This document shows, piece by piece, positions 1 to 64,000 of a stretch of 64,000 bases of DNA. Where the stretch lies: the NCBI RefSeq assembly GCF_963378095.1, contig NZ_OY726397.1, forward strand, positions 3,472,001-3,536,000, given 5' to 3'. Every line of letters starts with the position of its first letter. Within the stretch, counting starts at the first letter, position 1. Under the pieces are notes generated by a model. The model saw only the letters and a program-made list of their open reading frames with translations, made no database searches and was not told the origin of the DNA. This stretch comes from Mycolicibacterium sp. MU0053. Its GTDB lineage: Bacteria; Actinomycetota; Actinomycetes; Mycobacteriales; Mycobacteriaceae. The translations under genes and the position numbers were made by a program.

Positions 1-339
1 GAGACCAAGATCAAGTCGCAGAAGGCCGTCAACCTGCGGCGCGATCCCCGGTTCACCTTCATGATCGAGACCGGTGACACCTACGACACCCTGCGCGGCG
101 TGTCGTTCGAGGGCACCGTAGAGATCACCGACGAGCCGGACACCGTCTTCCGCGTGGGCGTCAGCGTGTGGGAGCGCTACACGGGGCCGTACACCGAGGA
201 CATGCGGGCGGGCGTCGACATGATGATGAACAAGAGGGTGGCCGTGCGATTGATCACCAACCGGGTCCGTTCCTGGGATCACCGCAAGTTGGGCTTGCCC
301 GCCATGCCGATGTCCGGATCCACCGCCCCGCAGGCCTGA
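1..339 (+). CDS. PPOX-type (F420-dependent) oxidoreductase, 5'-truncated
   Basis: The reading frame is open from the first base of the window, so this is the C-terminal 112 codons of a gene that starts to the left. The sequence (VNLRRDPRFTFMIETGDTYDTLRGVSFEGTVEI) is typical of the split beta-barrel pyridoxamine-5'-phosphate-oxidase-like family, whose mycobacterial members commonly use deazaflavin F420. It is followed by a tRNA and gltX, the position of Rv2991 in M. tuberculosis (from memory). Substrate unknown. The ATG at 61 is internal and not the start. Confidence 0.8.
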   Translation, partial: ETKIKSQKAVNLRRDPRFTFMIETGDTYDTLRGVSFEGTVEITDEPDTVFRVGVSVWERYTGPYTEDMRAGVDMMMNKRVAVRLITNRVRSWDHRKLGLPAMPMSGSTAPQA

Positions 340-369
340 TTCGCGGATCAGGACCTGCCGGCTGGTTGG

Positions 370-442
370 TACCCCCGATGGGATTCGAACCCACGCTACC
401 GCCGTGAGAGGGCGGCGTCCTAGGCCGCTAGACGACGGGGGC
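370..442 (-). tRNA. tRNA-Glu (CTC)
   Basis: The reverse strand folds as a 73-nt cloverleaf. The acceptor arm is GCCCCCG/CGGGGGT, the anticodon stem is CCGCC/GGCGG with loop CTCTCAC and anticodon CTC, and the T loop is GGTTCGAATCC. CCA is not encoded as a clean 3' end. It lies on the same strand as gltX, the enzyme that charges it, and downstream of tRNA-Gln. Confidence 0.95.
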
Positions 443-513
443 TAGAACTTCCGGAGGGTCAGCATAGCCGACCTTGCACAGCTGGCCTAATCCTCCGGAT
501 CACTTCGTTTCAG

Positions 514-585
514 CTGGGGTACCAGGACTCGAACCTAGAACGACGGTACCAGAAACCGCTGTGTTGCCAATTACACCATACCCCA
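514..585 (-). tRNA. tRNA-Gln (CTG)
   Basis: The reverse strand folds as a 72-nt tRNA with acceptor TGGGGTA/TACCCCA, anticodon loop TTCTGGT (anticodon CTG) and T arm GGTTCGAGTCC. Mycobacteria lack a glutaminyl-tRNA synthetase, so this tRNA is expected to be charged with Glu by GltX and amidated by GatCAB, both encoded in this window. It is 71 nt upstream of tRNA-Glu and probably co-transcribed with it. Confidence 0.95.
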
Positions 586-712
586 TTTTCGACCCATCCT
601 TGCTGGTGAGAGCGCTTTCGCCGCTGTAGGCGCCGATTCGGTGCGCTGACACCAGCCCTTCATGGGCCGACGAGCAGACTACCAAAGATTACCGGCACCT
701 TTCACACCGGAG

Positions 713-2194
713 TCACCCGCCGCTGACCGGCAGGGCCGCCCGCGCCGCCCGCAGTCGGGCCAGACTGCGGTCGCGGCCCAACAACGCCAGCGATTCGAAC
801 AGCGGCGGGCTCACCAGCGAGCCGGTGACCGCCACCCGGACCGGACCGAAGGCCTTCCGCGGCTTGAGCGCCAGCTCGTCGATCAGGCTGGCCTTCAGCG
901 CGGCCTCGATCGCCTCGGTGCTCCAGTCCCCCACGTCTTCGAGCGCCGCCACCGCGGCGTCGAGCACCGGGGCGGCCTCGGCCTTGAGTTCCTTGCCCGC
1001 GGCCTTCGGGTCGATCTCATAGGAGCGCTCGTCGAAGAACTTCAGCAGCGTCCAGGCGTCGCCGAGCACCACCACGCGGGTCTGCACCAACCGCGCCGCC
1101 TCGCCGAAACCGGCGTCGTCGAGTCCGGTGTCGTGGCCGTGGTCGGTGAAGTAGTCGCGCAATCGAGCGGTGAAGTCGTCCTCGTCGAGCAGCCGGAGGT
1201 GTTCGGCGTTGAGGGCGTCGGCCTTCTTCTGATCGAACCGGGCCGGATTCGAGTTGACGTCGACCACGTCGAAGGCCGCGATCATCTCCTCGATGCTGAA
1301 GATGTCCCGGTCATCGGCGATCGACCAGCCCAGCAGCGCAAGATAATTCAGCAGGCCCTCGGGGATGAAGCCCCGCTCCCGGTGCAGGAACAGGTTGGAC
1401 TCCGGATCGCGCTTGGACAGTTTCTTGTTGCCCTCGCCGAGCACCGGCGGCAGGTGACCGAACTGCGGGGTCTCCTCGGCAACGCCGATCCGGATCAGGG
1501 CCGAATACAACGCCAACTGCCGCGGTGTGGACGGCAGCAGATCCTCGCCGCGCAGCACGTGGCTGATCTTCATCAACGCGTCGTCGACGGGATTGACCAA
1601 GGTGTACAACGGATCCCCGCTGCCGCGAGTCAACGCGAAATCAGGCACCGAGCCCGCCGGGTAGGTCGTCTCACCTCGGACCAGATCGTGCCAGGTCAGG
1701 TCGGCATCGGGCATCCGCAGGCGCACAACGGGTTTGCGGCCCTCGGCCAGGTAGCCCGCTCGTTGCTCCGCGGTGAGGTCGCGGTCGAAGTTGTCGTAAC
1801 CGAGTTTCGGGCTGCGGCCGGCCGCGATATGGCGGGCCTCGACCTCCTCGGCGGTGGAGAACGCCTCGTAGGCCTCCCCCGCCGCGAGCAACCGGTCGAT
1901 CACGTCGAGGTAGATCTCGCGTCGCTGCGACTGCCGGTACGGACCGTAGGGTCCGCCCACTTCGGGCCCCTCGTCCCAGTCCAGGCCCAACCAACGCAGC
2001 GCATCGAGCAGCGCCTGATAGCTCTCCTCGTTGTCGCGCGCGGCGTCGGTGTCCTCGATGCGGAACACGAACGTGCCGCCGGTGTGCCGAGCGTAGGCCC
2101 AGTTGAACAGCGCCGTACGGATCAGGCCGACATGCGGCGTGCCGGTCGGTGACGGACAGAACCGGACCCGCACATTCGAAGTGGACGACGTCAT
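713..2194 (-). CDS. gltX: Glutamate--tRNA ligase (GluRS)
   Basis: Class I aminoacyl-tRNA synthetase of 493 aa, normal length. The ATP-binding HIGH-type motif is [10 protein letters not shown] (residues 14-23) and the KMSKS-type loop is KLSKR (258-262). It attaches Glu to tRNA-Glu and, as a non-discriminating enzyme, presumably also to tRNA-Gln, which GatCAB then amidates. Its ATG overlaps the stop of the upstream fumarylacetoacetate-hydrolase-like gene by one base (TAATG), so translation is probably coupled. The two tRNA genes lie just downstream on the same strand. Confidence 0.97.
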
Positions 2195-2970
2195 TATTTT
2201 CCTTTACGCACAACGGGATTGGTCAACGTGCCGATCCCTGAGACGGTGATGCTGACGGTGTCGCCGTCCTCGATCGGTCCAACCCCCTCCGGAGTACCGG
2301 TGAGGATCAGATCGCCGGGCAGCAGCGTCATCACCTTCGAAACCCATTCGACGATGGCGCCGACGTCGTGGATCATCAGCGCGGTGTTGGACTGCTGGCG
2401 CACCTGACCGTTGACCGTGGTCTGCAGGTCCAGGTTGGCCGGGTCGAGGTCGGTGACGATCCACGGACCCACCGGGCAGAAGGTGTCATGGCCCTTGGCG
2501 CGCATCCACTGGCCGTCCTGCTGCTGCTGATCGCGCGCCGAGACGTCGTTAGCAATCGTGTAACCGAGGATGTTCTCGGCGGCCCGGGGGGCCGGAACGT
2601 CCTTGCAGGGCCGGCCGATGACGACGGCCAATTCGCCCTCGTGATGCACCGGGTTGGCATCGGCGGGCAGTTGGATGGCCACCCCGGGCCCGATGATCGC
2701 GGTGTTGGGCTTGAGGAAGATCACCGGATCCTCGGGCGCGGTGCCGCCCATCTCCTCGGCGTGGGCCGCGTAGTTCTTGCCGAGACAGATCACCTTGCTG
2801 GCCAGGATCGGGGCCAACAGCCGGATGTCGGCCAGCGGCCAGGACCGTCCGGTGAACGTCGGTGTGCCGAAGGGATGTTCGGCAATCTCGCGGCAGGTTT
2901 CCTGGCCGGCGTCGCCTTCGATGCTCACGAAGGCGACACCGTCTGGGCTGGCAATTCGACCGAGTCGCAT
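2194..2970 (-). CDS. Fumarylacetoacetate hydrolase family protein
   Basis: 258 aa. The C-terminal two thirds carry the FAH fold signatures: [40 protein letters not shown] (metal-binding acidic residues), [11 protein letters not shown] and [10 protein letters not shown]. The family contains 2-hydroxyhepta-2,4-diene-1,7-dioate isomerases, acylpyruvate hydrolases and oxaloacetate decarboxylases, and the exact substrate cannot be read from sequence. It is the first gene of a pair with gltX (1-nt overlap). It corresponds to Rv2993c in M. tuberculosis (from memory). Confidence 0.9.
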
Positions 2971-2976
2971 TGGCCC

Positions 2977-2982
2977 AGCTTA
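2977..2982 (-). promoter_or_regulatory. Candidate -10 box of a leaderless FAH-gltX transcript
   Basis: TAAGCT on the minus strand ends 6 nt before the ATG at 2970, and no ribosome-binding site is visible between them. Its first three bases are also the stop codon of the upstream tetR gene, so read-through from tetR is an alternative. Confidence 0.4.
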
Positions 2983-3612
2983 GTGAGTGCCCGGGCTGAC
3001 CCGCCGCGCGGTGACCAAGGCCACCAGAAAGTCCTCCAGGTGCTCGCGGCTGATGTCGAGTTCGCCCCGCAGCCAGCCGGTGACCAGGTCGAAGCCGCCC
3101 GCGACCAGGGTCAGCGCCGCCAGGTCCAGGTCGGGCGCCACGGCGTCGGCGGCCAGGCCGGCGAGCAGCGCGCGACCCTGATCGGACATGATCTGCGCCA
3201 GCGACTTGATCAGATCCCGCCGCCGGGCCCGCAGTCCCTCGGTGGCCTGTGACTCGATCAGCAGTGGCCCGCGCCGCGGATCCGCGACCAGATGCCGCAG
3301 CCCCGTCCCGATCGCGGCGCGCGCCCGCACCACCGGATCGGGGGCACTGTCGTTGATCGCGGCCACCATGGCCGTGGAGGCCAGCACGATCTGGGCGTCG
3401 AATATCGCCAGCAGCAATTCGTCGGTGGTGCGGAAACTTTCGTAGAAGTAGCGGTCGTTGAGCCGGGCCGCCGTGCAGACGCCGCGGACGGTGAGACCGG
3501 CGATCCCGGATTGCTCGATCAGGTCCAGCGCCGCATCCATCAGCGCGGCCTGACGTTTGGCGCGCCGCTCCCCGGAGGTGGCGCCGCCGTAGGTGCGCGC
3601 CCGCGTCGACAT
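2980..3612 (-). CDS. TetR/AcrR family transcriptional regulator
   Basis: 210 aa from the ATG at 3612. A longer frame to 3813 would overlap the divergent gene and its extra residues look non-coding. The N-terminal helix-turn-helix is AALDLIEQSGIAGLTVRGV followed by TAARLNDRYFYESF, typical of TetR, then an all-helical ligand domain. It is divergent from the MpaB/Lcp-like oxygenase at 3697, and the 84-bp spacer contains a perfect inverted repeat (3656-3673), so it probably represses that gene and itself. Ligand unknown. Confidence 0.88.
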   Translation of the reverse strand: MSTRARTYGGATSGERRAKRQAALMDAALDLIEQSGIAGLTVRGVCTAARLNDRYFYESFRTTDELLLAIFDAQIVLASTAMVAAINDSAPDPVVRARAAIGTGLRHLVADPRRGPLLIESQATEGLRARRRDLIKSLAQIMSDQGRALLAGLAADAVAPDLDLAALTLVAGGFDLVTGWLRGELDISREHLEDFLVALVTARRVSPGTH

Positions 3613-3655
3613 GGCATCGATTGTCGCACCCGTTTCCTTGACCGACCCCGCCTTC

Positions 3656-3673
3656 TGGTGAAGACTGTCACCA
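3656..3673. promoter_or_regulatory. Candidate TetR operator
   Basis: Perfect inverted repeat TGGTGA-N6-TCACCA between the divergent tetR and oxygenase genes. Size and position suit a TetR dimer site overlapping both promoters. Confidence 0.5.
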
Positions 3674-3696
3674 AATAGAGGGAAGGTGCGCCACCG

Positions 3697-4905
3697 ATGG
3701 GACCTGCTGCCGAGAAGTTGCCGAATCCGCCGGCGTTGACGGTGTTCCCGTTCAACCTGTTCATGCGTCTGCTGCCCGGCGAAGACGTCCGCGCCACGGC
3801 GGCCCAGCGCCATTCGTTTCGCCGCTACGCCGACCTCGGCGATCCGGTGGCCGACGATGTCGTCGCGATGATCCAGCGCCTACCCACCGGTGCGGGTCGG
3901 GCGATGTTCGACACCGCTGTCGAGCACGGCATCGACGCGGTCGACGACGCCCCCGCGGAGTTGGTGGCCTTCTTCGCCGCCGTCGACGATCAGCCCTATT
4001 GGCTCGATCACGACAAGCTCGAGTTGGCCGCCCGGGTCAGCATGCGCACCGGAGTCGTCGGCATCGGTCTTGCGCTGCCCGGATTGGCGCTCACCGGCGG
4101 GTATTTGGCGTCCAAGGCCGACAAGCCGTTGGTGGGCACCGGCGATCTGCACCGGATGGCGCCGCGGCGGCTCAACGAGACCGCCGCGTGGTACATCGAC
4201 GTCACCTCTCCGGGTGGACTGCACCGCTTCGCCGACGGGTTCACCGGCACGCTGCGGGTCCGGTTGATGCACGCGCTGGTGCGCGCGGCGATGAACCGGC
4301 GCGACGACTGGGATTACGAGGGTTGGGACGCCCCGATCAACCAGGTCCAGTTGGCCGGCACCCTGATGTTGTTCTCGCTGGCCAACCTCGCCGGCTGTCA
4401 GGCCATGGGGATGCGTTTCTCCGAGCGCGAACGCGACGCGGTGTTCCACTTCTGGCGCTACGTCGGCCTGCTGATGGGCGTGCACCCCGAGCTGGTACCC
4501 ACCTCCGAATCCGACACCTGGCGGTTGTTCTGGCTGGAAGCCGACAGCGAATTCGAACCCGACGAGGATTCGTACCTGCTGGCCCAGGCGCTGCACGCCG
4601 ACCGCAACGAGGGTTGGGTCACCGAGTTGGCGCGCGGCTACCTGTCGTCCTACAGCCGGCTGATCCTGGGCAAGACCAACGCCGACCGGCTCGGCCTGGC
4701 CGACAACAAGGGACTGCAGGCCGCGGTATTGGCCACCTCGGCGGTCAACCGAGCCCTGGAGTACCGCCGAATTCTGCCCGGCATGACATGGCTCAGTGAG
4801 GAATTGGGGCAACGCGCGCGTCGGGGTCTGGTTGCGCGCGGGATGGCGCAGACGCGTGGCGACCGCAACTACGATCGCCACGACCGCCTGGCCGCCGCGG
4901 GCTGA
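3697..4905 (+). CDS. Oxygenase MpaB / latex-clearing-protein family (DUF2236)
   Basis: 402 aa. The DUF2236 core is recognisable: YWLDHDKLELAARV, GTGDLHRMAPRRLNET, a VRLMHALVRAAM helix with His192 at the place of the haem-ligating histidine of Lcp/MpaB proteins, then SLANLAGCQAMG and HFWRYVGLLMGVHPELVP. Family members are b-type haem oxygenases (rubber cleavage by Lcp, mycophenolate side-chain cleavage by MpaB). No Tat signal is seen, unlike secreted Lcp. The divergent TetR gene is the likely regulator. Substrate unknown. Confidence 0.8.
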   Translation: MGPAAEKLPNPPALTVFPFNLFMRLLPGEDVRATAAQRHSFRRYADLGDPVADDVVAMIQRLPTGAGRAMFDTAVEHGIDAVDDAPAELVAFFAAVDDQPYWLDHDKLELAARVSMRTGVVGIGLALPGLALTGGYLASKADKPLVGTGDLHRMAPRRLNETAAWYIDVTSPGGLHRFADGFTGTLRVRLMHALVRAAMNRRDDWDYEGWDAPINQVQLAGTLMLFSLANLAGCQAMGMRFSERERDAVFHFWRYVGLLMGVHPELVPTSESDTWRLFWLEADSEFEPDEDSYLLAQALHADRNEGWVTELARGYLSSYSRLILGKTNADRLGLADNKGLQAAVLATSAVNRALEYRRILPGMTWLSEELGQRARRGLVARGMAQTRGDRNYDRHDRLAAAG

Positions 4906-5020
4906 CGGCACCTTCTCCGCAAGCTGCCGGACACCCGACGTTCACCGCAAGCACCCCAGCAGCTCATCCGGATCCGCAACGCTCACCACGCTGATGCGCG
5001 CGACGACCGGAGGCTGCACC

Positions 5021-7360
5021 GTGGCAAGAACGAACGTGGGATCAACCCTGGCGGTGGCGGGTGCCGCGGCGCTCGTGGCAGCCGCCTGCTCCTCGACCGA
5101 GCCGGCCGGCCCCGAAGCGCCGACGCGCCCGGACGGGCCGGTCGCCGCGTCGTCGATCACCTGGAATGTGCCCGCGGCCGAGCGCTATCACCGCCTCGCC
5201 ACCTATCCGATCTACCTGAACCGTCCGCCCGCCGAGTCCGCCGAGACCGAGACCGTCGCGGAGATCTCGGCGGTGACCGACGACGGCAACACCGTGATCT
5301 ACACCGACGCGGTGGCCAACCGCGTGGGATTCCTCGACATCACCGACCCGGCGAATCCGATTGGGCGCGGCACACTCTCGCTGGCCGAGCTGGGCAACGC
5401 CGTCGACCAGCCCACCTCGGTGGCCGTGGCCGGTGAGCACCTGATCGTCGTCGTGGACACCACCGGCGGTGGTTTCGCGGCGCCTTCGGGGCGCATCGAT
5501 GTGGTGCGGATCGCCGACCGCACCCTGCTGCACAGCATCGACCTTGGCGGGCAACCGGATTCGATCGCCGTCAGCCCCGACGGATCATTTGCCGCGATCG
5601 CGATCGAGAATCAGCGCGACGAGGAGTTCACCCCGGCCGGCGGCGAGGAGGGCGACCTGCCGCAGCCGCCAACGGGATTCGTCTCGATCGTCGACCTCGT
5701 CGGTGCACCCGCCACCTGGTCGCAGCGCAAGGTCGAGTTCGACGTCGAGGCGGCCCGCGCCGCGGGTCTGGACACCCCCGAGGATCTCGAGCCCGAGTAC
5801 GTGAGCATCAACGCGCGCGGTCAGATCGCGGTGACGCTGCAGGAGAACAACGGCATCGCGATCATCGACGGTCCCACCGGCGAGGTGGATTCGATTTTCA
5901 CCGCCGGAACCCAGTCGGTCGACGGCATCGACACCGCCGAAGACGGCGTGATCGACCAAAGCGGTTCGATCGACGATCTCCCGCGCGAGCCGGACGCGAT
6001 CGCCTGGGCCGGCGACACTCACGTCGTCACCGCCAACGAGGGTGACTGGAAGGGCGGCACCCGCGGCTGGACGGTCTTCGACGCCGGAACCGGGGAGGTG
6101 GTCTGGGATTCCGGCAGCTCCTTCTCGGAGCTGGCGGTCTCGGCGGGTCTGCACAACGAGAGCCGCGCCGAGTCCAAGGGACCGGAGCCCGAAGGGATCG
6201 CCGTCGCCGAGGTCGGTGGCCGACCGCTCGCGCTGGTCGGCTCCGAGCGCTCGAACTTCGTCGCGTTCTACGACATCAGCGACATCGCCGCGCCGGTGTT
6301 CCGGCAGTTGCTGCCGTCGACCAACGGTCCGGAGGGCCTGCTGCCGATCCCGCAGCGCGACCTGTTCGTCGTCTCCTCCGAGGCCGACGACGCCGAAGCC
6401 CGGGTCCGGGCGTCGGTGACCGTCTACGGCTACGGTGCCGAATTCGCCGCCGAGGGCGCGGTTCCGGCCTTTCCGTCCATCGTCTCCGGCGCCGTGGACG
6501 GCGTCCCGATCGGGTGGGGCGCGCTCGGGGCCCTGAGCGCCGATCCGCTCGACGAGAACCGCCTGTTGACCGCGACCGACGACGCCTACGGACCCGCGCG
6601 GGTGCTCGGCGTCGACGTCTCCCAGACACCCGCGCTGATCGACCGCGAGATCGCCGTTACCGAGAACGGCACCGCGGTGACACTGGATGTCGAGGGCATC
6701 GCGGGCCGACCCGACGGCGGGTTCTATCTGGCGGTCGAGGGGGCCGAAGGCGTGGCGAACCAACTCGTCAGCGTGGCCGCCGACGGTGCGATCAACGCCC
6801 GCATCGCGTTGCCGGCGGATATCGCCGCCGCGCTCGGCGGTCAGGGGCTCGAAGGCGTGGCACTGGACGGCGACACCGTGTGGGTCGCGCTGCAGCGCGA
6901 ACTGTCCACCGATCCGGCCGGGGTGGCCAGGATCGGCAAGTACAGCCCGGAATCCGGCGAATGGCAGTGGTACGGCTACCCGTTGGAGAGCACTGACCAC
7001 CCGGATGACTGGATCGGGCTGTCCGAGATCGGGGTGCACGACGGTGCGCTGCTGGTGCTGGAGCGCGACAAGCGGGGCGGTCCGGATGCCCGCGTCAAGG
7101 CGCTCTACCGGGTCGAGATGCCCACCGCGGCCGGCGTCACCGGCGCCGCGGACCGGCCCGAGGTGCTGACCAAGACCCTGGCCCGCGACCTGTTGCCGGA
7201 CCTGCGGGCCACCGGCGGCTGGGTGCAGGAGAAGGTCGAGGGTGTCGCGGTCGCCGGTAACGGGAAGCTGTTCGTGGTGACCGACAACGACGGCCTCGAC
7301 GATGCCAGCGGCGAAACGGTGTTCCTTGATCTGGGGCCGGCTCACGACGCGCTCGGGTGA
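5021..7360 (+). CDS. Phytase-like / beta-propeller lipoprotein
   Basis: 779 aa from GTG 5021, which has GGAGG at 5009-5013; upstream in-frame codons overlap the previous gene. A lipoprotein signal ends at the lipobox VAAAC (Cys23), so the protein should be membrane-anchored outside the cell. Residues about 60-420 resemble a YVTN/choice-of-anchor-I propeller (QPDSIAVSPDGSFAAIAIENQRDEE, GPEPEGIAV). The C-terminal half matches the 'esterase-like activity of phytase' family (LDVEGIAGRPDGGFYLAVEG, GLEGVALDGDTVWVALQRE, KVEGVAVAGNGKLFVVTDNDG). A role in phosphate-ester hydrolysis is possible but unproven. Confidence 0.8.
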   Translation: MARTNVGSTLAVAGAAALVAAACSSTEPAGPEAPTRPDGPVAASSITWNVPAAERYHRLATYPIYLNRPPAESAETETVAEISAVTDDGNTVIYTDAVANRVGFLDITDPANPIGRGTLSLAELGNAVDQPTSVAVAGEHLIVVVDTTGGGFAAPSGRIDVVRIADRTLLHSIDLGGQPDSIAVSPDGSFAAIAIENQRDEEFTPAGGEEGDLPQPPTGFVSIVDLVGAPATWSQRKVEFDVEAARAAGLDTPEDLEPEYVSINARGQIAVTLQENNGIAIIDGPTGEVDSIFTAGTQSVDGIDTAEDGVIDQSGSIDDLPREPDAIAWAGDTHVVTANEGDWKGGTRGWTVFDAGTGEVVWDSGSSFSELAVSAGLHNESRAESKGPEPEGIAVAEVGGRPLALVGSERSNFVAFYDISDIAAPVFRQLLPSTNGPEGLLPIPQRDLFVVSSEADDAEARVRASVTVYGYGAEFAAEGAVPAFPSIVSGAVDGVPIGWGALGALSADPLDENRLLTATDDAYGPARVLGVDVSQTPALIDREIAVTENGTAVTLDVEGIAGRPDGGFYLAVEGAEGVANQLVSVAADGAINARIALPADIAAALGGQGLEGVALDGDTVWVALQRELSTDPAGVARIGKYSPESGEWQWYGYPLESTDHPDDWIGLSEIGVHDGALLVLERDKRGGPDARVKALYRVEMPTAAGVTGAADRPEVLTKTLARDLLPDLRATGGWVQEKVEGVAVAGNGKLFVVTDNDGLDDASGETVFLDLGPAHDALG

Positions 7361-7424
7361 TCCGCGCCCTCCCAGATCCTGAGACCGATTTTCAACGCCT
7401 TGGGAGGGCAGGCACAATGGTCGG

Positions 7425-8612
7425 GTGACCGGCGGCGATATCAGCACCCAGCGACGCTGGTCCATGTTGGTGATCGCGCTGGCGGCCACCCTGTTCGCCA
7501 ACGTTTTCATCAACGGCACCGCGTTCCTGATCCCCACCCTGCACAGCGAGCGCGGCCTGGACTTCGCCCAGGCCGGCCTCATGGTCGCGATGCCGAGCTT
7601 CGGTACGGTCGTCACGCTGCTGGCATGGGGTTACGTGGTGGACCGGGTCGGTGAGCGGCTTGTCCTGACCGCGGGTTCGGCCCTGACCGCGGCCGCGGCC
7701 TTCGCCGCCGCGTCCGTCGATTCGCTGCCCGCGGTGGCGGCGTTCCTGTTCCTCGGCGGCATGGCGGCCGCCAGCAGCAACACCGCCAGCGCCCGGGTGG
7801 TGGTCGGCTGGTTTCCGCCGCACCAGCGCGGGCTGGTGATGGGCATCCGGCAGACCGCACAACCGCTCGGAGTCGCCTTGGGCGCCTTGGTGATTCCGCA
7901 ACTCGCCGAGTCTCGCGGGGTGTCGGCGGCGCTGTTGTTTCCCGCCGGGGTGTGCACGCTCGCCGCGGTCATCACGGCCGTCGGCGTGCTCGATCCCCCG
8001 CGTCCGCCGCGCGCCGATGCGCACCACACCGAGTTGGCCAACCCCTACCGGAACTCATCGACGCTGTGGCGGATCCACGCGGCCTCGGTGTTGCTGGTCA
8101 TCCCCCAGTCGATGGTGTGGACCTTCACCCTGGTGTGGTTGATGGCCGACCGCGGGTGGTCGGCGGTCTCGGCCGGGGCCATCGTCACCGCCGCCCAGAT
8201 CCTGGGCGCCGCAGGCCGCATCGCCGCGGGCAGATGGTCGGACGTCGTCGGCTCGCGACTGCGCCCGGTTCGGACCATCGCGTGGGCCGCCGCGGTCGCG
8301 ATGGGTCTGCTGGCGTTGACCGATCAGCTCGGTTCGTCCTGGGCGATCGCGGTCATGATGGTCGCGTCGGTGGTCACGGTCTCGGACAACGGCCTGGCGT
8401 TCACCGCCATCGCCGAGATCGCCGGACCGTTCTGGAGCGGGCGGGCGCTCGGGATGCAGAACACCGCGCAGTTGTTCACCTCGGGGGTGGTGCCGCCCGC
8501 CTTCGGCGCCCTGATCGGCCTGGCGGGATTCCCGGTCGCCTTCGCGGTCTGCGCGTTGTTTCCGTTGCTGGCAATCCCGCTGGTGCCGGTTCGCGACGAC
8601 CCGATGGGCTAG
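7425..8612 (+). CDS. MFS transporter
   Basis: 395 aa with about 12 hydrophobic segments, a major facilitator carrier of the inner membrane. The loop 2-3 motif is [17 protein letters not shown] and the middle loop is charged and Pro-rich ([12 protein letters not shown]). GTG 7425 is used; a nearby ATG gives only three codons. The stop codon lies in a CTAG shared with the convergent leuB stop (8609-8612). It is the positional equivalent of Rv2994 (from memory). Substrate unknown. Confidence 0.88.
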
Positions 8613-9619
8613 AGCCGGCCCAGAATCCGTTCCCCGACCTCGCTGGTCGACAGCTTCGCGTCACCCCGGCTGGCCAGGTGCCGCTCGACGGCCTTGTCGA
8701 CCCGCTCGGCGGCACCCTCCTCACCGACGTGGGCCAACAGCAACGCGACCGACATCACCGCGGCGGTGGGGTCGGCGATGCCCTGGCCGGCGATGTCGGG
8801 AGCACTGCCGTGCACCGGTTCGAACATCGACGGATTGGTCCGGGTGGCATCGATATTGCCGCTGGCGGCCAGCCCGATCCCGCCGCACACCGCGGCGGCC
8901 AGATCGGTGATGATGTCGCCGAACAGGTTGTCGGTGACAATGACATCGAACCGGCCGGGATCGGTCACCAGGTGGATGGTGGCCGCGTCGACGTGCTGGT
9001 AGGCGACCTCGACATCCGGGTATTCGCGGGCGACCTCGTCGACCACCCGGGACCACAGACCGCCGGCGAAGGCCAACACATTGTTCTTGTGCACCAGGGT
9101 GACGTGCTTCCGACGCCCGGCGGCGCGCGCAAACGCATTGCGCACCACGCGTTGGACACCGAACGCGGTGTTCACGCTGACCTCGGTGGCCACCTCATGG
9201 GGCGTACCGACGCGCAGGGCGCCACCGTTTCCGGTGTAGGGGCCTTCGGTGCCTTCGCGCACGACCACGAAATCGATCTGCGGATCACCCGAAAGCGGGC
9301 TGCTGACACCGGGATACAACCGTGAGGGACGCAGGTTGACGTGATGGTCGAGCGCGAACCGCAGCTTGAGTAGCAGGCCCCGCTCGAGCATGCCGCTGGG
9401 CACCGACGGATCCCCGATCGCGCCGAGCAGGATCGCATCGTGCTCGCGCAACTCCTCGATGACCGATTCCGGCAGGATCTCGCCGGTGGCGTGGTACCGA
9501 CGCGCGCCGAGGTCGTAGTCGGTCTTTTCCACGCCCGGCAGCACCGCATCGAGCACCTTCACGGCCTCGCCGATGACCTCTGGTCCGATGCCGTCGCCGG
9601 CGATGATCGCGAGTTTCAT
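8609..9619 (-). CDS. leuB: 3-isopropylmalate dehydrogenase
   Basis: 336 aa, the short actinobacterial form. It oxidises and decarboxylates 3-isopropylmalate with NAD+ in leucine synthesis. Seen are the N-terminal [32 protein letters not shown], the substrate-binding [34 protein letters not shown], and the metal/NAD region [29 protein letters not shown] with [18 protein letters not shown]. Its start overlaps the serA stop by 4 nt (ATGA), indicating an operon serA-leuB. Confidence 0.97.
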
Positions 9620-11202
9620 GTCAGGTCAACCACTTCCAGTGTGGTGGCCTCCACCGCGGATGCGATGGTGGCGCGGACGTCCTCGGGCACGTCGCGGTCC
9701 AACCGCAGCATGATCGTGGCGCCCCCACCCTCGGCGTCCTGGCTGAGCTGAGCCGCGACGATGTTCACACCGGCGGTGCCGAGCAGCGTGCCGATCTTGC
9801 CCAGCGCACCCGGCTGATCGCTGTAGTTGATGAGCAGGTTGACGCCTTCGGCCCGCAGGTCGAAGTTCCGGCCGTTGATCTGGACGATCTTCTCGACCTG
9901 CTGGGGTCCGGACAACGTGCCGGAGACGTTCACCGACGAGCCGTCGGCATGGACCGCACGCACATCGACGACGCTGCGATGATTGGGGCTTTCGGTGGCG
10001 GTCACCAGGTCGGTGGACACCCCGCGCACCTTCGCCAGCGACGGGGCGTTGACAAACGTCACCGGATCATCGAGGACCGTGGAGAACAGCCCGCGCAGCG
10101 CCGAAAGTTGAAGGATGTCAACCTCTTCCGAAGCCAGCTCGCCGAAGACACCGACGCTCAACGAAACCGGCGGGTCCTCCGACAGGGTTCCGACCAACAC
10201 GCCGAGTTTGCGCACCAGCTCCAGCCACGGGGCGACTTCCTCACCGACGGGCCCGCCGGCGACGTTGACCGCATCCGGGACGAACTCGCCGGCCAGCGCC
10301 AGCTTCACGCTCGCGGCGACGTCGGTGCCGGCCCGGTCCTGGGCCTCCTCGGTCGAGGCCCCCAGGTGCGGGGTGACCACCACTTGGGGAAGCTCGAACA
10401 GCGGGCTGTCGGTGCACGGCTCGGTGGCGAACACATCCAACCCGGCGGCGCGGACATGACCGCTCTTGATCGCATCGGCCAGGGCCTGCTCGTCGATCAA
10501 ACCGCCGCGCGCGGCGTTGACAATCACCACACCCGGCTTGGCCTTCGCCAGCGTCTCCGCGCCGAACAGGCCCGCGGTCTCCGGGGTCTTGGGCAGGTGC
10601 ACGGAGATGAAGTCGGCACGGCCGAGCAATTCGTCGAGCGGCAGCATCTCGATGCCCAGCTGCGCCGCGCGCGCCGGCGGCACGTAGGGGTCGTAGGCCA
10701 CCACGTGGGTGCCGAAGGCGGCCAGCCGCTGAGCCACCAGCTGACCGATCCGACCGAGCCCGACCACACCGACGGTCTTGCCGAAGATCTCGGTACCGGA
10801 GAACGCCGAGCGCTTCCAGGTGCGCTCGCGCAGCGTGGCGTCGGCGGCGGGGATCTGCCGGGCGGCGGCGAGCAGCAGCGCCAGCGCGTGCTCGGCGGCG
10901 CTGTGGATGTTGGAGGTTGGCGCGTTCACGACGAGGACACCGCGCGCGGTGGCGGCGTCGACATCGACGTTGTCCAGGCCGACACCGGCCCGGGCCACGA
11001 TCTTGAGCCTGGGCGCCGCGGCCAGCACCTCCTCGTCCACCGTGGTCGCCGAACGCACCAGCAGGGCGTCGGCGTCCGGCACGGCGGCCAGCAGTTTTTC
11101 ACGGTCCGGACCGTCCACCCAGCGGATTTCGACCTGGTCCCCCAGGGCTTCCACGGTGGACGGGGCCAGCTTGTCGGCGATCAGTACAACGGGCAAACTC
11201 AC
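9616..11202 (-). CDS. serA: D-3-phosphoglycerate dehydrogenase
   Basis: 528 aa, the long mycobacterial type: nucleotide-binding and substrate domains, an intervening ASB domain and a C-terminal ACT domain that binds serine. Seen are [21 protein letters not shown], the Rossmann motif [31 protein letters not shown] and the catalytic-His region [19 protein letters not shown]. It catalyses the first step of serine synthesis; serB2, the last step, is also in this window. The gene starts with GTG immediately behind a -10 box and is divergent from the FAD oxidoreductase. Confidence 0.97.
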
Positions 11203-11208
11203 CCGGAC

Positions 11209-11214
11209 AGCCTA
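11209..11214 (-). promoter_or_regulatory. -10 box of leaderless serA transcript
   Basis: TAGGCT on the minus strand, 6 nt before the serA GTG. There is no room for a Shine-Dalgarno leader, and the neighbouring gene is divergent, so an independent promoter is required here. Confidence 0.5.
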
Positions 11215-11289
11215 ATGGGCGGTAATTTCGGAGGCGAGGGCAGGAGCGTTGCGGGTACTCCTACCTGAACGTACGCCGAACAGTCTGGG

Positions 11290-12723
11290 GTGGATGTGGA
11301 CGTCACAGTAGTCGGGAGCGGCCCGAACGGGCTGGCCGCAGCAGTGCTCTGTGCCCGCGCCGGGCTCTCGGTCCGGGTGCTCGAGGCGCAAGCCACGGCC
11401 GGCGGCGGCGCCCGCACCCTGCCAGACCCGGAATTCGCCGGGGTCTCGCACGACATCTGCTCGGCGGTGCACCCGCTGGCGTTGGCCTCGCCGTTCTTCG
11501 CCGCCTACGACCTGCCCGCGCGTGGCGTGAACTTGTCGGTGCCGGAGGTGTCCTACGGCAATCCCCTGCCCGGGCGACCCGCCGCGATCGGTTACCGCGA
11601 CATCGATCGCACCTGCGCCGAGCTCGACGACGGCGCGTCGTGGCGGCGGCTGCTCGGCCCACTGGTCGACGACTGCGACAACGTGGTCGCGCTGGTGCTC
11701 GGCGACAAGCGCTCGATGCCGCCGAGCCTCTCCGCGGCCGCCAAGCTGGTCCCCCGAATGCTCCTGCAGGGCGGCCCCGCGTGGAACACCCTGGCCGGCG
11801 CTGACGCTCGGGCGCTGTTCAGTGGCGTTGCCGCACATGCTATTTCGCGAATGCCGTCGCTGGTGTCCGCAGGCGCGGGCCTGATGCTGGCGAGCCTGGC
11901 GCACGCGGTGGGGTGGCCGATACCGGCGGGCGGGTCACAGGCCATCCCGGACGCGCTGCTCGCCGACCTACGCGCCCACGGCGGCGAAGTGGTGCTCGGC
12001 GAGGAGGTCACCAGCCCGCCGCCGGGGGTGGTGATCTACGACACGGCGCCCACCGCGCTGCTGCGCATCTACGGCGACCGGCTACCGGCCCGCTACGCCA
12101 GGACGTTGCGGCGCTACCGGTACGGGCCGGGGGTGGCCAAGGTCGACTTCGTCCTCAGCGGTGAGATCCCGTGGCGGGATCCCCGCCTGGCGGCGGCACC
12201 CACCCTGCACATGGGTGGCGACCGAGCCATGATGGCGCGCGCCGAGCGCGACGTCGCCCACGGGCGGCACGCCGACTGGCCGATGATCCTGGCGGCGCTG
12301 CCGCATCTGACGGACGCCGGCCGCATCGACGCGCAGGGCCGCCGACCGTTGTGGACCTACGCGCACGTGCCCGCGGGGTCGCCGGTCGATCAGGCCGAGG
12401 CGGTGACCAAGGTCTTCGAGGAGTTCGCGCCCGGCTTCCGGGACCTGGTGGTCGGGGTGCGCAGCGTGCCGGCCGCCCGGCTTTCGGAGCACAACGCGAA
12501 TCTGGTCGGCGGGGACATCGGGGTGGGCGGGGCCAACCTGTTCAGCGTCGCGACCGGCCCGGCCCTGCGCTGGAATCCGTGGTCGACGCCGATACCCCAG
12601 GCGTATCTGTGTTCCTCGGCCGTCCCGCCCGGCAGCGGCGTGCACGGCATGGGTGGCTACTACGCCGCCCGCACGGTGTTGCGTCGCGAATTCGGCCTGG
12701 AGCTACCAACGATTTCGGCGTGA
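11290..12723 (+). CDS. FAD-dependent oxidoreductase (phytoene-desaturase-like)
   Basis: 477 aa from GTG 11290. The N-terminal dinucleotide-binding motif is VVGSGPNGLAAAVLCARAGLSVRVLEAQ, and the C-terminus has the GxHGMGGYYAAR region of the amine-oxidase/phytoene-desaturase superfamily. The likely cofactor is FAD; the substrate is unknown and no carotenoid genes lie nearby. It matches Rv2997 in position (from memory). Its stop codon TGA is inside the left arm of the palindrome 12711-12759. Confidence 0.85.
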   Translation: MDVDVTVVGSGPNGLAAAVLCARAGLSVRVLEAQATAGGGARTLPDPEFAGVSHDICSAVHPLALASPFFAAYDLPARGVNLSVPEVSYGNPLPGRPAAIGYRDIDRTCAELDDGASWRRLLGPLVDDCDNVVALVLGDKRSMPPSLSAAAKLVPRMLLQGGPAWNTLAGADARALFSGVAAHAISRMPSLVSAGAGLMLASLAHAVGWPIPAGGSQAIPDALLADLRAHGGEVVLGEEVTSPPPGVVIYDTAPTALLRIYGDRLPARYARTLRRYRYGPGVAKVDFVLSGEIPWRDPRLAAAPTLHMGGDRAMMARAERDVAHGRHADWPMILAALPHLTDAGRIDAQGRRPLWTYAHVPAGSPVDQAEAVTKVFEEFAPGFRDLVVGVRSVPAARLSEHNANLVGGDIGVGGANLFSVATGPALRWNPWSTPIPQAYLCSSAVPPGSGVHGMGGYYAARTVLRREFGLELPTISA

Positions 12724-12759
12724 TTTCCCGCGCTCACCGCGGGAAATCACGCCGAAATC
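12711..12759. repeat. Long perfect palindrome, probable bidirectional terminator
   Basis: Two 22-bp arms (12711-12732 and 12738-12759) are perfectly complementary around a 5-nt loop. The arm begins GATTTCGGCGTGAT, a 14-mer that recurs in the palindrome at 35014-35066. It supplies the stop codon of the FAD oxidoreductase and lies 12 bp beyond the ilvC stop, so it could end both convergent transcripts. There is no T-tract. Confidence 0.75.
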
Positions 12760-12771
12760 AGGTGTGACTGT

Positions 12772-13797
<1,026 letters not shown>

Positions 13798-13838
13798 CTA
13801 CTTCTTCCTTATCTATTCGTGGTGCGGTGAATTTGGGG

Positions 13839-14351
13839 TTATTTCGCGGAGCCGATGCCGCGCGGGCCGCGTGCCAACGAGACGACGCCGGATTGCACGA
13901 TCTCGCGGATGCCATACGGCTCGAGCACGCGCAACAGGGCCCCGATCTTTTCCTGGGTACCCGTGGCCTCGATCGTCAGCGACTCGGTGGAGACGTCGAC
14001 GACCTTGGCGCGGAACAGGTTCACCGCCTCGATCACCTGGCTTCGGGAACCGGCGTCGGCACGGACCTTGATCATGGCCAGCTCACGCGACACCGAGTTC
14101 TCCTCGTCCTGCTCGACGATCTTGATCACGTTGATCAGCTTGTTGAGCTGCTTGGTGATCTGCTCGAGCGGGAAATCTTCGACCGAGACGACGATGGTCA
14201 TGCGCGACATGTTCTTCTGCTCGGTCGGACCGACCGCCAGTGACTTGATGTTGAAGCCACGGCGGGAGAACAGCGCCGACACCCGGGCCAAGACACCCGG
14301 CTTGTCCTCGACGAGCACCGACAGCGTGTGCGTGGTCACTCCGGTGCCCAT
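13839..14351 (-). CDS. ilvN: Acetolactate synthase small (regulatory) subunit
   Basis: 170 aa. The N-terminal ACT domain is HTLSVLVEDKPGVLARVSALFSRRGFNI, which binds valine for feedback inhibition; the C-terminal domain carries ELAMIKVRAD and RVLEPYGIREIVQSG. It pairs with IlvB. The start is the ATG overlapping the ilvB stop by one base (TGATG). A longer in-frame extension to 14906 is antisense-like low-complexity sequence inside ilvB and was not used. Confidence 0.96.
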   Translation of the reverse strand: MGTGVTTHTLSVLVEDKPGVLARVSALFSRRGFNIKSLAVGPTEQKNMSRMTIVVSVEDFPLEQITKQLNKLINVIKIVEQDEENSVSRELAMIKVRADAGSRSQVIEAVNLFRAKVVDVSTESLTIEATGTQEKIGALLRVLEPYGIREIVQSGVVSLARGPRGIGSAK

Positions 14352-16189
14352 CAGACCTGCTCCTCGTTGTCGAACAGCGGACGGATGTCGCGGGCCGCCA
14401 TGATCTGGTCGTTGCCTGTGCCCGCGGCGACCATCGGCCACACCTGGGCGTCGGCGCCCACGACGAAGTCGATCACGACGGGGCGGTCGTTGATCGCGCG
14501 CGCCTGGTTGATCACGTCTTCGACGTCTTCGGCGCGCTCGCAACGCAACCCGACACAGCCGAGCGCCTCGGCCAGCTTCACGAAATCGGGGATGCGCTGA
14601 CTGTGCGTGGACAGGTCGGTCTGGCTGTAGCGCTCCCCGTAGAACAGGGTCTGCCATTGCCGCACCATGCCCAGGTTGCCGTTGTTGATCAGCGCGACCT
14701 TGATGGGTGCACCCTCGATGGCGCAGGTGGCCAGTTCCTGATTGGTCATCTGGAAGCAGCCGTCGCCGTCGATGGCCCACACCTCGGCCTCGGGCCGGGC
14801 CATCTTGGCGCCCATCGCCGCCGGGATGGCGAAGCCCATGGTGCCCAGACCGCCGGAATTCAGCCAGGTGCGCGGCTTTTCGTACTTGATGAACTGGGCG
14901 GCCCACATCTGGTGCTGACCGACCCCGGCGACATAGACCGCATCCGAACCGGCGATCTCACCGAGCTTCTCGATGACGAACTCGGGGCTCAGGCTGCCGT
15001 CGCTCTGCGGGCCATAGCTCAGCGGGTAGGTGGACCGCACGCCGGCCAGGTACTCCCACCACTGATCCATCTTGATGTTGCCGGGCACATCGTCACGACG
15101 CAGCGCCGCGGTCAGTTCGACGATCACGGCCTTGACGTCACCCACGATCGGGACATCGGCGTGGCGGTTCTTGCCGATCTCGGCCGGGTCGATGTCGGCA
15201 TGAATCACCTTGGCTTCCGGGGCGAACGAGTCCAGCTGGCCGGTGACCCGATCGTCGAACCGGGTGCCCAGCGCGATCAGCAGGTCGCTGCGCTGCAACG
15301 CGGCCACCGCAGCGACCGTGCCGTGCATACCGGGCATGCCCAGGTGCTGCGGATGGCTGTCCGGGAAGGCGCCGCGGGCCATCAGCGTGGTCACCACCGG
15401 AATGCCGCTCAGCTCGGCCAGCTCCAGCAGTTCGGCGGTCGCCTCACCCCGGATGACACCGCCGCCGACGTACAGCACGGGTTTGTGGGACGCGGCGATC
15501 AGCTTGGCGGCCTCGCGGATCTGGCGGTTGTGCGGCTTGCTGTTCGGCTTGTAGCCGGGCAGGTCCATCTCCGGCGGCCAGCTGAAGGTGCACTGGCCCT
15601 GCAGCACATCCTTGGGGATGTCCACCAGCACTGCCCCGGGACGCCCGCTCGAGGCGATGTGGAAGGCCTCGGCGATGACGCGCGGGATGTCGTCGCCGCT
15701 GCGCACCAGGAAGTTGTGCTTGGTGATCGGCATCGTGATGCCGGAGATGTCGGCCTCCTGGAAGGCGTCGGTGCCGATCAACCCGCGGCCGACCTGACCG
15801 GTGATGGCCACCACCGGGATCGAGTCCATCTGCGCGTCGGCCAACGGCGTGACCAGGTTGGTGGCCCCGGGCCCCGACGTCGCCATCATGACACCGACCT
15901 TGCCGGTGGCGTGCGCATAGCCGCTGGCCGCGTGGCCCGCGCCCTGCTCATGGCGGACCAGCACGTGGCGCAGCTTCTTCGAGTCGAACAACGGGTCGTA
16001 GACCGGCAGTACCGCCCCGCCCGGGATCCCGAAGATGGTTTCCACGCCCATCTCCTCCAGCGAACGGACCACCGACTGCGCGCCGGTGAGCTGTTGCGGC
16101 GGGACGCGGTTGCCGGTCCCGGAGGGCTGGTCGTTCGTGGGTTTGGGTGCAGTCACCGAAGCGGGTGGCCGCGTGGTGGGAGCGCTCAC
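14351..16189 (-). CDS. ilvB: Acetolactate synthase large (catalytic) subunit
   Basis: 612 aa, a thiamine-diphosphate enzyme condensing pyruvate with pyruvate or 2-oxobutyrate. Seen are [16 protein letters not shown], the catalytic Glu in [15 protein letters not shown], the FAD-domain stretch [13 protein letters not shown], and the ThDP/Mg motif from GDG to NN ([31 protein letters not shown]). The start is GTG. It is preceded by a 140-nt leader with a leader peptide and attenuator (16248-16383), so expression should respond to branched-chain aminoacyl-tRNA supply. Confidence 0.97.
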
Positions 16190-16247
16190 GATGTGTCCTT
16201 GCTGATCATCTGGCTGGTTAGGTTCTTAGGTGGTGGGCCGGAGCAAC

Positions 16248-16282
16248 AAAAAACCCCCGTCAGCTGTTGCTGCACGAGGGTT
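16248..16282 (-). terminator. ilvB attenuator (intrinsic terminator)
   Basis: On the minus strand a GC-rich hairpin (arms 16269-16282 and 16252-16264, AACCCTCGTGCAGC versus GCTGACGGGGGTT with one G.T pair and a bulge) is followed by six T residues (16248-16253). It lies between the leader peptide and ilvB. A 7-base segment, CTACGAG (16294-16300), can pair either with CTCGTAG inside the leader codons (16359-16365) or, over five bases, with the terminator's 5' arm (16273-16279). This is the layout of mutually exclusive attenuation stems. Confidence 0.75.
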
Positions 16283-16329
16283 GCGCGTTGATGCTCGTAG
16301 GCTTGGCCTGGTGAGGGCCTCGCTAGACC

Positions 16330-16383
16330 TTACGCGGCACCAACGCGCCGGCTTACTACTACGAGAATCTCGCGGGTGGTCAT
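16330..16383 (-). CDS. ilvBNC leader peptide (17 aa)
   Basis: ATG at 16383 encodes MTTREILVVVSRRVGAA and stops at TAA. The run Ile-Leu-Val-Val-Val uses ATT CTC GTA GTA GTA; GTA is a rare valine codon at this GC content. It lies directly behind a good promoter and upstream of a terminator hairpin before ilvB. Ribosome stalling in the ILVVV run when charged Ile/Leu/Val tRNAs are scarce would favour the antiterminator. It is too short for ordinary gene finders. Confidence 0.75.
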   Translation of the reverse strand: MTTREILVVVSRRVGAA

Positions 16384-16391
16384 AGCGCATG

Positions 16392-16421
16392 ACGGTAGTC
16401 CTGGTCCAGTGCCCGCGTCAA
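16392..16421 (-). promoter_or_regulatory. ilvBNC promoter
   Basis: -35 TTGACG (16416-16421), an 18-bp spacer and -10 TACCGT (16392-16397) on the minus strand. The -10 ends 8 nt before the leader-peptide ATG, so the leader RNA would begin almost at that codon. Confidence 0.65.
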
Positions 16422-16472
16422 ATTCCTTGACCTGCGCGGACTGCCGTCCCGCTACCCAGGCAAGATGGCGGG

Positions 16473-16856
16473 ATGGCTGCCGCACCCGAAGCTCCCGTGG
16501 TGATCAGGATGTCCCCGATGGCGCATCTTGCTGTCGTGGTCATGGCCTTCGCCATGCTGCTGCCCATCCTGGCCCTGCCCTGGCTCACGCCCATCCTGCT
16601 CATCCCGGTGCTGGCGTCGGTGAGCATCATCCGGTTGCGCACCGTGGCAAACCGCGACACGCTGACCGCTCGGTCGCTGTGGAAGAGCACCACGGTGGGC
16701 TGGGACGAGGTCAAGGGTCTGAAGTTCACCAAGAGTTCCTGGGCCCGGGCGACCCTCGTCGACGGCGGTGAACTCACGCTGCCCGCGGTGTCGTTCTCGA
16801 CGTTGCCGCTGCTGGCCGAGGCCAGCGGCGGGCGGGTGCCCAACCCCTACGAGTGA
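16473..16856 (+). CDS. PH domain-containing membrane protein (Cfp6-like)
   Basis: 127 aa. Two hydrophobic segments (about residues 18-50: AHLAVVVMAFAMLLPILALPWLTPILLIPVL) precede a small bacterial PH-like beta domain with TTVGWDEVKGLKF, SWARATLVDGGELTLPAVSF and LPLLAEASGGRVPNPYE. This is the family of the low-molecular-weight antigen Cfp6 (Rv3004) at the same place in M. tuberculosis (from memory). Function unknown. It is divergent from the ilvB leader and convergent with the DoxX gene (3 bp apart). Confidence 0.8.
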   Translation: MAAAPEAPVVIRMSPMAHLAVVVMAFAMLLPILALPWLTPILLIPVLASVSIIRLRTVANRDTLTARSLWKSTTVGWDEVKGLKFTKSSWARATLVDGGELTLPAVSFSTLPLLAEASGGRVPNPYE

Positions 16857-16859
16857 GGA

Positions 16860-17690
16860 TCAGGCCAGCGGGTTGGTGCCGTTGAGCAGCACCCAGACCG
16901 CGATGCCGCCGCCGACACCGAGCAACAGCGCCACGAACGAGCCGATGAACGGTCGGCGCGCCCACCCGCGACCCGCGTCGAACCCGTAGCGGCCGGGCCC
17001 GATCAGGATGATCGCGGCCGCGATCACGATCAGGGTCAGCTGGAATTCGTGCCCGTCGGGCAGGAAGAACTCCACGCGTCCGGAGTCCTGTTGCGTCACG
17101 ACGGCGGCGAGCAGGCCGTTGACCAGGTAGGCCAGCGCCGCGGCGGCGGCCAGCGGCGTGAACAGGCCGAGCACCAGCAGGACACCGGCGGCGATCTCGG
17201 TGCCCGCCGCCAGGTAGGTCAGCAGTTCGGCGTGCTGATAACCCAGGTTGGCCAGTCCGTCACCGAAGCTGCCCAGCCCGGACCCGCCCCACCAGCCGAA
17301 CGCCTTCTGCAGACCGTGCGCAATGAGCAGTGCCCCGAAACCGGCGCGCAGCAGCAGCAATCCGAGGTCCTGGGTGCCGCGCCGGCCGGCGCGGCGCGCC
17401 GCGTCGTAGTCATCGGGTTCGATCGCCGCGGGGCCGATCATCGGCGGACGGTCATCGTGCGGCGCCACGTAGGGCAGCGGTTCGGGATCGTTGAGCAGGC
17501 TGTAACCCGTCGCGGACGGGGCCGCTCCGTACTGTGGGATTGCGGTGGTTTCGAAATCGCCGCCGTAGGTATCCGACGGCATGTCGTCCTCGGGGTCGAC
17601 CAGGCTCGCCGTGCTGGGCCGCGAGGGACCGGCCCCGGACGACGTGTCGCCCGGCCGCTGCCAGCTTGGGTCATGCGATGGACTCGTCAC
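16860..17690 (-). CDS. DoxX family membrane protein
   Basis: 276 aa from GTG 17690. A long acidic, Pro-rich cytoplasmic N-terminus (about 100 residues) is followed by the DoxX domain with four to five membrane spans (LGLLLLRAGFGALLIAHGLQKAFGWWGG, AELLTYLAAGTEIAAGVLLVLGLF, PDGHEFQLTLIVIAAAIILIGPGRYGFD). In M. tuberculosis Rv3005c belongs to a membrane-associated thiol-oxidative-stress complex with SodA and SseA (family knowledge). The frame extends upstream to 17813, but the -10 box at 17698 excludes a longer start. Confidence 0.88.
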   Translation of the reverse strand: MTSPSHDPSWQRPGDTSSGAGPSRPSTASLVDPEDDMPSDTYGGDFETTAIPQYGAAPSATGYSLLNDPEPLPYVAPHDDRPPMIGPAAIEPDDYDAARRAGRRGTQDLGLLLLRAGFGALLIAHGLQKAFGWWGGSGLGSFGDGLANLGYQHAELLTYLAAGTEIAAGVLLVLGLFTPLAAAAALAYLVNGLLAAVVTQQDSGRVEFFLPDGHEFQLTLIVIAAAIILIGPGRYGFDAGRGWARRPFIGSFVALLLGVGGGIAVWVLLNGTNPLA

Positions 17691-17697
17691 GTCTGCC

Positions 17698-17703
17698 AGG
17701 GTA
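17698..17703 (-). promoter_or_regulatory. -10 box of leaderless doxX-like transcript
   Basis: TACCCT on the minus strand, 7 nt before GTG 17690. It decides the start of the DoxX gene. Confidence 0.5.
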
Positions 17704-17822
17704 AGTGCAACCCTTCTCAGATCCCGGCATTTGCGGCCCGCTTTCGGCGACCTATATCGGATGGTGACGTTCCCGGTGGGGGGCGCGGGCACCGCCCGTG
17801 GCGGGCACCGCACGACGATCCG

Positions 17823-17828
17823 TAACCT
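17823..17828 (+). promoter_or_regulatory. -10 box of leaderless lppZ transcript
   Basis: TAACCT, 6 nt before the lppZ ATG at 17835; no Shine-Dalgarno sequence intervenes. Confidence 0.5.
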
Positions 17829-17834
17829 GACTGC

Positions 17835-18965
17835 ATGCAGATCCGCCGTCCGGTGCCGCGCGTGCTGACCGCGACGTGCGCCGTGCTCGTCCTGGTTTCG
17901 GCGGGCGCAGCGGGGTGCGCGCGCTTCGACGACGCGGTGTCACAGCCCTTCACCACCGAACCCGAGCTCAAACCGCCCACCACCACGACGCCGCCCCCGC
18001 CGCCACCGCTGCCGGGCAAACCGTTCCCCAAGGCCTGCCCCGCGACCGGTGTCATGCAGGGCTGCCTGGGCAGCACCAGCGGACTGATCATGGGGCCGGC
18101 CGGCAAGACCGCGCTGGTCGCCGAACGCACCACCGGCGCGATCAAGGAAGTGGCGATCAACGCCGAGCCCAAGGTGATGACCACCATCCCGGTCGACGGG
18201 TCCGGCGACGGCGGACTGTTGGACATCGTGAAGTCGCCGACCTTCAACCAGGACGGGTTGATGTACGCCTACATCAGCACCCCGACGGACAACCGGGTGG
18301 TGCGCATCGCCGACAACGACCCGCCCAAGGAGCTGCTCACCGGAATCCCGAAGGGCGCAACCGGCAACGCCGGCGCGCTGATCTTCACCAGCCCCACCAC
18401 GCTGCTGGTGCAGACCGGGGACGCGGGCAGTCCGGGAATGGCCGCCGACCCGGGGTCGCTGGCCGGCAAGCTGCTGCGGATCGAGCAGCCGACGACCCGG
18501 GGCCAGGCCCCGCTGACCACCGCGCTGAGCGGACTCGGCGCGGCCGGTGGCATGTGCACCGACCCGGCCGACGGCGCGCTGTACATCACCGACCGCACCC
18601 CCACCGCCGACCGGTTGCAGCGGATCACCAAGGACTCCACCACCTCGACGGTGTGGACCTGGCCCGACAAGCCCGGCGTCGCCGGCTGCGCGGCGCTCGA
18701 CGGCACCGTTCTGGTCAATCTGGTGGACACCAAGCAGACCGTGGCGGTGCGGTTGGCCGCCGACAGCGGCGCGGTCACCGGCGATCCGGAGGTGGTCCGC
18801 GACGGTCAGCACGGTCACGCGTGGGCGGTGCGGCTGTCCCCGGACGGCAACGTGTGGGGCGCCACGGTGAACCGGACCGTCGGCGACCCGGACAAGCTCG
18901 ACGACGTCGTCTTCCCGCTGTTCCCGGAGGGCGGCTTCCCGCGCAACGAGGCCGAGATCACCTAG
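17835..18965 (+). CDS. lppZ: Lipoprotein LppZ-like, sugar-dehydrogenase-type propeller
   Basis: 376 aa. The signal peptide ends at a lipobox GAAGC (Cys28), then a Pro/Thr-rich linker (KPPTTTTPPPPPPLPGKP) and a six-bladed soluble-glucose/sorbosone-dehydrogenase-like propeller (GDGGLLDIVKSPTFNQDGLMYAYIS, KGATGNAGALIFTSPTTLLVQTGDAG, LAGKLLRIEQPTTRGQ). Catalytic PQQ residues could not be verified, so enzymatic activity is uncertain. The TAG stop is within the left copy of the CTAG target duplication of the adjoining IS, so the gene remains intact. Confidence 0.85.
   Translation: MQIRRPVPRVLTATCAVLVLVSAGAAGCARFDDAVSQPFTTEPELKPPTTTTPPPPPPLPGKPFPKACPATGVMQGCLGSTSGLIMGPAGKTALVAERTTGAIKEVAINAEPKVMTTIPVDGSGDGGLLDIVKSPTFNQDGLMYAYISTPTDNRVVRIADNDPPKELLTGIPKGATGNAGALIFTSPTTLLVQTGDAGSPGMAADPGSLAGKLLRIEQPTTRGQAPLTTALSGLGAAGGMCTDPADGALYITDRTPTADRLQRITKDSTTSTVWTWPDKPGVAGCAALDGTVLVNLVDTKQTVAVRLAADSGAVTGDPEVVRDGQHGHAWAVRLSPDGNVWGATVNRTVGDPDKLDDVVFPLFPEGGFPRNEAEIT
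18962..18965. repeat. Target-site duplication CTAG (left)
   Basis: CTAG immediately left of the IS; it contains the lppZ stop codon. The right copy is at 20666-20669. Confidence 0.7.
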
Positions 18966-20665
18966 GAGGGTGGGTCGGTAACGCGTTGAGGGGGTGCGGG
19001 GTGTCGAATGTGGGTAGCGATCGCATTTCACGTGATGTGGGTGATCCGGGTGCCCGCTCGGTGTGGAGGTCTCCGATGGGTCGGGTGCTGGCAATTGAGA
19101 CGCCCCATCGGATGGCTTGTTAGGCCGGTAGGGCGGTCAGTCCGGTAACTCCGATGTGGCCGTGCAGTTTTCGTAGGTTGTGGCAGGCGGCTAGCAGCAG
19201 CCATTCTCCGCGGGCTTGGTCGAGTCCTCGCAGCAGCAGATGTTTGGCGTTCTGCAGGGTGCTCATCTGGCCGAAGACCGGTTCGACGATCGCTTTGCGG
19301 CGGGCATAAACGGTCTGTCCGCGTTTGGTGGCCAGCTTGCGGGCCATCCGCTGTTTTGCGGTGGCCTCGGCGGGGATGCGTCCCCGCGGGGCGACCGGTG
19401 GCGGGTCATCACGGCGGGGGCGGCCGGGGGCGATGAAGAACTCGGTGCCATGTTCTTCGGTGAACCCGGCGGCGGCGTCGAGGTTGGCGGTGCTGGTGTA
19501 GCCGGCATCGGCGAGCATTTGGCTAGGAATCTGGCCGGTGTTGGTGACGGTTTGTTCGGTCATCGGCATCAGCGTGTTCACGTCGGCGGCGTTGGTGCCC
19601 ACTTCGGTGGCCACGATCACCTGATGATCACCGTCGACGACGGCCGCGGCGTTGTAGCACTGGTGGAATGCCCCGTCGCCGGTGAGCATGATCTTGGAAT
19701 CGGGGTCGGTGAAGTTGCGTTGCGCCTTCGGTTTCGGTGTCGCGGCCTGCGCAGCCGCGGCACCCTTGCCCGCGGCGGTGTCATCGTCGTCACCGCGGTC
19801 TTTGGCCCGCTGCTCAGCGCGTTCCCGTGCCGCTTGGGCGGCTTCGGCTTCCAGGGCGGCCTTGGCTTCCCGGATCTTGACCAGCCGGGTTTCGCGCCGC
19901 GCCAGCTCCGCCGGTAGTTCGTCACCGCGGCGATTTTTGCCGAACGCCTTGTCTTCGGCGGTGTCGATGCGCTGCGCCTCGGCCAGCAGTGCTGAGACCT
20001 CGCCGGCCAGGATCTTTTCCTTCTCGGTCATCCGGACGTAGCTCATGGCTTTGCGTTTGGAGGCATTGGCGCGCACCTTCGTGCCATCGAGTGCGACCTG
20101 GCCCAGGCTGACCATCCCGGCGGCCTGGCACAACGCCAACGCTTGGACGAACAGGTGTCCCAACGCCGAGAGGTGGCGTTTGCGGAACCGGGCGATCGCC
20201 CGATAGTCCGGGGCGCTGCCTGCAGCCAGCCACCGAAACGCGACCACATCGGTGCAGGCGGCTTCCAGCTTGCGCGAGGAACGAACCCCGGTGGTGTAGC
20301 CATACAGCAGGATCCGCACCATCAGCCGCGGGTCATACGGTGGCCCACCGCGGACCTCGGTATAGGCGGCGTGGATCCGGGACAGGTCCAAGTGCTCATC
20401 GACCAGATCGGCGATGAACCGGACCAGGTGCTCGGCCGGTAGCCAGTCATCCAGCGATGGCGGCAACAACAAGTCTTGATCCGGGTTGAACGGGCGAAAC
20501 GACTTATCCACCGGCGCCTTCGGCGCCACAGAATGCGAATCCACCCGCAGTTCGGGATCTACCTCGAACAAACCCTCGGCATCGAGATCATCAGGCACAC
20601 CCCATGATCCCCTACACCCGCCGCCAACCCAGACACCCCACCCGGCGTGTTACCGACCCACGCTC
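18966..20665 (-). mobile_element. IS1182-family insertion sequence, 1700 bp
   Basis: The element encloses one transposase gene. Its ends are imperfect inverted repeats: left GAGGGTGGGTCGGTAAC (18966-18982), right, read inward, GAGCGTGGGTCGGTAAC (20649-20665), with one mismatch in 17 and further similarity inside. Direct CTAG copies flank it. Size, transposase type and 4-bp palindromic target fit the IS1182 family. A hairpin with 9-bp arms (19072-19080/19104-19112) sits just after the transposase stop. The transposase frame is intact, so the copy may be active. Confidence 0.8.
19120..20598 (-). CDS. IS1182 family transposase
   Basis: 492 aa. The N-terminal DUF772-type domain (FRPFNPDQDLLLPPSLDDWLP, HAAYTEVRGGPPYDPRLMVRILLYGYTTGVRSSRKLE) is followed by a DDE catalytic domain: Asp in GQVALDGTKVRANASK, Asp in QMLADAGYTSTANLD and Glu in ARRKAIVEPVFGQMSTL. 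A charged Ala/Glu/Lys-rich insertion (about residues 230-285) separates the first two. Full length, no frameshift. It lies inside terminal inverted repeats 18966-18982 and 20649-20665. Confidence 0.92.
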   Translation of the reverse strand: MPDDLDAEGLFEVDPELRVDSHSVAPKAPVDKSFRPFNPDQDLLLPPSLDDWLPAEHLVRFIADLVDEHLDLSRIHAAYTEVRGGPPYDPRLMVRILLYGYTTGVRSSRKLEAACTDVVAFRWLAAGSAPDYRAIARFRKRHLSALGHLFVQALALCQAAGMVSLGQVALDGTKVRANASKRKAMSYVRMTEKEKILAGEVSALLAEAQRIDTAEDKAFGKNRRGDELPAELARRETRLVKIREAKAALEAEAAQAARERAEQRAKDRGDDDDTAAGKGAAAAQAATPKPKAQRNFTDPDSKIMLTGDGAFHQCYNAAAVVDGDHQVIVATEVGTNAADVNTLMPMTEQTVTNTGQIPSQMLADAGYTSTANLDAAAGFTEEHGTEFFIAPGRPRRDDPPPVAPRGRIPAEATAKQRMARKLATKRGQTVYARRKAIVEPVFGQMSTLQNAKHLLLRGLDQARGEWLLLAACHNLRKLHGHIGVTGLTALPA

Positions 20666-20669
20666 CTAG
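20666..20669. repeat. Target-site duplication CTAG (right)
   Basis: Matches the left copy at 18962-18965. The first three bases, read on the minus strand, are the gatB stop codon TAG. Confidence 0.7.
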
Positions 20670-22174
20670 GCCTTTTCGACCGCGGCCATCACCAGTTCGC
20701 GCACCCGGGCCGCGTCGGCCTGGCCCTTGGTGGCCTTCATCACCGCGCCGACGATGGCGCCGGCCGCTTGCACCTTGCCGCCGCGGATCTTCGCCACGAC
20801 ATCGGGGTTGGCGGCCAGGGCCTCGTCGACCGCGGCCTGGATCAGTCCGTCGTCGCGGACCAGCGCGAGCCCGCGGGCCGCCATCACGGCCTCGGGTTCG
20901 CCCTCGCCGGCGAGCACGCCCTCGATGACCTGCCGGGCCAGCTTGTTGGACAGCTTGCCCTCCTCGACCAGCTTGACCACCGCCGCCACCTGGGTCGGGC
21001 TGATCGGCAGCGCATCGAGTTCCACTCCGCTCTCGTTGGCCTTCTGCACCAGGAAGTTGCCCCACCAGGCGCGAGCGGCCTCGCTGGGCGCACCCGCGGC
21101 GACGGTCGCGGTCACCAAGTCCACGGCGCCGGCATTGACCAGATCGCGCATCACCTCGTCCGAGATGCCCCAGTCGTCCTGAATTCGCTTGCGCGACAAC
21201 CACGGCAGCTCGGGAATGGTGACCCGGAGCCGCTCCACGAGTTCGTCGCTGGGTGCGACGGGTTCGAGGTCCGGCTCGGGGAAATAGCGGTAGTCCTCGG
21301 CGGTCTCCTTGGTGCGGCCGGGGCTGGTGTAGCCGTCTTCATGGAAGTGCCGGGTTTCCTGGGTGACGGCACCGCCGGCGTCGAGCACCGCGGCCTGTCG
21401 GCGCATTTCGTAGCGCACCGCGACCTCGACACTCTTGAGCGAGTTGACATTCTTGGTCTCGGTGCGGGTGCCGAATTCCTTGGCGCCCTTGGGCTTCAGT
21501 GAGATGTTGGCATCGCAGCGCATCGAGCCCTGATCCATCCGGACATCGGAGACGTTCAGCGCGCGCAGCAGGTCGCGCAGTGCGGTCACATAGGCGCGGG
21601 CGATCTCGGGAGCACGCTCGCCGGTCCCCTCGATCGGCTTGGTGACGATCTCGATCAGCGGCACGCCGGCGCGGTTGAAGTCCGCCAGCGAGGTGGTCGC
21701 CCCGGCGATGCGGCCGGTGTCGCTGCCCAGGTGCGTCAGCTTGCCGGTGTCCTCTTCCATGTGGGCGCGTTCGATCTCGATCCGCCAGGTGGTGCCGTCG
21801 TCCAGCGGCACTTCGAGGTAGCCGTTGACCGCGATCGGCTCGTCGTACTGGGAGATCTGATAGTTCTTGGGCTGATCGGGATAGAAGTAGTTCTTCCGGG
21901 CGAACCGACCCCAGGGCGCGATCTGACAGTTCAGTGCCAGTCCGATGCGGATCGCCGACTCGACCGCGGCCTGGTTGAGCACCGGCAACGAACCCGGCAG
22001 ACCCAGGCACACGGGACACACCAGCGTGTTGGGCTCGGCGCCGAACATGTTGGCGCAGCCGCAGAACATCTTGGTCGCCGTCGAGAGCTCGACGTGCACT
22101 TCCATGCCCATCACGGGGTCGTAGCGCGCAACCACATCGTCATAGTCGATGAGTTCGGCGATCGCAGCAGTCAT
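20666..22174 (-). CDS. gatB: Asp-tRNA(Asn)/Glu-tRNA(Gln) amidotransferase subunit B
   Basis: 502 aa. Kinase-like catalytic domain with [18 protein letters not shown] (zinc cysteines), [36 protein letters not shown] and [14 protein letters not shown], then the tail/YqeY tRNA-binding domain. It phosphorylates the Glu side chain on mis-acylated tRNA-Gln, and GatA supplies ammonia. The order on this strand is gatC-gatA-pfkA-gatB, so pfkA interrupts the gat genes. Its stop codon is in the right target duplication of the IS. Confidence 0.96.
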
Positions 22175-22181
22175 GCCCGCG

Positions 22182-22187
22182 ATCTTA
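22182..22187 (-). promoter_or_regulatory. -10 box of leaderless gatB transcript
   Basis: TAAGAT, 7 nt before the gatB ATG, in the short pfkA-gatB spacer. It would allow gatB expression independent of pfkA. Confidence 0.45.
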
Positions 22188-22195
22188 GTTGTCGG

Positions 22196-23227
22196 CTACC
22201 CGAAGAAAGCCGCCGCGTCGTCGTAGCGGCTCTGCGGAACCAGCTTCAACTGCGCCGTGGCCTCGGCCAACGGGACCCGACCGATGTCCTCCCCGCGCAG
22301 CGACACCATCATCCCGTACTCGCCGGCGTGCGCGGCATCGGCGGCGTTGACGCCGAACCGGGTGGCCAGCACGCGGTCATAGGCGGTGGGCTTGCCGCCG
22401 CGCTGCACGTGGCCGAGCACCGTCACCCGGACGTCCTTCTTGATGCGCTTCTCGACCTCGAGGCCCAGCTGCTGGGCGACCCCGGTGAACCGCTCGTGAC
22501 CGAACTCGTCGACGCCGCCCTGGCGCAGCTGCATCGAGCCTTCGGCCGGCTTCGCGCCCTCGGCGACTACGCAGATGAAGTGCGAGTCCCCGCGCACGAA
22601 GCGGGCCTTGATCAGCCGGCAGACCTCTTCGACATCGAAGGGCTGCTCGGGGATCAGCGTCATGTGCGCGCCGGAGGCCAGCCCGGCGTTCAGCGCGATC
22701 CAGCCGGCGTGCCGTCCCATCACCTCCACCAGCATCACGCGCTGATGCGACTCGGCGGTGCTGTGCAGCCGGTCGATCGCCTCGGTCGCGATCATCAGCG
22801 CGGTGTCATGCCCGAATGTCACGTCGGTGCAGTCGATGTCGTTGTCGATGGTCTTGGGCACACCGACGACCGGCACCCCCTCCTCGGAGAGCCAACTGGC
22901 CGCGGTCAGCGTGCCCTCGCCACCGATCGGGATCAGCACATCGATGCCGTTGTCGTCGAGGGTCTGTTTGATCTGGTCCAGGCCCGCGCGCAGCTTGTCC
23001 GGGTTGACCCGGGCGGTGCCGAGCATGGTGCCGCCCTTGGCCAGCAACCGGTCGTTACGGTCGTCGTTGACCAGTTGGACCCGGCGGTCCTCCAACAGGC
23101 CGCGCCACCCGTCCTGGAATCCGACCACGGTCGAGCCGTACCGGGCATCGCAGGTCCGCACCACCGCCCGGATGACCGCGTTGAGCCCTGGACAGTCGCC
23201 GCCTCCGGTGAGTACTCCGATCCGCAT
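22196..23227 (-). CDS. pfkA: 6-phosphofructokinase
   Basis: 343 aa, PFK group III-like. It converts fructose 6-phosphate to fructose 1,6-bisphosphate. Seen are [33 protein letters not shown], the catalytic loop [36 protein letters not shown] and [22 protein letters not shown]. The GGEGT glycine suggests ATP use, whereas the lysine of PKTIDND is common in PPi-dependent enzymes; this mixture is known in actinobacterial PfkA. It sits between gatA and gatB. Confidence 0.93.
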
Positions 23228-23245
23228 AGGCTCTATCTAACCGGT

Positions 23246-24736
23246 TCAGAGCGCCGTTGGCAGCGGCCCTCGGGCGGCTTCGAAAGCCGCCCCCACCCGA
23301 TAGAGCCGATCATCGGCCAGCGCCGGCGCCATGATCTGCAGTCCCACCGGCAGGTTGTCGTCCGGCGACAGGCCCGAGGGCACCGACATGCCGCAGTGCC
23401 CCGCGAGGTTCAGCGGCAGGGTGCACAGGTCGAACAGGTACATCGCCAGCGGGTCGTCGACCTTCTCCCCGAGCCGGAATGCGGTGGTCGGCGTGGCCGG
23501 CGACACCAACACGTCGACGGACTTGTAGGCCTCGTCGAGGTCGCGCGCGATCAGGGTGCGGACCTTCTGGGCCTGGTTGTAATAGGCGTCGTAGTAGCCG
23601 GCGGACAGGGCATAGGTGCCGATCATGATGCGGCGCTTTACTTCCGGTCCGAAGCCGGCCGCCCGCGTCAACGCCATGACGTCCTCGGCGCTGCGCGTGC
23701 CGTCGTCCCCGACCCGCAGCCCGTAGCGCATGGCGTCGAAGCGCGCCAGGTTGCTCGACACCTCCGACGGCAGGATCAGGTAGTAGGCGGCCATCGAATA
23801 GTCGATGTGCGGACAGTCCACCTCGGTGATCTCGGCGCCGAGCGCGCGCAGCTGCTCCACCGCTGCGTTGAACGACGCCAGCACGCCGGGCTGGTATCCC
23901 TCGCCGCTGTGCAGCTGAGCCACCACGCCGACCTTGATCCCCGTGAGGTCACCGGTCGCGCCGGCCCTGGCCGCGGCCACCACGTCGGGAACCGCGGCGC
24001 TCACCGAGGTCGAATCGCGGGGGTCGTGACCGGCGATCACCGCGTGCAGCAGCGCGGTGTCGAGCACCGTGCGGGCACACGGGCCGCCCTGGTCCAACGA
24101 CGACGCGCACGCGATCAGGCCGTATCGACTCACGGTGCCGTAGGTGGGCTTGACGCCGACCGTCGCGGTCAGTGCCGCGGGCTGGCGGATGGAGCCGCCG
24201 GTATCCGAACCGATCGCGAGCGGCGCCTGAAATGCCGCCAGGGCCGCGGCGCTGCCGCCGCCGGATCCGCCCGGCACCCGGTCGGTGTCCCACGGGTTCC
24301 GGGTCGGCCCGTACGCCGAGTTCTCCGTGGAGGATCCCATGGCGAACTCGTCCATGTTGGTCTTGCCCAGGATCGGAATCCCGGCGGCGCGCAGCCGGGC
24401 GGTGACCGTCGCGTCGTACGGCGAGGTCCACCCTTCCAGGATCTTCGACCCGCAGGTGGTCGGCATGTCGGTGGTGGTGAAGACATCCTTGAGGGCCAAC
24501 GGGACCCCGGCCAGCGGCGAGGGCAGCGATTCGCCGGCGCCGACCTGCTGGTCCACGGCGGCGGCGGTGGCCAGGGCCTGGTCGCCCGCGACGTGCAGGA
24601 AGGCGTTGTAGTCGCCGTCGGTGCTCTCGATCTGCTCCAGGCAGGCCGCGGTGACCTCCGTCGAGGACACCTCCTTGGCCACGATCTTGGCCGCGAGCTC
24701 GGCGGCCGAGAGTCGAATCAGGTCGGCGTTGCTCAC
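23246..24736 (-). CDS. gatA: Asp-tRNA(Asn)/Glu-tRNA(Gln) amidotransferase subunit A
   Basis: 496 aa amidase-signature enzyme. The Ser-cisSer-Lys triad is visible: Lys in [10 protein letters not shown], cis-Ser in [15 protein letters not shown] and nucleophile Ser in [16 protein letters not shown]. It hydrolyses Gln and channels ammonia to GatB. Its ATG overlaps the gatC stop by 4 nt (ATGA), so the two subunits are translationally coupled. Confidence 0.96.
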
Positions 24737-25050
24737 TGGCTCTCCCCCAGGATCTGCGGGACCTCGAACCGGCCGTCGGCGGCGCGCGGCGCCTCGGCCA
24801 GCGCCTGCTCCTGGGTCAGGCTGGGCACGATGGTGTCCGGGCGGGTGACGTTGACCACCCGCAGCGGGTTGTCGGTGGCCTCGACATCGGTGACGTCGAC
24901 GGCCTGAATGCGGCTGACGTGATCGAGAATCGCGCCGAGCTGGCCGGAAAAACCTTCCAGTTCGTCGTCGGTCAGCGCCAATCGCGCCAGCCGCGCCAAG
25001 TGGGCGACATCCTCTGTGGAGACCCGGGGGCCTGGGGAGCTCTGCGACAC
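24733..25050 (-). CDS. gatC: Asp-tRNA(Asn)/Glu-tRNA(Gln) amidotransferase subunit C
   Basis: 105 aa from GTG 25050. Small helical scaffold wrapping GatA/GatB; family residues are [57 protein letters not shown] and [13 protein letters not shown] 25050 is preferred because a TAGGCT -10 box (25059-25064) ends 8 nt upstream; the in-frame TTG at 25059 would overlap that box. Divergent from the ACT-domain gene. Confidence 0.92.
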
Positions 25051-25133
25051 GAGGGCCAAGCCTAGTCGGTGCGGGCTCGGCGCCGCCGAGCAGGCAATTC
25101 CGAGGTGCCCGCCCGGCGGCGCTGTGAAAAGGT

Positions 25134-25799
25134 GTGCGCGTGCCTTCCTATCTACTGCGGGTCCGATTGGATGACAAGCCGGGCAGCCTGGGCTCGCTGG
25201 CCGTCGCGTTGGGATCCGTCGGCGCGGACATCCTGTCCCTCGACGTCGTCGAGCGGGCGTCCGGCTACGCGATCGACGACCTTGTGGTGGACCTGCCGGC
25301 CGGGGCCATGCCCGACACGCTGATCACCGCCGCCGAGGCGCTCAACGGCATCCGGGTGGAGTCGATCCGGCCCCATACCGGGTTGTTGGAGGCCCACCGC
25401 GAGCTCGAACTCATCGACCGGGTCGCGGCGGCCACCTCGCGGGCCGCCCGACTGCAGGAGCTGGTCGACCAGGCGCCGCGGGTGCTGCGGGTCGGCTGGT
25501 GCACCGTCGTGCAGCTCGGCGACGCGGGACTGCAGCGGATCGCGGGCAGCCCGGGCGCACCGGAGACCCAGGCCGAGGCGGCGCCGTGGCTGCCGCTCGC
25601 GAGCGCCCGGGCCCTCGACGGCGCGGCCGATTGGGTGCCGCAGGTGTGGCGCGACATGGACACCACGGTGGCCGCCGCTCCGCTGGGCGACCCGCATGTC
25701 GCGGTGCTGCTCGGCCGGCCCGGCGGGCCGGACTTCCGGCCGTCCGAAGTCGCCCGCCTGGGCTATCTGGCCGGCATTGTCGCCACGATCCTGGGCTGA
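25134..25799 (+). CDS. ACT domain-containing protein
   Basis: 221 aa from GTG 25134. An N-terminal ACT domain ([35 protein letters not shown]) is followed by [33 protein letters not shown] and a C-terminal GAF-like region ending [27 protein letters not shown]. It is likely an amino-acid-binding regulatory protein, but no ligand or partner is known. Equivalent of Rv3013 by position (from memory). Convergent with ligA. Confidence 0.82.
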
Positions 25800-25818
25800 A
25801 TCAGACTGCCCGGCAGCG

Positions 25819-27991
<2,173 letters not shown>

Positions 27992-27998
27992 TCGGAGC

Positions 27999-28400
27999 GT
28001 GCCTCATCCGATCATGTTCGACGACGACGATCCGGGCCTGGCCGAGTTGCGACGCATCGCGCTGGATTTCCCCGGCGCGGCCGAGAAGGTGTCGTTCGGT
28101 CGCCCGGTCTTCCACGCACCGAAGATGTTCGCGATGTACGGCGGAACCTGCAAGACCACCGGCGAGACGGTCGCGTTCCCGCACTCGGTGCTGGTCAAGG
28201 TCGACGAGGCCGAGCGGCCCGCCCTCGAGCAGGACGGCCGCTTCTTCTCGCCGATGTATTTCGGGCCTTTCGGCTGGCTCGGGCTCGATCTGACCGCCGC
28301 CGAGGCGGATTGGGAGGAGATCACCGAACTGGTGGATGCGTCCTTCCGGCTCGCGGCGGCCAAGAAGCTGATCAGGGAACTGGACGCGCGCCGACGCTAG
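27999..28400 (+). CDS. MmcQ/YjbR family protein
   Basis: 133 aa from GTG 27999, whose position 7 nt behind TATGCT favours it over the in-frame ATG at 27987. Family motifs: LRRIALDFPGAAEKVSFGRPVFHAPKMFAMYGG, LVKVDEAERPALEQDGRFFSPMYFGPFGWLGLDL, and a helical C-terminus (LVDASFRLAAAKKLIRELDA). CyaY-like fold, often called DNA-binding, real role unknown. Its TAG stop shares CTAG with the convergent arsR stop. Confidence 0.8.
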   Translation: MPHPIMFDDDDPGLAELRRIALDFPGAAEKVSFGRPVFHAPKMFAMYGGTCKTTGETVAFPHSVLVKVDEAERPALEQDGRFFSPMYFGPFGWLGLDLTAAEADWEEITELVDASFRLAAAKKLIRELDARRR

Positions 28401-28735
28401 TCGGGGTCGTTCTCGACGAACTCGCGCAGCCGGCCGATGCGTTGATCCCAACGCCGCGACAGCGCGTCGAGATACTCGCCGGCCTCGGTCAACGATTCCG
28501 GCCGCATGGTCCAAACGCGTTCCCGGCCCCGTTTTTCGCTGCGTACCAGGCCGACCGATTCCAGCACCGCGAGGTGTTTGGCGGCCGCCTGCCGGGTCGC
28601 CGGGATGGCCTGGGTCAGCGCGGAGGTCGAGCAGGGTCCGGCATCGCACAACCGGCTGATGATGCGCAACCGGTTGGCGTCGCCGAGGGCATCGAAGACC
28701 GGTGCGGTCGCCGCGTCCGGGACGGCTAGGCCCAT
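28397..28735 (-). CDS. ArsR/SmtB family winged-helix regulator
   Basis: 112 aa. Winged helix-turn-helix: VFDALGDANRLRIISRLCDAGPCSTSALTQAIPATRQAAAKHLAVLESVGLVRSEKRGRERVW. The classical metal-binding cysteine pattern of SmtB/ArsR is absent; this subtype usually accompanies SRPBCC/AHSA1 proteins. It is downstream of, and overlaps by 10 nt, the SRPBCC gene on the same strand, so the two form one unit. Convergent with the YjbR gene. Confidence 0.88.
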   Translation of the reverse strand: MGLAVPDAATAPVFDALGDANRLRIISRLCDAGPCSTSALTQAIPATRQAAAKHLAVLESVGLVRSEKRGRERVWTMRPESLTEAGEYLDALSRRWDQRIGRLREFVENDPD

Positions 28736-29208
28736 TGGGCTGCCGTGACGTAACGACCGATCAGCTTCAGTTGCTCGGCCCAGCCCTGGGAGTTGTCTGC
28801 GAACGCGGCGCCGCGATGCTCGGCCGGCACCGCGTCGAAGCCCGATTCGACGATCTCGAGCAACACCTCGCCGTCGGTCTCGGTCAGGGTGAACTCCACC
28901 AGGGTGGTCAGATCAGCGAACTCCGCGCCCGCCACCGGGTTCCAGCGGAAGGCAAACCGCCGCGGCGGATCCACCGTGACGATATGCAGCGGAAAGCTGT
29001 GCACCTCATGCTCGCGCTGCGCGGCGGCGATGTCCTCGTCGACGGCGGTGCCGGTCATCTGGCAGGAGACGGTGGTGCCGGCGACGAATGGGCCGTCGAC
29101 CCGCATGCCGAACCAGGTGCCGAATTCGCGTGCATCGCTGATGGCGCGCCAGACCCGGTCCAGCGACGCATGCAACACGGCGCTCTTCTCGATGCGATCG
29201 GTAGACAT
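28726..29208 (-). CDS. SRPBCC (AHSA1-like) domain protein
   Basis: 160 aa. START/Bet v1-like fold recognised by IEKSAVLHASLDRVWRAISDAREFGTWFGM, PLHIVTVDPPRRFAFRWNP and VEFTLTETDGEVLLEIVESGFDAVP. The start at 29208 has GGAGG nine nt upstream; the frame extends a further 18 codons without support. It forms a unit with the downstream ArsR regulator. Probable small hydrophobic-ligand binding; ligand unknown. Confidence 0.85.
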   Translation of the reverse strand: MSTDRIEKSAVLHASLDRVWRAISDAREFGTWFGMRVDGPFVAGTTVSCQMTGTAVDEDIAAAQREHEVHSFPLHIVTVDPPRRFAFRWNPVAGAEFADLTTLVEFTLTETDGEVLLEIVESGFDAVPAEHRGAAFADNSQGWAEQLKLIGRYVTAAQWA

Positions 29209-29297
29209 AATATGCAACCTCCAGGTTTCCTTTTGGGAAAGGTTAACCCCACATCCCCGCATTGCGCAACCCCGTGGTTGCTCTTATCCGGCGCTCG

Positions 29298-30308
29298 TCA
29301 GATCGATTCGGGGTCGGCGGCGAGGCCGTCGACCACCTGCTGACACAACTCCACCGTGCGGCGCGCCCACGCCGGACTCGCGCCGGCCAGGCCGCAGGCC
29401 GGTGTCACCCCGACCCGTTCGGCCAGTACGCCCCGGGGAAAGCCCAGCCGGTCGACGACCGCCGCCACCGTGGCCGCCACCTGCTCAACCGAGGGCCACC
29501 CGTCCGGATCGACCGCCGGCACCGCGCCGAACAGCACCGTCCGACCAGACTCGAGGAACTCGCCGAGGTGATCGAGATCGGCGCGCTGCAACGCCGAGGC
29601 ATCCACCGATACGGCGTGGATACCACTGCGGCTCAACACCTTCCACGGGATGTCGGCAGCACAGCAATGCACCGCCACCTCGGTGCCGACCCGGTCGACA
29701 CAGCCGTCGAGCAGTTCGACGGCCAGCGCCTCGTCCACCGGGTGCACCGGGTTCAGGCTCGTCACCCCGGTCAGGCGACCGGCCAGCGCGGCCGGCAGCA
29801 CGGGCTCGTCGAACTGCACCACCACGTCGGTCTCGAGTCGGCGGGCCACCGTCGCCCGGTGCGCGGCCACCCCCTCGGCCAGTGAGACCGCCAGATCGCG
29901 CACGGCTCCGGTATCCGTGATGGCCCGATGGCCGTTGCCCAGTTCGAGTTCGGCGGCCAGGGTGATCGGCCCCGGCGCCTGTAGCTTCACCACGCGTCCG
30001 GAACCGCGCAGCCCGGCGATCTCCCACGCCTCCTCCAGTGCATCGAGGTCCTCGTCGAGCAGACTCGTCGCCCGCCGAGCCACCGAGCCACGCCGGGCGG
30101 CAATGCGATACCCGCGCGGAACGGTGTCGATCGCGATGTCGATCAGCAGCGCCCCGGCCCGGCCGATCAGATCGGCACCGATCCCCCGGGCGGGCAGCTC
30201 GACCAGGTGCGTCATCGAATGCAGTTCTCCGACAACGACTTCGGCTGCTTGCCGCGGTGCGGTCCCGGGCCAGGACCCGATACCGGTTGCGGTGGCGAAA
30301 ATACTCAC
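29298..30308 (-). CDS. Cobalamin-independent methionine synthase-like protein (MetE C-terminal type)
   Basis: 336 aa from GTG 30308. It is much shorter than MetE (about 750 aa) and corresponds to the zinc-containing C-terminal barrel: ATGIGSWPG, KLQAPGPITLAAEL, VVVQFDEPVLPAALAG, the HCC pair in VAVHCCAADIPW and the Cys in VTPACGLAGASP, placed like the MetE zinc ligands. It may be a core-MetE-type methyltransferase. Equivalent of Rv3015c (from memory). Transcribed divergently from the lpqA-like gene. Confidence 0.8.
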   Translation of the reverse strand: MSIFATATGIGSWPGTAPRQAAEVVVGELHSMTHLVELPARGIGADLIGRAGALLIDIAIDTVPRGYRIAARRGSVARRATSLLDEDLDALEEAWEIAGLRGSGRVVKLQAPGPITLAAELELGNGHRAITDTGAVRDLAVSLAEGVAAHRATVARRLETDVVVQFDEPVLPAALAGRLTGVTSLNPVHPVDEALAVELLDGCVDRVGTEVAVHCCAADIPWKVLSRSGIHAVSVDASALQRADLDHLGEFLESGRTVLFGAVPAVDPDGWPSVEQVAATVAAVVDRLGFPRGVLAERVGVTPACGLAGASPAWARRTVELCQQVVDGLAADPESI

Positions 30309-30314
30309 CGCTCA

Positions 30315-30337
30315 ACCGTATGGGATGGGGCTACAGT
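30315..30337. promoter_or_regulatory. Back-to-back leaderless promoters (metE-like / lpqA-like)
   Basis: Minus strand TACGGT (30315-30320) ends 6 nt before GTG 30308; plus strand TACAGT (30332-30337) ends 7 nt before GTG 30345. Only 36 bp separate the two start codons, so the -35 regions must overlap the opposite transcription unit. Confidence 0.55.
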
Positions 30338-30344
30338 TCGACGG

Positions 30345-30980
30345 GTGGGCCTCGGCATACGGCTGCTCGGCTGGTGTCTGGTGACGCTGGCCCTACCGGG
30401 ATGCACGGTGACGGCGGGCGGACTCGCAGCCGCGCCCGCCAGGGTCCGGCCGTGGTCGCCACCGCTGGTCGAGGCGCACGCCGTGCTGCTGGACCTGGAC
30501 AGCATGCGGGGCATCACCGGCGGTGGCCCCGAGTTGAACATCATTCCCTCGATGGACACCGCCTATCCCGTCGACATCGAAGCGCTGGCCGATCAGACAC
30601 CGCCGCCGTGCCGGTTCCTGTTCGCCGAGACCGCGACGTTCGGCGCCGCCATCGACGACTTCCACAAGGTGAGCTACCAGTACCCGCCGAGGGCCGGGCT
30701 GATCTCCCAGGCCGCCGCCGTCTACACCGACCCACCCACGGCCCGGAAGGTGTTCGAGGATCTGTCGCAACAGGCCACCGACTGCGGGCGGACCCCCTTC
30801 GGTCGGACCTACCTCGGCGCCGTGAACTCCGACGACGAGTCGCTGCGTACCAGGTCCGGCGACTGCGGCCGCGACTACCGACTCAAGGCTGTGGTGCTCG
30901 CCGAGGTGACCTTCTGCGGCTTCGGCGAATCCGTGCCGCAGATCGTACTGACCAACTTGCTGCGCGGGGTACCCGGGTAG
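30345..30980 (+). CDS. lpqA: LpqA-like lipoprotein, PknH-type sensor domain
   Basis: 211 aa from GTG 30345, fixed by the -10 box just upstream. The lipoprotein signal ends at LPGC (Cys20). The mature part has the PknH-C/extracellular sensor pattern with paired cysteines (PPPCRFLF, TDCGRTPFGRTYLG, SGDCGRDYRLKAVVLAEVTFCGFGESVPQIV). Ligand unknown. The name follows the position of Rv3016 (from memory). Confidence 0.75.
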   Translation: MGLGIRLLGWCLVTLALPGCTVTAGGLAAAPARVRPWSPPLVEAHAVLLDLDSMRGITGGGPELNIIPSMDTAYPVDIEALADQTPPPCRFLFAETATFGAAIDDFHKVSYQYPPRAGLISQAAAVYTDPPTARKVFEDLSQQATDCGRTPFGRTYLGAVNSDDESLRTRSGDCGRDYRLKAVVLAEVTFCGFGESVPQIVLTNLLRGVPG

Positions 30981-30985
30981 GGTGC

Positions 30986-31744
30986 TCAGACCCGAATCAC
31001 ATTCGGCCCCAAGGCCTCATAGCGCTCGGCCTCGACCGCCGGCAGTTCCACCCCCGTCACGATCGCCTCGAAATCCGCCACCTCGGCGAAGCGGCAGAAG
31101 TGGGCGAGCCCGAATTTGGAGTGCGCGCCCACCAGCACCGCGCGCCGCGCGGAGCGCACCGCGGCCCGCTTGACCGCGGCCACCGCGGGATCGGGGGTCG
31201 TGAGCCCGTGCTCGACCGAGATCCCGTTGGTGCCCAGATAAGCCACGTCGACGACCAGGCTTTCCAACATGCCCACCGCCCAGTGGTCGACCGTCGCCAA
31301 CGTCCGCCCGCGCAACCGCCCGCCGAGCAGCAGCACGGTGACGGTGGCGCTGCGCGCCAGGGCATCGGCCACCAACAGCGACGACGTGACCACGGTCAGT
31401 TCGGCGTCGGCCAACCGCTCGGCGATCAGCCGCGGACTGAAACCCTCGTCGAGGTAGACCGTCTCCGCACCGCGGCGCAGATCGGCTGCCGCGGCGGCGA
31501 TCCGGTGCTTCTGGGCCAGATCGACCTGACTGCGGTACTGCAGCCCGGACTCGAACCCGGCCGTCTCGAGCGGGATCGCGCCGCCGTGCACGCGCTTGAG
31601 CAGGCGCCGGCCGGCCAGCGCCGTCAGGTCGCGCCGGATCGTCTCGCTCGCAACCTCCAGTTCGGCGGCCAGCACAGCGACCTCCACGCGTCCCCTGGTG
31701 CGGGCGAGTTCGACGATCCGGCGCTGCCTGGTCTCGGAATCCAC
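30986..31744 (-). CDS. DeoR/GlpR family transcriptional regulator
   Basis: 252 aa. The N-terminal DeoR helix-turn-helix is RQRRIVELARTRGRVEVAVLAAELEVASETIRRDLTALAGRRLLKRVHGGA, and the C-terminal sugar-phosphate-binding domain has VYLDEGFSPRLIAERL, LGGRLRGRTLATVDHWAVGML, YLGTNGISVEHGLTTPDPAVAAVKRAAV and VGAHSKFG. It is 12 bp downstream of mtlA on the same strand, so it is probably the local repressor of the PTS operon and the divergent dehydrogenase, responding to a polyol or sugar phosphate. Confidence 0.92.
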   Translation of the reverse strand: MDSETRQRRIVELARTRGRVEVAVLAAELEVASETIRRDLTALAGRRLLKRVHGGAIPLETAGFESGLQYRSQVDLAQKHRIAAAAADLRRGAETVYLDEGFSPRLIAERLADAELTVVTSSLLVADALARSATVTVLLLGGRLRGRTLATVDHWAVGMLESLVVDVAYLGTNGISVEHGLTTPDPAVAAVKRAAVRSARRAVLVGAHSKFGLAHFCRFAEVADFEAIVTGVELPAVEAERYEALGPNVIRV

Positions 31745-31756
31745 GCGGGGCCACCG

Positions 31757-33727
31757 CTACCCGGACAGCACGGCGCGCACGTCCTCGGCCGTCGTGGCCG
31801 TCCGCAGCCGCTCGACCTCGGCGGGCTTGAGGAAGACCTGAGCGATCCGCGTGAGCAACGCCATGTGGTCCTGGCCGGCACCGGCGATGCCGACGACGAA
31901 CTCGGCGGGCTTGCCGTTCCAGTCGACCGGGTCGGAATAGCGCACGAAGGACATTCCGGTGCGCCGGATGGTGTCCTTGGCCTCGTTGGTGCCGTGCGGG
32001 ATCGCCAGGCCGTTGCCCATGTAGGTGGACACCGAGGTTTCGCGTTCGTGCATCGCCTCGACATAGGACGGCTCGACCGCACCGGCGGCCACCAGCAGTC
32101 GGCCCGCCTCGGTGATGGCCTCCGCCCGGGTGCGCGCCGTCCCGTTCAACACGATCGAGTCCGGTGCCAGCACATCCGCACCGTCCGGCGCGGGCGCGTC
32201 GTCCTCGGCGGCGGGTTGCGGTTCGGCATTGCCGGCCGCGTCATCGCGGCCGAGCAGTTCCACGATCTCGTCGTAGCGCGGGCTGCCCATGAAGTCGTCC
32301 ACCGAGACATGAATCGCCGACGGGGTTTTCAACCGGGCCCGGTCGGTCAGGTCCCGGTGGGTGACCACCAGGCTGTAATCGTCGGTGAGGTTGGCGATCG
32401 ATTGGTTGGTGACCTTGACCTCGCGGTGGCCCGCCTGCTGCACCTTCTTGCGCAGCACCGAGGCGCCCATGGCCGAGGACCCCATGCCGGCGTCACAGGC
32501 GAACACGATGTTTCGAATGGGCCCGGTTCGGGCGCCGCCGTCGACCAACGCGCCGGCCACACTGGACTTCTTGCCCTTGAGCGCCTCCATCTCGGCGGTC
32601 GCCGCCGCGAGGTCCGGATCCTCGGTGGCGCGGTCGGTCCTGAGCAGCACGGCCGCGACCGCGAACGACACCGCGGTGGCGCCAAGCACCGCCAGCGTCA
32701 CCCCCAGGAAGCTGCCGCCGGGGGTTTGGGCGTAGATCGCGATGATCGATCCGGGTGCGGCCGGTGCCCGCAGGCCCGAGTTGAACAGCACGTTGATGAA
32801 CACCCCGGTCATGCCGCCCAGGACCGCGGCGATGATCAGTTTGGGCTTCATCAAGACGTACGGGAAGTAGATCTCGTGGATACCGCCGAAGAACTGGATG
32901 ATAGCCGCACCCGGGGCCGAGGCGCGCGCCATGCCCCGACCGAAGACCATGTACGCCAACAGGATTCCCAGGCCCGGGCCGGGGTTGGTCTCCAGCAGGA
33001 ACAGCACCGACTTGCCGGTCTCGAGGGCCTGGGTGGAACCCAACGGGGTCAGCACGCCGTGGTTGATCGCGTTGTTGAGGAACAGCACCTTGGCCGGTTC
33101 GATGAAGATCGAGGTCAGTGGCAGCATGTTGTTCTCCACCAGGAAGTCCACCGCGCTGCCGGCCGCCCGGGTGAACGACGAGACAATGGGGCCGATCCCG
33201 AAGAAGCCGAAGATCGCCAGGATCATCCCGAGGATGCCTGCGGAGAAGTTGTCGACGAGCATCTCGAAGCCGGGCCGGATCTTGCCCTCCCAGAGCGCAT
33301 CCGCCTTCTTCATCAACCAGCCACCAAGCGGGCCCATGATCATCGCGCCCATGAACATCGGCACGTCGGCGCCGGCGACCACACCGATGGTGGCGATCGC
33401 CCCGACCACGCCGCCGCGCACGCCGTAGACCATCCGGCCGCCGGTGACCCCGATCAGCAACGGCAGCAGATAAGTGATCATCGGGCCGACGACGCCGGCG
33501 CCCTCGAACGCGCCCCAACCGCCGATCTTGGCCACCCAGCCGTTGGGATCCTGCAGCGCGTTGAACAGGCCGGGCAACCAACCCGCCTCGATGAACAGCG
33601 CGGTGATCAGGCCCCAGGCGATGAACGCGCCGATGTTGGGCATGACCATGTTCGACAGCGCCGTGCCCAGCTTCTGTACCCGGACCCGCAGGCCGGTGCG
33701 CGAGGGCGTGGCTTCAGTGGTGGACAA
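31757..33727 (-). CDS. mtlA: PTS mannitol transporter subunit IICBA
   Basis: 656 aa, all three PTS domains in one chain: membrane EIIC (about 1-365), EIIB with phospho-Cys411 in VFACDAGMGSSAMG, and EIIA with phospho-His578 in GLAIPHGTNEAKDTIRRTGMSF. GGIHEIYFPYVLMKPKLIIA (residues 281-300) is the mannitol-permease signature. It takes up and phosphorylates mannitol or a close polyol using phosphate from EI/HPr, which are not in this window. It is divergent from a zinc dehydrogenase and followed by deoR. Confidence 0.93.
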   Translation of the reverse strand: MSTTEATPSRTGLRVRVQKLGTALSNMVMPNIGAFIAWGLITALFIEAGWLPGLFNALQDPNGWVAKIGGWGAFEGAGVVGPMITYLLPLLIGVTGGRMVYGVRGGVVGAIATIGVVAGADVPMFMGAMIMGPLGGWLMKKADALWEGKIRPGFEMLVDNFSAGILGMILAIFGFFGIGPIVSSFTRAAGSAVDFLVENNMLPLTSIFIEPAKVLFLNNAINHGVLTPLGSTQALETGKSVLFLLETNPGPGLGILLAYMVFGRGMARASAPGAAIIQFFGGIHEIYFPYVLMKPKLIIAAVLGGMTGVFINVLFNSGLRAPAAPGSIIAIYAQTPGGSFLGVTLAVLGATAVSFAVAAVLLRTDRATEDPDLAAATAEMEALKGKKSSVAGALVDGGARTGPIRNIVFACDAGMGSSAMGASVLRKKVQQAGHREVKVTNQSIANLTDDYSLVVTHRDLTDRARLKTPSAIHVSVDDFMGSPRYDEIVELLGRDDAAGNAEPQPAAEDDAPAPDGADVLAPDSIVLNGTARTRAEAITEAGRLLVAAGAVEPSYVEAMHERETSVSTYMGNGLAIPHGTNEAKDTIRRTGMSFVRYSDPVDWNGKPAEFVVGIAGAGQDHMALLTRIAQVFLKPAEVERLRTATTAEDVRAVLSG

Positions 33728-33793
33728 CTCATGACCTCCGGTCTCGGCACGACAGTGATGCCAGTCACATCACTCGGTCGCTTGCAGTAAACC

Positions 33794-33859
33794 GCATAAC
33801 CGGGCATGTCGGCAAGCATTCGGGCATAAATGGGCAAACGATCTAGTGGTTTTATGCCC
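33794..33859. promoter_or_regulatory. Candidate DeoR operator array between mtlA and the dehydrogenase
   Basis: Two tandem copies of GCAT-N5/6-GGCAT occur (33794-33807 and 33817-33828), and GGGCATAAA (33822-33830) is mirrored by TTTATGCCC (33851-33859). Multiple half-sites in a divergent spacer fit DeoR-type repression of both genes. Confidence 0.45.
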
Positions 33860-33950
33860 GTTTTGGCCCTAGGGTCGGCTAGAGTGCTGTCAGAGGTCCA
33901 CTGCACGTGAACTGGAACACACCCCCACCCGACGCCGGAAGGACAACGCC

Positions 33951-35009
33951 ATGCTGGCCCTGCGCTACTACGCACCCGAGGACGTCCGCCTCGAGGACGT
34001 CCCCGAACCGACCTGCGGACCCGACGAGGTCAAACTGCGGGTGCGCAACTGCTCGACGTGTGGCACCGACGTCAAGATCTTCTACAACGGCCATCAGAAC
34101 CTGTCCCCGCCCCGCACCATCGGCCACGAGATCGCCGGCGAGGTCGTGGCGGTCGGCGCCGACGTGAACGCCACCTACGGCACCAACTGGCAGGTCGGCG
34201 ATCGGGCCCAGGTGATCGCCGCGGTGCCGTGCGGTGAGTGCCACGAGTGCCGCAAGGGCTGGATGGCGGTGTGCCAGAACCAGACCTCTATGGGTTACCA
34301 GTACGACGGCGGCTTCGCCGAGTACATGATCGTCCCGCGGCAGGTGCTCAAGGTCGACGGCCTCAACCGCATCCCGGACAACGTCGGCTACGACGAGGCC
34401 TCGGCCGCCGAACCGTTCGCCTGTGCGATCAACGCCCAGGACCTGCTCGGCATCGAGGAGGGTGACACCGTGGTGGTGTTCGGTGCCGGCCCGATCGGTT
34501 GCATGCACATCCGGATCGCCCGCGGTGTACATCGTTGTGGCCCCATCTATCTCGTCGATGTCAACGAGGCGCGCCTGAAGATGTCCGCCGACGCGGTTTC
34601 CCCCGACGAGATCATCGACGGCTCCAAGGTCGATGTCGTCGAGCGCGTCCTGGAGTTGACCGGTGGCCGGGGCGCCGACGTCGTCATCACCGCGACCGCG
34701 GCCAACATCGCCCAGGAGCAGGCCATCGCGATGGCCGCTCGCAACGGCCGCATCTCGTTCTTCGGCGGGTTGCCCAAGAACAATCCGACGATCACGTGCG
34801 ACTCCAATGTCGTGCACTACCGGCAGTTGCACATCCACGGTGCCAACGGTTCAGCGCCGGAACACAACAAGCGGGCGCTGGAGTACATCTCCACGGGGCA
34901 GGTCCCGGTCAAGGACCTGATCACCCGGCACGTGCCGCTGGCGCAAGTGCTCGAGGCGTTTCAGATCGTGAAGAACGGCGAGGCGATCAAGGTCACCATC
35001 GAGCCGTGA
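33951..35009 (+). CDS. Zinc-dependent medium-chain alcohol/polyol dehydrogenase
   Basis: 352 aa MDR enzyme. The catalytic-zinc Cys is in NCSTCGTDVKIF and the His/Glu in TIGHEIAGEVVAVG; the structural-zinc cysteines are in CGECHECRKGWMAVC; the NAD(P) motif is VVVFGAGPIGCMHIRIARG. GGAAGGA precedes the ATG. It is closest in style to sorbitol/threonine-dehydrogenase-like sugar-alcohol enzymes. Its divergence from mtlA suggests it oxidises the imported polyol phosphate, replacing the usual MtlD; this is inference from context. Confidence 0.88.
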   Translation: MLALRYYAPEDVRLEDVPEPTCGPDEVKLRVRNCSTCGTDVKIFYNGHQNLSPPRTIGHEIAGEVVAVGADVNATYGTNWQVGDRAQVIAAVPCGECHECRKGWMAVCQNQTSMGYQYDGGFAEYMIVPRQVLKVDGLNRIPDNVGYDEASAAEPFACAINAQDLLGIEEGDTVVVFGAGPIGCMHIRIARGVHRCGPIYLVDVNEARLKMSADAVSPDEIIDGSKVDVVERVLELTGGRGADVVITATAANIAQEQAIAMAARNGRISFFGGLPKNNPTITCDSNVVHYRQLHIHGANGSAPEHNKRALEYISTGQVPVKDLITRHVPLAQVLEAFQIVKNGEAIKVTIEP

Positions 35010-35013
35010 CCGG

Positions 35014-35066
35014 GTGATTTCGGCGTGATCCCACACGCTCAGCGTGGATTATCACGCCGAAATCAC
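35014..35066. repeat. Imperfect palindrome sharing a 14-mer with 12711-12759
   Basis: 16-bp outer arms GTGATTTCGGCGTGAT (35014-35029) and its complement (35051-35066) enclose a weaker inner stem (CACGCT/AGCGTG). It lies between convergent genes and supplies the mnmA stop codon (TGA at 35065-35063). Probable bidirectional terminator of the same repeat class as 12711-12759. Confidence 0.7.
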
Positions 35067-36133
35067 GAGATCGTCGCGCTGGCGAGCACCTCATCGCCGA
35101 CATCCTCGGCGTCGGGCCGGTAGAGCACCATCGTCTGCCCGGGCGCCACCCCCCGCAGCGGGGTGTGCAGCCGCATCCGCAGCTCGCCGTCGACCACCTC
35201 GACGACACCGGGGGCGATCCCACCGTGCGCGCGCACCTGGACCTCACACTCGAGCGGGCCGGCCCACGCTGCGCCGGAGGTGAAAACCGGTCGCTGACCG
35301 GTCAATTCGACGACGTCGAGATCGGTGGCCGCACCCACCCGGACGGTGCCGGTGGCGGCGTCGATCCCGGTCACATAGCGCGGCGCACCATCGGGTCCGG
35401 GGCCCGCGATGCCCAGCCCCTTGCGCTGCCCGATGGTGAACCCGTGGACGCCATCGTGTTCGGCCAGCACCGCGCCGCCGGCGTCGACGACCGCGCCGGG
35501 GCGCACGCCGATCCGGGCGCCGAGAAACGCGCGGGTGTCCCCGGTCGGGATGAAACAGATGTCGTGGCTTTCGGCCTTCTGCGCCACCGACAGCCCGCGG
35601 CGGGCCGCCTCGGCGCGGATCTCCGGCTTGGCGGTGTCGCCCACCGGAAACACCGCGTGCCGCAACTGTTCTGCGGTCAGCACCGCCAGCACATACGACT
35701 GATCCTTGTCCTTGTCGACGGCGCGGCGCAGCCGGCCTTCGGACAGCCGCGCGTAGTGGCCGGTGGCCACCGCGTCGAAGCCGAGCGCCAGCGCGCGGGC
35801 GGCCAACGCCGAGAACTTGATCCGCTCGTTGCACCGCACGCACGGGTTGGGCGTCTCCCCGCGGGCGTAGGACTCGACGAAGTCGTCGATCACGTCTTCT
35901 TTGAAACGGTCGGCGAAGTCCCAGACGTAGAACGGGATCCCGAGGACGTCGGCGACGCGTCGGGCATCGCCGGCATCCTCCTTGGAGCAGCACCCGCGCG
36001 ATCCGGTTCGCAGCGTTCCGGGCGCCGACGACAGCGCCAGGTGCACCCCGACCACGTCGTGGCCGGCATCGACCATGCGGGCGGCGGCGACCGAGGAATC
36101 CACCCCGCCGCTCATCGCCGCCAGCACCTTCAT
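35063..36133 (-). CDS. mnmA: tRNA-specific 2-thiouridylase MnmA
   Basis: 356 aa from the ATG at 36133, which overlaps the iscS stop by one base (TGATG). The PP-loop is SGGVDSSV (residues 8-15); catalytic cysteines lie in [14 protein letters not shown] (Cys98) and [16 protein letters not shown]; also ATGHYARL and [13 protein letters not shown]. It thiolates U34 of tRNA-Glu, -Gln and -Lys with sulfur from IscS, encoded directly upstream. Confidence 0.96.
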
Positions 36134-37326
36134 CAGCGCACCACCCCGGCGCTGGCCAGGGCCGCCTGCCGGGCGCGTTCCACTGCGGCCGGCAGCACCC
36201 GCAGGGCGGCGTCCACGTCCTCGTCCACACTGGTGTGCCCCAGCGACAGCCGGATCGATCCGCGGGCGGCCACCGCGTCGGCTCCCATCGCCATCAGCAC
36301 ATGCGAGGGCTGTGCCACCCCGGCCGTACAGGCCGAGCCGGTGGAGCATTCGATTCCATTGGCGTCCAACAACATCAGCAGCGAGTCACCCTCGCAGCCC
36401 CGAAAGGTGAAGTGGGCATTGCCGGGCAGCCGGTGGGTCCGCGAACCGTTGACCACCACATCCTCGATCTCGGTGAGCACACCCTCGATCAGCCGGTCCC
36501 GCAGCGCCTGCAACCGGGCACTGTTGGCCTCCTGGCCGTCGACGGCGACCCGCAACGCGGCGGCCATCGCCACCGCGCCCGCGACATCCGGTGTGCCCGA
36601 GCGCACGTCGCGTTCCTGACCGCCGCCGTGGGACAGCGGCACGCAGGCGGTGTCGCGGCGCAGCAACAGCGCCCCCACCCCGGTCGGACCGCCGAATTTG
36701 TGGGCCGTGACGCTCATCGCCGCGCATCCGCTGGCGGCGAAGCTGAGCGGAAGGTGACCGGCGGCCTGCACCGCGTCGGTGTGCATGGGCACGTCGAACT
36801 CGGCGGCCAGGGCGGCCAGTTCGTCGATCGCCATGATGGTGCCGACCTCGTTGTTGGCCCACATGATCGACACCAGCGCGACGTCATCGTGCTCCTCGAG
36901 CACGGCACGCAAGGCGGCCGGAGCCACCGCTCCGTCGGCGTCGGTGGGCACGTAGGTGATCTGCGCGCCTTCGTGCTCGCCGAGCCAGGCGACCGCGTCG
37001 AGGACCGCATGATGCTCGACCCCGGTGGTGACGATCCGGCGCCGGCGCGGATCGGCGTCGCGGCGGGCCCAGTAGATCCCCTTGATCGCGAGGTTGTCGC
37101 TTTCGGTGCCGCCCCCGGTGAAGATCACCTCGGACGGCCGCGCGCCCAGCGCCGCGGCGATGGTCTCCCGGGACTCCTCCATCCGGCGGCGGGCGGCGCG
37201 ACCCGCGGTGTGCAGCGAGGAGGCGTTTCCGACCGTGGCCAGCACAGCCGTCATCGCCTCGATGGCGGCGGCGTGCATCGGGGTGGTGGCGGCGTGGTCG
37301 AGGTACACCGGAGTGGCGGGGCTCAT
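36133..37326 (-). CDS. iscS: Cysteine desulfurase
   Basis: 397 aa NifS/IscS-type PLP enzyme. PLP lysine is K210 in [12 protein letters not shown], the cofactor His is in GVEHHAVLD, and the mobile catalytic Cys is C333 in [18 protein letters not shown]. It provides persulfide sulfur to MnmA (1-nt overlap downstream) and possibly other acceptors. No iscU or other Fe-S assembly genes are adjacent. Confidence 0.95.
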
Positions 37327-37371
37327 GACCCGTCCAGGGTACCCGCCGGGCGGAGCGACCCCGTTGGCAAG

Positions 37372-38211
37372 CTAGGCGGCCAGGGCATGCCCCGTCGAGG
37401 CCATCCGGGGCCCGGTGGCGTGGACGGCGGCCTGACAGCGCAACGCCAACCCGCGCCGGTCCTCTCCGGGCAACTGCAGCGATTCCACTCGGACGTGGGC
37501 CACCGTGCGACGCGCGACCACCAGCCGGCACACCGACGCCCACAGCGTGTCCTCGCCGATGTAGGCGGGCACCGTCGAGGTGCTGCCATCGCGGTGGTGA
37601 TAGCTCAGCCGCAGCGGTTGCACCGGTCGTTCGGCGTCGATCGCGGCCTGGAACAGCGCCGGTCGAAACGATCCATGCCCCAGTCCACACCAGGTGGTGC
37701 CCTCCGGAAACGCCACCACGGTGTGCCCCGCCCGCAGCCGGTCGGCCACGGTGGCCACCACCGCCGGCAATCGGCGCAAGCTGCTGCGCTCGATCGGGAT
37801 CACCTTCATCAGCCGGGCCAGTACTCCCACGCCCGGCCAGTCGATCAGGTCGGCCCGGGCGACGAACGATCCGGGCAGAACCGCGCCGATCGCGAAGATG
37901 TCCACCCAGGACACGTGGCCACTGACCACCAAGACCCCGGGCAGGTTGCGGATCGGCCCGCCCGAGACGGCGATTCGCACGCCGAGGGCGCGCAACATGA
38001 GCCGGCAATAGCCGCGCTGCAGATGCGAACGTCCCGGCAGCGGCACCGCCAACAGCGGCAGGGCGGGCAGCAGTACGACCGCCAGCGTTGCGCGCAGGAG
38101 CACCCGCAGCGCGATGCGCAGCCGCCGAGCGTTGGGGCCGGCCCCGGCGTGCAGGCACGCCTCGGTGCACGAGGCCCGCGGCAGCCAGGCGTGCTCGCCG
38201 CCGCCGATCAC
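37372..38211 (-). CDS. 1-acyl-glycerol-3-phosphate-type acyltransferase (PlsC family)
   Basis: 279 aa from GTG 38211 (GTGA overlaps the upstream stop by 4 nt). A hydrophobic helix near residues 25-45 is followed by PlsC motifs: catalytic VVSGHVSWVDIFAIG (the H-x4-D box appears as HVSWVD), FVARADLIDWPGVG, MKVIPIERSS and VVAFPEGTTWCGLG. It transfers an acyl chain to a lysolipid. Fused translation with the GNAT gene recalls OlsA with OlsB in ornithine-lipid synthesis. Equivalent of Rv3026c (from memory). Confidence 0.85.
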   Translation of the reverse strand: MIGGGEHAWLPRASCTEACLHAGAGPNARRLRIALRVLLRATLAVVLLPALPLLAVPLPGRSHLQRGYCRLMLRALGVRIAVSGGPIRNLPGVLVVSGHVSWVDIFAIGAVLPGSFVARADLIDWPGVGVLARLMKVIPIERSSLRRLPAVVATVADRLRAGHTVVAFPEGTTWCGLGHGSFRPALFQAAIDAERPVQPLRLSYHHRDGSTSTVPAYIGEDTLWASVCRLVVARRTVAHVRVESLQLPGEDRRGLALRCQAAVHATGPRMASTGHALAA

Positions 38212-39047
38212 CGATCCGCCCCCGGGTCGGCCCCCATCGACCTGAGCCGGCGCAGATACCGGGTGTCGGCGCGACTCTTGGCCAGCAGCGCGGGAAAATC
38301 CCCCACCCCGAACTGTGGGTCGTGTGCCGGTTCGCCGCACACCTGGGCGCCCAGTCGCAGATAGCCGCGCAGCAGGGGCGGCAGGCCCGGCCGAGTCGGC
38401 GGTGCGATGTCGTCGAGTCCGCGGCCCTCGAGGACCACCGGGCGGTACGGGTACACCGTGTGCTCCGGGGCCGCGGGGTGGCGGCGGGACACGAAGTCGC
38501 GCACGCCGCGGATCCGGGTGCCGGGCGCCACGGCAGCGTCGGGATCGGCGATCGGGACCGAGACGCAACCGGCCACATAGTCGTAGTCGCAGCGATCCAG
38601 GTAGGCCAGGATCCCGGTCCACATCATCAACACCACCGCGCCGTTGCGATGGTCGGCGCGGACCACCGCACGGCCCATCTCCACCAGCGACGGCCGCAGC
38701 GCGTCCCAGCCGCCCACATCGAATTCCGTTGCGGTGTACAGACCCCCGGCGGCGATCGCACCCGGCGGCGGCAGCATGCGGTAGCAGCCGACAAGCTCTC
38801 CGGTGGCGTCGTCGCGGACCAGCAGGTGATCGCAGAACTCGTCGAAGTCGTCGGCGTCGCGGCCGTCGGTGTCGGCAGCGCGCAGCGCGAAGCCCGGTTC
38901 GGTGCTGAACACCTCGTGCCGCAGCCGCTGGGCGGCCTCGATCAACTCGGCGTCGGTGGACAGCAGCAGCGAGTAGCGCGCCGCGCCGGCGGGGTGGTCG
39001 GTTCGATCGGCGGAGATGAGGACGGCTGCTGTGCTCATGATCAGCAC
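38208..39047 (-). CDS. GNAT / acyl-ACP N-acyltransferase-like protein (OlsB-like)
   Basis: 279 aa from GTG 39047 (a TAACTG -10-like box ends 7 nt upstream); ATG 39038 is the alternative. The sequence YSLLLSTDAELIEAAQRLRHEVFSTE, DFDEFCDHLLVRD, GELVGCYRMLPP, LVEMGRAVVRADHRNGAVVLMMWTGI and RGYLRLGAQVCGEPAHDPQFGVGDFPALL matches the hemolysin/OlsB-type branch of GNAT enzymes, which use acyl-ACP. It is translationally coupled to the PlsC-like gene. Substrate not proven. Confidence 0.82.
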   Translation of the reverse strand: MLIMSTAAVLISADRTDHPAGAARYSLLLSTDAELIEAAQRLRHEVFSTEPGFALRAADTDGRDADDFDEFCDHLLVRDDATGELVGCYRMLPPPGAIAAGGLYTATEFDVGGWDALRPSLVEMGRAVVRADHRNGAVVLMMWTGILAYLDRCDYDYVAGCVSVPIADPDAAVAPGTRIRGVRDFVSRRHPAAPEHTVYPYRPVVLEGRGLDDIAPPTRPGLPPLLRGYLRLGAQVCGEPAHDPQFGVGDFPALLAKSRADTRYLRRLRSMGADPGADR

Positions 39048-39134
39048 GTTCGCGCAGTTACTGGGCGGGGCGGCAATCAGCGCGTGACGTGTTCGTGAGC
39101 GTCAGGTGACGAGTTGCCCCCGGGCCCCCACGCA

Positions 39135-39167
39135 AAAGACCCCCGGAGACCAGCTCCGGGGGTCTTT
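39135..39167 (-). terminator. Intrinsic terminator of etfBA
   Basis: Perfect 14-bp stem (39135-39148 with 39154-39167, arm AAAGACCCCCGGAG) and a 5-nt loop, 14 bp after the etfA stop. The stem is followed on the minus strand by only a short T-run, and the symmetric T/A ends would also work on the plus strand. Confidence 0.8.
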
Positions 39168-39181
39168 CGACGAGAACCAGC

Positions 39182-40138
39182 TCAGCCCTTGCGAGCCTTG
39201 ACCGCCTCGGTCAGCTGCGGGGCGACGTTGAACAGGTCACCCACGATGCCGTAGTCGGCGATCTCGAAGATCGGTGCCTCTTCGTCCTTGTTGACCGCGA
39301 CGATGGTCTTCGAGGTCTGCATACCGGCCCGGTGCTGGATCGCGCCGGAGATGCCCAGGGCGATGTACAGCTGCGGCGACACGGTCTTGCCGGTCTGACC
39401 GATCTGGAACTGACCCGGGTAGTAGCCGGAGTCGACCGCGGCACGCGAGGCGCCGACGGCGGCACCGAGCGAGTCGGCCAGTTCCTCGACCACCGAGAAC
39501 TTGTCGGCGCTGCCGACACCGCGACCACCGGCGACGACGACCGAGGCCTCGGTCAGCTCCGGACGGTCACCGGCGACCGCCGGCTCGCGCGCGGTGATCC
39601 GGGTGGCGTTCTCCGCCTGCGCGGGCACCTCGACGGTGACCTGCTCGCCGGCACCGGCGGACGGCGCCGCCTCGATGGCACCCGGACGCACGGTGATCAC
39701 CGGGGAGTCGCCGTTGGCCTGGGCCTCGACGGTGTAGGCGCCACCGAAGATCGAGTGGGTGCCCTTGGCACCCTCCTTGACCTCGACGACGTCGACCAGC
39801 AGACCGGCACCCTGACGCGCGGCCAACCGGCCGGCGATCTCCTTGCCGTCGGCGTTGGCGGCAATCAGCACCGCGGCGGGGCTGTTCTGCTCGACCAACG
39901 CGGCCAGCACGTCGACGTAGGGCGTGATGAGGAACTTGTCGGCGTCGTCGGACTCGGCGACGTAGATCTTGGCGGCGCCGGCCTCCTTCAGCCCGTCGAC
40001 CAGCGGGGCCGCTGTCCCGGGAGCGCCCACCACAACGGCGGCGGGCTCGCCCAGCACCTTGGCGGCGGTGATCAGTTCGGCGGTGACCTTCTTCAGGGCA
40101 CCTTCGGCGTGCTCAACGAGCACAAGTACTTCAGCCAT
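39182..40138 (-). CDS. etfA: Electron transfer flavoprotein alpha subunit
   Basis: 318 aa. The C-terminal FAD-binding domain is clear: [73 protein letters not shown] and [21 protein letters not shown]. It carries electrons from acyl-CoA dehydrogenases to ETF-ubiquinone oxidoreductase. 34 bp downstream of etfB. Also called FixB. Confidence 0.96.
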
Positions 40139-40172
40139 GGATTCTTAGCCTCTTTGCTCTGGGTTGGAAGTC

Positions 40173-40964
40173 TTAGATCAGCTTCTGGGCGACCAGGTAG
40201 TCGGCGATCTTGGTGCCGCCTTCGCCCTCGTCGGCGATCTTCTCGCCCGCGGTCTTGGGCGGCTTGGGGGTGGAAGCCAGCACGGTCGAACCGGCGTTGG
40301 CCACGCCCACCTCGTCGCCCTCGACACCGATCTCGGCCAAGGTCAGGGTGGTGACTTCCTTCTTCTTGGCGGCCATGATGCCCTTGAAGGACGGGAAGCG
40401 CGGCTCGTTGATCTTCTCGTTGACGCTGACCACGGCAGGCAACTCGGCCTCCAGGGTGAACACCCCGTCGTCGGTTTCCCGCTCGCCGGTGACCTTGCCG
40501 TTCTCCACGTTGAGCTTGCGCACGTGGGTCAGCTGCGGCAGCCCGAGGTACTCGGCGATGATCGCCGGGACCGCGCCGCCGACACCGTCGGTGGCCTCGT
40601 TGCCGGCGATGACCAGCTCGGTGCCCTCGATGGTGCCCAGCGCGCGGGCCAGGGCCCACCCGGTCTGGACGACATCGGAACCGTGCATGCCCTCGTCGTT
40701 GAGGTGGACCGCCTTGTCGGCGCCCATCGACAGGGCCTTACGGATCGCCTCGGTGGCGCGCTCCGGTCCGGCGGTGAGCACCGTGACCGTGCTGTCGCCG
40801 CCTTCCCTTTCCTTGATCAGCAGCGCCTCTTCCACGGCGCGCTCGTTGATCTCGTCCAGCACGGCGTCGGCGGCCTCACGATCCAGCGTGAAGTCGCTGT
40901 CGGACAGCTTGCGCTCCGACCACGTGTCTGGGACCTGTTTGATCAGGACCACGATGTTCGTCAT
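40173..40964 (-). CDS. etfB: Electron transfer flavoprotein beta subunit
   Basis: 263 aa, partner of EtfA, with VVLIKQVPDTWSERKL, DEINERAVEEALLIKE, VTVLTAGPERATEAIRKALSMGADKAVHLND and the adenine-nucleotide region LGTIEGTELVIAGNEATDGVGGAVPAIIAEYLGLP. A GAGGAGG sequence precedes the ATG at 14 nt, so this mRNA has a leader. Two inverted repeats at 41059-41101 upstream are candidate operators. Confidence 0.96.
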   Translation of the reverse strand: MTNIVVLIKQVPDTWSERKLSDSDFTLDREAADAVLDEINERAVEEALLIKEREGGDSTVTVLTAGPERATEAIRKALSMGADKAVHLNDEGMHGSDVVQTGWALARALGTIEGTELVIAGNEATDGVGGAVPAIIAEYLGLPQLTHVRKLNVENGKVTGERETDDGVFTLEAELPAVVSVNEKINEPRFPSFKGIMAAKKKEVTTLTLAEIGVEGDEVGVANAGSTVLASTPKPPKTAGEKIADEGEGGTKIADYLVAQKLI

Positions 40965-41058
40965 GACTCTGGTTCGTCCTCCTCGACGGGCCTCACCGCG
41001 GCGGCAACCGCTGTGAGGAGCTTGGGCCTAAGGCCAGTTGGTCGGCCCACCTCGCAAT

Positions 41059-41101
41059 GTTACTAGCGGGTAACTTATGGTGGTCCGCTCGTACACCATA
41101 A
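41059..41101. promoter_or_regulatory. Two adjacent inverted repeats upstream of etfB
   Basis: GTTAC-N6-GTAAC (41059-41074) is directly followed by TTATGGTG-N11-CACCATAA (41075-41101), both perfect. They lie in the 228-bp divergent spacer between etfB and the methyltransferase gene. The first resembles TetR-type fatty-acid operators; the regulator is unknown. Confidence 0.45.
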
Positions 41102-41192
41102 CCGAGCAAGCTGCATGTTCCTGCCGTCCGGTACGGCTTCGTGCTGCGGTGCGCTGTGTCGGCCAACCGCTTCGGGTTAGCCTGCCTTCACA

Positions 41193-42017
41193 ATGAGCGC
41201 ATTCGTGACCGACGGTCCCCTCGACCCCAATCCTGCCGCGCGGCCCCCCGAGGCCGCCGCCGCGCCGCCCTCGGAGCTGCCCCTCACCGGTGAGCGGACC
41301 ATCCCCGGACTGGATGTCGAGAATTACTGGTTCCGTCGACACGAGGTCGTTTACCTGCGGTTAGCCCCGCTGTGCGCGGACCGGGAGGTGCTCGAGGCCG
41401 GCTTCGGGGAGGGCTACGGAGCGGACCTGTTGGCCGGTGTGGCCCGTCGCGTCATCGGGGTGGACTATGACGAATCCGCAGTCGCCCATGTGCGTGCCCG
41501 CTACCCGAAAGTGCAGGCGCATCACGGCAATCTCGCCGAGCTGCCGTTGGCGGATGCATCGGTCGATGTTGTGGTCAATTTCCAGGTCATCGAACATCTG
41601 TGGGATCAGTCACAATTCGTGGCCGAATGCCTGCGCGTGTTGCGGCCGGGCGGGACATTGCTGATGTCGACGCCCAATCGGGTGACGTTCACCCCGGGCA
41701 GCGACACCCCGATCAACCCCTTCCACACCCGCGAACTCAACGCCGCCGAACTGACCGAACTGCTGGTCGACGGCGGTTTCACGATGCGGTCCATGAGCGG
41801 GGTCTTTCACGGCGCGGCGCTGCGCGCCCTCGACGCCAAGCACGGCGGCTCGATCATCGAGGCGCAGATCGCCCGCGCCCTGGCGGATGCGCCCTGGCCC
41901 GCGGAGTTGCTGGCCGACGTCGCCGCGGTCACCAGTGCCGATTTCGACCTGCTCGATGCCGACGAGGCCGACATCGATGCCAGCTTGGACCTGGTGGCCA
42001 TCGCGGTGCGGCCGTGA
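41193..42017 (+). CDS. SAM-dependent methyltransferase of the MGLP cluster
   Basis: 274 aa class I methyltransferase: VLEAGFGEGYGADLLAGVARRVIGVDYDE (SAM motif I), ADASVDVVVNFQVIEHLWDQ (post-I/II) and CLRVLRPGGTLLMSTPNR. The ATG is preceded by TAGCCT nine nt upstream. It is coupled (GTGA overlap) to the GH57 branching enzyme and near the GT4 enzyme, the Rv3030-Rv3032 arrangement assigned to 6-O-methylglucose lipopolysaccharide synthesis. It is therefore probably a sugar O-methyltransferase; site specificity unknown. Confidence 0.85.
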   Translation: MSAFVTDGPLDPNPAARPPEAAAAPPSELPLTGERTIPGLDVENYWFRRHEVVYLRLAPLCADREVLEAGFGEGYGADLLAGVARRVIGVDYDESAVAHVRARYPKVQAHHGNLAELPLADASVDVVVNFQVIEHLWDQSQFVAECLRVLRPGGTLLMSTPNRVTFTPGSDTPINPFHTRELNAAELTELLVDGGFTMRSMSGVFHGAALRALDAKHGGSIIEAQIARALADAPWPAELLADVAAVTSADFDLLDADEADIDASLDLVAIAVRP

Positions 42018-43555
42018 CCGCGCCGGTCCCGGGCATGTTCAGCCTGGTCCTGCACACCCACCTGCCCTGGCTGGCCCACCACGGTCGGTGGCCGGTCGGC
42101 GAGGAGTGGCTCTACCAGTCCTGGTCGGCGTGCTATCTGCCGCTGATGCGGGTACTGCGCACGATGGCGGACGAGGATCGGCGCGGGGTGCTCACCCTCG
42201 GGATGACCCCGGTGGTGACCGCACAACTCGACGACCCGTACTGCCTCGACGGCATGCACCACTGGCTGACCAACTGGCAGTTGCGCGCCCTGGAAGCCAC
42301 CACGGTGCCGGGTGAGGGTTCAGAAGCGTTGCGGGCCTTCGGAAGACGTGAATACGCCGAAGCCGGCCGCGCGCTCGAGGACTTCGCCACCCGGTGGCGG
42401 CACGGCGGCAGCCCGCTCCTGCGCCAATTGGTCGACGCCGGCACCATCGAGCTGCTCGGTGGCCCGCTGGCCCACCCGTTTCAGCCGCTGCTGAATCCGC
42501 GACTGCGCGAGTTCGCGTTGCGCGAAGGGCTAGCCGACGCGGCGCAGCGACTGGGCCACACGCCCAGCGGCATCTGGGCCCCCGAATGCGCCTACGCCCC
42601 GGGCATGGAGACCGAGTACGCCGCCATCGGGATCAGCCACTTCATGGTCGACGGGCCGTCGCTGCACGGCGACACCACGCTGGGCCGCCCGGTCGGCGAC
42701 ACCGACGTCCTGGCATTCGGCCGCGATCTGCAGGTCAGCTACCGGGTCTGGTCACCGAAGTCCGGCTATCCCGGGCACGCGGCCTACCGCGACTTCCACA
42801 CCTACGACCACACCACCGGACTCAAACCGTCCCGGGTCACCGGGCGCAACGTGCCCTCGGAGGCCAAGGCGCCCTACGATCCGGAGCGCGCGGATGCGGC
42901 CGTCGACGCGCACGTCGCCGATTTCGTGCAGGTCATCCGGCGCCGCCTGATATCGGAGTCCGAACGGATCGGGCAACCCGCCCATGTGATCGCCGCCTTC
43001 GACACCGAGCTGTTCGGGCACTGGTGGTACGAGGGCCCGATCTGGCTGGAGCGGGTGCTGCGCGCGCTGCCCGCCGCCGGGATTCGGCTCGGCACCCTCG
43101 GTGCTGCCGCCGCGGCCGGGTTCACCGGCACGCCGGTCGATTTACCGCCCAGCTCTTGGGGTTCGGGCAAGGACTGGCAGGTGTGGTCGGGCCCGCAGGT
43201 GGCCGATCTGGTGCAGTTGAACGCCGAAGTCGTCGACACCGCGCTGAACACGGTGGACAAGGCGCTGACCCAGGCCGCCGTCCCCGGTCGCACCGTTGCC
43301 CGCGACTACGTCGCCGACCAGATTCTGCGCGAGACGCTGCTGACGGTCTCCAGCGACTGGCCCTTCATGGTCAGCAAGGACTCCGCGGCCGAGTACGCGC
43401 GCTACCGGGCACACCTGCATGCGCACGCCACCCGGGAGATCGCCGGCGCGTTGGCCTCCGGTCGCCGCGATGCGGCCACCCGGCTCGCCGAGAACTGGAA
43501 CCGCGCCGACGGTTTGTTCGGCGCATTGGACGCCAGGCGGTTGCCCCGCCCATGA
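42014..43555 (+). CDS. GH57 1,4-alpha-glucan branching enzyme
   Basis: 513 aa from GTG 42014, which overlaps the previous stop. N-terminal GH57 barrel with FSLVLHTHLPWLAHHGRWPVGEEWLYQ, GGPLAHPFQPLL, GIWAPECAYAPGMET (nucleophile Glu region), a catalytic Asp in VIAAFDTELFGHWWYEGPIWLERVL, and a C-terminal helical domain. Family members create alpha-1,6 branches. Context (methyltransferase, GT4) points to methylglucose lipopolysaccharide or glycogen assembly. Equivalent of Rv3031. Confidence 0.92.
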   Translation: MTAPVPGMFSLVLHTHLPWLAHHGRWPVGEEWLYQSWSACYLPLMRVLRTMADEDRRGVLTLGMTPVVTAQLDDPYCLDGMHHWLTNWQLRALEATTVPGEGSEALRAFGRREYAEAGRALEDFATRWRHGGSPLLRQLVDAGTIELLGGPLAHPFQPLLNPRLREFALREGLADAAQRLGHTPSGIWAPECAYAPGMETEYAAIGISHFMVDGPSLHGDTTLGRPVGDTDVLAFGRDLQVSYRVWSPKSGYPGHAAYRDFHTYDHTTGLKPSRVTGRNVPSEAKAPYDPERADAAVDAHVADFVQVIRRRLISESERIGQPAHVIAAFDTELFGHWWYEGPIWLERVLRALPAAGIRLGTLGAAAAAGFTGTPVDLPPSSWGSGKDWQVWSGPQVADLVQLNAEVVDTALNTVDKALTQAAVPGRTVARDYVADQILRETLLTVSSDWPFMVSKDSAAEYARYRAHLHAHATREIAGALASGRRDAATRLAENWNRADGLFGALDARRLPRP

Positions 43556-43679
43556 CCCCCGCCCTGCCCCCGCCCCCTTCTTCATCCCCTCCTTCATCCC
43601 GCGAGCGGGCGCGTCCCCGGCCGACACGCGGTGCATTTCCCGTTGTTTCCGCACGCTCGACCCGTGATGAGGCACGCCC

Positions 43680-44909
43680 ATGAAAATCCTGATGGTGTCG
43701 TGGGAGTACCCGCCGGTCGTGATCGGCGGCCTCGGCCGACACGTGCACCACCTGGCCACCGACCTGGTGGCCGCGGGCCACGAGGTGGTGGTGCTGTCGC
43801 GGCGGCCCACCGGCACCGATCCGTCCACGCACCCGTCCACCGACGAGGTCGCCGAGGGCGTGCGCGTCATCGCCGCCGCCCAGGATCCGCACGAATTCAC
43901 CTTCGGCACCGACATGATGGCCTGGACGCTGGCCATGGGCCACGCGATGGTGCGCGCGGGCCTGACGTTGCGCGACTGGCAGCCCGACCTGGTCCACGCG
44001 CATGACTGGCTGGTCGCCCACCCCGCCGTCGCATTGGCCGAATTCTTCGACGTGCCACTGGTTTCCACCATTCACGCCACCGAGGCCGGCCGGCACTCCG
44101 GTTGGATCTCCGGTCCGGTGAGCCGGCAGGTGCACGCGCTGGAATCGTGGCTGGTGCACGAATCGGACTCACTGATCAGCTGCTCGGCCTCGATGCGCGA
44201 GGAACTCACCCGACTGTTCGGCCCGGGGCTGTCCGAGATCAACGTCATCCCCAACGGAATCGACACCGCCGGCTGGCCTTTCGAGCCCCGTGCCACCCAT
44301 TCGGGCCCGCCGGAGCTGCTGTACTTCGGTCGGCTGGAATACGAGAAGGGCGTCCACGAGGCCATTGCCGCGCTGCCCCGTATCCGTCGGACCCATCCCG
44401 GCACCACCCTGACCATCGCCGGGGACGGCACCCAGCTCGACTGGCTGGTCGAACTGGCTCGCAAACACAAGGTCCGCAAAGCGACCAAATTCATTGGCCG
44501 GGTTGATCATCAGGCCCTGCTGCAATTGCTGCACCGCGCGGATGCGGCCGTGTTGCCCTCGCATTACGAACCGTTCGGCATCGTGGCGCTGGAGGCCGCG
44601 GCCGCCGGCACCCCGCTGGTGACCTCCAACGTGGGCGGGCTGGGCGAAGCCGTGATCGACGGGGTCACCGGGGTGTCGTGTCCCCCACGCGACGTCGCCG
44701 CCTTGGCCGCGGCCGTGCGCGTGGTGCTCGACGATCCGGCCGCCGCCCAGCAGCGCGCCGAGGCGGCGCGGGAGCGGCTGACGGCCGACTTCTCGTGGGC
44801 GACGGTGGCCGAGGAGACCGCGCAGGTGTACCTGGCCGCCAAACGCGGCGAGCGACAGCCTCAGCGGCGTCAGGTCATCGTCGAGCGCCCGCTGCCGGAC
44901 TACGGCTAG
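43680..44909 (+). CDS. GT4 alpha-glucosyltransferase (Rv3032-like)
   Basis: 409 aa GT-B enzyme: MKILMVSWEYPPVVIGGLGRHVHHLA (donor/acceptor Gly-rich loop), LVHAHDWLVAHPAVALAE, VIPNGIDTAGWPFEP, LYFGRLEYEKGVHEAI, and the E-x7-E nucleotide-sugar motif in HYEPFGIVALEAAAAGTPLVTSNVGGLGE. It extends alpha-1,4-glucan chains from activated glucose in methylglucose lipopolysaccharide and glycogen synthesis in M. tuberculosis (family knowledge). 124 bp of C-rich non-coding DNA separate it from the branching-enzyme gene. Confidence 0.92.
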   Translation: MKILMVSWEYPPVVIGGLGRHVHHLATDLVAAGHEVVVLSRRPTGTDPSTHPSTDEVAEGVRVIAAAQDPHEFTFGTDMMAWTLAMGHAMVRAGLTLRDWQPDLVHAHDWLVAHPAVALAEFFDVPLVSTIHATEAGRHSGWISGPVSRQVHALESWLVHESDSLISCSASMREELTRLFGPGLSEINVIPNGIDTAGWPFEPRATHSGPPELLYFGRLEYEKGVHEAIAALPRIRRTHPGTTLTIAGDGTQLDWLVELARKHKVRKATKFIGRVDHQALLQLLHRADAAVLPSHYEPFGIVALEAAAAGTPLVTSNVGGLGEAVIDGVTGVSCPPRDVAALAAAVRVVLDDPAAAQQRAEAARERLTADFSWATVAEETAQVYLAAKRGERQPQRRQVIVERPLPDYG

Positions 44910-45028
44910 GTCGTCCAGCCCCGCCATCGAGCCACGAGCGTGCACAGACCCGGGATCTGCCCCGGCGTGTCGGCCGGGGACGCGCCCGCTCGCGGTGGGG
45001 GCGGTGGGAGTGGGGGCGCGCGGGAGGG

Positions 45029-45766
45029 TTAGCGGGAGGCTTTCTTGCGCTCGATGTCGGCCAGCGCGGCCGCCAACTCCGCGCGTTGCGCCGCCGAACT
45101 CTCCCACGCGAGCTTGCGGTTCTTGACCACCTTCGCCGGCGCGCCGACGGCAATCGAGAAGTCCGGGATCACGCCACGGACCACCGCGTGCGAGCCCAGC
45201 ACGCAGCCCCGGCCGATCGCGGTGCCGCGCAGAATGCTGACCTTGGCCGCCACCCAGGTGTCCGGCCCGATCCGGACCGGGCTCTTGACGATGCCCTGAT
45301 CCTTGATCGGCAGGCTGATGTCGTCCATCTTGTGATCAAAATCGCAGACGTAGCACCAGTCGGCCATCAGCACCGAATCACCGAGCTCGATGTCCAGGTA
45401 GGTGTTGATCACGTTGTCGCGACCCAGCACCACCTTGTCGCCGATGCGCAACGAGCCCTCGTGGCAGCGGATGGTGTTCTTGTCACCGATGTGCACCCAG
45501 CGACCGATCTCCATCTGCGAGAGCTCGGGCGTGGCCTGAATCTCCACGCCCTTGCCCAGGAACACCATGCCGCGGGTGATGATGTGCGGGTTGGCCATCT
45601 TGAACTTCAGCAGCCGCCAGTACCGCACCAGGTACCACGGGGTGTAGGCCTTGTTGGCCAGCACCCATTTCAGCGACGCGAGCGTCAAGAATTTGGCCTG
45701 CCGCGGATCACCGAGCCGCGAACCGCGCCACCGCTTGTGGATTGGTGCACCCCACATGGTCGTCAT
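45029..45766 (-). CDS. Left-handed beta-helix (hexapeptide) acyltransferase
   Basis: 245 aa from ATG 45766 (TAAGCT ends 8 nt upstream); a longer frame to 45940 overlaps the divergent gene's start and looks antisense. Hexapeptide repeats form the core: GSLRIGDKVVLGRDNVINTYLDIELGDSVLMADWCYVCDFDHKM, VRIGPDTWVAAKVSILRGTAIGRGCVLGSHAVVRG, IAVGAPAKVVKNR. This is the maltose/galactoside O-acetyltransferase fold. As neighbour of the MGLP genes (Rv3034c position) it may acylate that polysaccharide; this is inference. Confidence 0.85.
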   Translation of the reverse strand: MTTMWGAPIHKRWRGSRLGDPRQAKFLTLASLKWVLANKAYTPWYLVRYWRLLKFKMANPHIITRGMVFLGKGVEIQATPELSQMEIGRWVHIGDKNTIRCHEGSLRIGDKVVLGRDNVINTYLDIELGDSVLMADWCYVCDFDHKMDDISLPIKDQGIVKSPVRIGPDTWVAAKVSILRGTAIGRGCVLGSHAVVRGVIPDFSIAVGAPAKVVKNRKLAWESSAAQRAELAAALADIERKKASR

Positions 45767-45866
45767 GGGCGGGAAGCTTACGCGAGCACCAAACCCCGAC
45801 GGGTTACCCTCGGTGGACTTCGGCCTCGTTCGAGGCTCGGTCGAACTGATCCGGAAAGGAACCCTG

Positions 45867-47156
45867 GTGCATCGGCGACTTGTTGCTCTGGCATCCGCCA
45901 CGCTGGTCACCGGATTGGTACTCGCCGGATGCGCGGACACCGATTCCTGGGTCGAGGCGGCCCCGGCGGTCGGCTGGGCCGCGCCCTACGCGGACGCCGC
46001 CAACAGCAGCTACACCGACACCGCGGGCGCTCGGGAGCTGGAGCTGGACTGGACCCGCTCGGTCAAGGGCGAACTCGGCGCCGCGGTGGCACTCGGCGCC
46101 GAGGGTTATCTGGCGGCCAACGCGCAGACCGCGGCCGGCTGTTCGCTGATGGCGTGGGAGAACGACAACGACGGTCGCCAGCGCTGGTGCACCCGACTGG
46201 CCCAGGGCGGCGGGTTCGCCGGACCGCTGTTCGACGGCTTCGACAACCTCTATGTCGGGCAGCCGGGCGCCATCCTGTCGTTCCCCCCCACGCAGTGGAT
46301 CCGCTGGCGCCAGCAGGTCATCGGGATGCCGCTGACCCCACGGCTTCTCGGAAACGGCCAGTTGCTGGTCGTCACGCATCTGGGCCAGGTGCTGATTTTC
46401 GACGCCCACCGCGGCAACGTGGTCGGCAACCCGATCGACCTGGTCGAGGGCGTCGACCCGACGGACCCGCAGCGCGGCCTCGACGACTGCGCACCGGCGC
46501 GTCCACGCTGTCCGGTGGCGGCGGCGCCGGCCTTCTCGCCGGTGTCCAACACCGTCGTGGTGAGCCTGTGGCAGCCCGGTCGGCCCGCGGCCACCCTGGT
46601 GGGCCTGCGCTATCGCCCCGGCCAAAACCCGTTGCTGACCCAGGAATGGAGCAGCGACGTCGTGCGCGACGGTGTGGTGGCCGCCCCGGTCTTCTCCGCC
46701 GACGGCTCCACGGTGTACGTCAACGGCCGCGACGAGCGGCTGTGGGCACTGAACGCGGCCGACGGCGAGGCCAAATGGTCGGTGCCGCTGGACTATCTGG
46801 CCCAGACACCGCCGACGGTCGCCCCCGACGGCACGATCGTCGCCGGCGGCGGCCCGGGCGCGACGTTGACCGGGATCAAGGATTCCGGTGCCGCCGCCGA
46901 GGTCCGCTGGCGGCGCGGCGACGTCGAAACCCTGAGTTCGGCCAGCCAGGCCGGCGCCGAGGTCGCCTACACGGTGGCGCGCTCCGGCGCCCACGGCATG
47001 GCGCTGGTGGCCTTCGATCCCCGGGACGGCGAGACCGTCAACAGCTATCCGCTGCCGCAGGCCACCGGCTTTCCCGTCGGCGTCTCCGTCGGGGCCGACC
47101 GCCGGGTGGTGGCGGCCACCAGCGACGGGCAGGTCTACAGCTACGCCGCGGTGTAG
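45867..47156 (+). CDS. PQQ-like beta-propeller lipoprotein
   Basis: 429 aa from GTG 45867, with GGAAAGGA just upstream. The signal ends at LAGC (Cys22), so it is an exported lipoprotein. Repeated WD/PQQ-type blades follow (LMAWENDNDGRQRWCTRL, QVLIFDAHRGNVVGNPIDL, DERLWALNAADGEAKWSVPLDY, VAFDPRDGETVNSYPL). No catalytic residues are evident, so it is likely a structural or binding protein. Divergent from the acyltransferase. Equivalent of Rv3035. Confidence 0.85.
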   Translation: MHRRLVALASATLVTGLVLAGCADTDSWVEAAPAVGWAAPYADAANSSYTDTAGARELELDWTRSVKGELGAAVALGAEGYLAANAQTAAGCSLMAWENDNDGRQRWCTRLAQGGGFAGPLFDGFDNLYVGQPGAILSFPPTQWIRWRQQVIGMPLTPRLLGNGQLLVVTHLGQVLIFDAHRGNVVGNPIDLVEGVDPTDPQRGLDDCAPARPRCPVAAAPAFSPVSNTVVVSLWQPGRPAATLVGLRYRPGQNPLLTQEWSSDVVRDGVVAAPVFSADGSTVYVNGRDERLWALNAADGEAKWSVPLDYLAQTPPTVAPDGTIVAGGGPGATLTGIKDSGAAAEVRWRRGDVETLSSASQAGAEVAYTVARSGAHGMALVAFDPRDGETVNSYPLPQATGFPVGVSVGADRRVVAATSDGQVYSYAAV

Positions 47157-47168
47157 CCGGACACGCCC

Positions 47169-47843
47169 TCAGACCACCAGCGGGGGCAGCGCCGAGCGCG
47201 GCACCGACACGGTGTGCGCCCCGGCCGCGCCGGCCATGATCGCCCCGCGATCGAAGTAGAAGATGAGCGCCTCATCGGTGATCGCGAAGCTCTGGTAGCT
47301 GGCCGGATCCAGGCCTGCGGTCGGCGACACCAAGTCGGGCACCCCAAGTCGAGAAGTCAATTCGCGCTGCACAATCGGCAACAGCTCGGGCACCGGCCGC
47401 GCGCCCGGGGCGAACAGATCCGCGAAGCCGAGGGGGCGTTGCCGGATCAGGTCGTAGTTGAAGGTGCGGTACCACGTGGACGGGTGGGCTCCGCCGACGT
47501 TCTGGTAGACCTCGAACGCCACCGAACGGGTGGTGGCGGTGGCCGCCTCGGTGGCCTTCATCTCCATCCGGTACGGCAGGTTGTGCGCCTGCGGATCGTG
47601 GGCGGCGGCCACGAATTCCTCACGGGTGCTGGTGATGAAGTCGGTGATGGCGCGCTGATCCGGATAGTCCAGCGGGAAGCTGACATCCATCTCGTACTCG
47701 GGCTGCGACTCGTGCGCCCGGCACAACCCGTCCGCGGCCAGGGTCCCGCCGAAGTCGCCGCAACCGCTGGCGGCGGCCGCCCCGGGCGCCCAGCCCAACA
47801 GAACCGTCGCGATCAGCGCGGTGAGAACCCAGGCGCGCACCAT
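47169..47843 (-). CDS. Secreted DUF3298/RsiV-like protein (TB22.2-like)
   Basis: 224 aa from ATG 47843. The signal peptide is VLTALIATVLLGWAPGAAAASG, probably cleaved after AAA. The mature protein has the DUF3298-type C-terminal region: SVAFEVYQNVGGAHPSTWYRTFNYDLIRQRPLGFADLFAPG, then LPIVQRELTSRL and FAITDEALIFYFDRG. Secreted antigen TB22.2 (Rv3036c) holds this place in M. tuberculosis (from memory). A TAGGCT -10 box (47851-47856), whose TAG is the stop of the upstream gene, ends 7 nt before the ATG. Confidence 0.82.
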   Translation of the reverse strand: MVRAWVLTALIATVLLGWAPGAAAASGCGDFGGTLAADGLCRAHESQPEYEMDVSFPLDYPDQRAITDFITSTREEFVAAAHDPQAHNLPYRMEMKATEAATATTRSVAFEVYQNVGGAHPSTWYRTFNYDLIRQRPLGFADLFAPGARPVPELLPIVQRELTSRLGVPDLVSPTAGLDPASYQSFAITDEALIFYFDRGAIMAGAAGAHTVSVPRSALPPLVV

Positions 47844-47853
47844 GGGGCCGAGC

Positions 47854-49035
47854 CTAGCGCGGCGCGGACGCGGGACGGGGCGATCGGCAGATGAAGGCAT
47901 GCGGCCGCGCCGCCGGGCCGGCGCCGATGCGGGTGATCACCACCGACAGCGCGGTCCCGCCGCGGGGCCGCATCCGGCGCCGCAGTTCATCGGGATCGAC
48001 CCGCACCCCCCGCACCAGGATCTCCAGCGCGCCGCAGTCGTGCGAGGTAAGGGCTTGTCGCAGAGCCTTTTCCGTGAAGGGCAGGTGCGCCACGACCTCG
48101 AAGCCGCGGACGCCCGGCGGCACGGAGTCACCGGTGAGATAAGCGATCTCGGGGTCAAGCTGCCACAGACCGTGGCGAGCGCCGTAGTGCCGCACCAGCC
48201 CGGCCCGCACCACCGCGCCGTCGGGGTCGACGATCCAGCGACCCACCGGACCGTGGCCGCAGTCGTCGTCTTCGGCGTCGGTGATCTGCTCACCCGTATC
48301 CAGCACCGTGGCGCGCCGGGTGACCCCCGATTCGGCCAGCCCCGCCGACCACAGGCACGCTTCGCGGACCGACGCCCGCCACGAGGTCACCTCGACCTCG
48401 CCGCGAAAACCCATGTCCGCCAGGCCCGCGAAGTCGATGCCCGGGGCACATTTGACCACCAGGTCACGGCCGACATAGACCTCCAGCAGGTCGTCGAGCG
48501 CCGGCGCGTAGGCGCGCGGGTGGAAGCGGCGTCGCCCCGCGCTGCGCCGCGCGGGGTCCGCGACGACGACGGTGTCGGCGGTGACCGGCGCCAGCGCATC
48601 GGCGCGACAGATCAGCACCGCGTCATCCAGATTGTGCCGGGCCATCGCCAACCGGACCGGATCGATGTCGCTGCCGATCACCGCCGCTGCGGTCTCGCGC
48701 AACGCGGCGAGTTCCGCCCCGATCGAGCAGGTGACGTCCGACACCCGGCGCGCCGCCAACCGCCGGGCCCGGTGCGCGGCGACCGGGGCCGCGGTGGCCT
48801 GCTGCAGCGCCTCGTCGGTGAAGAGCCACTGCTCGGTGCCGGCCAGCTTGGCCGCCGCTTTCCGGCGCAGCAGCGTGGTCTCCACCAGCACCGCGGTGTG
48901 GGCGCCGTAGCGGGACCGCACCGCGGTGATGTCGGTGATGCGGTCGCCGGCCAGTGGCAGCGCGGCCACCTCGGCCAGGGCGGCCACGCCCTCGGTCGAG
49001 GTCAGGAATGCGACGTCGGCGCGGGTGAACGCCAG
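47854..49035 (-). CDS. THUMP-like class I SAM-dependent methyltransferase
   Basis: About 393 aa. Core: WLFTDEALQQATAAPVAAHRARRLAARRVSDVTCSIGAELAAL (SAM site), VIGSDIDPVRLAMARHNL, VVADPARRSAGRRRFHP, then a THUMP-like C-terminus (GFEVVAHLPFTEKALRQALTSHDCGALEILVRGVRVDP). The start is unusual: between the upstream gene's stop and the conserved AFTRADVAFLTS no ATG, GTG or TTG is in frame. CTG 49035 fits the family N-terminus; ATG 49110 (67-nt overlap with the preceding gene) and GTG 48987 are alternatives. Substrate unknown. Confidence 0.8.
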   Translation of the reverse strand: MAFTRADVAFLTSTEGVAALAEVAALPLAGDRITDITAVRSRYGAHTAVLVETTLLRRKAAAKLAGTEQWLFTDEALQQATAAPVAAHRARRLAARRVSDVTCSIGAELAALRETAAAVIGSDIDPVRLAMARHNLDDAVLICRADALAPVTADTVVVADPARRSAGRRRFHPRAYAPALDDLLEVYVGRDLVVKCAPGIDFAGLADMGFRGEVEVTSWRASVREACLWSAGLAESGVTRRATVLDTGEQITDAEDDDCGHGPVGRWIVDPDGAVVRAGLVRHYGARHGLWQLDPEIAYLTGDSVPPGVRGFEVVAHLPFTEKALRQALTSHDCGALEILVRGVRVDPDELRRRMRPRGGTALSVVITRIGAGPAARPHAFICRSPRPASAPR

Positions 49036-49043
49036 CCCCGAGC

Positions 49044-50018
49044 TCAGGAGGGCTTGACCCCGGTGACCATCACGTTGTAGAACCAGCCCTTGGGCACCAC
49101 CCGGCGCCATACGTTGGCATCGACCCAGCTCAAGGTGGTCCAACTGCCGAACGCGAACTTGGCCCAGTTCCAGCCGAGTTTGCCCGACGGGACTGTCGAC
49201 TCGAAGGTCCGCACCGGCCAGCCCAGCATCGCGGCGGTGAACTCCTCGCTCGCCGTCTGCACTTCCACCGCCCCGGCGTTGGAGGCCATCGTCTCGAGGT
49301 CCTTCGGGTCGAAGGTGTGCAGATCGACGATCCACTCCAGCGCCGCGGCCCGCGAGTTCTCGTCGAGTTCTTCCTGGGGCCGGCGCCAGCTGCTCAGAAA
49401 CGGCAGCTTCATCGCCGCCACGGTGGTCTTCCAGGTCAGGTCGGCCAGCGCGCGAGCGTAGGTATTTCCGACCGTGGTCGGTTCACCGGCGAAGATGAAG
49501 CGGCCGCCCGGCTTGAGCACCCGGACCACCTCGCGCAGGGAAAGCTCGACGTCGGGGATGTGATGGAGCACCGCGTGCCCGACCACCAGGTCGAAGGTGT
49601 TGTCCTCGTACGGAATACCCTCGGCGTCGGCGACCTTGCCGTCGATGTCCAGCCCGAGGTTCTGGCCGTTGCGGGTGGCGACCTTGACCATGCCCGGGGA
49701 CAGGTCGGTGACTGAACCGCGGCGTGCCACCCCCGCCTGGATCAGGTTGAGCAGAAAGAATCCGGTGCCGCAGCCCAATTCCAACGCACGGTCATAGGGC
49801 AGCTCACGCTGCACTTCCTCGGGTACCGCGGCGTCGAACCGGCCCCGCGCATAGTCGATGCAGCGCTGATCGTAGGAGATCGACCATTTGTCGTCGTAGC
49901 TTTCTGCTTCCCAGTCGTGGTAGAGCACCTGGGCGAGCTTGCTGTCCTTCATGGCCGCCTCGACCTGCTCCGCGGTGGCGTGCGGGTTGGGCGCCGGCGA
50001 TTCGTGCGTGCTGGTCAT
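49044..50018 (-). CDS. Class I SAM-dependent methyltransferase
   Basis: 324 aa from ATG 50018 (TAGGCT box 50027-50032 ends 8 nt upstream). Methyltransferase motifs: YDRALELGCGTGFFLLNLIQAG, SVTDLSPGMVKVATRNG, YEDNTFDLVVGHAVLHHIPDVELSLREVVRVLKPGGRFIFAGEP, then an Arg/Trp-rich C-terminal extension (KLGWNWAKFAFGSWTTLSWVDANVWRRVVPKGWFYNVMVTGVKP). Resembles UbiE-type small-molecule or lipid methyltransferases. Equivalent of Rv3038c; substrate unknown. Confidence 0.86.
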   Translation of the reverse strand: MTSTHESPAPNPHATAEQVEAAMKDSKLAQVLYHDWEAESYDDKWSISYDQRCIDYARGRFDAAVPEEVQRELPYDRALELGCGTGFFLLNLIQAGVARRGSVTDLSPGMVKVATRNGQNLGLDIDGKVADAEGIPYEDNTFDLVVGHAVLHHIPDVELSLREVVRVLKPGGRFIFAGEPTTVGNTYARALADLTWKTTVAAMKLPFLSSWRRPQEELDENSRAAALEWIVDLHTFDPKDLETMASNAGAVEVQTASEEFTAAMLGWPVRTFESTVPSGKLGWNWAKFAFGSWTTLSWVDANVWRRVVPKGWFYNVMVTGVKPS

Positions 50019-50088
50019 GGGGAGCCAGCCTAATAGGACGCGGTCACCGTAGACGAATGAGGCGGTCAGGAGCGCCGCACAAACCGCC

Positions 50089-50811
50089 TCAAGTGGCGGT
50101 GCTGGCGCTGAAAACCTCGAGGTAGCGCGCCCGCTGCTGCTCGGGTGGGCAGCGGCCGTCGATGATGTCCTTGGCGGCCGCCACCGCGAGGGCCGGGGCA
50201 GCGACGAACCGGCCGGCGCGGGCGCGGGCCGCGTCGTAGACCGCGTCGGGGGCCACCAGTTCTTCGACGAGACCGATCGCGGCGGCCTCCTCGGCGTCGA
50301 CGAACCGCCCGCTGAAGACCATGTCCTTGGCGCGGGCGGCGCCCACGACGGCCGCCAGCCGACCCAGTGCGGCGGCATCGGGGATGAAGTCCGCGAGGAT
50401 CTCCGAGGCGGCCACCTTGACGTTGTCGCCGGCCACCCGCCAGTCGGCCGCCAACGCCAGCCACAACCCGCTGCCGAGCGCGTAGCCGGTCACGGCGGCC
50501 ACCGTGGGTTTCGGGATCGAGGCGACGGCCTCGATGGCGTCATCGCGGACGGCGGCGGCGACATCGGCCTCGGCCGCGCTGAGGGTACGCAACTCCGGGA
50601 CGTCGTCGCCGGCCGAGAAGATTTCGTGCCCCCCGAAGATGATCACCACCGAGATGTCCTCGCGCGCGCCGGCCTGCGCCGCGGTGGCCGCCAGTTCGCG
50701 GTACATCTGCCGGGACAGGGCGTTGGCCGGCGGGCGCGCGAGCCAGATGGTGCCGATGCCCGGATGGTCCGGGTCGGTGTGCAGGCTCACGAACTCGTGC
50801 TGAATGGTCAC
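50089..50811 (-). CDS. echA17: Enoyl-CoA hydratase/isomerase family protein
   Basis: 240 aa from GTG 50811; GTGA overlaps the Nudix stop by 4 nt. Crotonase fold: [40 protein letters not shown] (oxyanion region), [28 protein letters not shown] (second oxyanion loop) and [16 protein letters not shown]. The second catalytic Glu of true hydratases is not obvious. Probably a fatty-acyl-CoA enzyme. The symbol follows the position of Rv3039c. Confidence 0.85.
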
Positions 50812-51611
50812 GGGGCACGTCCGGCGCGGGCCGCGTTGTAACGGTCGCTGTCGAAGAATTCGATCTCCCAGTTGCCGTTGGCCTCGGTCAGGTGCGGCTG
50901 CACGGCGACGATCTTGCGTTCGACGGCCAGGATCTCCTCGACGGTCCGGCCGCCGGCCAGCGAATCCAGCTGCGTCCAGGTGGGCGGCAGCAGGAAAATA
51001 CGTTGCGCCGCGAACTCTTTGAGGGCCGCCTCGGGCTTGGCCCACGCCACCCGGTCCGATTCGGTGTTCTCCCCGTCGGCCAATTGCCCGGGCGGCAGCG
51101 CGCCGACGAAGAAGTAGGTGTCGTAGCGCCGGGTCCGTTCCTCCTCGGGGGTGACCCAGTTGGCCCACGGCCGCAGCAGATCGGCCCGCAGCATCAGCCC
51201 CTCGCTGCGCAGGAAGTCCCCGAATGCCAGCGAGTTGTCGGCCAGCGCCTGGCGCGCCTGTCGGTACACGCTGGCGTCATCGACAAGGAGATCGGGGTCG
51301 TCGGCGGCGCCGGCGAACAGCACGCCGGATTCCTCGAATGTCTCGCGGGCCGCGGCGCATACCAGCGCCAGCGCGAGGTCCTCGTCGACCCCGAGCCGCT
51401 CGGCCCACCAGGACGGCGGCGGGCCGTGCCAGTCGATGTCGGCGCTGCGGTCGCGGTCGTCGACACCGCCGCCGGGAAAGACGACCACCCCGCCGACAAA
51501 CTCCATCGCCCGGTGGCGACGCATCAAGAACACCTCGGTACCGCCGGGCGCCTCGCGCACCAGCATGACCGTGGCGGCGGGGCGAACCGGCAGGGGCGCC
51601 TGAGAACTCAT
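50808..51611 (-). CDS. NUDIX hydrolase
   Basis: 267 aa. [43 protein letters not shown] is followed by a Nudix-box helix, [21 protein letters not shown], with the REx2EE core as RETFEES. This resembles the NUDT19/RNaseH-neighbour type that acts on CoA derivatives. It is coupled by 4-nt overlaps to both the upstream ABC ATPase gene and downstream echA17, which supports a CoA-related role (inference). Confidence 0.87.
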
Positions 51612-52459
51612 GCCCGTCTCCTGTGTGCGGCGCGACTGCGGACGCGTCGCGCGAAATAGCGTCCGTCGATGTTGTCGACGGTGATGGCCTGCCCGAATGC
51701 CTTCGACAGGTTCTCCGAAGTCAGGACGTCCGCGAGCAGGCCGCTGGCCACCGCTTCGCCCTCGGCCAGCATCAGGCAGTGCGAAAACCCCGGCGGGATC
51801 TCTTCGACGTGATGGGTGACCAGCACGATGGCCGGGGCGTCGGGATCGGCGGCCAGGTCGGCCATCCGCGCCACGAGTTCTTCGCGGCCACCGAGGTCGA
51901 GGCCCGCGGCGGGCTCGTCGAGCAGCAGCAATTCCGGATCGGTCATCAACGACCGCGCGATCAACACCCGCTTGCGTTCACCCTCGGACAGCGTTCCGTA
52001 GGTGCGGTCGGCCAGATGTTCGGCGCCGATGCTTTCCAACATGTCGACGGCCCGCGCATAGTCCTGGTCCTCATAGCGTTCCCGCCATCGGCCCAGCACC
52101 GAGTAACCGGCCGAGACAACGAGGTCGCGCACCACCTCGTCGGTGGGAATCCGCTGTGCCAGCGCTGAAGACGACAGCCCGACGCGGGCCCGCAGTTCCG
52201 AGACGTCGACGCGACCCAACCGCTCGCCGAGCACCCAGGCCGTCCCGGTGGAAGGGTGCTCCATGGCGGCGGCGATGCGCAGCAGCGAGGTCTTGCCCGC
52301 GCCGTTGGGCCCGATGATCACCCAGCGTTCGTCGAGTTCGACCTGCCAGCTCAGCGGTCCGATGAGGCTGCGTCCGCCGCGACGCAACGCGACGTTGCGG
52401 AAGTCGATCAACAGGTCGGCGTCGGTGACGTCGGCTGGGGCGGTATCGGCTTCGGGCAC
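51608..52459 (-). CDS. ABC transporter ATP-binding protein
   Basis: 283 aa from GTG 52459, with a TACCAT -10 box 6 nt upstream; ATG 52510 would give 300 aa. Walker A GPNGAGKTSL, Q-loop near GLSSSALAQRI, signature LSEGERKRVLIARSL, Walker B ELLLLDEPAAGLDL and switch His in VLVTHHVEEIPPG. No membrane partner is encoded nearby. The sequence is of the YlmA/ModF-like stand-alone type. First gene of an apparent ABC-Nudix-echA17 unit. Confidence 0.9.
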   Translation of the reverse strand: MPEADTAPADVTDADLLIDFRNVALRRGGRSLIGPLSWQVELDERWVIIGPNGAGKTSLLRIAAAMEHPSTGTAWVLGERLGRVDVSELRARVGLSSSALAQRIPTDEVVRDLVVSAGYSVLGRWRERYEDQDYARAVDMLESIGAEHLADRTYGTLSEGERKRVLIARSLMTDPELLLLDEPAAGLDLGGREELVARMADLAADPDAPAIVLVTHHVEEIPPGFSHCLMLAEGEAVASGLLADVLTSENLSKAFGQAITVDNIDGRYFARRVRSRAAHRRRA

Positions 52460-52465
52460 TCGACC

Positions 52466-52471
52466 ATGGTA
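52466..52471 (-). promoter_or_regulatory. -10 box of leaderless ABC-Nudix-echA17 transcript
   Basis: TACCAT on the minus strand, 6 nt before GTG 52459; supports that start over ATG 52510. Confidence 0.5.
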
Positions 52472-52518
52472 GTCATGCGATTTCGCGACCGGTTCGCCCG
52501 CCGCACCCATCGGCTCGC

Positions 52519-57082
<4,564 letters not shown>

Positions 57083-57151
57083 CGGTTCCTGCCGGCCCTA
57101 GTCTTGACACAGAACCGCATAGTTTCGCCACGGAGAGGGCAGCCACCAAAG

Positions 57152-58198
57152 ATGACCACCACAGTTTCCGCCTACGCAGCCACCTCAGCCACCGACCCGC
57201 TGACCAAGACCACCATCGAGCGGCGCGACGTCGGGCCCCACGACGTGGCCTTCGACATCAAGTTCGCCGGCATCTGCCATTCCGACATCCACACCGTCAA
57301 GGCCGAATGGGGCCAGCCGAACTATCCGGTGGTGCCCGGCCACGAGATCGCGGGTGTGGTGACCGAGGTCGGCTCGGCGGTCACCAAATACCAGGTCGGT
57401 GACCGTGTCGGCGTCGGATGCTTCGTCGATTCGTGCCGGGAGTGTGCGAACTGTCAGGCCGGCATCGAGCAGTACTGCACCGGCGGCGGCATCCGCTCGA
57501 CCTATAACGCGACCGAACGCGACGGCAGTCCCACCTACGGCGGGTACAGCACCGCGATCGTCGTCGACGAGAACTACGTGCTGCGCATCCCGGACGCCAT
57601 CCCGCTGGACAAGGCCGCTCCCCTGTTGTGCGCGGGCATCACCGTGTACTCGCCGCTGCGGCACTGGAACGCCGGCCCCGGCACGCGCGTCGCGGTCATC
57701 GGCCTCGGCGGCCTCGGTCACATGGCGGTCAAGATCGCGGCCGCGATGGGCGCCGAGGTGACGGTACTGAGCCAGTCGCTGAAGAAGATGGAGGACGGGC
57801 TGCGGTTGGGCGCCCAGGCCTACTACGCCACCAGTGATCCGGACACCTTCAAGAAGCTCACCCGCGGCTTCGACCTGATCATCAATACCGTCTCGGCGAA
57901 CCTCGACATGGGCGCGTACCTCAACCTGCTCGACGTCGACGGCACCCTGGTTGAGCTGGGTGCCCCGGAGAAGCCGCTGGTGGTCCCGTTCTTCCCGCTG
58001 GCCGGCATGCGCCGCAGCCTGGCCGGGTCGATGATCGGCGGCATCGCGGAAACCCAAGAGATGCTGGACTTTTGCGCCGAGCACGACGTCGCCTGCGAGG
58101 TCGAGGTGATCGACGCGTCCTACATCAACGAGGCGTACGAGCGGGTTATCTCCAGCGACGTGCGCTACCGGTTCGTCATCGACACCGGCACGATCTGA
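57152..58198 (+). CDS. adhC: NADP-dependent alcohol dehydrogenase (cinnamyl type)
   Basis: 348 aa. Zinc MDR enzyme: catalytic Cys/His in [13 protein letters not shown] and [11 protein letters not shown], the fourth structural-zinc region [32 protein letters not shown], and Rossmann motif [30 protein letters not shown], whose Ser in place of Asp favours NADP(H). It reduces aldehydes broadly. AdhC of M. tuberculosis holds this place. Convergent with nrdF, 10 bp apart. Confidence 0.93.
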
Positions 58199-58208
58199 GC
58201 CGGGCGGG

Positions 58209-59300
<1,092 letters not shown>

Positions 59301-60074
59301 CTAGCCGCCGGCCGTTTCGGCCGGCTCGCCGGCGTCGTCCCTGGGTACGGCCTCGTGGATGGGCAGGTCCGGGTCGATTCGGACCCCGAGCAGCGCCGTG
59401 GTCCCGATGATGGCGCCCATCATGATGGTGGTGAGGTGCGCGATGAACTTCTCGCGCGGCATCCGGCGGGGACTCTCCGGGCTGGGACCCAACCACCAGT
59501 CGGTCGAGGATGCGGCCGTCCCGAATGTCGCGAACGCCGCCAGTTCGATCGCCTCGCGGTCGAGTTCCATCTCTCGCAACTCGTTGTTGAACAGCTCGGC
59601 CATGGCCAGGGTGATCTCGCGGCCCTCGTTCACCGCGCGCATGGTGGCCTCGGCCTGCTCCGGGAAGCGACCCTGCAACACGAACCGCACGACGTTGGGA
59701 TGTTCGTCCACCAGGTAGACGTATTGCTCGATGCTGCGCTGAATGACCTCGCTGGCCGAATCCGTGGTGAGGTTGATGACCGGATAGATCTCGGCCCACA
59801 GCATGTCGCGCAGACGTTCCCCGATCGCCTGGAAGAGGTCCGACTTGTCGGTGAAGTGCCGGTAGATCTTCGGCTTGGCCGTCCCGGCCTCTTCGGCGAT
59901 CTCGCGCACGCTGACCTCCGGGCCACGGCGGTCGATCGCGCGGAACGCTGCGTCGACGATCTCGGCCCGGACCTGCTTGCGGTGCTCACGCCAACGTTCG
60001 CTGCGGGCGTCCACTTTGGGCCCGGCGGTGGTCTCACCGCCCGGCTTCGGCTTGGGTCGAGGCACAACGCGCAC
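59301..60074 (-). CDS. TetR family transcriptional regulator
   Basis: 257 aa from GTG 60074, placed 7 nt behind TACAGT. The helix-turn-helix is IVDAAFRAIDRRGPEVSVREIAEEAGTAKPKIYRHFTDKSDLFQAIGERL, and the basic N-terminal tail (RVVPRPKPKPGG) precedes it. The ligand domain is of the TetR_C type seen in Rv3050c-like proteins. Divergent from the geranylgeranyl-reductase-like gene, which may be its target. Ligand unknown. Confidence 0.88.
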   Translation of the reverse strand: MRVVPRPKPKPGGETTAGPKVDARSERWREHRKQVRAEIVDAAFRAIDRRGPEVSVREIAEEAGTAKPKIYRHFTDKSDLFQAIGERLRDMLWAEIYPVINLTTDSASEVIQRSIEQYVYLVDEHPNVVRFVLQGRFPEQAEATMRAVNEGREITLAMAELFNNELREMELDREAIELAAFATFGTAASSTDWWLGPSPESPRRMPREKFIAHLTTIMMGAIIGTTALLGVRIDPDLPIHEAVPRDDAGEPAETAGG

Positions 60075-60081
60075 GATCAGC

Positions 60082-60087
60082 ACTGTA
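60082..60087 (-). promoter_or_regulatory. -10 box of leaderless tetR transcript
   Basis: TACAGT on the minus strand, 7 nt before GTG 60074. The same hexamer and spacing occur at the lpqA-like gene. Confidence 0.55.
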
Positions 60088-60185
60088 CTCGCCCCCGGGG
60101 TGCTGACCTGGCCATACACGGTGGATGGCGCACTGTGCCGGTGATGACATGGGTCACAGAATGGTCAGACTCCCCGAAAGACATT

Positions 60186-60206
60186 GGGACTCAGCGAATT
60201 AGTCCC
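60186..60206. promoter_or_regulatory. Inverted repeat in the tetR / reductase spacer
   Basis: GGGACT-N9-AGTCCC, perfect 6-bp arms, in the 225-bp divergent spacer. Possible operator for the adjacent TetR protein; only positional support. Confidence 0.35.
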
Positions 60207-60299
60207 GAGACGGACGTTTCCGCACCCGGTTCTCGCAAGAAATGTCGTTAACATGGTGGTAGTGCCCAAAACAACCGAGGACCGAATCGAGATCTGTTA

Positions 60300-61481
60300 G
60301 TGACGCGGCGATTCGACATTGCGATCGCGGGCGGCGGGCCGGCTGGATCGGCGGCGGCGTGGCAAGCAGCACAGGCCGGCGCACGAGTGGTCGTGCTGGA
60401 CAAGGCCGAGTTCCCGCGTGACAAGCCGTGCGGTGACGGACTGACCGCGCGCGCGGTGAGCTACTTGCAGAAAATGGGCCTCGGTCGTGAGGTTGACCAG
60501 TTCCACCGGGTGAACCGGGTCACCGTCTTCAGTCCGAGCCGGTGGGAGCTGTCCTTCCCCAAGCGTCCCGGCATGCCCGATCACGGGCACACGGTCAGCC
60601 GCACCCAGCTGGACGCGCTGTTGCTCAAACACGCCGAGTCGGCCGGGGCGACCATCCGGCAGTCGGCGGAGGTCGCCCGCCCCGAGCTCGATGACGCGGG
60701 TCGGGTGGCCGGGGTGGCACTCAAGAACGGCGAGAAGGTCCTCGCCGACGCGGTGATCGCGGCCGACGGCGCCTACTCCCCCATCAAACGGGCGCTGAAC
60801 ATCGACTCGCAGTACCGGGGCTATTCGGCGATTGCGATCCGGGCCGAGATGCCGCTCGGCCGACCGGATTCCGACAGTCTCGACATCTATCTCAAGCTTC
60901 GGTTCGGAGACGATCAGCTGCCCGGCTACGGCTGGGTGTTCCCCATGGGCGAAGGTCGGTTCAACATCGGCCTGGGCTACGTCAACAGCTATCGAAACTG
61001 GCAGTCCATCAACGCAACTCAGTTTCTGGGCGAGTTCCTGCGCACGTTGCCGCCGGAGTGGGGGCTGCCCGACATCGCCGAACTGAAGAAGAACAAGAGT
61101 GTGCGCGCCTGGCGGTTGCCGATGGGCTTCACGACGTGGCCGCCGTGGCGGCCCGGGGTGCTGTTCGCCGGGGATGCCCTTGGTGCGGGCAAGCCCGCCT
61201 CCGGTGCCGGGATCTCCAAGGCGCTGGAATCCGGTTTGACCGCGGGCGAATGCGCGGTGGCCGCGTTGACCAACGGCGGCCCCGACGATTTCACCAACTA
61301 CGCCCAACGCATGGACGCGGCGTGGGGTTCGGAGTACCGGCGCGGGCGCCTCGTGCACCGACTGCTGGGCCACCCCGTCATCGCCGACGCCGGCCTGAAG
61401 GCGATCGACAATGCGTTCTTCCGTGACCGGTTGCTCAAGGCGCTCTACAAGAAGGCGCAGGGTCCGCAGCACAGCTACTGA
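60300..61481 (+). CDS. Geranylgeranyl reductase family FAD oxidoreductase
   Basis: 393 aa from GTG 60300. The N-terminal FAD motif is DIAIAGGGPAGSAAAWQAAQAGARVVVLDKAEFPRDKPCGDGLTARAV, then VSRTQLDALLLKHAESAGA, AVIAADGAYSPIKRAL, PGYGWVFPMGEGRFNIGLGY (substrate-region YGWVFP) and VLFAGDALGAGKPASGAGISKALESG. It resembles the menaquinone isoprenyl reductase MenJ and archaeal geranylgeranyl reductases, so it likely saturates an isoprenoid double bond. Whether it duplicates MenJ or has another lipid substrate is unknown. Confidence 0.87.
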   Translation: MTRRFDIAIAGGGPAGSAAAWQAAQAGARVVVLDKAEFPRDKPCGDGLTARAVSYLQKMGLGREVDQFHRVNRVTVFSPSRWELSFPKRPGMPDHGHTVSRTQLDALLLKHAESAGATIRQSAEVARPELDDAGRVAGVALKNGEKVLADAVIAADGAYSPIKRALNIDSQYRGYSAIAIRAEMPLGRPDSDSLDIYLKLRFGDDQLPGYGWVFPMGEGRFNIGLGYVNSYRNWQSINATQFLGEFLRTLPPEWGLPDIAELKKNKSVRAWRLPMGFTTWPPWRPGVLFAGDALGAGKPASGAGISKALESGLTAGECAVAALTNGGPDDFTNYAQRMDAAWGSEYRRGRLVHRLLGHPVIADAGLKAIDNAFFRDRLLKALYKKAQGPQHSY

Positions 61482-61765
61482 GGACGGGGTCTCGCGTTTT
61501 GACTCGGTGGGTGGCTGATCTCGAGGTAGCCGAGGATCGCTCCTGCTCACCGAAAGCTGTCGCGGCCGAATCCAGCTTCGCTCCGGTGTTCGACGTGCGG
61601 GCCGCCAACCGCCGCGCCATCGCGTCGACCGCAGCCTGCACCGCCGAAACCGCCGCCGAAGGGCTGATGCGCCGGGCCCACGCCGACCCGACCAACACCG
61701 CCAACCAAGTCCACCGCCGCCGCATCATGCTGCGTCGCCAACGACTGCAGGCCACCCAGCGGCAT
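61435..61765 (-). pseudogene. EspC-like (T7SS target, DUF2580) gene, frameshifted
   Basis: Two minus-strand frames join into one family-like protein of about 108 residues. The N-terminal frame has GLQSLATQHDAAAVDL (from ATG 61765), the C-terminal frame SAVQAAVDAMARRLAA then TGAKLDSAATAFGEQE. Dropping one T from CCCTTCG near 61658-61662 restores one frame (QPSAAAVSAV). EspC-type proteins are small helical ESX-secretion partners, often encoded beside polymorphic toxins. The 3' end runs into the convergent reductase gene, so the native stop seems lost. Confidence 0.55.
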
Positions 61766-61772
61766 AACAGTT

Positions 61773-62002
61773 GATGAGGCAACGACCGCAGTCAGCACCA
61801 CACTCCAACACCACCAGGCAGCGATTGATGCCTGGGTGGCGAATGGCGCTCCCGATCGGCTGAGGCTTTCGCTACCGTTCGATTGCGGGGAGGTACTTGT
61901 CCGAGGCGCCAACGCCCCTGTGCCTGGCACTGCCGTGCTCGTAGTACTGAAAGGACTCGGAATGGGCAATGGATCGTGTTGACGGGATACCCCACAAGAT
62001 GA
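61773..62002 (+). pseudogene. C-terminal fragment of an RNase A-like polymorphic toxin (CdiA-CT type), frameshifted
   Basis: The frame from 61773 reads QAAIDAWVANGAPDRLRLSL, GEVLVRGANAPVPGTAV, VVLKGLGMGN, then hits an early stop at 61980. One frame over, WIVLTGYPTR (61970-61999) completes the domain and stops at TGA 62000-62002. Inserting one T (AATGG to AATTGG near 61970) fuses them. The pattern fits the end of the bacterial RNase A-like toxin domain (typical ending LTAYP). The N-terminal half with the first catalytic His is missing, so it is dead. Its stop overlaps the immunity ATG by ATGA. Confidence 0.6.
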
Positions 62003-62340
62003 GTGACCTCCCAGTGCCGTATGACCTAGAGCAGTTTTTTGGTGCATATTTTCACCAGGATTGGCCTCTTGAAGCCGACGACTGGCACGGAATTGTCGCT
62101 CTCTACTCAGCTTCTTCTACACGCACTCCAGAGCACCTCCGGACACTCGCTGCGCACGTCGATGAGTTGCGGGCCAGCCGACTTGATGAGTCCGAACTGC
62201 ACGCCGTGATGATGAAAATGGGCGGCTTCTACGACCCTCGGCCTGAATCCACCTATAAAGACTGGTTGGGTACGGTCGCCGAGCAACTGCGCCTGCACGC
62301 GGCCGCAATCGAATCCGGCGACAAGCCCCCACCACCATGA
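61999..62340 (+). CDS. CdiI-like immunity protein, copy 1
   Basis: 113 aa from ATG 61999, which overlaps the toxin remnant's TGA; an upstream in-frame ATG (61969) lies inside the toxin frame. Family features: DLEQFFGAYFHQDWPLEADDW, LRTLAAHVDELRAS, GGFYDPRPESTYKDWLGTVAEQLRLH. This is the 'contact-dependent growth inhibition system immunity protein' (CdiI_2-like) family, which neutralises RNase A-like toxins in the cytoplasm. Codon usage is less GC-biased than its neighbours. It looks intact although the toxin is broken. Confidence 0.78.
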   Translation: MSDLPVPYDLEQFFGAYFHQDWPLEADDWHGIVALYSASSTRTPEHLRTLAAHVDELRASRLDESELHAVMMKMGGFYDPRPESTYKDWLGTVAEQLRLHAAAIESGDKPPPP

Positions 62341-62663
62341 ACGATGGCTCAGTTCCACACGCGATTCAGCAGTTCTTCGCTGCCTACTTCCACCAGGATT
62401 GGGATCTGGAAGCCGACGATTGGCAAGGAGTCGTCGACATCTACGTCAACGACGACCCCACCGCCGCACCCCTACGGACACTGGCCCAGGAAATTGACAA
62501 CCTACGCGAGACCCGTACCGAGCCTGAACTTGAGCAACTCCTGGCGCACACGATCGGCGCCTACCATAACCCCCGGCCCCTGCCCTTTACAGAATGGCTG
62601 GGGCAGGTCGCCCACCGGCTGCGCCTGCACGCCACCGCAATCGAGAATGGCACCGCGCTCTGA
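62337..62663 (+). CDS. CdiI-like immunity protein, copy 2
   Basis: 108 aa; ATGA overlap with copy 1 (62337-62340). A clear paralogue of copy 1: AIQQFFAAYFHQDWDLEADDW, APLRTLAQEIDNLRETR, NPRPLPFTEWLGQVAHRLRLHATAIENG. The two differ through the middle (about residues 30-75), the part expected to contact the toxin, which suggests different toxin specificities. No second toxin is visible next to it. Confidence 0.75.
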   Translation: MNDGSVPHAIQQFFAAYFHQDWDLEADDWQGVVDIYVNDDPTAAPLRTLAQEIDNLRETRTEPELEQLLAHTIGAYHNPRPLPFTEWLGQVAHRLRLHATAIENGTAL

Positions 62664-62784
62664 ACACCATGAGGGACACTCAACTTCGCCTGTTCCACCA
62701 GGAATGGGGTTTCGGGCCGACCCCACGCGGCGGTTAGGACACAGGGGCCTTCGCCAGCCCGATGCAGCACCGAATGGACTGATC

Positions 62785-62931
62785 ATGGACGCACGAATAC
62801 TTGACGATGCAATCGTCATGAGCACTAGAGATTCCGTCATTCCCGCAGTCGACCGCTGGAAGGTCATTACTGCGTACGGCCCCGAACACGGTTGCGCTAC
62901 CTCAATTGATGAACGCAACATTGCTCCGTAG
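62785..62931 (+). CDS. Hypothetical protein, 48 aa
   Basis: ATG 62785 opens 48 codons to TAG 62931 (MDARILDDAIVMSTRDSV..., DRWKVITAYGPEHGC...). Codons such as ATA, CTT, ACT and AGA are unlike the host genes. No ribosome site or recognised domain. It may be a fragment of another cargo gene. The rest of 62664-62950 holds a 22-codon frame with FHQEWGFG (62670-62738), possibly a stub of a third immunity copy, and nothing else I can recognise. Confidence 0.3.
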   Translation: MDARILDDAIVMSTRDSVIPAVDRWKVITAYGPEHGCATSIDERNIAP

Positions 62932-62958
62932 CGCCGCTGACCGGTAGCGGGTGCAACG

Positions 62959-62964
62959 TAAAGT
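62959..62964 (+). promoter_or_regulatory. -10 box of leaderless VOC gene
   Basis: TAAAGT, 7 nt before ATG 62972; argues against the in-frame GTG at 62951. Confidence 0.5.
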
Positions 62965-62971
62965 CGCGACT

Positions 62972-63388
62972 ATGGATCAACGCATCAGCCTGATCACGCT
63001 CGGCGTCGACAACCTCGCATGCAGCCGGGCTTTCTTCGAACAGGGCCTGGGCTGGACGGCCAGCGGCGAGTACGACGAGGTGGCGTTCTACCAACTGCCC
63101 GGCATCGCGCTCGCGCTGTTTGGTCGCGCCGATCTCGCCGCGGACACCGGGGTGGCGGTCGACGGCCGGTTCAGCGGTATCAGCATCGCGATCAACGAAC
63201 GCACCGAAGCCGACGTCGACGCCGTGATGGCCCGAGTGCAGGCCGCCGGAGCCACCGTCGTCAAACCGCCGCACAAGACCTATTGGGGTGGTTACTCCGG
63301 CTACTTCGCCGACCTCGACGGTCACGTCTGGGAAGTCGCCGTGAACCCGGCCTGGACCATCAATGCTGATGGCACCGTGACGATCTGA
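62972..63388 (+). CDS. VOC (glyoxalase/bleomycin-resistance) family protein
   Basis: 138 aa from ATG 62972. VOC fold: ISLITLGVDNLACSRAFFEQGLGWTAS, VAFYQLPGIALALFGR, VDAVMARVQAAGATVVKPPHKTYWGGYSGYFADLDGHVWEVAVNP. The C-terminal FADLDGHVWEV contains the usual metal-site Glu, and the first-strand ligand position is not a His, so metal catalysis is doubtful. Function unknown. Convergent with the LysR gene. Confidence 0.87.
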   Translation: MDQRISLITLGVDNLACSRAFFEQGLGWTASGEYDEVAFYQLPGIALALFGRADLAADTGVAVDGRFSGISIAINERTEADVDAVMARVQAAGATVVKPPHKTYWGGYSGYFADLDGHVWEVAVNPAWTINADGTVTI

Positions 63389-63403
63389 GCGCGGCCGATC
63401 CCG

Positions 63404-64000
63404 TCAGCGTCGACCGCGCTTCGGCCGACCCGGCTTGCCGCCGCCCTTGCCCCCCGCGGCGGCGCGGGCGGCCTGCTTGGCCAGCGTCTTCTCCCGCGCG
63501 GTCCGTTTCGGCACCTGCTGGTCCAGTCCCCGCGATGATCCGGGCCTGCGGCCCCGCACAATCCCGATGAATTCCTCGATCAGCGCGTGCTGCGACCCTT
63601 CCGGAACGGCCAGCGCCACCGGACAGGTCGGCGCGTCGGTGATCGGGCGGTAGGTGAGGTCCTTGCGGTGATACAGCCGTGCGAGCGACTGTGGGACGAC
63701 TAGCGATCCCATCCCGGCGGCGACGAGTTCTATTGCCTCAATGGTGGTTTCGGGCCGGTGATCGACCGTGGCACCGGTACTCGTCCAGGCGAGAACGTCG
63801 TCCAGCGGGAGCAGCACCGGTTCGCCGTCGAGGTCCGCGGCGGTGACCGCGTCGTCGGCACTGAGGAGGTGGTCGGTCGGCACCACGACCACCGTCGTCT
63901 CCTCGTAGAGCGGGATGACGGCCAACCCGGAGGTGTCGGTCGGCAACCGGAGCACCGCCAGGTCGACGGTGCCGGCCCGCACTTCGGCGGCCGCGTCGGC
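63404..64000 (-). CDS. LysR family regulator, 5'-truncated, with basic C-terminal tail
   Basis: The frame runs off the right edge of the window; about 198 codons of the effector-binding domain are visible (AGTVDLAVLRLPTDTSGLAVIPLYEETTVVVVPTDHLLS, LDGEPVLLPLDDVLAW, TIEAIELVAAGMGSLVVPQSLARLYHRKDLTYRPI). This is a LysR substrate domain, and the DNA-binding half lies outside. After the domain comes an unusual tail of about 40 residues rich in Lys, Arg, Gly and Ala (PKRTAREKTLAKQAARAA, GKPGRPKRGRR), which may add non-specific DNA contact. Confidence 0.8.
   Translation of the reverse strand, partial: ADAAAEVRAGTVDLAVLRLPTDTSGLAVIPLYEETTVVVVPTDHLLSADDAVTAADLDGEPVLLPLDDVLAWTSTGATVDHRPETTIEAIELVAAGMGSLVVPQSLARLYHRKDLTYRPITDAPTCPVALAVPEGSQHALIEEFIGIVRGRRPGSSRGLDQQVPKRTAREKTLAKQAARAAAGGKGGGKPGRPKRGRR

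What the first reader, a model, noticed from the sequence alone, without database searches (positions are those of the whole stretch)
61773..62340. Broken RNase A-like toxin end overlapping an intact CdiI-like immunity gene
A 70-80 residue fragment matching the end of RNase A-like CDI toxins is split by a single-base deletion near 61970. Restoring one T gives a continuous frame whose TGA overlaps the immunity ATG as ATGA, the normal toxin-immunity junction. The N-terminal catalytic part is missing. So a cognate pair stood here, the toxin was lost and the immunity kept, either as an orphan defence against kin or as a residue.
Basis: partly seen in the sequence, partly recalled or inferred. Interest (0 to 1): 0.75.

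Follow-up and report, generated by a model that had tools for sequence, protein, structure and literature searches.

The report
Toxin lost, two immunity genes kept
In this genome, inferred to be a mycobacterium's, an RNase A-like toxin gene survives only as broken pieces while two intact neighbouring immunity genes remain, which likely still protect the cell against such toxins from related bacteria: a new example of a known kind of arrangement.

Summary
A 65-residue piece of an RNase A-like toxin domain (PF18431, 28.4 bits, above cut-off) runs into a wrong frame; the last residues continue in another frame to a TGA that overlaps the immunity ATG as ATGA. The catalytic His and Arg are absent. 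The immunity gene is an intact CdiI_2 (69 bits); its model matches the CdiI of PDB 5E3E.

In Mycolicibacterium septicum the intact relative is EspC-like gene, 680-aa toxin, immunity, so this looks like an ESX (type VII) toxin operon, not CdiA. The 1.47-kb island is absent between the same flanking genes in two relatives.

In 248 genomes of the genus, 24 of 41 immunity genes lack a complete adjacent toxin domain, yet 23 of those 24 are open. Window left out, toxin domains are broken in 10 of 27 cases, immunity genes in 3 of 41 (p = 0.004).

Best reading: a decayed toxin locus kept as an orphan immunity islet, a known kind. Active protection is inferred, not shown.

The parts
61483..62955 (.). 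Island between the FAD-dependent reductase gene (60300-61481) and the glyoxalase-family gene (62969-63388)
   Evidence: Aligned blocks of the two flanks lie 11 bp apart in G012 and 98 bp apart in G019; G+C 61.5% against 68.4% for the window
61510..61759 (-). Broken EspC-like (ESX partner) gene remnant, in two frames, inverted relative to the toxin
   Evidence: tblastx to L079 (G012), 60% over 50 and 53% over 36 residues, joint E 1.1e-19; a minus-strand frame over part of it had no Pfam hit
61767..61982 (+). 5'-truncated RNase A-like toxin domain, first piece, ending at a stop in this frame
   Evidence: PF18431 28.4 bits, positions 34-97 of 113; tblastn
61961..62002 (+). Last residues of the toxin domain in another frame, ending in the TGA that overlaps the immunity start
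   Evidence: Frame translation
61999..62340 (+). First immunity gene, CdiI_2, 113 aa, intact; likely cognate of the lost toxin
   Evidence: 69.1 bits; 5e3e_A by sequence and fold; nearest M. septicum
62337..62663 (+). Second immunity gene, CdiI_2, 108 aa, intact, of another clade, ATGA overlap with the first
   Evidence: 57.9 bits; tree
62669..62737 (+). Truncated start of a probable third immunity gene
   Evidence: 16-base repeat 94% identical to the second gene; motif in 1 of 20,000 shuffles

Best explanation
Between a FAD-dependent reductase gene and a glyoxalase-family gene lies the broken remnant of an RNase A-like toxin operon, of a type likely exported by the ESX (type VII) secretion system, together with two intact CdiI-type immunity genes that are predicted to bind and neutralise RNase A-like toxins delivered by related bacteria. 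Shown: the toxin C-terminal domain is 5'-truncated and split between two frames, and an EspC-like gene upstream is inverted and broken; the host genome has no other match to the toxin family at E <= 0.001; both immunity genes are open, in profile, linked by ATGA overlaps and of different clades; the island is absent at the same site in two relatives; intact operons exist elsewhere in the genus. Inferred: the locus came in as a toxin-immunity array, the toxin was then lost by deletion and rearrangement, and the immunity genes were kept because they still protect the cell against incoming cognate toxins (by contact with the active site, as the CdiI of 5E3E does). Untested: expression, binding and protection.
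For: PF18431 and PF18593 hits; one toxin-family match and two immunity matches in the whole genome, all here. Intact cognate operon in M. septicum: EspC-like 92 aa, toxin 680 aa with the RNase domain at 571-678, immunity. EspC-like remnant on the minus strand, tblastx E 1.1e-19 against G012. Empty sites in G012 and G019. Genus: 24 of 41 CdiI_2 genes lack a complete toxin domain directly upstream, 23 of these 24 are open. Window left out, toxin domains broken 10 of 27 against immunity copies 3 of 41, Fisher p = 0.0038. Median dN/dS to the nearest relative 0.18 (broken toxin, n = 8) and 0.21 (no toxin, n = 10) against 0.135 (paired, n = 16), all far below 1. Model of the first immunity protein: pLDDT 90, best PDB match 5e3e_A, TM 0.67/0.75, Foldseek probability 1.00, E 7.7e-3.
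Against: The toxin piece shows the same pairwise constraint (dN/dS 0.21 to M. septicum) as the first immunity gene (0.21), so the toxin was lost recently relative to that divergence, and constraint on the immunity gene after the loss is not shown in this genome. Orphans have slightly higher dN/dS than paired genes (Mann-Whitney p = 0.065), a hint of relaxation. No sigma-70-like promoter was found in 61440-63000 (other promoter types are not covered). The EspC and WXG100 hits in relatives are often below Pfam's cut-off, one of ten has none, and the minus-strand frame over part of the remnant itself has no Pfam hit. No PADLOC model matched the three proteins given.
Confidence: 0.62

Rival explanations
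1. Plain residue: the toxin locus was inactivated recently and the two immunity genes are still open only because too little time has passed; they have no function now.
For: The toxin piece is 74% identical to M. septicum with dN/dS 0.21, no more decayed than the immunity gene. Orphan immunity genes in the genus have slightly higher dN/dS than paired ones, p = 0.065. A third immunity gene and the EspC-like gene are already broken. No promoter-like site found.
Against: Across the genus 23 of 24 immunity genes without a complete adjacent toxin domain are open, and toxin domains break more often than immunity genes, p = 0.0038. Two separate immunity genes are intact here while the other recognised coding pieces of the island are broken.
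Confidence: 0.28
2. Silent cassette store: the fragment plus immunity genes serve as recombination stock for a full-length toxin gene elsewhere, as proposed for orphan CDI modules.
For: Broken toxin domains followed by open immunity genes recur in the genus: 10 outside the window. The orphan-module reshuffling model is in print for CDI (PMC3150448, passages read).
Against: The fragment lacks its first third and its last residues are out of frame; the host genome holds no other match to the toxin family.
Confidence: 0.05
3. Assembly or sequencing error: the toxin is really intact and only the frame switch is an error.
For: The switch is small and I had no reads to check it.
Against: The first 33 profile positions are absent as sequence; upstream of about 61767 an inverted EspC-like remnant begins instead. 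A frame error alone could not produce that.
Confidence: 0.02

Closest known systems
Orphan cdiA-CT/cdiI modules of CDI and Rhs loci (PMC3150448, passages read)
   Same: A toxin C-terminal fragment without a start, followed at once by an intact immunity gene; the paper reports that functional orphan immunity protein is made in E. coli EC93.
   Different: There the modules often follow a cdiBAI cluster and can keep a complete, toxic domain; here no full-length toxin of the family is in the genome, the domain is truncated, and the parent operon looks ESX-like rather than two-partner.
CdiA-CT/CdiI of Yersinia kristensenii (PDB 5E3E; review PMC9086364, passages read)
   Same: Same toxin domain family (M. 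septicum domain against 5e3e_B, E 2.8e-9) and same immunity fold (sequence E 2.4e-4; Foldseek probability 1.00).
   Different: Delivery system differs; in the window two of the four active-site residues (His175, Arg186) have no counterpart and the other two (Thr276, Tyr278) sit in the out-of-frame tail.
Tandem T7SS immunity genes esaG, tsaI and tipC of Firmicutes (PMC9484751, abstract and outline read)
   Same: Strings of non-identical immunity paralogues for type VII secreted toxins.
   Different: Other immunity families and Firmicute T7SS rather than ESX; here the string is short (two intact, one truncated).
Putative immunity islet of Salmonella Typhi (PMC7400221, abstract and outline read)
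   Same: An islet made mostly of orphan immunity genes against toxins that the genome lacks, proposed as protection against competitors.
   Different: That islet has 14 genes of T6SS and CDI origin; this one is a single decayed ESX-type locus.
Prophage polymorphic toxin-immunity cassettes of Mycobacterium abscessus (PMC8092301, passages read)
   Same: Mycobacterial type VII polymorphic toxins with a small WXG-100 partner and an immunity gene.
   Different: Those are prophage-borne; the word CdiI does not occur in that main text, and no phage record matched the first immunity protein here.

Membership tests
RNAse_A_bac toxin domain (PF18431) | Profile score above the curated cut-off | tested here: met
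   28.4 bits against 27, E 3.1e-6, unmended frame
RNAse_A_bac toxin domain (PF18431) | Complete domain in one frame | tested here: not met
   Only profile positions 34-97 of 113; the last residues lie in another frame
RNAse_A_bac toxin domain (PF18431) | Active-site His, Arg, Thr, Tyr (175, 186, 276, 278 of the Y. kristensenii toxin) | tested here: not met
   His and Arg fall in the absent stretch; Thr and Tyr are only in the out-of-frame tail. Residue numbers from PMC9086364 (passage); mapped through the alignment with a constant offset, inferred
CdiI_2 immunity protein (PF18593) | Profile score above the curated cut-off | tested here: met
   69.1 and 57.9 bits against 26.7 for the two genes
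CdiI_2 immunity protein (PF18593) | All-helical CdiI fold | tested here: met
   First gene only: model pLDDT 90, five helices; 5e3e_A TM 0.67/0.75, probability 1.00, E 7.7e-3
CdiI_2 immunity protein (PF18593) | Binds and neutralises a cognate RNase A-like toxin | not testable with these tools
   Needs protein work
Contact-dependent growth inhibition (CdiB/CdiA/CdiI) | Large two-partner-secreted CdiA with its secretion domain and repeats | tested here: not met
   Intact relative in M. septicum is 680 aa with no Pfam hit at E <= 0.1 other than the RNase domain at 571-678
Contact-dependent growth inhibition (CdiB/CdiA/CdiI) | CdiB outer-membrane partner | not tested
   No CdiB search was run
ESX (type VII) polymorphic toxin locus | Small EspC- or WXG100-type partner gene beside the toxin | tested here: inconclusive
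   Remnant here by tblastx, E 1.1e-19, to a G012 gene that scores 19.5 bits for EspC, under the cut-off of 23.5. M. septicum partner 23.1 bits, just under. In relatives 6 of 10 upstream small proteins hit EspC or WXG100 at E <= 0.001, 3 of 10 above cut-off, 3 weakly, 1 not
ESX (type VII) polymorphic toxin locus | Export by an ESX system | not testable with these tools
   Needs secretion assays
Orphan immunity gene or islet | Intact immunity gene with no complete cognate toxin in the genome | tested here: met
   One toxin-family match (the fragment) and two immunity matches in 5.45 Mb, one contig, at E <= 0.001
Orphan immunity gene or islet | Expressed and protective | not testable with these tools
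   Needs RNA and competition data

The most novel reading that the evidence does not exclude
Mycobacteria fight one another with ESX-delivered RNase A-like toxins, and species that have lost the weapon keep stacked immunity genes of several specificities as a bought-in shield: this island would be an ESX immunity islet under selection, with the first gene covering the M. septicum-type toxin and the second covering a different clade.
Probability: 0.4. Interest if true: 0.6.

Novelty: new member of a known kind. Interest (0 to 1): 0.36.

Why it matters
Orphan immunity genes are described for CDI, T6SS and Firmicute T7SS loci. In the listings of the six searches run (open-licence library only) I saw no paper on RNase A-like toxins with CdiI_2 immunity in mycobacteria. 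If the reading holds, the genus carries an RNase A-type toxin system with a recurrent outcome, toxin lost and immunity kept, which can be counted across species and used to ask whether mycobacteria compete by ESX-delivered toxins.

Tried and rejected
Prophage or plasmid origin: the first immunity protein has no match in 50,697 phage records and one 36% match in 72,556 plasmid records at E <= 1e-5; not supported. Recent tandem duplication of one immunity gene: rejected, the two are 47% identical and a supported set of 11 rows (97/85; bootstrap not fully settled) holds the first without the second. A coding gene on the + strand at 61499-61774: rejected, no family hit, and the minus strand carries the EspC-like homology. 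The 195-aa frame 62344-62931: rejected, no family hit, and its matches lie on immunity genes read in another frame. Terminal repeats at the island ends: none of 14 bases or more seen in 61440-63000; only the immunity-gene repeats and short matches. dN/dS as a test of retention in this genome: inconclusive. Anti-phage models: no PADLOC match. NCBIfam gave only sub-threshold hits for the window's proteins. Naming the exact species: not done.

Rows dropped before counts, and hand work: one immunity copy with a stop (G011, third) was left out, and 5 of 39 non-window rows had saturated dS and no ratio. For the Fisher test the complete and broken rows were sorted by hand from the table: G096's toxin pieces counted once, the weak G234 piece counted as broken, and the 41 immunity copies are 38 open ones, the one with a stop and two fragments. 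Related species are not independent, so p is indicative. The structure alignment used 45 sequences chosen by hand and the window.

Full report
Setting. The window is G000:C1:3472001-3536000 of a 5.45-Mb single-contig genome.

The observation. The + strand frame 61668-61982 carries a piece of the bacterial RNase A toxin domain: PF18431 positions 34-97 of 113, 28.4 bits against a cut-off of 27. Homology to toxins of relatives starts at about 61767. The last family residues lie in a different frame at 61961-61999 and end in a TGA at 62000-62002 which overlaps the immunity ATG. The pieces were searched apart. In the Y. kristensenii toxin the active site is His175, Arg186, Thr276, Tyr278 (PMC9086364, passages read). 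Through the alignment of the M. septicum domain with 5e3e_B, His and Arg fall in the stretch that is absent here, Thr and Tyr in the out-of-frame tail. The fragment is therefore predicted to be inactive whatever the cause of the frame switch.

What else is there. The first immunity gene, 61999-62340, is CdiI_2 at 69.1 bits. The next gene, 62337-62663, is CdiI_2 at 57.9 bits and again overlaps by ATGA. The two are 47% identical and belong to different parts of the immunity tree. After the second comes a truncated third start: an ATG at 62669 and a 16-base word at 62693-62708 that is 94% identical to the conserved-motif word of the second gene. The motif occurs in 1 of 20,000 dinucleotide shuffles of that stretch, and the 16-base word with at most one mismatch in 0 of 4,000. 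Upstream, the minus strand of 61510-61759 holds, in two frames, an EspC-like (ESX) partner gene: 60% identity over 50 residues and 53% over 36, joint E 1.1e-19, to a gene of G012 that lies beside that genome's toxin cluster. The host genome has four EspC-family matches at E <= 0.001, three above cut-off, none of them here, one match to the toxin family and two to CdiI_2, the last three all in this island.

The site. In G012 and G019 the aligned blocks of the same two flanking genes lie 11 and 98 bp apart. Of 14 relatives whose reductase locus was fetched (2.8 to 4.0 kb each), none showed a match to the island next to it; only these two keep the glyoxalase gene there, and one locus ends at a contig end. 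The island, 61483-62955, has 61.5% G+C against 68.4% for the window; 3 of 313 windows of that size are as low, some of which may overlap the island itself. It is therefore likely an insertion.

The intact relative. In M. septicum (L147) an EspC-like gene of 92 aa (23.1 bits, just under the 23.5 cut-off), a 680-aa toxin with the RNase domain at 571-678 and an immunity gene follow one another, with the same ATGA junction. The window's toxin piece is 74% identical to that toxin; the first immunity gene is 67% identical over its length and 73% in its best segment. So the first immunity gene is the likely cognate of the lost toxin. The second is closest to immunity genes of G146, G214 and G090. The M. 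septicum toxin has no other Pfam hit. I looked at 15 loci with a full-length toxin. Small proteins just upstream of the toxin in 10 of them went to Pfam: 6 hit EspC or WXG100 at E <= 0.001, 3 of these above cut-off, 3 hit weakly, 1 not at all. Of the other five, L147 was scanned, L149 has a small upstream frame that was not scanned, and L080, L090 and L141 showed no EspC-like frame by eye.

Is the immunity kept by selection? In 248 genomes, one per species, 27 have CdiI_2 and 20 have the toxin family. Of 41 CdiI_2 genes (window included), 17 have a complete toxin domain directly upstream, 11 a broken one and 13 none; 23 of these last 24 are open. With the window left out and fragments counted, toxin domains are broken in 10 of 27 cases and immunity copies in 3 of 41, Fisher p = 0.0038. 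Orphans have median dN/dS to the nearest relative of 0.18 to 0.21 against 0.135 for paired genes, p = 0.065 for the difference. Both results favour retention. Against this, the window's toxin piece is as constrained as its immunity gene (dN/dS 0.21 each to M. septicum), so the toxin was lost recently and retention in this very genome is not shown. Genes close to the first immunity type (E <= 1e-25 and at least 58% identity) occur in 5 other genomes of the 396 searched.

Mechanism. The fold model of the first immunity protein matches the CdiI of 5E3E, which inactivates its toxin through contact with His175, Thr276 and Tyr278 (PMC9086364, passage). The likely function is the same block against incoming toxins. 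Steps shown: anatomy, family, absence of a complete toxin, empty sites, genus pattern. Steps inferred: ESX export of the parent toxin, order of loss, protection.

Known or new. Orphan toxin-immunity modules with expressed, working immunity (PMC3150448, passages), tandem T7SS immunity strings (PMC9484751, abstract), a proposed immunity islet (PMC7400221, abstract) and mycobacterial type VII toxin cassettes (PMC8092301, passages) are all in print. This is a new member of a known kind, in a setting for which I saw no paper in six searches.

Noticed in passing
L076 12300-12739 (G166): An orphan CdiI_2 gene sits directly behind the end of an EspC-like stretch, as if the toxin between them had been deleted; the same genome has four CdiI_2 genes and, in the fetched stretches, only broken toxin domains.
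   Followed up: partly
L149 5306-7788 (Mycolicibacterium vaccae): A complete toxin domain is followed by a string of five immunity copies, one of them split between frames.
   Followed up: no
L078 6743-11671 (G096): Toxin-domain pieces lie in three places over 4.6 kb before one intact immunity gene.
   Followed up: no
window 61999-62340: The first immunity protein was not among the hits of the protein collection although the second one of the same genome is (P0022); perhaps a gene-calling miss.
   Followed up: no
P0004/P0117, P0005/P0056, P0016/P0078: Proteins of the first and second immunity types share organism and contig length in M. celeriflavum, Mycobacterium sp. WMMD1722 and M. confluentis, so the two-type tandem may be older than this species.
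   Followed up: no
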